Shown in pieces: positions 1 through 33,609 of a stretch of DNA of 33,609 nucleotides. How positions within the stretch are numbered: the first letter of the stretch is position 1; each line of letters begins with the position of its first letter. The DNA lies in the IMG/VR virus record IMGVR_UViG_3300020185_000153, positions 1 through 33,609 of that record; one strand, 5' to 3'. The stretch comes from a virus. Made by a program: the position numbers and the translations under genes. A model generated the notes under the pieces. That model was not told the DNA's origin. It saw only the letters and a program-made list of their open reading frames with translations, and did not search any database.

Positions 1-1
1 T

Positions 2-3000
2 GACTACAGTACAGCAGCGTTAAGGTCATCAGGATTAAAATTTCAAGTAACTAAGTCAAATGCTGGTTCAGAAGCCATGAGAATAGACTCATCAGGTAAT
101 GTTGGAATTGGAGAAACATCACCACAAAATCCATTACATGTTAGAAGTGACTCAGCATCAGGTGAGAATTACGCTATACAAATAGACAACAATAATACAA
201 CTGTTGGTTCTCAGATAGGTATGTTGTTTAGGTCAAGAGTAGGCACTACAAATACTGATTTTAGTATTAGAGGTATTGCCAATGGTACTGATGATATGGA
301 CTTAACTTTCAATAGCGATGGCGGAAGTGAAAGGTTAAGAATTACGAAGGATGGCTTAATTGGAATAGGCACAACCTCACCAGCTTCAAATTTACATATA
401 AAAACTTCTGTAGATAACAGCGTAGCACAAGGATTGGTTGTAGAAAGAAGTGCAAACTCTGATAGAGGTTATATTAATTACAATGGCGGTGCTTTCCAAT
501 TTAGGTCAACTGTTGGAGACCCAATCGTATTTGGTGAAACAGATAGTGAACATTTAAGAATAGCACCTGATGGCAACGTTGGAATTGGCACAAGTTCGCC
601 AACTTCTAAGCTAGATGTTCAACAAGCAACAGCTGGTAACATAATTTCAGCAGAGTTTGATAATACTGATTACACAGCAAATAATCGCAACGCTATAAAA
701 ATTAGACAGCAGGTTAGTTTAGGCGGTAGCTACTCAGCATATTTGGGTTCTGATAAAAACACAGGCAATGTTTTCTTATCTAACGACTCTATAACTGCAA
801 ATCATTTAGTCATTAATACATCAGGAAAAGTTGGAATAGGTACAAGTTCGCCAAGCACAACGCTTGAAGTTAATGGTGGTGCAGATGCAATAGCAAAAAT
901 TACTGGTGCTTCTACTGCTGCAAGATTAGATTTAGCTACTACTAACCATCATGTATTTATGCAACTTATTGAATCTGATGGTAGATTTAGAATATACGAC
1001 CAAACAGCTTCTAATGAATACTTAACAATAAGTAATGCAGGCAAAGTTGGAATAGGCACAAGTTCGCCTAACCGTAATCTTCATATTATTGGTCAGTATA
1101 CTGTAGAAAATTCAACAAGCCCTTCAGGTGCACTTTTATTTATTCCCAGTTCTGACGCAAATAGAATTTACTCTAGGGTATCAAATGCCAGTAGTTCATC
1201 TCGTGATTTAGCTTTTTTAGTTGGCTCTACAGAAGCCATGAGAATAGACTCATCAGGGAATGTGTTGGTGGGTACTACCTCTCAGTATGGTTCTACAGGC
1301 ATTACGTTACAGCAAAATGGTTTGGTTTATGCTAGGCGTTCTGGCTTACCTTTTTATTTGCGTAGAGATGGTAGCGATGGCGACATTATCTACATGGAAA
1401 AAGACGGCTTAAAAGTTGGAAGTATTGGTACTAGTAATACAAGATTACATATAGGAAGTGGTGATGCTGGTCTTTTAATTGCAGGTGATTTAGATAATAT
1501 TACTCCTTGGAATAGTACAACAGGTGCTAGTAGAGATGCAGCAGTTGATTTAGGAAATTCAGGTGTTAGATTCAAAGACCTTCACCTTTCAGGTACAGCA
1601 AACTTCGGAAGCCTATCAGATGGCACAATAACCATAACAGGCTTTGTAGATCAAGATGATATGTCATCTGATTCTCCAACGCTATTACCAACACAGCAAT
1701 CTGTAAAGGCTTATGTAGATGCAAACAGCTTTACTATAAACAACAACGCTGACAATAGAATTATTACTGGTACTGCAAACGCTGGAACTTTAAATGCAGA
1801 AACCACATTAACTTATGGTACTACAGGTGCAGACTTAGCAATCACAGGTGGTTCTATAGGCAGTGTTCCACCAATATTAAGATTGGAAGATGTAGGCAGT
1901 TCAGGCAAATTAGCTGAACTAAACCACATTACAGGAACTACAACCCTAACCTCAAGAAACGCTACAAGCAATGGTGTTATAAAGTTTGCAGGTCATAACG
2001 GAACATCAGAAACTGAATATGGAAGATTTGATGCTTCAGGTAGATTGTTGGTGGGTAAGACTGCTGTAGATAATACTACAGTTGGATTTAGATTTGATGG
2101 AAGTTCAGGTTTTGCATCTTTTGTTAGAGATGGTGGTGAGCCTTTATATTTAAATAGAAAAACATCTGATGGGGAACTTGTTAAGTTTGCAAAAAATGGC
2201 TCAGTAGTTGGAAGTATTGGTAGCAATTCATCAGGTGGTGTTTCAGTATTAGATTTAACTGCATCAAAAATTATGAGAATGGTTGTTAATGGCTCTACAG
2301 AAGCCATGAGAATAGATACTTCAGGAAAAGTTGGAATTGGCACAAGCTCACCTAGTCAAAGACTAACAATATCAGCATCTAATTCAGGCGGTGCAAACAA
2401 TAATACACTAAGATTTGTTGATACTGATGTAACTACACAAGCAAACCAAAGTTTTGGAAAAATTGAATTTGAAACAAAAGACCTTAACAACGCTGGGGTA
2501 AATGCTTTTATAAATGCGTTTTCCGAAGGCACTGGAGGCACTGGTGCTTTATCTTTTGGCACAGGTTCAGCAGGTTCAACAGAACGCATGAGAATAGACT
2601 CATCAGGACGATTGGGTATAGGTACAACTAGTCCTAGTGCATTAATTCATGGTTCTGCTGGTGATTCTGGAGTAACCCCAAACGGTAACTACGGCAAGTT
2701 TTTCTTAGAAGACAATGCCACTGTTGGGTTAACCATTGGAACGCCAAATAGCAACTCTGGGGCAATTGCGTTTGGTGACCCTGAAAATAGTTTAGCAGGT
2801 CGCATACGATATGACCACAGCTTGGAATCCATGGTATTTGATACAGAAGGCTCAGAAGCTCTCAGAATAGACTCATCAGGTTTAGTGGGTATTGGGAAAA
2901 CACCAAGTTATTTCCGCTTAGATGTACAAGCATCAGCTACTGGCGGTAACGTATTAAGAGGAATGCATGGCACTGCTGAGTTCCAAATATATCAAGCAAA

Positions 3001-4612
3001 TAATAGTCATACATTCTTAGGTACAGCAAATTCTGCTGATTTGGTTTTTATCACAGGCACTACAGAAAAAGCAAGAATAGACTCATCAGGTAATCTATTG
3101 GTGTCAACTACTAATGCTAGTGTAGATACTGGTGTTTCTTCAGGTGTTGTTCTGTCAGCTAGTGACCAATTACTTGTTGGTACTAATGCTGCACACTCCG
3201 CTGCATTTAACAGAATTGGCGGTGCTGATGGTGATATTATACAACTCAAAAAAAATGGCTCATCAGTTGGAAGTATTGGTACTAATAACGATGATTTATT
3301 AATTTACTCAACCGCAACAGGTCACAAAGGTTTAAGATTTGCAGGTGGTGAAATATTACCAGTTAGTAATGCAGGTGCATTAGAAGATAATACAACAGAC
3401 TTAGGTTCAACTGCTTATAGATTTAAAAATCTACAACTTTCAGGAACTATTAATGTTGGAAGCACGACTAGCTTGTATGAAGGTGCAGGTGGAGATGCTT
3501 TCTTTAAAAACACTAATGCTGGTGCTGATTTATTTTTAGACTCAGGCAGACGTATACGTTTTACTGCAAATGGCTCGGAACGCATGAGAATAGACTCATC
3601 AGGAAACGTTGGAATTGGAACGACTTCGCCAAGTGAGAAGCTACATGTTCATGCAACTAGCGGTGATGGGAAGATACTAATAACAGGCGATAATATAACC
3701 AACTCAGGCGGTTCAATAAAAGGGTTTAATAATGGATTAGCTTTTAATGTAGCACCTTCAGGTGGGGGTAGTGAGTCTGAGGTTTTGCGAATTAATGGCT
3801 CACAAAATGTTGGAATTGGTACAGCTTCGCCAAGTGAGAAACTTCATGTTGTAGGAAATGCTGAAATTAGTGGAAATGTTGAAATGGCTACATTCCTATC
3901 TACATCAAACGCTACAGTAGAAGGAACATTTACCTCAGAAGGTTTATTTACAACAGATAACAAAGCACAAATAGAGGGTATTAAAAGTAGTGCAACAGAT
4001 GCTATAGCTACTATTAAAAATAGACACACTACTAACGAAGGACGTTACCTACAATTTAATGACAATTCAGGAACTGATGTAGGTCAAATAGGTCATGTAG
4101 ATCAAACAGAATCTAATTTATTTATAGCAACTTTTGGCACTGGTCTTAAATTTGAATCTTACATAACATATAAAGCTGTTTTACCTTGTAATGAAAATGG
4201 TGCAGATAGTGATAATGCTATTGATCTAGGAAGCTCATCAGTAAGATTTGATGACATCTATGCAACCAATGGCACTATACAAACTTCAGATAGAAATCAA
4301 AAACAAGACATACAAGCCTTAACAGATGCAGAACAAAGAGTAGCTACAGCATGTAAAGGTTTAATAAGAAGATTTAGATGGCAAGATTCAGTGGCAGAAA
4401 AAGATGATAATCCTGATTCTGATGAAACCGCTAGATATCATTTTGGAGTCATAGCTCAAGACTTACAAGATGCATTTACAGCAGAAGGATTGGATGCAGG
4501 TGACTATGGTATGTTTATATCTAGCACTTGGACTGATGATGATGGTGTAGAACAAACAAGACTTGGTGTAAGATATAACGAATTGCTAAGTTTTATAATA
4601 ACAACAATATAG
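2..4612 (+). CDS. Giant tail-tip/fibre protein, C-terminal part with S74 chaperone (5' partial)
   Basis: The frame is open from base 2, so the Met at 77 is internal and the gene enters from outside the left edge. About 1,536 residues are visible. The body is a beta-rich fibre built from at least ten copies of a V/L-GIG-(T/E/K)-(S/T)SP unit followed by a short LHV/LDV-type strand, mixed with EAMRIDSSG and NGSxVGSIG segments. The last ~107 residues match the S74 intramolecular chaperone family. They have a Ser-Asp junction at 4286-4291 (TSDRNQKQD), then HFGVIAQDLQ and a terminal RYNELL. In this family the chaperone trimerises the fibre and cuts itself off at Ser-Asp. The role is host-receptor contact. 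By inference this is the same gene as the one starting at 28035. The family call is firm, the receptor unknown. Confidence 0.88.
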   Translation, partial: DYSTAALRSSGLKFQVTKSNAGSEAMRIDSSGNVGIGETSPQNPLHVRSDSASGENYAIQIDNNNTTVGSQIGMLFRSRVGTTNTDFSIRGIANGTDDMDLTFNSDGGSERLRITKDGLIGIGTTSPASNLHIKTSVDNSVAQGLVVERSANSDRGYINYNGGAFQFRSTVGDPIVFGETDSEHLRIAPDGNVGIGTSSPTSKLDVQQATAGNIISAEFDNTDYTANNRNAIKIRQQVSLGGSYSAYLGSDKNTGNVFLSNDSITANHLVINTSGKVGIGTSSPSTTLEVNGGADAIAKITGASTAARLDLATTNHHVFMQLIESDGRFRIYDQTASNEYLTISNAGKVGIGTSSPNRNLHIIGQYTVENSTSPSGALLFIPSSDANRIYSRVSNASSSSRDLAFLVGSTEAMRIDSSGNVLVGTTSQYGSTGITLQQNGLVYARRSGLPFYLRRDGSDGDIIYMEKDGLKVGSIGTSNTRLHIGSGDAGLLIAGDLDNITPWNSTTGASRDAAVDLGNSGVRFKDLHLSGTANFGSLSDGTITITGFVDQDDMSSDSPTLLPTQQSVKAYVDANSFTINNNADNRIITGTANAGTLNAETTLTYGTTGADLAITGGSIGSVPPILRLEDVGSSGKLAELNHITGTTTLTSRNATSNGVIKFAGHNGTSETEYGRFDASGRLLVGKTAVDNTTVGFRFDGSSGFASFVRDGGEPLYLNRKTSDGELVKFAKNGSVVGSIGSNSSGGVSVLDLTASKIMRMVVNGSTEAMRIDTSGKVGIGTSSPSQRLTISASNSGGANNNTLRFVDTDVTTQANQSFGKIEFETKDLNNAGVNAFINAFSEGTGGTGALSFGTGSAGSTERMRIDSSGRLGIGTTSPSALIHGSAGDSGVTPNGNYGKFFLEDNATVGLTIGTPNSNSGAIAFGDPENSLAGRIRYDHSLESMVFDTEGSEALRIDSSGLVGIGKTPSYFRLDVQASATGGNVLRGMHGTAEFQIYQANNSHTFLGTANSADLVFITGTTEKARIDSSGNLLVSTTNASVDTGVSSGVVLSASDQLLVGTNAAHSAAFNRIGGADGDIIQLKKNGSSVGSIGTNNDDLLIYSTATGHKGLRFAGGEILPVSNAGALEDNTTDLGSTAYRFKNLQLSGTINVGSTTSLYEGAGGDAFFKNTNAGADLFLDSGRRIRFTANGSERMRIDSSGNVGIGTTSPSEKLHVHATSGDGKILITGDNITNSGGSIKGFNNGLAFNVAPSGGGSESEVLRINGSQNVGIGTASPSEKLHVVGNAEISGNVEMATFLSTSNATVEGTFTSEGLFTTDNKAQIEGIKSSATDAIATIKNRHTTNEGRYLQFNDNSGTDVGQIGHVDQTESNLFIATFGTGLKFESYITYKAVLPCNENGADSDNAIDLGSSSVRFDDIYATNGTIQTSDRNQKQDIQALTDAEQRVATACKGLIRRFRWQDSVAEKDDNPDSDETARYHFGVIAQDLQDAFTAEGLDAGDYGMFISSTWTDDDGVEQTRLGVRYNELLSFIITTI
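1222..1248 (+). repeat. Fibre DNA repeat, copy A of a 27-bp exact repeat
   Basis: The 27 bases at 1222-1248 recur exactly at 2290-2316. They encode GSTEAMRI-type residues. Shorter versions of the same block (ATGAGAATAGACTCATCAGG) begin at 77, 1238, 2588 and 3584, and a diverged version lies near 2864. The repeats lie inside the fibre frame and are substrates for homologous recombination or for mis-assembly. Confidence 0.85.
2290..2316 (+). repeat. Fibre DNA repeat, copy B of the 27-bp exact repeat
   Basis: Exact copy of bases 1222-1248, in the same reading frame and 1,068 bases downstream. The spacing is a multiple of three, so recombination between the two copies would delete or duplicate 356 codons without breaking the frame. 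Confidence 0.85.
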
Positions 4613-4622
4613 GAGAAAAAAA

Positions 4623-4979
4623 ATGGCAAATACATATACATGGGACTGTAAAACAGTAGACGTATATCCTGATTATGAGGGCAATACAGACACAGTTTAT
4701 AACGTCCATTGGAGATTGAATGGAACAAGTAGTGAAACACACGAAGTAGATGGTCAAGAAGTACCATACACAGCTAGTGTTTATGGCACTCAATCCTTAT
4801 CACTTGATGATATTGGTTCAGACTTTGTACCTTTCGCTGATCTAACTAATACAATAGTAGAAGGTTGGGTCAAAAGCATTATGGGTGATGAAGAAGTGGC
4901 TAACTTGAAAAAATCTTTAAAAGATAAAATAGACGAAGAAATAACACCTACGACTGAAACAAAAACTATAGGCGAATAA
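4623..4979 (+). CDS. Conserved fibre-adjacent phage protein (DUF7936-like)
   Basis: This 118-residue protein starts with MANTYTWDCKTVDVYP, followed by VYNVHWRLNG, VYGTQSLSL and FVPFADLTNTIVEGWV. I recognise this pattern as a widespread phage protein of unknown function, usually found next to tail-fibre genes; my recollection is that it is catalogued as DUF7936. It has no signal peptide or membrane segment. The C-terminal third is charged and helical and ends in a TPTTETKTIGE tail. The start is supported by AGGAG eleven bases after the fibre stop. Position suggests a structural or fibre-assembly accessory role, which is inference. Confidence 0.8.
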   Translation: MANTYTWDCKTVDVYPDYEGNTDTVYNVHWRLNGTSSETHEVDGQEVPYTASVYGTQSLSLDDIGSDFVPFADLTNTIVEGWVKSIMGDEEVANLKKSLKDKIDEEITPTTETKTIGE

Positions 4980-5005
4980 TTGTTATTACAATTATAAATA
5001 CACTA

Positions 5006-5033
5006 TGGTCATAGGCTCAAATTTATATATAAT
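5006..5033 (+). promoter_or_regulatory. Candidate sigma70-type promoter before the lysis genes
   Basis: TGGTCA (5006-5011) and a perfect TATAAT (5028-5033) are separated by 16 bases in the 90-base gap between 4979 and 5070. This is the only gap of this size between the fibre and the lysis genes. AT-rich DNA yields such matches by chance, so it is only a candidate. Confidence 0.4.
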
Positions 5034-5069
5034 AAAATTAACTAACTTAAAAACATATAGGAGAGATAT

Positions 5070-5321
5070 ATGAGTAAAGAGAATGAAGTAAAAAATGATG
5101 TAATCATCAACTTTAATGGCAGAGACTTTAAAGCAGAAGATTTAAACGAAGATCAAGCAAATATAGCTGCTAAATTAAACGTAGCACAAAGAAAATTGCA
5201 AAGACTTCAAGATGCTTATGAGGACTATGTTATTACTGCTGAATACAGAGAGATGCAAGTAAAAGCATTTTCTGAAACTGTAGAAGAAGAAGCAGAGGTT
5301 GAGGAAGTAACAGAGGAATAA
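5070..5321 (+). CDS. Small acidic coiled-coil phage protein, function unknown
   Basis: This 83-residue protein begins MSKENEVKNDVIINFNGRDF, then has a predicted helix (about residues 25-55, ANIAAKLNVAQRKLQRLQ) with heptad-like leucines. A very acidic tail (ETVEEEAEVEEVTEE) ends it. The NFNGRDFKAEDL opening resembles small proteins found near tail and lysis genes of marine phages, possibly the DUF6447 group, but I am not certain. AGGAGAG stands seven bases before the ATG, so the start is good. It sits two bases upstream of the next gene, in an apparent lysis operon. No enzymatic motif is visible. Confidence 0.75.
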   Translation: MSKENEVKNDVIINFNGRDFKAEDLNEDQANIAAKLNVAQRKLQRLQDAYEDYVITAEYREMQVKAFSETVEEEAEVEEVTEE

Positions 5322-5323
5322 TA

Positions 5324-5524
5324 ATGGCTGAACGTAAGACAATCGCATCAGTAGCATCTGACTTAGAAAAGCATGATGCGATTTGCCAAGAACGCTGGAA
5401 AACTATCTATCGCAAAACAGATGATTTGCAAAGCTCAGTCAATAGCACTAAGGCTTGGCTAGTTGGTGGTCTTACTACAATAGTGGTTGCATTATTTACC
5501 TTAATAGTAAAAGGCCTATTTTGA
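5324..5524 (+). CDS. XhlA-like small membrane protein, putative holin partner
   Basis: This 66-residue protein has a charged helical N-terminus (residues 1-43, with RWKTIYRKTDDLQSSVNSTK) and one C-terminal membrane segment (about residues 45-65, WLVGGLTTIVVALFTLIVKG). That layout matches the XhlA/haemolysin-type family of small phage lysis proteins: soluble coiled coil followed by a single transmembrane helix. It overlaps the next gene, a 3TM holin, so the two are probably translated together. Possible roles are holin, antiholin or membrane anchor. The family assignment rests on architecture and context, not on a diagnostic motif. Confidence 0.7.
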   Translation: MAERKTIASVASDLEKHDAICQERWKTIYRKTDDLQSSVNSTKAWLVGGLTTIVVALFTLIVKGLF

Positions 5525-5913
5525 GCATTACCAAAATTGCTGAAGTAGCAAACAACGTCTTGGATAAGTTTGTTCAGGATAAAGATTTAAAAGAACAATT
5601 ATCACATGACTTACAAAAAGAACTTATATCGCTTGATAAAGCACAAATTAGCCTTAATGCTGAAGAAGCGAAGAACGGGAACTGGTTTGTATCGTCATGG
5701 AGACCCTGCATTGGATATGTTTGTGGGTTTAGTCTTTGCACTCATTACATTATCTTGCCTATTGCAACTTGGATAGCTGTAGTCAATGGAGCAGATTTAA
5801 AACTTGAAGCTCTTGAGTTTGATTTTTCACAACTTACAACAATACTTCTATCGTTATTGGGCATGTCATCATTGCGTACAGCAGAGAAGTTCAAAGGAGT
5901 TCATAGCAAATAA
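5521..5913 (+). CDS. 3TM holin (gene-transfer-agent holin family)
   Basis: This 130-residue protein has a helical N-terminus, NWFVSSWRPCIGYVCGF at about residues 55-71 followed by a membrane helix, a second hydrophobic stretch near residues 105-118 (LTTILLSLLGM), and the closing LRTAEKFKG. The SWRP and LLG...RT.EK signatures are those of the holin family first described for alphaproteobacterial gene-transfer agents. It would form inner-membrane holes that let the lysozyme out. I chose the TTG at 5521, which overlaps the upstream TGA. The frame is open further upstream, but that stretch lies inside the preceding gene and looks unlike the family. Confidence 0.85.
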   Translation: MSITKIAEVANNVLDKFVQDKDLKEQLSHDLQKELISLDKAQISLNAEEAKNGNWFVSSWRPCIGYVCGFSLCTHYIILPIATWIAVVNGADLKLEALEFDFSQLTTILLSLLGMSSLRTAEKFKGVHSK

Positions 5914-5914
5914 T

Positions 5915-6364
5915 ATGTACGATAAAGTAAAAGAAATGCTTATAAGGCATGAGGGTGTTATGTGTACCTTGTATGACGATACAGCAGAGCCACCTAGAAA
6001 AACTATTGGCGTGGGTAGAAATCTTACTGACAGAGGTATCACAGAAGATGAAGCTATGTATATGCTTGATAACGATATAAAAAGAGTTATGAATCAATTA
6101 GATGAATACTGGACTGTTTGGCGTAGCTTTCCTGAAAGGGGGCAAATGGTTTGTCTTGATATGTGCTTTCAAATGGGAATACAGGGATTCATGGGCTTTA
6201 GAAGGACAAGAGCCTTAATGGAAATGGGTATGTGGTTAGAAGCATCAGAAGAATTGTTAGACAGCAAATATGCTATACAAACTGCAAATAGGGCAAATTA
6301 CAATTCAAGACAACTTGCACTATGTGGCAAAGATGGCAAAGACATCGGAAGATCATCAAGGTAA
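5915..6364 (+). CDS. GH24 lysozyme (T4-type endolysin)
   Basis: This 149-residue protein has the T4 lysozyme active-site pattern: Glu13 in RHEG, Asp22 in YDDT nine residues later, and Thr30 in KTIGVG. The ITEDEAMYMLDNDI helix and the CFQMGIQGFMGF segment follow in family order. It cuts the N-acetylmuramic acid to N-acetylglucosamine bond of peptidoglycan at the end of infection. No signal peptide is visible, so release should depend on the adjacent holin. The ATG at 5915 follows the holin stop by one base. AAGGAG lies about 15 bases upstream, which is rather far. The length is normal for the family. Confidence 0.93.
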   Translation: MYDKVKEMLIRHEGVMCTLYDDTAEPPRKTIGVGRNLTDRGITEDEAMYMLDNDIKRVMNQLDEYWTVWRSFPERGQMVCLDMCFQMGIQGFMGFRRTRALMEMGMWLEASEELLDSKYAIQTANRANYNSRQLALCGKDGKDIGRSSR

Positions 6365-6776
6365 TTCAAGACTTGGTGCTTTGGGTGAATCCTTAGTACA
6401 AACATTCCTATTGGAATATGCAGACTTTGTGTATCCAACCCAAGACAAACATCCTGCGGATATATTACTTGAGACAAATGGCAGAAAATATACAGTGCAA
6501 GTTAAAACAAGAAGAGAGTCTAAACAAGGCAAATATACTTTTGCATCAGAAACATCAAGGCAAATGTCAGAGCTTTATAAGAATTACCATTGTGATATTC
6601 TTGCTTTTGTTTTCTTTAGCCAAGAACATAAGCGAATTATCTTCAAGCCAAATACTACTTCGCAAACCTACTTTACCTTTGATAAAAAGATAATAACCCC
6701 AACCCTAGAAATAGATTCCTTACAAGAAACCTTAGATGCACTTAGCCAAGTGCCAGTATTAAATCCTTTAAAATAA
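6333..6776 (+). CDS. PD-(D/E)XK nuclease-like protein (I-Ssp6803I-type fold)
   Basis: This 147-residue protein has RLGALGESLV (helix with conserved Glu), then HPADILLE with the metal-binding Asp, then YTVQVKTR, the (E/Q)xK half with Gln in place of Glu. This order and the QVK variant are typical of the PD-(D/E)XK family that includes the homing endonuclease I-Ssp6803I. The frame is open upstream, but I chose the ATG at 6333 (MAKTSEDHQG). It overlaps the lysozyme gene by 32 bases, and earlier starts would add only lysozyme-overlapping sequence. No intron is visible. It could be a free-standing homing endonuclease or a host-DNA nuclease. Target unknown. Confidence 0.75.
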   Translation: MAKTSEDHQGNSRLGALGESLVQTFLLEYADFVYPTQDKHPADILLETNGRKYTVQVKTRRESKQGKYTFASETSRQMSELYKNYHCDILAFVFFSQEHKRIIFKPNTTSQTYFTFDKKIITPTLEIDSLQETLDALSQVPVLNPLK

Positions 6777-6788
6777 TTTAATTATTTT
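6770..6788 (+). repeat. AT-only palindrome at the end of the nuclease gene
   Basis: AAAATAATT and AATTATTTT form perfect 9-base arms around one T, overlapping the stop codon at 6774-6776. It could be a weak terminator or a protein-binding site. Chance is plausible in DNA this AT-rich. Confidence 0.45.
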
Positions 6789-6799
6789 CTATATTTATA

Positions 6800-6827
6800 T
6801 ATACATTTGCATTTATGTATGTAAAAT
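6800..6827 (+). promoter_or_regulatory. Candidate early promoter with overlapping dyad
   Basis: TATACA (6800-6805) and TAAAAT (6822-6827) are 16 bases apart. The inverted repeat ATACAT/ATGTAT (6801-6806 and 6815-6820) lies between and over them, as an operator would. The site is in the 81-base gap before the cluster of small early genes starting at 6858, the largest gap in this part. It is a pattern match only. Confidence 0.38.
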
Positions 6828-6857
6828 AGGGGTATGTTAAACAATAAGGAGTCAAAC

Positions 6858-7052
6858 ATGAACACATTAGAAACACTAGAAAACTTAAAAAAAGAAAGAA
6901 CACATTGGTTAAAGGCATATAACAATATGGTAGGTTTTGCCAGTGAAACACCATCAGAGACCTTAGCTAGGAGGGCGATGTACCAAAAAAACTATAAGTT
7001 ATATAACAAGCGAATAAAGAAAATCCAAAGACAACAAAGAAAGGGGGTCTAA
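6858..7052 (+). CDS. Small basic helical protein, unknown
   Basis: This 64-residue protein begins MNTLETLENLKKERTHWLKA and ends KKIQRQQRKGV. It is strongly basic at the C-terminus and predicted to be mostly helical. The ATG at 6858 is preceded by AAGGAG at the ideal distance of six bases, so I prefer it over the ATG at 6834. The stop overlaps the start of the next gene. It is the first gene of a run of four small overlapping genes that probably share one transcript. I do not recognise the family. A nucleic-acid-binding role is a guess from charge. Confidence 0.7.
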   Translation: MNTLETLENLKKERTHWLKAYNNMVGFASETPSETLARRAMYQKNYKLYNKRIKKIQRQQRKGV

Positions 7053-7201
7053 TGACTAGATACACTTTAGAAGTAAAACTACCTAGCCTAGGCTGGGTAG
7101 TTGCCATCAAAACTAGAGACTTATTCTACATGGCTAGAAAAAGAGCTAGGTTAATTAAACAAGGTCACGAAGTAAAACTAACTAAAAAAAGGGGGAAGTA
7201 A
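7052..7201 (+). CDS. Very small basic protein, unknown (49 aa)
   Basis: This 49-residue protein begins MTRYTLEVKLPSLGWVVAIK and ends VKLTKKRGK, net strongly positive. The ATG overlaps the previous stop (TAATG), with AAGGGGG just upstream as ribosome-binding site. The stop at 7199-7201 overlaps the next ATG. Exact stop/start coupling on both sides is the main evidence that it is real. Its codons 9-17 coincide with a 26-base inverted repeat, so this stretch may be constrained by more than protein sequence. Confidence 0.6.
   Translation: MTRYTLEVKLPSLGWVVAIKTRDLFYMARKRARLIKQGHEVKLTKKRGK
7077..7102 (+). promoter_or_regulatory. 26-bp inverted repeat inside a small early gene (operator-like)
   Basis: The arms AACTACCTAGCCT and AGGCTGGGTAGTT are 13 bases each with no spacer and one mismatch. 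The centre AGCCTAGGCT is a perfect palindrome. Such a spacerless dyad is more typical of a DNA-binding dimer site than of an RNA hairpin. The adjoining gap and coding sequence contain nothing comparable. Confidence 0.55.
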
Positions 7202-7476
7202 TGGAAAGATTCGCAGATACCTTTAGAGATGATTTCTATGTTTGGGAAGACCATATAGAAGGCATAGATAAACCAGTTCTTTGGGAATACAAGAATAGGG
7301 ATAAATGTTTTTACCAATATCCTATATATAGAAAGTCAGATTACAAAATCTTGATTCATCTAACCAAAGAAGAAAAGAAGATTGCTTTAGATTTCCTAGA
7401 GCAACTACATGCACCCCTTAATGAGGAGACAAGGCAACATAACAATGAGAAAGCAAAGCTAAGGAGATTAAAGTAA
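7201..7476 (+). CDS. Hypothetical protein (91 aa)
   Basis: This 91-residue protein begins MERFADTFRDDFYVWEDHIE and is rich in aromatic residues in its first half (FYVWED, VLWEYK, CFYQYPIYRK). A charged helical second half follows, with HLTKEEKKIALDFLEQLH. I do not recognise it. The ATG overlaps the previous stop codon (TAATG) with AGGGGGAAG immediately upstream. The stop at 7474-7476 overlaps the next gene's ATG. No membrane segment, metal-binding cluster or catalytic motif is visible. Confidence 0.75.
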   Translation: MERFADTFRDDFYVWEDHIEGIDKPVLWEYKNRDKCFYQYPIYRKSDYKILIHLTKEEKKIALDFLEQLHAPLNEETRQHNNEKAKLRRLK

Positions 7477-7652
7477 TGGAAGTAATATTTAACATAGTAG
7501 GCGGTGGGCAGATTTGCCTACCTAAGAGAGAGGTCAGAGGTTATTACAAAGACTTTATAACTGGTGATACCTTAGTACAAGTTGGCGATTCTGAACATAA
7601 GGTCAGAGAGTCTTTGACTGAGATAGCATATTTAATGGGGGTGGTGCAATGA
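7476..7652 (+). CDS. Hypothetical small protein (58 aa)
   Basis: This 58-residue protein runs MEVIFNIVGGGQICLPKREV to AYLMGVVQ. The start overlaps the previous stop (TAATG) and the stop overlaps the methyltransferase-like start (ATGA), with AAGGAG eight bases before the ATG. Coupling on both sides and the good ribosome-binding site support it. I do not recognise the sequence. Its short beta-strand-like segments (EVIFNIVGG, DTLVQVGD) suggest a small beta-rich fold. Confidence 0.65.
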   Translation: MEVIFNIVGGGQICLPKREVRGYYKDFITGDTLVQVGDSEHKVRESLTEIAYLMGVVQ

Positions 7653-8275
7653 AAGTATTAGTAGCGTGTGAATATAGCGGTATTGTTAGAGATGCTTTTA
7701 CAAAACTAGGACATGATGCAACGAGCTGTGACATCCTACCCACTGAGTCTGAGGGTAAACATTATCAAGGTGATGTTTTAGATATTCTTGATGATGGCTG
7801 GGATTTAATGATTGCACATCCGCCTTGTCAGTATTTAACTAATGCTGGAACTAGGTGGTTTAACGAAGAAAGATATGGTGATAAGGCTAGAGAGCGAAAG
7901 GAATTAAGACTAGAAGCGTTTGATTTCTTTATGAAACTTATAAATGCACCTATACCGAAAATAGCTGTAGAAAATCCAGTTGGCTGGGTCAATGGTCATT
8001 ACAGAAAGCCAAATCAAATAATACATCCCTACTACTTTGGTGACCCTGAGAATAAAAGAACTTGTCTATGGACAAAAAACCTACCTAATCTTGAACCTAC
8101 AGATATGGTAAAGCCTAAAATTTATGCCTACTTTAAAAGTGGTGCTAAAAAAGGTAAGCCTATATATTGGTGTGACTACCAAGGTAGAAGAAAAGATACT
8201 GAAAGGTGGAAAATAAGGTCAACAACATTTCAAGGCATAGCTAATGCTATGGCTGACCAATGGGGGAAAGAATAA
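7649..8275 (+). CDS. DNA C5-cytosine methyltransferase-like protein
   Basis: This 208-residue protein opens with KVLVACEYSGIVRDAF, a divergent motif I for AdoMet binding, and CDILPTE in the motif II position. It has IAHPPCQYL (motif IV, catalytic Cys in PPC) and IAVENPVGW in the place of the usual ENV motif VI. Cellular C5 methyltransferases are usually over 300 residues with a target-recognition domain. This one is short and lacks an obvious recognition domain, like other phage PPC/ENP proteins. It would methylate phage DNA, perhaps against host restriction. No partner restriction enzyme is nearby. Activity is uncertain because of the ENP change and the size. Confidence 0.8.
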   Translation: MKVLVACEYSGIVRDAFTKLGHDATSCDILPTESEGKHYQGDVLDILDDGWDLMIAHPPCQYLTNAGTRWFNEERYGDKARERKELRLEAFDFFMKLINAPIPKIAVENPVGWVNGHYRKPNQIIHPYYFGDPENKRTCLWTKNLPNLEPTDMVKPKIYAYFKSGAKKGKPIYWCDYQGRRKDTERWKIRSTTFQGIANAMADQWGKE

Positions 8276-9102
8276 TGATAGAAGAACTTAAAGCATACCA
8301 ACCTAAGCAACGTGGCAAGGCTTGGGTTTGTGATGATATACCTAACAAGGATTATCACAAAGGTATAGGCATAAGCAGTAGTTATATTAGAAGGTTTGGT
8401 GAATCACAACTACATGCTATAGAACATAAGCAAGAAACAACACCTGCAATGAGGTTTGGAACTGCAGCACATTCATTGCTTGTAGAAGGTCAAGAAGCGT
8501 TTGATAAAGAGGTGGTTGTTATTACTGGCAGTCCTTACACTAAGGCAAATAAAGAATTAAAAGAAGAGTATGAGAAGAGAGGTCTTACTGTAATTAAAGA
8601 AGCAGATGTAGAGTTGATACAAGGCATGAAAGAGAAGATGATCTATGAAGGTAATAGTTATCTTGATGCTAAAGGCAAGGTAGCAGAGTCTAGTTTCTAC
8701 TGGTATGAAGATGATGTGTTGTGTAAGTGTAGACCTGACTTAATATGTCCACCTTTAGATGATACTGATTCAAAAGATAAGATAGTGGTTGTTGACTACA
8801 AGACAACACAATCAGTTGAACCTTATGCCTTTGCTATGTCAGTTAAAAAGTATAGATATGATTTACAGGCATCTTATTACAGGCGAGGTATGGAAGCTGC
8901 GGGTTATAAGGTAGATTCATTTGTATTTGTAGCCCAAGAAAAAACATATCCTTATGCATCTAAGGTATTTAAGATGACTAAAGAGCAAATGGATTTTGGT
9001 TGGTCAATCATGGAAACATACTTAGAGAACTATAAAGAATATCAGAAGGGCAAACCGCTATCTGTTTACAATAGTCCGAGTGTTGTTGAGTTGGTGTTGT
9101 GA
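8275..9102 (+). CDS. RecE-like PD-(D/E)XK exonuclease (DUF3799 type)
   Basis: This 275-residue protein has IPNKDYHKGIGISSSYIRRF near the N-terminus and AMRFGTAAHSLLVE (the helix carrying His/Glu in RecE-like nucleases). CRPDLICPP follows with the metal-binding Asp, then IVVVDYKTTQS (DxK half) and YDLQASYYRRGM, where the Gln-Tyr pair is typical. The family digests duplex ends 5'-3' to create 3' single strands for recombination. I took the ATG at 8275, overlapping the previous stop, over the in-frame ATG at 8260. No Bet/RecT-like annealase is recognisable. The SSB-like gene at 10190 may serve instead, which is inference. Confidence 0.85.
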   Translation: MIEELKAYQPKQRGKAWVCDDIPNKDYHKGIGISSSYIRRFGESQLHAIEHKQETTPAMRFGTAAHSLLVEGQEAFDKEVVVITGSPYTKANKELKEEYEKRGLTVIKEADVELIQGMKEKMIYEGNSYLDAKGKVAESSFYWYEDDVLCKCRPDLICPPLDDTDSKDKIVVVDYKTTQSVEPYAFAMSVKKYRYDLQASYYRRGMEAAGYKVDSFVFVAQEKTYPYASKVFKMTKEQMDFGWSIMETYLENYKEYQKGKPLSVYNSPSVVELVL

Positions 9103-9166
9103 GTAAGGGCAAATAAGATATGAGAGTAGTAGAGTATTATATGGAGAGTTTATCCTTTGCCCTTAC
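9103..9166 (+). repeat. Perfect 11-bp inverted repeat with 42-base loop after the exonuclease gene
   Basis: GTAAGGGCAAA (9103-9113) and TTTGCCCTTAC (9156-9166) are exact reverse complements and start one base after the exonuclease stop. As RNA this makes a strong stem; as DNA it offers two identical binding half-sites. The loop is purine-rich. There is no T-run, so it is not a standard terminator. Confidence 0.7.
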
Positions 9167-9263
9167 AAACAGTATAAGGTTTTTAGTTGGAGATGTAATA
9201 AAGTCTTTGCTTTATTATCAAATAAATTTTAATATAAATATGGAGAGTCAAAACAATGGATGA
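9120..9263 (+). CDS. Doubtful 47-aa reading frame across the inverted repeats
   Basis: An ATG at 9120 opens a 47-residue frame, MRVVEYYMESLSFALTNSIR onward, ending at 9261-9263 and overlapping the start of the next gene. No ribosome-binding site precedes 9120 and only a weak one precedes the internal ATG at 9141. The frame runs through two inverted repeats that look like the real content of this interval. I list it because it would otherwise be the only sizeable gap in the early block, but I think it is more likely non-coding. Confidence 0.2.
   Translation: MRVVEYYMESLSFALTNSIRFLVGDVIKSLLYYQINFNINMESQNNG
9196..9217 (+). repeat. Perfect 8-bp hairpin upstream of the RHH gene
   Basis: TAATAAAG (9196-9203) and CTTTATTA (9210-9217) pair around the six-base loop TCTTTG, followed by an A/T-rich stretch and then GGAGAG before the ATG at 9256. 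It could be a weak terminator, a leader hairpin or an operator for the ribbon-helix-helix protein encoded immediately downstream. Confidence 0.55.
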
Positions 9264-9420
9264 AATAATAAAAAAAGCACTTTGGATACCTGAAGAGCTA
9301 CACAAAGATATAAAAATCTTTGCAATACAAAACAGCCTAACAATAGAACAAGCAAGTCAGATGTTAATTAAGCTAGGTATGGTTACCTATTCAGAAGAGA
9401 AGGCTAATGACACAGTATAA
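9256..9420 (+). CDS. Ribbon-helix-helix-like small DNA-binding protein
   Basis: This 54-residue protein starts MDEIIKKALWIPEELHKDIK, followed by IFAIQNSLTIEQASQMLIKL. The order is a beta-strand with xWIPEELHxxIK, helix, short turn and second helix beginning with TIEQA. That matches CopG/Arc-type ribbon-helix-helix repressors, which bind inverted repeats as dimers. GGAGAG stands eight bases before the ATG. The gene follows a 150-base stretch with two perfect inverted repeats, which fits autoregulation, though this is inference. Its 3' end overlaps the next gene by 14 bases. Confidence 0.65.
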   Translation: MDEIIKKALWIPEELHKDIKIFAIQNSLTIEQASQMLIKLGMVTYSEEKANDTV

Positions 9421-9583
9421 AGAACTTGTAGAAACGCAAAGGCTAAAGCTTAATAAAGAAAAAGATGAATGGTATATCCATGTTAATAATGGTGCTGGTT
9501 ATACAGAAGTTAAAGATGGAGATACATTAACTATTACACATCATGCTACTGGTAAGAAGGAGATCATAATAGATGCCAATTAA
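9407..9583 (+). CDS. Hypothetical small protein (58 aa)
   Basis: This 58-residue protein runs MTQYKELVETQRLKLNKEKD to KKEIIIDAN. A short N-terminal helix is followed by a beta-rich half (EWYIHV, GYTEVKDGDTLTIT, EIIID). It overlaps the RHH gene at its start and the resolvase-like gene at its end, which argues for a real coupled gene. No clear ribosome-binding site is seen beyond the overlap. I do not recognise the family. Confidence 0.6.
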   Translation: MTQYKELVETQRLKLNKEKDEWYIHVNNGAGYTEVKDGDTLTITHHATGKKEIIIDAN

Positions 9584-9998
9584 CAGCAGAACAAAAGGTG
9601 CAGCATTTGAAAGGGTTATTTGTAAGAAGATAAACACTTATCTTGCATCTAAAGGTAGTATTGATACCGTTAAAAGAAACCTAGATCAGTACCAAACAAA
9701 AGGCATGGCTGACATCTACTGGGGAAACCTAGCTATTGAATGCAAAAGATATAAAGGCAATGGCAAAAGTGATGTATTTAAAAACGATTGGTGGAATCAA
9801 GCAGTTGAGAGTGCTAATGATAATTTAATACCTTTGCTGATCTATAAATATGATAGAAGGCAAATTATGTGTGTCATCCCCTTATGCCTTATGGAAAGCG
9901 GTTACAAAAAGAATTGGCAACAATACTATATGTGTCCACTATCAGAAGTTTGTGAGAGGTTAGATGAGGTCGTTAAAAAGGCAAATGGACTTATATAG
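9573..9998 (+). CDS. Putative Holliday-junction-resolvase-like PD-(D/E)XK nuclease
   Basis: This 141-residue protein opens PINSRTKGAAFERVICKKIN, the N.R.KGaaFEr helix typical of archaeal-Hjc-like and phage resolvase nucleases. GMADIYWGNLAIECKRYKG follows, with the metal-binding Asp and the ExK pair (IECK). The family resolves branched DNA, here probably replication or recombination intermediates before packaging. It lies in the same transcript as the RecE-like exonuclease and the SSB-like and primase genes. AAGGAG precedes the ATG by 11 bases. Resolvase activity is inferred; a general structure-specific nuclease is the alternative. Confidence 0.75.
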   Translation: MPINSRTKGAAFERVICKKINTYLASKGSIDTVKRNLDQYQTKGMADIYWGNLAIECKRYKGNGKSDVFKNDWWNQAVESANDNLIPLLIYKYDRRQIMCVIPLCLMESGYKKNWQQYYMCPLSEVCERLDEVVKKANGLI

Positions 9999-10173
9999 TT
10001 ATTTGCTAGAAGAAGATTTTGAACAATATTGCAGATTGGCATTTGAGAGGATACAAACTGCATGTGATTTCCTTGGCATTATAAATGACGAGGATTATGA
10101 GGGTTTTAAGGAAAGGTGTTATACCCAACTTGAAACTGATTATATAAATAGTATTGATATAACAATACATTAA
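9964..10173 (+). CDS. Hypothetical small acidic protein (69 aa)
   Basis: This 69-residue protein has a helical, acidic body: SYLLEEDFEQYCRLAFERIQ, then GIINDEDYEGFKERCYTQLE. The ATG at 9964 has GAGAGG five bases upstream and overlaps the previous gene by 35 bases. The in-frame ATG at 9985 (MDLYSYLL) would reduce this overlap and is the alternative start. I do not recognise it. Its position between the resolvase-like and SSB-like genes suggests a replication or recombination accessory, which is inference from context only. Confidence 0.6.
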   Translation: MRSLKRQMDLYSYLLEEDFEQYCRLAFERIQTACDFLGIINDEDYEGFKERCYTQLETDYINSIDITIH

Positions 10174-10189
10174 CCATATAGGAGTATTT

Positions 10190-10795
10190 ATGGATATATT
10201 AGGTGGAATGCAAAATTCCGAAGAAAAACCGCAAATTTATTTTGGCTTTAAAACATTGGGTCAACAATTTTTTGCAAATGGAGAGACACCAGTTGAGTTT
10301 AAATACTTACAACTTGATATTGATACGTTTAAATCAGGTTGGGGTAGATATACAAAAGGTGATGGCTTTGAATATAAATGGGATGCAAAGTTTGGTGTTG
10401 TAGACCCTAAACCTGCTGATGATTGGAAAAGAGCATTTTCTTGTTGGGTAATGCCAAATGGTGGCAATGCTATGTTATGGCAAAGGTTTACTTTTGCTGA
10501 GTCTAGTGCCTTTAACAAGATACTGGGAACTTTTTGGCATGAAAAAGATGCTAACTTAGGCAAGTTGCCAGTAGTTGAATACAAGGGTAGTAAGCCAATA
10601 CAGGTAGGCATGGGAACTTCATCAGAACTATCTTTTGTTTTTGCTAAATGGGGTGATCGTGGTTTTAATGTACCTGAGTGGTATGTAGACCCTGATTCAC
10701 CAGTTAGTGATGATGATGGTTTTGTTTCTCCAAATGAAGGTTTGGCTGACTTAGTTAATAAGGCTGAGGAAGATAACAGTGATGTGCCATTCTGA
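10190..10795 (+). CDS. Putative single-stranded-DNA-binding protein with DVPF tail
   Basis: This 201-residue protein has a beta-rich body (KPQIYFGFKTLGQQFF, FKYLQLDIDTFKSGW, AMLWQRFTFAESSAFNK) and an acidic disordered tail ending in EEDNSDVPF. An acidic tail ending in (D/I)-(I/V)-P-F is the hallmark by which bacterial and phage SSBs recruit replication partners. I cannot match the body to a named SSB family. It directly precedes and overlaps the primase-helicase gene (TGATG) and has GGAG six bases before its ATG. Coating single strands made by the exonuclease or helicase is the likely job. An OB-fold is predicted but not proven. Confidence 0.6.
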   Translation: MDILGGMQNSEEKPQIYFGFKTLGQQFFANGETPVEFKYLQLDIDTFKSGWGRYTKGDGFEYKWDAKFGVVDPKPADDWKRAFSCWVMPNGGNAMLWQRFTFAESSAFNKILGTFWHEKDANLGKLPVVEYKGSKPIQVGMGTSSELSFVFAKWGDRGFNVPEWYVDPDSPVSDDDGFVSPNEGLADLVNKAEEDNSDVPF

Positions 10796-12675
10796 TGCAG
10801 TCAATTGATTGGCAAAAAATAGCACCTGAAGTTGCAAAACAATTGCTTGGTGAACCTAGTAGTAGCTCTTCTAAAGAGCTACGCTGGGGTAATAAGCAAA
10901 GCAAAGTCCTTACATTAGAATCAGGGACATGGTACGACTTCGAAGAAGATGTGGGTGGTGGCATCATCGATTTGATTAAACATTTGAATCAAGATATTAA
11001 TACAGTTTTAAAACAATTTGGTTACGACCAAGCATTGCCCTCTGACTCCTTACTCAGCGTTAGTGGACTCCCCCAAAGCAACACTAACAAGGGCAATGCA
11101 AGGTCTTTTACAAAAGTCCAAATGAGGGAGCTTCATTCTCAAGCAATAGTCAAAGTGCAGTATGCGACTAATTTTTGGGTTATGAGGTTTCCTGACGGTC
11201 ATCCTATTAAACAAAAGTATGCACCCTTTAGCATGAATCCTGATGGTTCTTGGTCTATGCGAAGACCTGAAGGGTTGTTACCTATCTATTCTACTAATAA
11301 GTTTCCTGATAAGCCTATCATTATCAATGAAGGTGAAAAGGCGTTACGCGGATGTGAAGCTATAAGAAAGGATGGAGATGCTTGTACATGGCATGGTGGG
11401 GTTAATAGTTGGCAAAAAGCTGACTGGTCACCTATCTATGGTAGGGATGTTTGGATATTTCCTGATAATGATGAAGCTGGTAAGAAGGTTGCTAATGAAA
11501 TTTCTAGCCACCTAAAACAAAATGGTTGCAGTGTTTTAATCGCTGAACCGCCTAAAGAATTTAATGAAAAAGATGACTTATGGGATGCACATGAATCAGG
11601 TTATTTTGCAGACTCTAAAGCATTAGAAGATTACATAAAAACAAACACAGCTAAAAGACCAAAGGGCAGTTTATATTTTCAAACAGTAAATGAGATCATG
11701 GCCAATATCACTGAGCCTGATTGGTTAGTAGATAGATGTATAGAACGTGGGACTGTTACTTCTATATTTGGAGCACCTAAGACAGGTAAATCATTTGTAG
11801 CTATTGCCATGAGTTGTGCTGTTGCAACAGGTAAAGATTTTTATGGATATGATACTAAACCATCAACTGTACTTTATCTTGCAGGTGAGGGTACTAATGC
11901 AGTGGGTAGGCGTATAAAGGCATACGAGCAGTTCTATAGTATGAACTTGGATAAGAAGCCTTTACTTGTATCTAATAGAGGTTCAAGAATAGGTGATGAT
12001 GAAGAGTTTGCTATCTTGCAACAGGTTTGTAGGGATATAGAAGCTGAAAACAATGGTATAGGTATGATTATCATCGACACCTTAGCTAGAAATTACGGAT
12101 TAGATGAGAACAGCACTAAGGATATGAATACGTTTATACAGCGTGTAGACATGCTTAAAGAAGAGTTCAATGCTTCTATAGTGATAGTGCATCACACTGG
12201 TCATGGGTCTTCAGCAAGGGCAAGAGGAAGCTCTGTATTACCAGCAGCACTTGACTATGAGTTTAGGGTTAAAAGAAGTGGTGATGATGAAGCCATGCTT
12301 GTATCTGTAGACCAAACACTGGTTAAAGATGGTAGACCTATACAACCTTTAAACTTTAAGTTCCATGAAGTAGAGGTCTTTGGCTTTAGTAATGTAACTT
12401 CAGGTGTGCTTAAACTTACACTTGAATCACCAAAAGAAACGATTATTAAAGGTGCAAGAAAAGAAACAATAGAAGCTATAGAAGCCTATCAAAAAGAAAA
12501 AGAACCTAATGACCCTATTAGTGTTTGGGTTAAGTATTCAATATTACTGGCAAGAATGGATATTAAAGATAGTGCATTAAAAAGCAGATTAAATGATTTG
12601 AAGGCACATGATCTAGTTCACTTCAAAGAAGGGTATGGATATCAGTCAAAATCCTTCGATAATGAGGTGTTTTAA
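10795..12675 (+). CDS. TOPRIM primase / RepA-like helicase fusion
   Basis: This 626-residue protein has three parts. Residues 1-65 resemble the N-terminal zinc-ribbon region of phage primases (TWYDFEEDVGGGIIDLI) but without the cysteine ligands. Residues 170-265 are a TOPRIM domain with INEGEKA and WIFPDNDEAG. Residues 300-525 are a RecA/RepA-type ATPase with Walker A GAPKTGKS, Walker B IIIDTLAR, VIVHHTGHG and a RARGSS arginine-finger region. Helical residues follow to the end. It would prime and unwind phage DNA, with the host supplying the polymerase, since none is encoded here. The gene contains two strong dyads in its first 310 bases. The start overlaps the SSB-like stop. Confidence 0.88.
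   Translation: MQSIDWQKIAPEVAKQLLGEPSSSSSKELRWGNKQSKVLTLESGTWYDFEEDVGGGIIDLIKHLNQDINTVLKQFGYDQALPSDSLLSVSGLPQSNTNKGNARSFTKVQMRELHSQAIVKVQYATNFWVMRFPDGHPIKQKYAPFSMNPDGSWSMRRPEGLLPIYSTNKFPDKPIIINEGEKALRGCEAIRKDGDACTWHGGVNSWQKADWSPIYGRDVWIFPDNDEAGKKVANEISSHLKQNGCSVLIAEPPKEFNEKDDLWDAHESGYFADSKALEDYIKTNTAKRPKGSLYFQTVNEIMANITEPDWLVDRCIERGTVTSIFGAPKTGKSFVAIAMSCAVATGKDFYGYDTKPSTVLYLAGEGTNAVGRRIKAYEQFYSMNLDKKPLLVSNRGSRIGDDEEFAILQQVCRDIEAENNGIGMIIIDTLARNYGLDENSTKDMNTFIQRVDMLKEEFNASIVIVHHTGHGSSARARGSSVLPAALDYEFRVKRSGDDEAMLVSVDQTLVKDGRPIQPLNFKFHEVEVFGFSNVTSGVLKLTLESPKETIIKGARKETIEAIEAYQKEKEPNDPISVWVKYSILLARMDIKDSALKSRLNDLKAHDLVHFKEGYGYQSKSFDNEVF
10862..10882 (+). repeat. Perfect 9-bp hairpin in the primase 5' coding region
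   Basis: GTAGCTCTT (10862-10870) and AAGAGCTAC (10874-10882) pair around the three-base loop CTA. It lies 67 bases into the gene, in codons for a run of serines followed by KEL. A stem this tight near a start can slow elongation or bind a protein. Confidence 0.65.
11032..11099 (+). other. Nested perfect inverted repeats in the primase linker (candidate origin or RNA element)
   Basis: Outer arms GCATTGCCC (11032-11040) and GGGCAATGC (11091-11099) enclose inner arms GTTAGTG (11059-11065) and CACTAAC (11082-11088). All pairs are exact. GACTCC also occurs twice inside (11044-11049 and 11066-11071). The region encodes a low-complexity linker between the N-terminal and TOPRIM domains, so the protein imposes little constraint there. 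It is richer in C than its surroundings. Confidence 0.6.
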
Positions 12676-12676
12676 C

Positions 12677-12820
12677 ATGGTTGGTTTTTTGGTTTGTTTT
12701 GGTTTGTTTTGGTTTGGTATTTTTGCCCAAATTAACAAAAAGTTGGTTGGTTTGGTTTGCTTTTCTAAAGCAACCAACCCAAACCACTATGAATTTCACG
12801 ATTGGAGACCCAACCAATGA
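12677..12820 (+). CDS. Possible 47-aa hydrophobic peptide over the G/T repeat
   Basis: An ATG two bases after the primase stop, with GAGG about nine bases upstream, opens a 47-residue frame MVGFLVCFGLFWFGIFAQIN and onward. Its TGA overlaps the ATG of the next gene (ATGA), the coupling style used throughout this genome. One membrane segment (residues 2-16) is predicted. Against it, the hydrophobic residues come from the 10-base G/T repeat itself, so the frame may be incidental. Coding and repeat explanations are about equally likely. Confidence 0.35.
   Translation: MVGFLVCFGLFWFGIFAQINKKLVGLVCFSKATNPNHYEFHDWRPNQ
12683..12716 (+). repeat. Tandem 10-bp G/T repeat downstream of the primase gene
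   Basis: GGTTTGTTTT occurs at 12691-12700 and 12701-12710, preceded by a degenerate copy from 12683 and followed by GGTTTG. The + strand here is almost free of A and C. Related GGTTGGTTTGGTTTG blocks return at 12745-12759. Iteron-like repeats next to a replication gene suggest an origin or a strand-biased control site. Confidence 0.6.
12743..12786 (+). repeat. Long imperfect inverted repeat of GGTT/AACC blocks
   Basis: The G/T-rich left arm (12743-12763) faces a C/A-rich right arm (12767-12786). The loop-proximal part is perfect: GCTTT, loop TCT, AAAGC. Outwards, GGTT blocks pair with AACC blocks with a bulge and a few mismatches. No T-tract follows, so it is not a classical terminator. Confidence 0.55.
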
Positions 12821-13311
12821 AGACATATTTAGATGAATCTTTAGAAAGTAAATTGAAGGAGCTTAGAATTTATGAAGCTGAAAGTTTTGAGAAGTGGGGA
12901 AGTAGGAAAAGAATATTTAAGATGCTTGGTGTAGATTTTGAGATTAAGTTTTGTAGAGCAGAACAAATGTTAAGGGATGCAATGCACAAAGGTAAGGTTA
13001 AAGAAAAGTTAAAGATGGTTGATATGATGTTAAGGGCTTTTGTTGCTCTTAACAAGAAATGTGAAGAGAGTGGTTACATAATGATTCAACCTAGTACTAG
13101 ATGTTTTAACTTTGACAAGAAGACTGCTTTAGTTTGCGATACTGATGATGAAAAACCCATCTTACAAAAGATACATAAAAACGAACCTGAGATGATGATA
13201 TTCAGTGTAGAAGAATTATTAAGATGTATACCTGAAGACTTTATGAAGGCTAAAGAACTTTTATCTAAATTAGATAAGGCTGTTAATTTTAAGAGGATTG
13301 ATCATGTCTAA
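12817..13311 (+). CDS. Hypothetical protein (164 aa)
   Basis: This 164-residue protein begins MKTYLDESLESKLKELRIYE. The first half is basic and helical (WGSRKRIFKMLGVDFEIKF, KGKVKEKLKMVDMMLRAF). The second has a more globular segment, YIMIQPSTRCFNF, and ends KAVNFKRIDHV. I do not recognise it. I chose the ATG at 12817 rather than the upstream in-frame TTG at 12802, because it overlaps the small upstream frame and looks like the natural coupling point. It overlaps the next gene by eight bases. Context between the primase and the ParB-methyltransferase fusion gives no firm role. Confidence 0.7.
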   Translation: MKTYLDESLESKLKELRIYEAESFEKWGSRKRIFKMLGVDFEIKFCRAEQMLRDAMHKGKVKEKLKMVDMMLRAFVALNKKCEESGYIMIQPSTRCFNFDKKTALVCDTDDEKPILQKIHKNEPEMMIFSVEELLRCIPEDFMKAKELLSKLDKAVNFKRIDHV

Positions 13312-13480
13312 GTGGCATGGCGGTAAGGGTTCAGGTAGAAGGATTGAAGATAAAAAGAAGATAGATGCAAATTGGGATGCTATCTTTGGAAAAAAGAAGA
13401 AGAGTAGTTGGTTGGATAGATTCTTAGAATGGTCTTTTCAACGACAAGCAAATAAATTATTTAAAAGGAGAAAAAAATGA
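13304..13480 (+). CDS. Small GGKGS-motif phage protein, unknown (58 aa)
   Basis: This 58-residue protein begins MSKWHGGKGSGRRIEDKKKI and continues NWDAIFGKKKK, ending in KLFKRRKK. The N-terminal W-GGKGS-xR and the (N)WD-IFG pair recur in small basic proteins of many marine phages. The role is unknown to me. It is very basic and may bind nucleic acid. It overlaps both neighbours (eight bases with the upstream gene, ATGA with the downstream gene), so it belongs to the same transcript. The upstream in-frame TTG at 13298 is less likely as the start. Confidence 0.7.
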   Translation: MSKWHGGKGSGRRIEDKKKIDANWDAIFGKKKKSSWLDRFLEWSFQRQANKLFKRRKK

Positions 13481-14631
13481 ATTATGAATATCACGAATTA
13501 GCAAACTTATTTCCAATGATGGAACAAAGCCAGTATGAAGATTTGGTTGCTGATATAAAAGAAAATGGATTGATTGAATCAATCATATTACATGAAGGCA
13601 AGATATTAGATGGTAGGAATAGATACAATGCTTGTATTGATTCTAATGTAGTACCTAACTTTGTAGAATATGAAGGTGAAGATGCTTTATCTTATGTTAT
13701 ATCTTTAAACCTAAATCGTAGACACTTAAATGAAAGTCAAAGGGCTATGATTGGTGCTAGATTGGCTAATATGAAACATGGTGGTGATAGGAAAAATCAA
13801 GAGGCAAATTTGCCCTTTGAAATAACTAATAAAGATGCATCAGATAAATTAAATGTTAGTGAAAGAATAATAAAATCTGCAAAAAAAGTACAAAAAGAAG
13901 GTATAGAAGATTTACAGAAATCTGTTGAAGCTGGAAAAGTATCTGTTAGTGCTGCTTCTGATATTGCAACCTTAGATAAAGAAGAACAAGAAGTTATTGT
14001 TGCAAAGGGTGAAGATGAAATATTAGAAGCTGCTAAACAAATAAGAAAAAGTAGAAGTGCTGAAAATAAAGAAAAAAGAGATGCTATGCGAAAACAAGCA
14101 TTAGCAATTAAACCTCCTGAAGGTAAATATAGAACAATAGTTATTGACCCACCTTGGGATATGGAAAAAATACAAAGAGATTTGGCACCAAATCAAGTTG
14201 ATTTTGATTATCCAACAATGTCACTAGATGAAATAAAAGATTTCAAATTACCTGCACATGAAGAATGTCATTTATGGTTATGGACTACACAAAAATATCT
14301 AAGACCTAGTTTCGATTTGCTTGATGCTTGGGATTTCACATATCTTGCAACTTTTGTATGGCATAAGAATGGTGGGTTTCAACCAGTAGGATTACCACAA
14401 TTTAATTGTGAATTTGTTTTACTAGCTAGAAAGGGTGGTCAACCTTTTGTAGAAACAAAACAATTCTTTACATGCTTTGATGCTAAAAGAAGGGAACATA
14501 GCAGAAAGCCTGATGAATTTTATGATGTTGTTAAAAGGGTATGTCCTGAACCAAGAATAGATATATTTTCTAGGGAAGATAGAGAAGGTTATGATGTTTG
14601 GGGATTAGAAGCGGGTATGTTTGATGAATGA
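13477..14631 (+). CDS. ParB-like nuclease domain fused to MT-A70 N6-adenine methyltransferase
   Basis: This 384-residue protein has two domains. Residues 1-165 are ParB/Srx-like, with ILDGRNRYNA (the GR-nR loop), the NLNRRHLNESQRAMIGA helix and a helix-turn-helix-like KDASDKLNVSERIIKSAKKV. Residues 210-384 are an MT-A70 adenine methyltransferase with the catalytic VIDPPWDMEK, HLWLWTTQKYL, TFVWHKNGG and DIFSRE. The fusion is recurrent in phages. The ParB part probably guides DNA binding, and the C-terminal part would methylate adenine N6, protecting DNA or marking it for packaging or regulation. AAAAGGAG precedes the start. No partner nuclease is adjacent. Confidence 0.9.
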   Translation: MNYEYHELANLFPMMEQSQYEDLVADIKENGLIESIILHEGKILDGRNRYNACIDSNVVPNFVEYEGEDALSYVISLNLNRRHLNESQRAMIGARLANMKHGGDRKNQEANLPFEITNKDASDKLNVSERIIKSAKKVQKEGIEDLQKSVEAGKVSVSAASDIATLDKEEQEVIVAKGEDEILEAAKQIRKSRSAENKEKRDAMRKQALAIKPPEGKYRTIVIDPPWDMEKIQRDLAPNQVDFDYPTMSLDEIKDFKLPAHEECHLWLWTTQKYLRPSFDLLDAWDFTYLATFVWHKNGGFQPVGLPQFNCEFVLLARKGGQPFVETKQFFTCFDAKRREHSRKPDEFYDVVKRVCPEPRIDIFSREDREGYDVWGLEAGMFDE

Positions 14632-15124
14632 TTTTAGTAAAAACAAAACGTGGGAAGAAACACAACAAGAATATGTTTTGCCATATTTTAAAAAGATATT
14701 GAATTGCAATATAGAACTATCAACTTTTGATGATGATGTTAAAAATGCTACTGATTTAATAATTACCAAAGGCAATTACAGGTTTAAATGTGGTTTGAGA
14801 ATTAGAAGTAAAAAATACGAAAGCTACAATGATGTGACCATAAGATCGAAAAACAATAATGGTAAAGATACTGAAATAGATAAACTAAACAATACTGATA
14901 GAATTATTTACTGTGTGGTTGATGAGCTTAAAAAATTAGTAATAAAGTACGCAATACTTGATGCACATGCAACTTACAGTTTTTTACAAAACGAACCACC
15001 TTACATACAAGAAAGACAAAACCTAAACAAGGGTACTTGGTTTAAAGCAATACCCATGGAAATTGCTAGAAGCAATAAATTAATAACAAAAGAAAACGGA
15101 TATTTAAAAGGAGAAATGATATGA
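14624..15124 (+). CDS. Hypothetical protein (166 aa), possibly a degenerate nuclease fold
   Basis: This 166-residue protein begins MNDFSKNKTWEETQQEYVLP. A segment NATDLIITKGNYRFKCGLRI followed by SKKYESYNDVTIRS has the beta-strand, Asp, beta-strand spacing of PD-(D/E)XK-like proteins. The expected ExK residues are replaced by CGLRIRSK, so catalysis is doubtful. Later IIYCVVDELKKLVIKYAILD is another alternating strand/helix piece. I do not assign a function. The ATG at 14624 overlaps the methyltransferase stop by eight bases; the TTG at 14621 is less likely. The end overlaps the next gene (ATGA). Confidence 0.65.
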   Translation: MNDFSKNKTWEETQQEYVLPYFKKILNCNIELSTFDDDVKNATDLIITKGNYRFKCGLRIRSKKYESYNDVTIRSKNNNGKDTEIDKLNNTDRIIYCVVDELKKLVIKYAILDAHATYSFLQNEPPYIQERQNLNKGTWFKAIPMEIARSNKLITKENGYLKGEMI

Positions 15125-15402
15125 GTATAGATAAAGTAACACCGCAAGAATGGGATAGATTAGCAAGAATAAAAGAAGCTAAGCATGACCCAGTGTCACG
15201 ACCAGCACACTATAACAATGGGACTATAGAATGTATTAGTTACATTAAACAACAGTTAGGTAAGGAGTTTCCTAGCTATTTAGAGGGAAATGCTATCAAG
15301 TATATCCACAGACATAATATGAAGCACAGCAATAACATACAAGACTTACAAAAGGCTAAATGGTATATTGATAAGTTGATAGCACATTATGAAAACTTAT
15401 AG
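15121..15402 (+). CDS. DUF3310 family protein
   Basis: This 93-residue protein has SRPAHYNNGTIECISYIKQQ, then SYLEGNAIKYIHRHNMK and LQKAKWYIDKLIAHYE. The HY..G.IE, GNaiKYi.R..K and KA.wYi..L blocks are those of DUF3310, a very common phage family sometimes annotated as a nucleotide-kinase-like protein without firm evidence. Length is typical for a minimal member. AAAGGAG is nine bases upstream and the start overlaps the previous stop. A role in nucleotide metabolism is only a family guess. Confidence 0.85.
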   Translation: MSIDKVTPQEWDRLARIKEAKHDPVSRPAHYNNGTIECISYIKQQLGKEFPSYLEGNAIKYIHRHNMKHSNNIQDLQKAKWYIDKLIAHYENL

Positions 15403-15561
15403 ATGAAGGTAGATAAGAAAAAACTAAAGGAAATGATTAAGCAAGGTAAGTCATCGCATGATGCTGCAATGTCTTTTGGTTGTAGTCCATCTACTGCTAG
15501 AAGAAAGGCTAAAGAGATTGGTCTAAAGTTCAAGGGCAAGTCTTACTGGAGAAAAGGATGA
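15403..15561 (+). CDS. Small helix-turn-helix-like protein (52 aa)
   Basis: This 52-residue protein runs MKVDKKKLKEMIKQGKSSHD, then AAMSFGCSPSTARRKAKEIG, ending SYWRKG. The middle reads as a compact helix-turn-helix: a helix with MIKQGKSSHDAA, a turn at FGCSPST and a recognition helix ARRKAKEIGL. That is the pattern of small resolvase/transposase-type or phage regulatory HTH proteins. It starts directly after the DUF3310 stop and ends by ATGA overlap with the gpZ-like gene, so it sits at the boundary between early and virion genes. It might regulate that boundary, which is inference. Confidence 0.65.
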   Translation: MKVDKKKLKEMIKQGKSSHDAAMSFGCSPSTARRKAKEIGLKFKGKSYWRKG

Positions 15562-16151
15562 GGGTTAATATCAAATCAAATATCAAAGAAGTAACCAAAG
15601 GTTTAAGCAAAACACAAAAGAAACAAATACCTTTTGCAACATCAGTAGCTATCAACAACACATTGTTTGGACTTAGAAAAGAAATGTCTAAACAAACAGA
15701 GAAGAAGTTAGACAACCCAACACCATTTACTAAGCGTGGATTCTTAGTTGAGAAATCTAAGAAGACTAACCTTACTGGAACTTTATTTATTAAAGATGAT
15801 GTAGCTAAGTATCTAAAGTTTCAGATAGATGGTGGGGTTAGAACAAGTAACAAACTAATACCTGTGCCTATAGTTAAAAATGCAAAACTTAATAAGTATG
15901 GAAATATTATTGGTAAGCGTACTGGTTTAATTAAAAAGAAAACACAATTCTTTGGCACAGTTAAAGGAACTACTGGTGTATGGGAAAGAACCAACAAGGG
16001 TAATAAAACTAAGCTAATCATTGGACTACACAATGATGTAAGTTATAGAGCCAAGTTTCCTTTCTATGTTATCTCTGATAAGTACTCAACTAATATGTTT
16101 GATAAGAACTTTAAGAAGGCTATAGATAAGGCTTTGAGGACTGCTAAGTGA
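15558..16151 (+). CDS. Minor tail protein Z-like (tail completion)
   Basis: This 197-residue protein begins MRVNIKSNIKEVTKGLSKTQ, then IPFATSVAINNTLFGLRKEM and LDNPTPFTKRGFLVEKSKKT, then GTLFIKDDVAKYLKFQIDGG. The pattern of a kq-pfAts-AlNnt helix, a D(n)PTpfT block and a tolfikd strand is that of the prophage minor tail protein Z family, which completes the head-proximal end of the lambda tail. Its place is unusual. In lambda, Z lies among the tail genes after FII. Here it is the last gene before the terminase small subunit, so on a packaged linear map it may be at the far right end. Confidence 0.75.
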   Translation: MRVNIKSNIKEVTKGLSKTQKKQIPFATSVAINNTLFGLRKEMSKQTEKKLDNPTPFTKRGFLVEKSKKTNLTGTLFIKDDVAKYLKFQIDGGVRTSNKLIPVPIVKNAKLNKYGNIIGKRTGLIKKKTQFFGTVKGTTGVWERTNKGNKTKLIIGLHNDVSYRAKFPFYVISDKYSTNMFDKNFKKAIDKALRTAK

Positions 16152-16248
16152 GAAACGTAGGTTCTTCTACAGCATACATCGTGGGTATATTCGCATGTCG
16201 GTATTTTTTTAGCGACAACCCATATTTATTAGGGTAATTAAGCACTGT
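16152..16248 (+). other. 97-bp non-coding gap before terminase: candidate cos/packaging site
   Basis: The gap holds a two-part dyad: TGGGT (16182-16186) and TGTCG (16196-16200) face CGACA (16213-16217) and ACCCA (16218-16222), with a seven-T run in the loop. TCGC (16191-16194) and GCGA (16212-16215) offer an alternative pairing. In lambda-like phages cos lies just upstream of the terminase small-subunit gene, exactly this place. No cleavage sequence can be identified by eye. Confidence 0.45.
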
Positions 16249-16776
16249 ATGGCTACACAAAGAGAGGTTGCAGATCACTTGGACTTATCAGTCAAAAGAG
16301 TCTCAGAATTGATTAGAGATGGTATCCTTCCCTCTAAAATGGGAAGAAGTCCACTTAATATAGATATTTGTAGAATTGCTTACATTTCGTACCTTAGAAA
16401 ACTGGGTGGTTACAACAAGAAAAGTGGTACTGGCGATATTGCAGAAGAAAAGACTAAACTAACTGCAGCTCAAGCTAGAAAAGCTGAGTTAGAGGTAGAA
16501 GAAATGGAAGGCAGTCTAATACCATCACAGTTAGTAGAAGATACTTGGATTGATTATGTATCTAACGCTAGGGCTAAACTTCTAGGACTACCATCAAGAA
16601 TCGCACATCAGGTTATAACTGTTGATAAATATGCAGAAGCAGAATTGATATTAAAGGAACAAGTGCATGAAGCACTAAATGAGTTAGCTCAAAATGGAAT
16701 ACCTCAAAAATATAGAAAAGGTGATACAGGAGACCAATCAAGTTTGGACTCCACCACCCAATCTGAAGATAAGTAA
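16249..16776 (+). CDS. Terminase small subunit (Nu1-like)
   Basis: This 175-residue protein starts with a winged helix-turn-helix DNA-binding domain (TQREVADHLDLSVKRVSELI, then GILP and LNIDICRIAYISYLRKLGG). A helical region with KTKLTAAQARKAELEVEEMEG follows, as in Nu1-type small terminase subunits, and then LIPSQLVEDTWIDYVSNAR and a C-terminal helical part that would contact the large subunit. It recognises the packaging site on the concatemer. The gap immediately upstream is the likely recognition region. Its 3' end overlaps the large-subunit gene by 83 bases in another frame, unusually long for this genome. Confidence 0.88.
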   Translation: MATQREVADHLDLSVKRVSELIRDGILPSKMGRSPLNIDICRIAYISYLRKLGGYNKKSGTGDIAEEKTKLTAAQARKAELEVEEMEGSLIPSQLVEDTWIDYVSNARAKLLGLPSRIAHQVITVDKYAEAELILKEQVHEALNELAQNGIPQKYRKGDTGDQSSLDSTTQSEDK

Positions 16777-18514
16777 CTGGGCAGATACCTACAGAAGGCT
16801 ATCACCTGAATCTTCAGCAGAAGCAGGTCAATGGAGAACTGATAGAGCACCATTTCAAAGAGAGATCATGGATTCTTTCAATGACCCTGATATCCAAAGA
16901 ATAGTATTTATGAAATCTGCTCAGGTTGGTGCTACCGAAATTTTGTTAAATGTTATTGGTTACTACATAGACCAAGACCCTGCTCCAATGTTAATAATGC
17001 AACCTACCCTAGCCATGGCTCAAGCATTTAGTAAAGATAGACTTGCTATGATGATCAGAGATTCTGAAAAGATTAGAGATTGTGTTAAAGACCCAAGAAG
17101 CAGAGATTCAGGTAATACAGTTTTATCTAAGAAGTTTGCAGGTGGTAATTTAAACATAGTTGGCTCGAATTCTGCATCAGGTCTTAGCTCAAGACCAGTG
17201 CGTGTCGTTTTGGGAGACGAATGCGACAGGTACGAAGCATCTGCTGGTGCAGAAGGTGACCCAATATCACTTGCAACTAAAAGAACAACTACCTTTTGGA
17301 ATAAGAAGATATATCTTTGTTCTACTCCAACAATAAAAGGACTATCAAGAATAGAAACAGCCTTTGAAGAATCAGATAAGCGTTACTACCATGTGCCTTG
17401 CCCTGAATGTGACCATAAACAAGTTTTAAAATGGAAGAATGTGGTTTGGGAAGAAGATAAGCCTGAAACAGCCAATTATGCATGTGAAGAATGCGGTTCT
17501 ATTATTGACGAATCTAAAAAGCAATGGATGTTAAAACATGGTGAATGGATAGCATCAGCACCTAAGTCAGATACAGCAGGATTCCACATTTCAGAACTTT
17601 ATTCAGTTTGGTCTACTTGGGCAGACATGGCTAAGTCATTTCTTGAAGCTAAAAAGAATCCTGAAATGCTAAAGACTTGGATTAATACTGCTTTAGGTGA
17701 ATCTTGGGAAGAGCAAGGCGATGCAGTTGAATATGAAACACTGCTTGAACGTAGACTTAACTATGATCATACAACAATACCTGAAGATGTTTTAGTTTTA
17801 ACTGCTGGTGTTGATACACAGAAAGATAGATTAGAGTTACAAATGGTTGGTTGGGGTGCTAATTATGAAGCATGGGTCATAGACTACAAGATATTTTGGG
17901 GTGACCCAAACGCACAAAACGTATGGCAAGAGTTAGATAACTATCTTAAAAAAAGATTCACAACTGAATCAGGAAGAATATTAACCATATCTTGTACTTG
18001 TATTGACTCAGGTGGCTTATCGACAAATATGGTTTATCAATTTACTAAGCCAAGACAGGGCAGAAGGGTCTTTGCAATTAAGGGTTTATCCACAGCAGGT
18101 AAGCCAATAGCCAATAGACCTACGTTTGTAGGTAAAAATAAGGCTGTTTTATATGGCGTTGGCACAGATAGTGCTAAAGAAGCTATATTTGCTAGACTAT
18201 CTACTGAATCTGACAATACAACACTACATTTCTGCTCTGATCTTGATGAAGAGTACTTTCAACAGCTTACAGCAGAGAAAAGGGTCACAAAGTTTGTAAG
18301 AGGCAGGAAATCATTAGTTTGGAAGCAAATTAGACCAAGAAACGAAGCATTAGACACACTGGTCTATAACTTTGCTGCTATTTACATCTTGAACCCTAAT
18401 TACGACACAATTCAAGAAAGGGTTATGACTCAACACTCAAAACCACAACAAAAACAACAAAACAAACCACAAAAGGGTATAAATAGAGGTAATTTCGCCA
18501 CTTCTTGGAAATAA
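16694..18514 (+). CDS. Terminase large subunit (GpA-like)
   Basis: This 606-residue protein belongs to the lambda GpA family. It has WADTYRRLSPESSAEAGQW, then AQVGATEILLNVIGYY in the Walker A-like position and VVLGDECDRYEASA as Walker B. CPECDHKQVL and CEECGSII form a CxxC...CxxC zinc-type pair. The C-terminal nuclease region has VLTAGVDTQKDRLELQMVGW and CIDSGGLSTNMVY with acidic metal ligands. It cuts phage DNA and drives it into proheads with ATP. The ATG at 16694 lies inside the small-subunit gene, with no strong ribosome-binding site, so translational coupling is likely. A glutamine/lysine-rich tail ends the protein. Confidence 0.95.
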   Translation: MEYLKNIEKVIQETNQVWTPPPNLKISNWADTYRRLSPESSAEAGQWRTDRAPFQREIMDSFNDPDIQRIVFMKSAQVGATEILLNVIGYYIDQDPAPMLIMQPTLAMAQAFSKDRLAMMIRDSEKIRDCVKDPRSRDSGNTVLSKKFAGGNLNIVGSNSASGLSSRPVRVVLGDECDRYEASAGAEGDPISLATKRTTTFWNKKIYLCSTPTIKGLSRIETAFEESDKRYYHVPCPECDHKQVLKWKNVVWEEDKPETANYACEECGSIIDESKKQWMLKHGEWIASAPKSDTAGFHISELYSVWSTWADMAKSFLEAKKNPEMLKTWINTALGESWEEQGDAVEYETLLERRLNYDHTTIPEDVLVLTAGVDTQKDRLELQMVGWGANYEAWVIDYKIFWGDPNAQNVWQELDNYLKKRFTTESGRILTISCTCIDSGGLSTNMVYQFTKPRQGRRVFAIKGLSTAGKPIANRPTFVGKNKAVLYGVGTDSAKEAIFARLSTESDNTTLHFCSDLDEEYFQQLTAEKRVTKFVRGRKSLVWKQIRPRNEALDTLVYNFAAIYILNPNYDTIQERVMTQHSKPQQKQQNKPQKGINRGNFATSWK

Positions 18515-18602
18515 TAAGATTTTCCTGTTTCCATATTGACAATAGACCAATAAACCTTAGTGTTAGATGTAGATATATCTAAAACATTTATGAGGTTTTT
18601 GT
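18515..18602 (+). promoter_or_regulatory. 88-bp gap with a perfect -35 box and a 12-bp palindrome
   Basis: TTGACA (18536-18541) is a perfect sigma70 -35 box, but no good -10 follows at 16-18 bases (AGTGTT is the best). The palindrome TAGATATATCTA lies at 18570-18581, and TTAGAT (18563-18568) repeats its half. GAGG at 18592-18595 serves the TTG start at 18603. This may be an activator-dependent late promoter or an operator. Confidence 0.35.
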
Positions 18603-19229
18603 TTGAGCAATCAATTTGACAGAGATAATTACCCAGTCCAAGAGCCTGATCGTTTGGTTACAGGAGACAGATTTGCATGGCAAAGACCTGATCTTGTAAC
18701 AGACTATCCTTTGGCTGACTACACTATGACTTATCACTTCTCTCAAGACAGTGGCGGTGGTGGTACACATCACTTTACACTATCTTCAACTGAAGCTAAT
18801 GATAATTATTACTTTGAAAAACCATCATCCGAGACTACCAACTTAACTGCTGGTGACTGGGAATGGCAATTATATGCAATAAGAACATCTGATAGCGAAA
18901 GGGTAACGCTTGATTACGGAATAACTAAGTTTGCTATTGGTGAATTAGACACAAATAACGATTTAAGAAGTCATGCGAAGAAAGTTTTAGATGCTATTGA
19001 AGCTGTAATAGAAGGAAGGGCTACAATAGACCAATCATCCTTCTCTTTAGGTGGAAGATCATTATCTAGGCTATCTGTTGATGAATTAATGACATTTAGA
19101 GATAGATATCATGCTGAATACCTAAAAGAAGTTAAATTAGCAAGAATTAGAAACAAACAAGGGTCAGGAAACACTATCAAGGTCAATTTTGGTGGTTCTA
19201 CTGGTTCTACACCTAAGAGTTACACATAA
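18603..19229 (+). CDS. Head-tail connector with N-terminal beta domain and gpW-like C-terminus
   Basis: This 208-residue protein has two parts. Residues 1-118 are beta-rich (YTMTYHFSQ, HHFTLSST, LTAGDWEWQLYAIRTSD, VTLDYGITKFAIGEL). Residues 122-208 carry KKVLDAIEAVIEGRATIDQS, LGGRSLSRLSVDELMTFRDR and a closing NTIKVNFGG, which fit the lambda gpW/connector type. gpW closes the filled head and receives gpFII. Placement between terminase and portal is the lambda order A-W-B. The start is TTG with GAGG seven bases upstream; a TGA at 18591 in frame excludes earlier starts. The two parts are sometimes separate genes in other phages, as I recall. Confidence 0.75.
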   Translation: MSNQFDRDNYPVQEPDRLVTGDRFAWQRPDLVTDYPLADYTMTYHFSQDSGGGGTHHFTLSSTEANDNYYFEKPSSETTNLTAGDWEWQLYAIRTSDSERVTLDYGITKFAIGELDTNNDLRSHAKKVLDAIEAVIEGRATIDQSSFSLGGRSLSRLSVDELMTFRDRYHAEYLKEVKLARIRNKQGSGNTIKVNFGGSTGSTPKSYT

Positions 19230-20722
19230 TGGCATGGTATAACAGAATACTAGGCGTTAATGAGCCTAAAAAGAAAAAGAAACAGGCTTATAGAAGAAGT
19301 TATACTGGTGCTAATACTGGTAGATTGTTTGCAGACTTTGTAACAAGCTCTACAAGTGCCGATGCTGAAATAAAAGATAACATAAGAATACTCAGAGATA
19401 GAGCAAGAGAGTTAGCAAGGAACGATAGCTACATTGCACGATACCTTAACCTGATGGTATCTAATGTTATCGGTAAGCATGGCATAAGAGTTAGTAGTAA
19501 AAGTCGAAATGACAATGGTTCATTAGACCTTGCTGCTAACCAGCTCATTGAGTCAGCTTGGAAGGATTGGTCAAAAGTAGGCAATTGTACTACCAATGGA
19601 AGATTATCATTTTTAGATTGTCAAAAAATATTTATTGAATCTTTGGCTAGAGATGGTGAAGTCTTAATTAGAAAAATAAAAGATAACAATTCACCTTTTG
19701 GTTTTCAAATCCAGTTCTTAGAAGCAGATCATTTAGATGAAACTAAGAATGATATTTACAAACAAACTGGTAATAGAGTTAAGATGGGTGTTGAGGTTGA
19801 TAAGTACGACAAACCAGTTGCTTATCATCTTTACAAGAACCATCCTTACGATAGAACTTATATAGCTCAAAACGAACACATTAGAGTTCCAGCAGATGAA
19901 ATTATCCATGCTTACCTACCTACTAGGGCAGAACAAACTAGAGGTGTTTCTTTGGTTGCTACATCAATGGCTAATGTGAAAATGTTAAATGGTTATTTAG
20001 AAGCAGAAATAGTTGCAGCTAGAGTTGGTGCATCTAAAATGGGATTCTTTACCTCACCCGATGGTGATGGATATGTTGGTGATGGTGAATACGAAGATAC
20101 CTTTAATCCAACAATGAACGCACAGGCTGGGGTCTTTGAGCAACTTCCACAAGGTATGGACTTTAAGGCTTTTGACCCAACACACCCAACATCTGCTTTT
20201 GATTCTTTTACAACCAGTGTTTTAAGAAGTATTGCATCAGGTTTGAATATTTCTTATCACTCATTATCTAATGATCTAACTTCAGTTAATTACTCTAGTA
20301 TCAGGCAAGGAGCTTTAGAAGACAGAAGTATGTATCAGATATATCAACAATTTGTTATTGAGCATTTTGTAAATCCAGTATTTCAATCTTGGTTAGAGAT
20401 GTCTATATCTACAGGTCGTATCAATCTACCAATAGGTAAGTTTGATAAATTCTCTAACTCAGTAAACTTCATACCAAGAAGTTTTGCTTGGATTGACCCT
20501 TTAAAAGAAATGCAATCAAACGTACTAGGTTTGCAAAATGGAACAATAAGCTATTCAGATATAGCTGCTGCTTATGGTAGAGATACTGAAGAACTATTTG
20601 AACAACATCAAAAAGAGATTGAACTAGCTAAACAATATGGTATTGAACTAGCCTATCAACCATTTGGTGCTAAATTGCCAGTAGAAGCTAACATACAGGG
20701 CGGAGATCAGGAAGATGAGTAA
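19229..20722 (+). CDS. Portal protein (lambda gpB family)
   Basis: This 497-residue protein matches the lambda gpB portal family: ILRDRARELARNDSYIARYL near residue 50, FIESLARDGEVLIRKIKD, FQIQFLEADHLDE, GVEVDKYDKPVAYHLYKNHP, ADEIIHAYLPTRAEQTRGVS, and then GLNISYHSLSNDLTSVNYSS. It would form the dodecameric ring at one head vertex, acting as motor platform and DNA gate. The N-terminus is very basic (PKKKKKQAYRR). It starts one base inside the previous stop (TAATG) and overlaps the next gene by eight bases. Length is normal for the family. Confidence 0.94.
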   Translation: MAWYNRILGVNEPKKKKKQAYRRSYTGANTGRLFADFVTSSTSADAEIKDNIRILRDRARELARNDSYIARYLNLMVSNVIGKHGIRVSSKSRNDNGSLDLAANQLIESAWKDWSKVGNCTTNGRLSFLDCQKIFIESLARDGEVLIRKIKDNNSPFGFQIQFLEADHLDETKNDIYKQTGNRVKMGVEVDKYDKPVAYHLYKNHPYDRTYIAQNEHIRVPADEIIHAYLPTRAEQTRGVSLVATSMANVKMLNGYLEAEIVAARVGASKMGFFTSPDGDGYVGDGEYEDTFNPTMNAQAGVFEQLPQGMDFKAFDPTHPTSAFDSFTTSVLRSIASGLNISYHSLSNDLTSVNYSSIRQGALEDRSMYQIYQQFVIEHFVNPVFQSWLEMSISTGRINLPIGKFDKFSNSVNFIPRSFAWIDPLKEMQSNVLGLQNGTISYSDIAAAYGRDTEELFEQHQKEIELAKQYGIELAYQPFGAKLPVEANIQGGDQEDE

Positions 20723-23027
20723 TCCTAATCAGGGTATGAAAGAAGAAGCTCAGAAAGGTTTAGATTGGCGTGAAGAGCATGGTAGAGGTGGTACTAGGGT
20801 CGGTGCTGTAAGGGCAAGGCAAATAGTAGCTGGTGAAAACTTGTCTGACGATACTATAAAAAGAATGTATAGCTTTTTTAGTAGACATGAAGTGGATAAA
20901 CAAGCTGAAGGATTTAAACAAGGTGAAGAAGGATATCCTTCAAATGGAAGAATAGCATGGGCATTATGGGGTGGAGATGCTGGATTTAGTTGGTCAAAAA
21001 GACTGGTTAATCAAATGAAAAATGAAAAAAGTTTTGACTTGAAAGAGTTGGAAAAACATCCTTTATTAACAAATGAAGAGGAGAAATCTATGAATAAAGA
21101 AGATAGACACATCCTTAATGTTACTGAAACTGACAATACTGTTATTGTTGAGTTTGAGAAGCATGAGGATGTAGAACATGAAGGTGAAGAATTAGAAGCG
21201 ACTGATGAAGTCTCTATGGATGAATCAAGTGAAGAAGAAAGGAAAGTAATTGATATGCCTATGAAATTTAGGACTATTGATCTATCCAAACATTCTTACC
21301 TTGATGAAGAAAAGAGAATAGTTCGAATAGGCGTTTCTAGTGAAGAACCTGTAGAACGTAGTTTTGGCATGGAAGTGCTAGGACATTCTGCTGAAGATAT
21401 AAACATGGAGTTTATTTCATCAGGCAGAGCACCATTATTACTTGACCATGATATGGAAAAGCAAATTGGTGTGATTGAAGAATTCAAATTAGATGAGACT
21501 GCAAAGAGGACAACTGCGGTAGTTAGATTTGGTAAATCTGCTTTAGCTCGTGAAGTATTTGAAGATGTAGCTGATGGTATACGAATGAACATTTCAGTTG
21601 GTTACAGAGTCGATAAATTAACAAGAATGAACAAAGACGATGAGACTTACTACAAAGCTCAATGGACACCTATGGAAGTTTCTTCTGTATCTGTTCCTGC
21701 TGACCAGTCAAGACTTGTTGGGGTTGGTCGTTCTAAAGATAAACAAACTATTAATAATATAGAGGTAATAACAATGGAAAATAAAGATATTAATCTTGAA
21801 GAAGTTAGAACTCAGACTATTGATGAAGCTAAAGCTGAATTTAAAAGAAACTCAAAAGAGATCATAGATTTAGCAGCTAGACACAATAAAAGAGATTTGG
21901 CTGACAAAGCAATTAGTGATGGTATATCTGTTGAAGAATTTAGAGGTGTATTGCTAGAAAATATTTCTAACAACACTCCGCTAGAAACTCCTTCAGACAT
22001 CGGTATGAGCAAAGAAGAAGTAAGAGAATTTAGCCTAGTAAAAGCGATTAGAGCTATGGCTAACCCATCTGACAGAAAGGCACAGGAAGATGCAGCTTTT
22101 GAATTTGAATGTTCAAGAGAAGCAGCTAGACAATATGGTAAAGATGCTCAAGGCATTATGTTACCTGCTGAAGTTCTAAGAACTTGGAACAAAAGAGACA
22201 TCAACACTGGTGATGATTCAACTTTAATAGCTGAAGATTACAGAGGTGGCGATTTTATTGATGTGCTAAGAAATTCATCATCAGTTTTAGCTGCTGGTGC
22301 AACAACATTGCAAGGACTGCAAGGTAACGTAGTAATTCCTAAGAAAACTGCTGCTTCATCTGCTGGATGGATTGCAACAGAAGGTAATGCTGCTTCTGAA
22401 TCAGAATTTACTTCAGGTTCAGTAACAATGACACCTAAGGTAGTTGGTGCTTTCACAGATGCTACAAGACTATTATTACAACAGTCTTCACTAGACATCG
22501 AAAACCTAATCAGAGATGACCTAACAAAATCTATAGCTACTGCTATTGATTTAGGTGCTTTAGCTGGTTCAGGTTCAAGTGGTCAACCAACAGGTATTAA
22601 AAATACTTCAGGTATTAACACTACTACTTTTGCTGCTGCTAACCCAACATTTGCTGAAATTATTGCAATGGAAAGCGAAGTTGCTAATGACAATGGCTTA
22701 GTAGGTAACTTAGGTTATATCTGTAAACCTTCAGACTATGGCACACTAAAAACTACTTCTAAAGATACTGGAAGTGGTCAATTTGTAGTTGAGCCTGATG
22801 GAAACATGAATGGCTACAATGTTGTAAGAAGTAACCAAGTAACAGCAGGAGATTTCTTCTTTGGAAACTTTGCTGACTTACTAGTTGGTTTTTATGGCGG
22901 TTTAGACATTACTGTAGACCCTTATTCACTTTCTAATACAGGAAGCATAAGAATAGTTGCTTTACAAACTATGGACGTAGCAGTTAGACATGCAGTTTCA
23001 TTCTGTGTATCTAATGACGGTGCATAA
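20715..23027 (+). CDS. Fused N-terminal phage domain, HK97-type prohead protease and major capsid protein
   Basis: One 770-residue frame holds three parts. Residues 1-100 are a phage domain of unknown function (LDWREEHGRGGTRVGAVRAR, YSFFSRHEVD, PSNGRIAWALWGGDAGFSW). Residues 170-345 are an HK97/U35-type protease with LLLDHDMEKQIG (His) and IRMNISVGY (Ser), closing in MEVSSVSVPADQS. Residues 355-770 are an HK97-fold capsid: a helical scaffold-like delta region, then GGDFIDVLRNSSSVLAAGAT, DLGALAGSG and the C-terminal VAVRHAVSF. Protease cleavage would release mature capsid. Strong internal ribosome-binding sites stand before in-frame ATGs at 21090 and 21774, at the two domain borders, so shorter products are likely. 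Confidence 0.9.
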   Translation: MSNPNQGMKEEAQKGLDWREEHGRGGTRVGAVRARQIVAGENLSDDTIKRMYSFFSRHEVDKQAEGFKQGEEGYPSNGRIAWALWGGDAGFSWSKRLVNQMKNEKSFDLKELEKHPLLTNEEEKSMNKEDRHILNVTETDNTVIVEFEKHEDVEHEGEELEATDEVSMDESSEEERKVIDMPMKFRTIDLSKHSYLDEEKRIVRIGVSSEEPVERSFGMEVLGHSAEDINMEFISSGRAPLLLDHDMEKQIGVIEEFKLDETAKRTTAVVRFGKSALAREVFEDVADGIRMNISVGYRVDKLTRMNKDDETYYKAQWTPMEVSSVSVPADQSRLVGVGRSKDKQTINNIEVITMENKDINLEEVRTQTIDEAKAEFKRNSKEIIDLAARHNKRDLADKAISDGISVEEFRGVLLENISNNTPLETPSDIGMSKEEVREFSLVKAIRAMANPSDRKAQEDAAFEFECSREAARQYGKDAQGIMLPAEVLRTWNKRDINTGDDSTLIAEDYRGGDFIDVLRNSSSVLAAGATTLQGLQGNVVIPKKTAASSAGWIATEGNAASESEFTSGSVTMTPKVVGAFTDATRLLLQQSSLDIENLIRDDLTKSIATAIDLGALAGSGSSGQPTGIKNTSGINTTTFAAANPTFAEIIAMESEVANDNGLVGNLGYICKPSDYGTLKTTSKDTGSGQFVVEPDGNMNGYNVVRSNQVTAGDFFFGNFADLLVGFYGGLDITVDPYSLSNTGSIRIVALQTMDVAVRHAVSFCVSNDGA
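21075..21092 (+). promoter_or_regulatory. Internal ribosome-binding site and ATG at the protease domain border
   Basis: GAAGAGGAG lies six bases before an in-frame ATG at 21090 (MNKEDRHILN). This start removes the N-terminal domain and would give a protease-capsid product of 645 residues. Confidence 0.55.
21761..21776 (+). promoter_or_regulatory. Internal ribosome-binding site and ATG at the capsid domain border
   Basis: AGAGG lies eight bases before an in-frame ATG at 21774 (MENKDINLEE), just after the protease ends and where HK97-type capsid delta regions begin. It would give a separate capsid precursor of 417 residues. Confidence 0.6.
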
Positions 23028-23047
23028 TAGTTAATGCTTAAATGGAA

Positions 23048-23067
23048 TGGGGGTAGCAATACCCCCA
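23048..23067 (+). other. Perfect 8-bp hairpin with GCAA tetraloop after the capsid gene
   Basis: The arms are TGGGGGTA and TACCCCCA around GCAA, a GNRA tetraloop. It starts 21 bases after the capsid stop and has no T-tract. The RNA stem is very stable compared with the surrounding AT-rich sequence. It may be an mRNA 3'-end stabiliser or an attenuator between the highly expressed capsid gene and downstream genes. Confidence 0.75.
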
Positions 23068-23075
23068 ACTTAAAT

Positions 23076-23291
23076 ATGAAGAAATACTTAATAACAAAAA
23101 ATACAGTTGCCAATGGGCAAAGAGTAAATGCAGGTGATGTTGTTGAATTACCTGAAAACATAGGGCATGAACTTTGTGCTTACAATAAAGCAGAAGTGCA
23201 TGTAGCTAAACCTAAAGCCAAAAAAGAAGACAGAAGCGTAGGCTTAAAAACTTCTAAAGTAAAAGCTCCTAAAACTAGAGCTAAAAAATAA
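23076..23291 (+). CDS. Small head-tail region protein, basic tail (71 aa)
   Basis: This 71-residue protein begins MKKYLITKNTVANGQRVNAG, then DVVELPENIGHELCAYNKAE, and ends in a lysine-rich tail (KAPKTRAKK). The K-tvA-G-xV-aGDvveLp pattern is a common small phage protein between capsid and head-tail joining genes, with a compact beta fold and flexible basic tail. Its precise role is unknown, possibly a capsid or connector accessory. The frame is open back to an ATG at 23034, but that would translate through the GCAA hairpin. I chose the ATG at 23076, which starts where the family starts. Confidence 0.7.
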   Translation: MKKYLITKNTVANGQRVNAGDVVELPENIGHELCAYNKAEVHVAKPKAKKEDRSVGLKTSKVKAPKTRAKK

Positions 23292-23293
23292 TT

Positions 23294-23641
23294 ATGCCAA
23301 TGGAATTTGATAGAGATTTCGATGGCTATTTAGATGCCACCTATGGTCATGGTATTCAAGTTACCTACACACCTACAGGTGGTTCATCTTCTTCTATCAA
23401 CGTCATCCTGAATCAAGAATATGTAGATATTGATACAGCAGGATTACCAGTTCAAGGGTATCAACCAGTAGCACAAAGTAAGACTACTGATATACCAAAC
23501 ATAGCTTTTGGAGATACTATCGTTGCTCCAGCTATAAAAAATTTAGATGGTACACAAATAAAACCATCAACAACTTATAAAGTTATAAATTACGAGCATG
23601 ACAACTTAGGCATGACCTCATTGCTACTTGAGGTTCAATAA
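23294..23641 (+). CDS. Head-tail joining protein (lambda FII-like)
   Basis: This 115-residue protein begins MPMEFDRDFDGYLDATYGHG, then IQVTYTPTGG, INVILNQEYVDIDTAG, IPNIAFGDTIVAP and TTYKVINYEHDNLGMTSLLL. The pattern of F.rDF..yldaty, a loop, a short strand with the YvDid motif and a C-terminal strand with pD..G...l.Le is that of FII-type joining proteins and related adaptors. These bind the gpW/portal ring and form the tail attachment surface. The gene order (capsid, small protein, FII-like, U-like, tube) supports it. The stop overlaps the next start (TAATGG). Confidence 0.75.
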   Translation: MPMEFDRDFDGYLDATYGHGIQVTYTPTGGSSSSINVILNQEYVDIDTAGLPVQGYQPVAQSKTTDIPNIAFGDTIVAPAIKNLDGTQIKPSTTYKVINYEHDNLGMTSLLLEVQ

Positions 23642-24087
23642 TGGCCAATCATGTAAGACAGCAGATCAGAGAATACTTTGGCACTACATTAACAGGCCTA
23701 ACAACCACTGGTGCTAATGTTTATGAATCAAGAGTTTATACACTACAAGAAGACACCCTACCTTCTTTAGTTATTTATACAAAATCAGAATCATCTGAGC
23801 CTATAGTAATAGGTGTTGATAGGGTTATGAGTAGAGAGCTAGCAGTGGTTGTGGAAGCATATTGCAAAGCGACTAGCAACTTTGACGATACTATTGATAC
23901 AATAAGCAAAGAAGTTGAAGAAGCGATTTCTGCTGATAGGACTCTAGGAGGTTTAGCAAAAGATACTTATGTTGAATCTACAGAAATAGAATACACAGGA
24001 GATGGAGAACAACCAGTAGGTTATGTAACTCTAACTTTTTTAACAAACTACTATGTTCAGGAAACCAATCCTGATGTAGCAGTATAA
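23641..24087 (+). CDS. Tail terminator (lambda gpU-like)
   Basis: This 148-residue protein begins MANHVRQQIREYFGTTLTGL, then ANVYESRVYTLQEDTLPSLV, VMSRELAVVVEAYCKATSNF, DTIDTISKEVEEAISADRTL and YVTLTFLTNYYVQE. The RqqIre, tgL...v, sRvy-L....LPslviyt, helix with I..eVe.ai..D and a final beta strand are characteristic of gpU-type tail terminators. These cap the growing tail tube and join it to the head. It starts on the FII-like stop and is followed by a ribosome-binding site for the next small gene. Confidence 0.8.
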   Translation: MANHVRQQIREYFGTTLTGLTTTGANVYESRVYTLQEDTLPSLVIYTKSESSEPIVIGVDRVMSRELAVVVEAYCKATSNFDDTIDTISKEVEEAISADRTLGGLAKDTYVESTEIEYTGDGEQPVGYVTLTFLTNYYVQETNPDVAV

Positions 24088-24099
24088 TAGGAGATAATT

Positions 24100-24270
24100 A
24101 TGAAACTAATTAGTCCAAATGGTAAAAGTTCTGTAATAGCTCATCCTTCTAAGGTTGAGTCATTAAAGAATATGGGTTGGAAGGAAGAAGCAGTCCAGTC
24201 GAAAGACAAAATTAAACCTTCTTCCAAGAAAAAGTCGAAAGACGAGGTAAAAGAAAATGGCAACACATAA
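24100..24270 (+). CDS. Small lysine/serine-rich protein before the tail tube gene (56 aa)
   Basis: This 56-residue protein begins MKLISPNGKSSVIAHPSKVE, then SLKNMGWKEEAV, and ends with a charged, probably disordered tail (KIKPSSKKKSKDEVKENGNT). Its start has AGGAG six bases upstream and it overlaps the tail tube gene by 14 bases. The opening fold looks like a small beta-hairpin plus helix, similar to other small phage proteins with an L-GW-e ending. A tail or head-tail accessory role is inferred from location only. Confidence 0.7.
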   Translation: MKLISPNGKSSVIAHPSKVESLKNMGWKEEAVQSKDKIKPSSKKKSKDEVKENGNT

Positions 24271-24646
24271 AGGAAGTGAAGGTACTGTGAAAGTCGGTGC
24301 TAATGCTGTGGCTGAAATAAGATCATATTCATTAGAAGAATCTGCTGATACTTTAGAAGATACTTCAATGGGTGATTCTGCTAGAACTTATAAATCATCA
24401 TTGACTTCTTTCTCAGGAAGTTTAGATGTATTTTGGGATGAGACTGATACTTCAGGTCAAGGTGCTTTAACTATTGGCTCAGAAGTAACACTCAATATAT
24501 ATCCTGAAGGCGATACAGCAGGTGATACTTATTATACTGGTACAGCTATTGTTACTGGTGTTTCAAGAAGTGCATCATTTGATGGATTGGTTGAAGCAAG
24601 TGTTTCAGTACAAGGTACTGGTGCATTGACATCAACAACAGTATAA
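24257..24646 (+). CDS. Major tail tube protein
   Basis: This 129-residue protein begins MATHKGSEGTVKVGANAVAE, then IRSYSLEESADTLEDTSMGD, SFSGSLDVFWDETDTSGQGA and YTGTAIVTGVSRSASFDGLV, closing in VSVQGTGAL. The alternating beta-strands and the GxxxxxxV(S)VQGTG ending are those of siphovirus tube subunits (lambda gpV-like and related), which polymerise into hexameric rings. It lacks the extra C-terminal Ig-like domain found in lambda gpV. The next gene is the tail assembly chaperone, the expected order. Confidence 0.85.
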   Translation: MATHKGSEGTVKVGANAVAEIRSYSLEESADTLEDTSMGDSARTYKSSLTSFSGSLDVFWDETDTSGQGALTIGSEVTLNIYPEGDTAGDTYYTGTAIVTGVSRSASFDGLVEASVSVQGTGALTSTTV

Positions 24647-24650
24647 GACA

Positions 24651-24986
24651 ATGTCAGTAATAGATAACGCGAAAAAGCATTTTGCAGAGCAGGATGTAAA
24701 AGTAATCGAAGTGCCTGAATGGGGTGAAGATGATAAACCTCTAAGAATATTCAGTAAGCCATTGACGTTAGCTGAAACTTCTAAACTTTATAAAATGAGT
24801 AAAGAAGATGATTTAACGATGATGGCTTATGTTCTTATATACAAAGCATTAGATGAGAATGGAGATAAGTTGTTTGATTTAGGTGATAAAAATGCCTTAT
24901 TAAATAGCGTTGATAGAGAAGTATTAGTAAGCGTTGCTACACAAATCATGGGTCAAGAACCTATTGAGGAAACGAAAAAAAACTAA
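24651..24986 (+). CDS. Tail assembly chaperone, short product (gpG-like)
   Basis: This 111-residue protein begins MSVIDNAKKHFAEQDVKVIE, then GEDDKPLRIFSKPLTLAETS, LTMMAYVLIYKALDENGDKL and ending MGQEPIEETKKN. Its acidic/basic helical layout and position between the tube and tape-measure genes match gpG-like tail chaperones, which bind the tape measure during tail assembly. Its last codons form a slippery A-run, where a -1 frameshift extends it into the T part (see the 24651-25135 entry). It probably has many more copies than the frameshifted form. Confidence 0.85.
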   Translation: MSVIDNAKKHFAEQDVKVIEVPEWGEDDKPLRIFSKPLTLAETSKLYKMSKEDDLTMMAYVLIYKALDENGDKLFDLGDKNALLNSVDREVLVSVATQIMGQEPIEETKKN

Positions 24987-25135
24987 TAAAGGATACTAAT
25001 TTATATGTGCAATATGCACTAGCAGAAAAACTTGGAAAGACTTTACAAGAACTCCAAGAAATTAGTGTCCACGAATATCAAGGATGGATAGCTTACTTAG
25101 AGTTAGCTGAAGAGAAAAGACAACATGGCAAATAA
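24651..25135 (+). CDS. Tail assembly chaperone, -1 frameshift product (gpGT-like)
   Basis: At the slippery heptamer A-AAA-AAC (24977-24983) a -1 slip replaces the TAA with CTA and reads 50 more residues to the TAA at 25133-25135. The G part is 111 residues and the fusion 161. The T part reads LIKDTNLYVQYALAEKLGKT, then LQEISVHEYQGWIAYLELAE. Its ending resembles lambda gpT, in which Glu-hx-xWxay is common. The T frame has no start of its own and overlaps the tape-measure ATG at 25125. This conserved arrangement of dsDNA phages sets the G:GT ratio for tail assembly. Confidence 0.88.
24977..24983 (+). promoter_or_regulatory. -1 frameshift slippery heptamer
   Basis: A-AAA-AAC is phased as X-XXY-YYZ in the G frame and is immediately followed by the TAA at 24984. 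An 8-A run (24975-24982) precedes the C. The only downstream stem in reach is short: GTGCA-ATA-TGCAC at 25007-25019, five base pairs, 24 bases after the slip site. Confidence 0.85.
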
Positions 25136-26885
25136 AAAAGTAAAGTTTGAATTAACCGCAGTAAATAAAACCAAAGCAGCTTTTAGTAGTGTTACTAAAG
25201 GATTAACTGGGATTGGCTCTGTAGCTGGTAAAGCTAGTATGGGTGTAGCCAAAGTAGGTTTAGCTGCTACTGGTGCTGCTGTAGGTTTAGCTTTATTTAC
25301 TAAAAAATCATTTGACTACATTGATACTCTTGGTAAAACAGCATCAAGAACAGGTATAGCTACCGACACATTACAAGCATTTCAATTAGCTGCTATTGAG
25401 TCAGGAACTACTGTAGAACAAACTCAAAAAGGCTTAGAAAAATTTGCTAGATCAATAGGTGATGCAGGTAGAGGACTTAAAACTCAAGCTGATATATTTA
25501 GAGATTTAGGTGTAGAAATAAAAAATCAAGATGGAACGCTTAGAACTTATGAAGAAATCTTATTTGATGTGGCTGAAGGGTTAGGTGAGCTTGGCTCTGA
25601 AGCTGAAAGAGCTACAGCATTAGCTAATTTATTTGGTAGAGCTGGTATACAGTTTAGTGAAATATTTAGAGATGGTGCTGACGGTATTCAAACATTTATT
25701 GATAGAGCTAACAATCTTGGAATTATATTAGATAAAGATACCATCAAAGGTGTTGAAAAATTTAATGATACGGTATCAGTAATAAAACTACAAATAGGTG
25801 CATTTGCAAATAATATAACCTCAGCATTTGTTCCAGCACTACAACTAATAGCAGAAAAGGTTGGTGCAACAATAACCGCTAACAAAGATGCTGCTGGAGG
25901 TTTTCAAACACTAGGTCAAACAATAGCTGTTTCAATATTGGAAGCTATAAGAACAGCAATAATAGCTATAGATTCTTTTATTGATAACACTAAAGAAAGG
26001 TTTATGGAGTTTGCAAATACAAAAATAGGCAAAACTATTTTTGGTGATATTGCAGATGAAAGCACAAAAATAAACGCAAAAATACAAGAATCAACTCAAT
26101 ATCTTGAAGATTTACAAAAAGCATTGGAAAGAGATGACAAACTTTTCTTTGATATAAACAAAGGCTCTATTAGCGGTGTTTTTGAGATTGGTGCTGAAAT
26201 TGCAAAAGTGAGAACATCTATAATTGAAATGAATGAGCAATTATATGGAGGGGATATTGCTAAAAGTCCTGCTTTAGAATACATAGACAATTTAATTGCT
26301 GCGGTTCAAAGTGGTGTTGGCTCATCGGATAAATTCTTTGAATCATTAAAAGGTGGTTTAACTGATAACCTAAACCCCATACAAGTATTCAAAGCTACAT
26401 TAGAAGACATAGATAAAACAATGCAAACAACAGCAGTAAACACAATGAAAAAGTTTGAAGATGCTATTGTTGATGGTCTCAAAACAGGAAAGTTAGAATT
26501 TGAAAGTTTTGCCACTTATGTTGTTGAGCAACTAGCAAGAATTGCTATACAGCAAATGATAATTAAACCACTTACTTCAGGTGCTGAATCATTTTTTTCA
26601 GGTTTTGGAGACTTCTTTAAATCAAGTAATGAAGGTGGTGGTTATACAGGCATGGGTGCAAGGGCTGGTGGTATAGATGGTAGAGGTGGATTTCCAGCAA
26701 TACTACACCCTAATGAAACAGTTGTAGATCACACTAAAGGTCAGGGAATGGGTGCTACAGTAAACTTCAACATATCAACAGTTGATGCTGCTGGATTTGA
26801 CCAGTTGCTATCATCAAGAAAGGGATTGATAACACAAATAATTAACAACGCCATGAATACTCAAGGCAAAATGGGAATAGTATAA
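25125..26885 (+). CDS. Tail tape measure protein
   Basis: This 586-residue protein begins MANKKVKFELTAVNKTKAAF and is followed by a hydrophobic segment (VAKVGLAATGAAVGLALF). A long helical, coiled-coil-prone body includes AFQLAAIESGTTVEQTQKGL and NLFGRAGIQFSEIFRDGADG. The C-terminus has GGGYTGMGARAGGIDGRGGF and AILHPNETVVDH, typical of lambda-H-type tape measures. It sets tail length. Using about 0.15 nm per residue from other siphoviruses, I infer a tail near 90 nm. The ATG overlaps the GT end by 11 bases. Confidence 0.93.
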   Translation: MANKKVKFELTAVNKTKAAFSSVTKGLTGIGSVAGKASMGVAKVGLAATGAAVGLALFTKKSFDYIDTLGKTASRTGIATDTLQAFQLAAIESGTTVEQTQKGLEKFARSIGDAGRGLKTQADIFRDLGVEIKNQDGTLRTYEEILFDVAEGLGELGSEAERATALANLFGRAGIQFSEIFRDGADGIQTFIDRANNLGIILDKDTIKGVEKFNDTVSVIKLQIGAFANNITSAFVPALQLIAEKVGATITANKDAAGGFQTLGQTIAVSILEAIRTAIIAIDSFIDNTKERFMEFANTKIGKTIFGDIADESTKINAKIQESTQYLEDLQKALERDDKLFFDINKGSISGVFEIGAEIAKVRTSIIEMNEQLYGGDIAKSPALEYIDNLIAAVQSGVGSSDKFFESLKGGLTDNLNPIQVFKATLEDIDKTMQTTAVNTMKKFEDAIVDGLKTGKLEFESFATYVVEQLARIAIQQMIIKPLTSGAESFFSGFGDFFKSSNEGGGYTGMGARAGGIDGRGGFPAILHPNETVVDHTKGQGMGATVNFNISTVDAAGFDQLLSSRKGLITQIINNAMNTQGKMGIV

Positions 26886-27487
26886 TGCCAATAGAGACAT
26901 TTCCAACAGACCCAAACTTTAGGTCAATAAACTTTCAAGACAATAGACCTACATTACTGAATCAAACCCTATCAGGCAAAAAGTCTGCAAGACAAATAGG
27001 CTCTCAGTATTTTTCATTCACAGTTCAAATGCCACCAATACAACAAGAGAAAGCACAGGAGATATTTGCTTTCTTACAAAAACAAAAAGGTGCTATTGGT
27101 AATTTTGAAATACAAGCACCATTAGATAATTTAGGTGCAAGTAAAAACGAAACAGACATACTTGTAAACACCGCACATTCAGCAGGTGCTGAGACTGTAA
27201 ACATGGATGGTTTTTCAGCAACTACAGGTGTTCTTAAGGCTGGTGATCTAATTAAATTTGAAAATCATTCAAAAGTATATATGGTGCAAGAGAATGAAAA
27301 TGCATCAGTAGGTCAATCTGCTGTAAAAATATCTCCAAATCTTGTTAGCTCTTTAGCAGATAATGAAGAAGTTACTGTAAACAAGCCATCTTTTACTGTA
27401 TATCTTGAGAATAATGATATTATGTATAGTACAGATGCTAGTGGTTTTTACAGCATTTCATTTGATGTTAGAGAGGTAATAACATAA
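26885..27487 (+). CDS. Distal tail protein, gpM-like by position
   Basis: This 200-residue protein begins MPIETFPTDPNFRSINFQDN, then KKSARQIGSQYFSFTVQMPP, EIFAFLQKQKGAIGNFEIQA and FYSISFDVREVIT. It is beta-rich, with a first half like phage distal tail/baseplate subunits and a mid-region (SAGAETVNMDGF, VLKAGDLIKFENHSKVYMVQ) that looks like a small inserted beta barrel. It follows the tape measure and precedes the L-like and J-like genes, where lambda has M. I do not recognise the exact family. Role: tail-tip structural protein. Confidence 0.7.
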   Translation: MPIETFPTDPNFRSINFQDNRPTLLNQTLSGKKSARQIGSQYFSFTVQMPPIQQEKAQEIFAFLQKQKGAIGNFEIQAPLDNLGASKNETDILVNTAHSAGAETVNMDGFSATTGVLKAGDLIKFENHSKVYMVQENENASVGQSAVKISPNLVSSLADNEEVTVNKPSFTVYLENNDIMYSTDASGFYSISFDVREVIT

Positions 27488-28035
27488 TGCCAAGAAGTTT
27501 ATCAACAGACTTACAAACACAAGTATCAGCAGCAGAAACCAAAACAGCATTTCTTGTTGAATTAGGCTTATCTACAACCATAAGATTAACTGACTGGTAT
27601 TCAGATGTTACTTATGATTCTAATTCTTATGAAGCTGGTGGTTCTTTTTTAACAGTAGATTCAATAACAGAAACAGGGCAATTGCAAGTAGATGAAATCA
27701 ATCTTGGTTTCTCAAATGTTACTAACCAAGTAAGAGGTTTGGTACAAAGCGGTGCATTTACAGATAAAACAGTAGAGATATATTTAGCTTACTTTAACGA
27801 TAGTGAAACTTTAGTAGGTGCTATAAATTATTTTACAGGGCAAATTAGAAGCGTGTCTGTAGCGGAAAGTGTTGAAGATTCTTTACTAAGCATGACAGTT
27901 TCTTCTCATTGGGCAAATTGGAACTTAACAAAAGGCAGACATTATTCAGATGAATCTCAGAAATCAGCTTATACAGGTGATAGAGGTTTAGAGTTTGCCA
28001 CACAAGTAAAATCAGACGTAAGGTGGGGTAGCTAA
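27487..28035 (+). CDS. Distal tail protein, gpL-like by position (DUF2163/DUF1833-like)
   Basis: This 182-residue protein begins MPRSLSTDLQTQVSAAETKT, then AFLVELGLSTTIRLTDWYSD, FLTVDSITETGQLQVDEINL, VRGLVQSGAFTDKTVEIYLA and VSSHWANWNLTKGRHYSDES. The pattern of a ligand-loop opening, vDsIteTgqlQvDeinl and closing GR.y....Q resembles the families placed next to lambda gpJ in other phages (DUF2163/DUF1833 types). No cysteine cluster for an iron-sulphur centre is visible, unlike lambda gpL. The stop overlaps the J-like start (TAATG). Confidence 0.72.
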   Translation: MPRSLSTDLQTQVSAAETKTAFLVELGLSTTIRLTDWYSDVTYDSNSYEAGGSFLTVDSITETGQLQVDEINLGFSNVTNQVRGLVQSGAFTDKTVEIYLAYFNDSETLVGAINYFTGQIRSVSVAESVEDSLLSMTVSSHWANWNLTKGRHYSDESQKSAYTGDRGLEFATQVKSDVRWGS

Positions 28036-31000
28036 TGATAGGTAGTTTTTTCAAAGCTGTTGGTAAATTTGTATGGAATAAAATACAACAAGTGGGTTGG
28101 GCTGGTGGCTTTAATCTTAAAAATGCTTTTTTTGTATACACCACAGCTGTAGGCGTTAAAGGATTCTTACAAGCCAAGGAGATGTTAGCTAAAGGTCAAG
28201 ACATCATGGCTAACAAAACTGCTGCTGGTGGTAAGATACCAGTCATATATGGAACAAGAAGGGTTGGTGCTCAAATTGTTTATATGGACACAGCACAAAA
28301 CAGATCAAAAGATTTGTTTGTTGTTTATGCAATATCAGTTGGTGAATGTGAAGAGATACTTGGTAGAACTATTGAGATAGATGGCAATAGTATTTTAGAT
28401 GGCAATATCTATAAAGGCGGTGGTTATGTAGGCTCAGATAGAAATGGTCAAACTGGATTTAGTCATCACCAACCATTAAATACTGCATCTCAAGTTGGTG
28501 ATAATCAATACTCAAACGCAGGTACTTTAGGAACTAATCCAGCATTAAGATATTCTTTTGTATTTAACTTGCATCATGGTGCATCAAGTCAAACAGCAGA
28601 CCCTATGCTCAGAGCATCCATACCTACTGAGTGGACTACCAATCATAAGTTAAACGGTATTTGCTACATAGCAGCTTCTTTTGATTACGATAAAAAAGGA
28701 ATGTATAAAGGTGTTCCACAAATAACAGTACAGGTTAAAGGTAAAAAGGTTTTTGACCCAAGAGATAGCTCTACTAAATGGTCATCTAACCCAGCTTTAT
28801 GTTTTTTAGATTACATACAAAATGATGAATATGGTAAAGGTTTAGCAACTTCACAAATCAATATGACTACCATTAGTGCTGCTGCAACTAAATGTGAAGT
28901 AGAAGTAGACCAACCTTATTATAATGATACTTATCAAGACTTAACTTGGAGTGGTACTGCTGGCAATGACTTTATTGTTATTAATGATAATGATGACTGG
29001 TGGCAAAACAAAGTAGATGAAGTTATAGATATAAGAGATTCTACTGATACAAGTATATTTTCTAATGCTGTAACTATTACAGGTTCTACAAGATATCAAT
29101 ACTATGATTCTGTACAAGAAAACAGGTTATATATAGATGATGTTTTAGCAAACAGTTATACAAATGAAGCAGGAAACGCTAGAGCTAAAGTTAAAAGATT
29201 TCATTGCAATGGTTATATTGACACTAATAAGAATGTCATGGATAACGCTAAAGAGCTTCTTGCAAATATGCGAGGTATCTTTCTTTATATTGATGGCAAA
29301 TATGAATTACAAATAGAAGATACAGGAACATCTACATTTAGCATTACAGATGACCACATCATAGCTGATGCTGGTATATCAGTTGATTATGGTAATAAAG
29401 ATAAAAAGGCTAACAAGGTTGTCATTGAATTCTTTAACGCTAATAAGAAATATGAACTAGATACAGCTACTGTTTTACATGATGCTTCACCTGAGTATTA
29501 TTCAGATGATGGTGAGGTGCTAGAGGTTAAAGCTGAATTCCCTTATGTAACAGACCCATACATTGCTTATAACATGGGTAAGGCTATCTTAACTAGAAGC
29601 AGAAATCAGACCACCATGCAGTTCTTAGGAACTCCTGAGATGTATAAACTTAACGTTGGTGATATCGTTGATCTTACTTATTTACCTTTAAGTTTTAATG
29701 TAAAGATTTGTAGGGTAGAAGCATTAGAACTACAGTCAAATGGACTTGTATCTGTTAGCTTAATTGAATATTTTGATGTTTATACATGGGAAGTACCAGC
29801 TCAAGAGCCAGTAGAAATAATAGCCCACCCACCAAGCATAGGTGCTTTACATCCACCTGAAGCAAGTAGCATTGTATTCACAGACACAGATTCTTCATCA
29901 ATCAATAGACCTACTTTAACTTGGACTGAGCCAACTGATTTTCCAGTAAGGCAATATAGGGTAGATGTAGTTGATACAGCAAATCCGCCAGTACAAGTAT
30001 TTAGCAAACTAGTTGACACAAATAGCGTAGATTTAAGTTTTCTTGCTGTAGGTAATTACAATGCAAATATAACTTCTTTCAATGGAGTTGGTATTGAGTC
30101 TAATGCTGTTGTAAAGTCGTTTACTATTGGTGACCCACCAACAGCTACAGCAGATATACAAGATGATGCTGTTATTACAGATAAGATAACAGATGATGCG
30201 ATTACAACATCCAAGATACTAGATGGCAATGTTACTGATGCAAAGATCAACTCTTTAACAGCAGACAAAATTACAGCAGGAACTATTGATGCTTCAGTTA
30301 TTACTGTTACTAACTTAGATGCAGATAATATAACTTCAGGCACTATTGGTGCAGATAAAATCACTGTTACTGATTTAGCTGCTATAAATAGTGATCTAGG
30401 CGATATTGATGCTGGTAGTTTAAACATAGGCTCAGGTGCTTTTGTAGTAACTACAGCAGGTGCTATGACTGCTACAAGTGCAACTGTAACAGGAAATATT
30501 ACTGCTACTTCTTTAAATGTTACTAATGCTAGTGTTACAGGAACACTTGATGCAAGTGTGATTACAGTTGATGGACAAGATTTGTCTACCTTAGTTGCTT
30601 ATGGAACAACAACTGGGCAAGATGGCAACTTTTTTAAAATAAATAATCAACTTGATTTAGAAGGCAAGTTCTATTGGAACGCAAGTGGTAATACTAATTA
30701 TTTTTACTTAGGAAATGGAGATGAAGATGATGTAAGTTTGTACATAACATCTTCAGCAAGTAATGCAATAGTTTTAGGTGATGAAGATAATGCGTTAGGA
30801 AGTTTTAAAATTCGTTATGGTAATGATATAAATGCTACATACAATGATAGTTTTATTGAACTTGATGGAGACTGGACAACAGGTCATGTATCTTCAGGAA
30901 CACCTGAAACAACTTATACAATAAGTGGCGAAACTACTATTACAAACCCTACTGTTGGTATAAAAGCAAAAACAACTACACCACTTAAATTATATTTTTC

Positions 31001-33609
31001 AAGTGATGCAAGTCAGAATGATTTATCAAGAGTTGAATTATCTAAAACTACAATAGCGGGTTCTACAACAACACCTATAGTTGAGGTAACACAAGGTTCA
31101 GCACCATCTACTACTACTAACAAACTTTATAATATAGGCGGTTCTTTATATTGGAATGGTGCAGTTGTAGATACTGGTGCAGGAGATATAACAGGTGTAA
31201 CTATAAATACATCAGGTGGCAGTCTTACAGGTGGTGCTTCTTTTGCTTCAGGTGATGCCACATTTACACTAGATATAGGAACTACAGTAAGAGGTTCTAA
31301 AACATTTGAAGATGATGCTACTTTTGAATCTAATGTTGTAATAGAAGGCAACCTAGATGTACAAGGTACTACCACAACAATTGATACTACAAACTTAGAT
31401 GTAAAAGACAAAAACATTACTCTTAACTATGGTAGTGGTGATACATCAGCAAATGCAAATGGTGCAGGTATTACCATTCAAGATGCTGTAAGTTCTACCC
31501 AAGATGCCACCTTAACTTGGAATACAGCTAACGATAGTTTTAACTTTTCTCATCCTTTAAATGTAACGGGTGCTATTAGTACAACTGGTAGCATTACAAG
31601 TACAGATGGAACTCTTTTATTAGTTGACGATTCAGGTGATCAACCAAAAATACAATTTAGTGAAAGTGATGTAAATCACTTTATTTTAGAATATAACGGA
31701 ACTGGAAGTGGTGTAGGAAACTATGTGGCTTTTTATAGTGAATTTAGTGGTTGGGTAACAAAAGGAAATGGATTAAATTATGTTCCTGCTAATGGTAGGG
31801 TTGGTATAGGGCTATCAAATCCAAGTGAAAAGCTATCAGTTGTAGGAAACATATCAGCCACAGGAACAGTTGATGGTAGAGACATAGCCACAGATGGAAC
31901 TAAGCTAGATGGCATAGAAGCAGGTGCAACCACAGATCAAACTCAAGCTGAAATAAATGCTTTAGGTATAACTGCAATAGGTTTATCAGGTACTCCAAAT
32001 ATAACTGTTGGCACTATCAATTCAGGTGCTATAGACGTAACAGGAACAGTTACTGCTGATGGATTAGAAGCTCGTAAAGATACAGGCTCAACTACAAATT
32101 CATTATTAAAATTAACAAACTCAGCAGGTAGTACAACAGATGGTGCAGGTATTACATTTGAAGTTGCAAATACTTCAGGAGCAGGTGGTTCTGTAAATGT
32201 TGTAAGAGATGGCTCTAACTTTAAGCCATATATGACACTTAATACAAGTGCTAATATATCAACAGCACCCTCACAACGTGTTCGTATTGATGATACAGGC
32301 ATAGACGTAACAGGAACAGTTACAAGTGATGGGTTGACTGTAAGTGATGGCACGAATGGAATAATTCAAGTAGGTGCATTAAACACAAGAAAAATAGCTG
32401 GTGGTGCTGACTATGGAGGTATTCGTTATTATTCTGATAATGACCATATTTTATATACAAATAATGTTCAAAGATTAGCAATTAACTCAGGCGGAGACAT
32501 CTCCTTCTATGACGATACAGGCTCAACTCAAGGTTTATTTTGGGATGCTAGTGCTGAGAGATTGGGCTTGGGGACAACTTCGCCTTGGGAAACTCTTTCA
32601 ATACCGTTTAATGAAAAGCTATCATTTGGGTCTTCTGCGTACCCTTTTAGTATTTCTAGGGCTTCTGCTGGCGAACTTGTTACAACCTTTGAAGATGGCT
32701 ATAACGCTTCTAATGCCCGTATTGAATTTAAAATGCGTGGTGGAGCAGTTACGCCATTAAGCATTTTAGGGTCAGGAAACGTTGGAATTGGTACAAGTTC
32801 GCCAAGTTCACAGTTACACTTATCTAAAGCGGGTGGCACGTTAATTAAATTAGGAACCTCTATTAATACTTCTGAAATTGAAGCAAGAGAAGTTGGTGGC
32901 GGTCAAAGTCTTATACTCAGTTCTGTTAATTCAGCAGACCATTTAGTAATTGATGGAGCAGGAAAAGTTGGCATAGGCACAAGTTCGCCAAATGAAAGTC
33001 TGCACGTTCATAAATCAACAACACCTAGAATATTATTAACAGATGCAACAACTGGAACGACTAGCGGTTCTGATGGAATGTTCTTGGGCATAGCAGGAGA
33101 CCAAGGTTTAAATATTTGGAACTATGAAAATACTTATACAAGGTTTGCTGTAAATAATTCAGAAAAGATGAGAATCACATCATCAGGTAACCTGTTGGTG
33201 GGTACTACAAGCGGAGGTAATTCATCTGCTGGATTTCGTGCATACGCAGGAGGCAATGGTGCATTTACTATTGCAGGTACTACATTAAGTCTAAATCGTT
33301 TATCAAGCAATGGAGAGATTTTAAACTTTCAAAAAGATACAGTTAATGTTGGAAGTATTGGTGTTATAAATACTAACAACCTTACCATAGGTGGCTCTGT
33401 TTCAAACCATTCAGGTCTTCAGTTTGGTACTGCTGTAATTACGCCTATGAGAGCAGGTGCAGAAAGTGATGCTCAAATTGATATAGGTTTCTCAAACGCT
33501 AGATTCAAAGACCTCTACCTTTCAAGTCAAGCTATTATAGAAGATGATGCATCTAGCCCATCAATACTTGTAAAAGCAGCTCAACAAACAGTTTCTACAA
33601 CACCTACAG
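28035..33609 (+). CDS. Giant tail-tip attachment protein (J-like) with FN3 and fibre repeats (3' partial)
   Basis: The open frame covers 1,858 complete codons and runs off the right edge. Residues 1-590 form a J-like tail-tip module (GKIPVIYGTRRVGAQIVYMD, CFLDYIQNDEYGKGL), with a fibronectin type III-like region around 29830-30140 (TWTEPTDFPVRQYRVDVVD). Then come low-complexity beta repeats (ITDKITDDAITTSKI), followed by fibre units including DGTKLDGIEAGATTDQTQAE and at least four GIG-SP motifs near 31805, 32560, 32785 and 32970. It would bind the cell surface and close the tube. By inference it continues in the left-edge frame (2-4612), giving about 3,395 residues if the ends join. Confidence 0.85.
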   Translation, partial: MIGSFFKAVGKFVWNKIQQVGWAGGFNLKNAFFVYTTAVGVKGFLQAKEMLAKGQDIMANKTAAGGKIPVIYGTRRVGAQIVYMDTAQNRSKDLFVVYAISVGECEEILGRTIEIDGNSILDGNIYKGGGYVGSDRNGQTGFSHHQPLNTASQVGDNQYSNAGTLGTNPALRYSFVFNLHHGASSQTADPMLRASIPTEWTTNHKLNGICYIAASFDYDKKGMYKGVPQITVQVKGKKVFDPRDSSTKWSSNPALCFLDYIQNDEYGKGLATSQINMTTISAAATKCEVEVDQPYYNDTYQDLTWSGTAGNDFIVINDNDDWWQNKVDEVIDIRDSTDTSIFSNAVTITGSTRYQYYDSVQENRLYIDDVLANSYTNEAGNARAKVKRFHCNGYIDTNKNVMDNAKELLANMRGIFLYIDGKYELQIEDTGTSTFSITDDHIIADAGISVDYGNKDKKANKVVIEFFNANKKYELDTATVLHDASPEYYSDDGEVLEVKAEFPYVTDPYIAYNMGKAILTRSRNQTTMQFLGTPEMYKLNVGDIVDLTYLPLSFNVKICRVEALELQSNGLVSVSLIEYFDVYTWEVPAQEPVEIIAHPPSIGALHPPEASSIVFTDTDSSSINRPTLTWTEPTDFPVRQYRVDVVDTANPPVQVFSKLVDTNSVDLSFLAVGNYNANITSFNGVGIESNAVVKSFTIGDPPTATADIQDDAVITDKITDDAITTSKILDGNVTDAKINSLTADKITAGTIDASVITVTNLDADNITSGTIGADKITVTDLAAINSDLGDIDAGSLNIGSGAFVVTTAGAMTATSATVTGNITATSLNVTNASVTGTLDASVITVDGQDLSTLVAYGTTTGQDGNFFKINNQLDLEGKFYWNASGNTNYFYLGNGDEDDVSLYITSSASNAIVLGDEDNALGSFKIRYGNDINATYNDSFIELDGDWTTGHVSSGTPETTYTISGETTITNPTVGIKAKTTTPLKLYFSSDASQNDLSRVELSKTTIAGSTTTPIVEVTQGSAPSTTTNKLYNIGGSLYWNGAVVDTGAGDITGVTINTSGGSLTGGASFASGDATFTLDIGTTVRGSKTFEDDATFESNVVIEGNLDVQGTTTTIDTTNLDVKDKNITLNYGSGDTSANANGAGITIQDAVSSTQDATLTWNTANDSFNFSHPLNVTGAISTTGSITSTDGTLLLVDDSGDQPKIQFSESDVNHFILEYNGTGSGVGNYVAFYSEFSGWVTKGNGLNYVPANGRVGIGLSNPSEKLSVVGNISATGTVDGRDIATDGTKLDGIEAGATTDQTQAEINALGITAIGLSGTPNITVGTINSGAIDVTGTVTADGLEARKDTGSTTNSLLKLTNSAGSTTDGAGITFEVANTSGAGGSVNVVRDGSNFKPYMTLNTSANISTAPSQRVRIDDTGIDVTGTVTSDGLTVSDGTNGIIQVGALNTRKIAGGADYGGIRYYSDNDHILYTNNVQRLAINSGGDISFYDDTGSTQGLFWDASAERLGLGTTSPWETLSIPFNEKLSFGSSAYPFSISRASAGELVTTFEDGYNASNARIEFKMRGGAVTPLSILGSGNVGIGTSSPSSQLHLSKAGGTLIKLGTSINTSEIEAREVGGGQSLILSSVNSADHLVIDGAGKVGIGTSSPNESLHVHKSTTPRILLTDATTGTTSGSDGMFLGIAGDQGLNIWNYENTYTRFAVNNSEKMRITSSGNLLVGTTSGGNSSAGFRAYAGGNGAFTIAGTTLSLNRLSSNGEILNFQKDTVNVGSIGVINTNNLTIGGSVSNHSGLQFGTAVITPMRAGAESDAQIDIGFSNARFKDLYLSSQAIIEDDASSPSILVKAAQQTVSTTPT

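Follow-up and report, generated by a model that had tools for sequence, protein, structure and literature searches.

Conserved start signals at the domain borders of a phage protease-capsid fusion gene suggest nested head proteins

Introduction

A single frame in the marine phage DNA analyzed here joins an N-terminal domain, a prohead protease and a capsid protein, and a ribosome-binding (SD) signal followed by an ATG lies at each of its two inner borders. Does the phage make only one long chain from this frame, or does translation also start within it? The preliminary description of this DNA offered two readings: formerly separate genes that were fused and kept their start signals, or one gene with three nested products. 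The DNA comprises the 33,609 nucleotides of IMG/VR virus record IMGVR_UViG_3300020185_000153, the whole of which is referred to below as the window.

In HK97, the protease (gp4) and the delta and capsid parts (gp5) are encoded by separate genes. In lambda, the protease gene C contains the scaffold Nu3 as an in-frame nested product, and the capsid protein E has a gene of its own. Effantin et al. reportedly described in 2010 a Gifsy-2 gene that contains a ClpP-like protease, a scaffold-like part and the capsid protein. A paper whose title refers to a tripartite capsid gene in Salmonella phage Gifsy-2 is cited in PMC8538268. Protease-capsid fusions (NF045541, phrog_617), nested in-frame head genes in principle and the three-part Gifsy-2 gene are thus already known; the NCBI model NF045541 describes the fusion alone. 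In the openly licensed literature we found no report that members of the protease-capsid fusion family conserve internal starts; the closest item was the Gifsy-2 title. The main text of the R4C paper contains neither "protease" nor "cleav", and that of the CRP-822 paper neither "protease" nor "fusion".

Materials and Methods

SD signals were scored as the pairing energy of the 16 nt at positions -19 to -4 with the 16S tail. Relatives were collected as a viral set of 354 loci from five viral scans and phage records, and as a genomic set of 80 further fused loci from a scan of bacterial genomes, to which the same scoring rule was applied. Clustering at 80% identity gave 60 viral and 71 genomic representatives. 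How the linker ATG is picked was decided after inspection of the viral set, whose families the genomic set overlaps. Clade membership followed the best named reference. As controls we took the other in-frame ATGs of the same genes and a recoding of the eight upstream codons by synonyms that preserved the protein (the synonymous null); as a third control, the analysis was carried out clade by clade.

Results

The frame extending from 20715 to 23027 contains 770 codons without a stop, and both SDs and ATGs lie exactly at the coordinates given in the preliminary description (Table 1). It is flanked by a portal gene on its 5' side and by small head-region ORFs on its 3' side. The protease-capsid fusion family phrog_617 matched residues 184-768 (E 2.9e-143), with protease and capsid in one chain, and the fusion model NF045541 scaf_prot_MCP2 gave 137.5 bits, which is under its curated cut-off of 525. 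The capsid part scored well above the cut-offs of TIGR01554 (94.7 bits; cut-off 27.5) and PF05065 (133.3 bits; cut-off 24.2), and its predicted model matched the R4C structure 8GTA (E 1.3e-19) and the HK97 Prohead chains in Foldseek (Prohead I/II, R4C), which indicates an HK97 fold. The protease part is related to TIGR01543 (E 2.7e-07), at 30.8 bits against a cut-off of 59. H224, H245 and S294 are invariant in an alignment of 52 sequences, a pattern that would fit a Ser-His protease; the protease part matched prohead protease models, and no ClpP or S49 family was among the Pfam matches of the fusion. For the N-domain, no fold match was found in the PDB and no Pfam family; its phrog_2859 match spans residues 4-115, and phrog_2859 itself has neither a Pfam family nor an assigned function.

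Table 1. Coordinates of the fusion gene, its parts, its internal start signals and the adjoining portal gene.
Feature	Position	Strand	Remarks
Lambda-type portal gene, directly upstream	19229..20722	+	8 nt overlap with fusion start
N-domain/prohead protease/delta+capsid fusion ORF	20715..23027	+	770 aa, 84.8 kDa
N-domain, all-helical mobile phage domain	20724..21026	+	residues 4-104, phrog_2859; no Pfam family
Disordered linker 1 (predicted)	21033..21110	+	residues 107-132; holds first internal start
SD GAAGAGGAG of first internal start	21075..21083	+	
Internal start ATG 1 (M126)	21090..21092	+	predicted protease-capsid product, 645 aa, 70.5 kDa
Prohead protease part	21090..21773	+	228 aa
Disordered linker 2 (predicted)	21705..21788	+	residues 331-358; holds second internal start
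SD AGAGG of second internal start	21761..21765	+	
Internal start ATG 2 (M354)	21774..21776	+	predicted delta+capsid product, 417 aa, 44.5 kDa
Delta (scaffold-like) part, mostly helical	21774..22214	+	residues 354-500
Mature capsid protein (predicted)	22215..23024	+	~residues 501-770, 27.9 kDa; start placed from R4C structure 8GTA

Separate family models cover the parts on either side of each border, which indicates that these are true domain borders. An AlphaFold model built with 40 sequences had pLDDT values below 50 mainly at linkers 107-132, 148-184, 331-358 and 494-512. In this model M126 falls in the first and M354 in the third of these stretches, and the expected maturation cleavage would fall in the fourth (494-512). 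The early proposal that the start signals sit at domain borders thus agrees with both the family models and the low-confidence linkers around the two methionines.

When head genes only were compared, the nearest relatives were CRP-811, CRP-406 and CRP-821 to CRP-823. The G+C content of the window is 35.8%, and the CRP-822-type marine phages of subgroup V have a base composition of 35.4% G+C (PMC12629253); the two values fit, a likeness that concerns base composition and head genes only.

Among the 22 in-frame ATGs of the fusion, the strongest SDs precede M126 (-9.1) and M354 (-7.2), and the annotated start ranks third (-6.6). The distance is 6 nt from AGGAG to the ATG at 21090 and 7 nt from GAGGT to the ATG at 21774. 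The probability that these two would by chance be the best of the 21 internal ATGs is 1/210. The window has 846 plus-strand ATGs, of which only 5.4% reach -7.2 and 1.5% reach -9.1; the median of the 846 is -2.1, and that of ordinary phage gene starts is -6.0. Both internal SDs are therefore at least as strong as the normal starts of this phage. Accessibility was higher at the start sites than at other ATGs, but this was mostly accounted for by the composition of the linkers.

Internal promoters could instead give separate, shorter mRNAs for the protease-capsid and capsid products, in which case the conserved starts would be used as well. A scan of 20400-23200 for sigma-70-like sites, a class that leaves aside phage-specific promoters, found none on the plus strand and three on the minus strand, with 8.6 expected in all, and we consider this explanation very unlikely.

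The preliminary description had suggested examining whether the genes are split in relatives. In none of the 434 scored loci (354 viral and 80 genomic) were protease and capsid split; all were fused in one frame. Three apparent splits were not counted as evidence: L034, which has a stop 7 codons past the internal ATG; L044, which has a frameshift upstream; and CRP-823, in which the upstream frameshift is a 1-nt difference from CRP-821 in a T-run and the culture was unpurifiable. In Haematospirillum H1815 the fused gene is followed in tandem by a second capsid gene, which stands alone and is preceded by a GGAGG of its own.

Although the second linker is otherwise variable, 55 of the 60 viral representatives have an in-frame ATG in it, as do 68 of the 71 genomic ones; equal-length stretches elsewhere in the genes of the genomic set contain an ATG in only 62% of cases. 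The remaining 3/71 genomic representatives have no linker ATG and no convincing GTG or TTG start. In the window's clade (n=14), the mean SD at this site was -8.05, compared with -3.77 for the synonymous null and -2.15 for other ATGs (Monte Carlo p=0.0002); the ep3-like clade gave -5.11, compared with -3.95 and -2.18 (p=0.012). In both clades the representatives are related and the p values carry no tree correction. The genomic set gave a mean of -5.90, compared with -4.28 and -2.59 (Monte Carlo p=0.0002, likewise with no tree correction). The rhodo clade (n=6) gave no SD excess, and at the linker start of the cyanophage-like clade the SD is missing.

Close relatives keep both SDs and both ATGs while the encoded peptides change (INNIEVITM, INFKEIIM, LKKGIIM, TQRSDPM); the GG core of the SD occurs in all three codon phases, and its spacing to the start is 5-11 nt in nearly all cases. 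Codon conservation among close relatives was not raised at the second border, probably as a result of linker rebuilding and the shifting of the SD between codon phases. By the principle known from lambda C/Nu3, a nested gene is recognized by an internal start signal conserved beyond the constraint of the peptide, and the comparisons above and below show such conservation here.

The start codon itself is exchanged in a restricted way. At the site before the delta helix, the 28 representatives of the cyanophage-like clade with a recognizable delta start carry 21 ATG, 7 GTG and no other codon. Where the residue is Val, the codon is GTG in 17/17 located loci, compared with GTG as 42% of Val codons there, although the loci are not phylogenetically independent. 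In L341, the sole ep3-clade representative without a linker ATG, a well-spaced AGGAGG precedes a GTG. L153 and L147 show the corresponding pattern at the first border, a strong SD (GAAAGAGGTG...) and then GTG. Of the comparative evidence, these swaps argue hardest for initiation, because neither a peptide constraint nor a pausing signal would keep an initiator codon while the residue changes. Both SD stretches do lie at domain borders, as would be expected if they slowed elongation between domains for folding and initiated nothing. Pausing, however, leaves unexplained why ATG or GTG is conserved at the proper spacing, and the cyanophage-like clade keeps its start codon though the SD is gone; we regard pausing as the least probable of the explanations considered.

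The first border was tested in the window's clade only. There (n=18), the mean SD was -7.67, compared with -4.48 for the synonymous null and -2.18 for other ATGs (p=0.0002, no tree correction), and codon conservation was raised over residues 112-133 in close relatives. Most other clades (ep3, hapuna, rhodo) have no N-domain, and their gene begins near the protease. L078 belongs to the window's clade but no longer has the N-domain; its ATG is still preceded by GAAGAGGA. These comparisons indicate that 21090 corresponds to an older gene start; most simply, an existing gene would have gained at its front the N-domain, or one of the other modules that occur in this position.

It could be argued that only the start at 21774 works. 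The SD at 21090 would then be left over from the old gene start, or would simply reflect a linker rich in Glu and Lys. The second start is kept in all clades, a breadth that the single-clade test of the first border does not match, and Glu/Lys-rich peptides do yield SD-like sequence by chance, as the synonymous null at this border shows. Nevertheless, the observed SD exceeds that null, GTG replaces ATG in L153 and L147, and codon conservation rises around the site, so that a gene with two products only seems doubtful to us. Loss of the internal sites in relatives, which the preliminary description had named as evidence against its proposal, was not observed; both sites are kept.

The mature R4C shell offers a view of the final product. 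Its structure (8GTA) shows a 268-residue capsid protein in 415 copies with T=7 symmetry (PMC10276861). The R4C ORF has 629 codons, with GGAGG located 5 nt ahead of an internal ATG at codon 189. Placed by length, the virion protein is the C-terminal 268 residues and begins at 362 of 629, well past the internal start; the modelled mature shell therefore lacks protease, linker and delta. By analogy, R4C residue 362 would be equivalent to about residue 501 of the window fusion. Because this places the mature N-terminus downstream of both internal starts, virion N-termini cannot show which start was used, and proteomics of particles, put forward earlier as a test, would not be decisive.

We estimated how such chains would fill a procapsid of HK97 size, taking T=7 and 415 copies from R4C (PMC10276861) and assuming an inner radius of 19-22 nm. 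With 415 full-length subunits, the removable part of 57 kDa would fill ~64-99% of the interior; with 415 delta-only subunits, the figure would be ~19-29%. An all-full-length procapsid would thus be near over-packed, which makes a mixture of subunits led by the short form more plausible. The additional capsid gene behind the fusion of Haematospirillum H1815 is a natural parallel to such a mixture.

These data also bear on the possibility that separate genes were fused, that the old starts persist by inertia, and that only a self-cut full-length polyprotein is made. The fusion does look old, with no split relative among the 434; the gene starts at the protease in other clades; and self-cleavage alone could yield the mature capsid seen in R4C. 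However, start codon and SD persist across clades in linkers that are otherwise fully turned over, ATG swaps to GTG and not to other codons, in two data sets the SD is stronger than synonymous recoding would give, and full-length subunits alone would crowd the procapsid. Relic signals therefore appear unlikely to us, and the internal start signals look maintained.

Discussion

Our comparisons suggest that this phage very probably also starts translation at the internal seams, giving a plain capsid protein besides the full-length fusion, and that a protease-capsid chain is probably made as well. Of the two readings offered at the outset, nested products are the best reading of the comparative conservation, in preference to relics; the production of three proteins is what we infer from it. 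The signals do not tell whether capsid would be made in large excess over protease, as was further expected: the SD at 21090 is the stronger and the site at 21774 is the less structured.

We propose that initiation at 20715 would give the full N-domain-protease-capsid chain, initiation at 21090 a protease-capsid chain, and initiation at 21774 a delta-capsid chain that would correspond to HK97 gp5. Most shell subunits would be shorter chains; the longer ones would co-assemble with them through the common capsid part, so that protease and N-domain enter the procapsid as well. A cut by the protease near residue 501 would then remove delta, protease and N-domain and leave a shell protein of ~28 kDa. 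The single frame, the domain borders, start codons and SDs conserved more strongly than the peptide requires, and the mature N-terminus of a relative are what our comparisons establish; that ribosomes initiate inside the frame, in what ratio the products are made, that they co-assemble and where the chain is cut are inferred for this phage. We put the probability of a head-maturation fusion in which both internal starts work, with mixed subunits and a cut near residue 501, at roughly 0.76.

The gene resembles the other NF045541/phrog_617 fusions (ep3, VP882, phiHAP-1, R4C) in that the protease is followed by delta and capsid in one frame and an ATG (or GTG) lies in the linker between protease and capsid; unlike them, it has an extra N-domain and a second internal start. 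The parts beginning at 21090 and 21774 (228 and 417 residues) have the order and rough size of HK97 gp4 and gp5, but unlike those genes they share one frame with retained starts. As in lambda C/Nu3, an internal start in the protease gene is predicted to yield a shorter, C-terminal product; here, however, the nested product would be delta and the capsid protein itself, and the protease is of a different type. The Gifsy-2 gene likewise combines a protease with a scaffold-like part and the capsid, but the protease of the window is HK97-type and not ClpP-like.

A broader reading, which we hold to be slightly more probable than its opposite, extends this to all protease-capsid fusions, whether of phages or prophages and whether the hosts are proteobacteria, cyanobacteria or others: the actual shell protein would come from an internally started gene hidden in the annotated "major capsid protein", and the long forms would serve as minor subunits for delivery of the protease and of interchangeable N-terminal cargo domains into the procapsid. 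If this is true, the start is wrong in hundreds of capsid annotations. If the proposal for the present gene is true, fused-gene phages would have a way to balance hundreds of shell subunits against few proteases while keeping the gene in one piece, the route by which the protease enters the procapsid would be explained, and the start of the capsid protein would be corrected in a large, widespread family. The variable N-terminal domains would then be candidates for head cargo.

Architecture and proposed internal starts of the fused protease-capsid gene

The N-domain of the fusion gene (Table) is a mobile phage domain, with neither a solved structure nor a Pfam family. In the fold comparison, its partners were portals, prohead proteases, and XkdF-like, TUDOR and other head-region proteins. 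At the border between the N-domain and the protease, relatives L025-L080, L083 and L084 carry small interchangeable domains, namely a DUF5824-like domain (PF19141), Hva1_TUDOR (PF11160) and an EHAARL...DFIYGI domain, which occur in several combinations.

Two relatives have apparently interrupted frames. Compared with its CRP-821 counterpart, the fusion gene of the marine phage CRP-823 has an apparent 1-T frameshift, either real or a sequencing error, where a T-run occurs among the N-terminal modules; it is annotated as two capsid genes. L034 is otherwise intact apart from a TAA stop codon. In the Haematospirillum sp. H1815 prophage, the fused gene is followed by a stand-alone capsid gene, which starts at position 4293 and is preceded by GGAGG.

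In the cyanophage-like clade (S-LBS1 and S-CBS1/3 relatives), an ATG or GTG is kept at the capsid internal start without a Shine-Dalgarno sequence at the site, and the surrounding leader is C/A-rich. These features suggest that initiation there may be Shine-Dalgarno independent.

One contig of a single-cell genome from SAR86 carries L367, a close relative with 86% identity, in agreement with the SAR86 host predicted for low-G+C CRP-822-type phages (PMC12629253).

Table. Coordinates of features in the window and in relatives
Feature	Location	Strand	Description
N-domain	window 20724-21026	+	mobile phage domain, five helices
CRP-823 fusion gene	L086:3989-4705 and 4665-6917		annotated as two capsid genes
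TAA stop	L034:1344-1346		shortly 3' of first internal ATG
Fused protease-capsid gene and second capsid gene	L437:2411-5369		Haematospirillum sp. H1815 prophage
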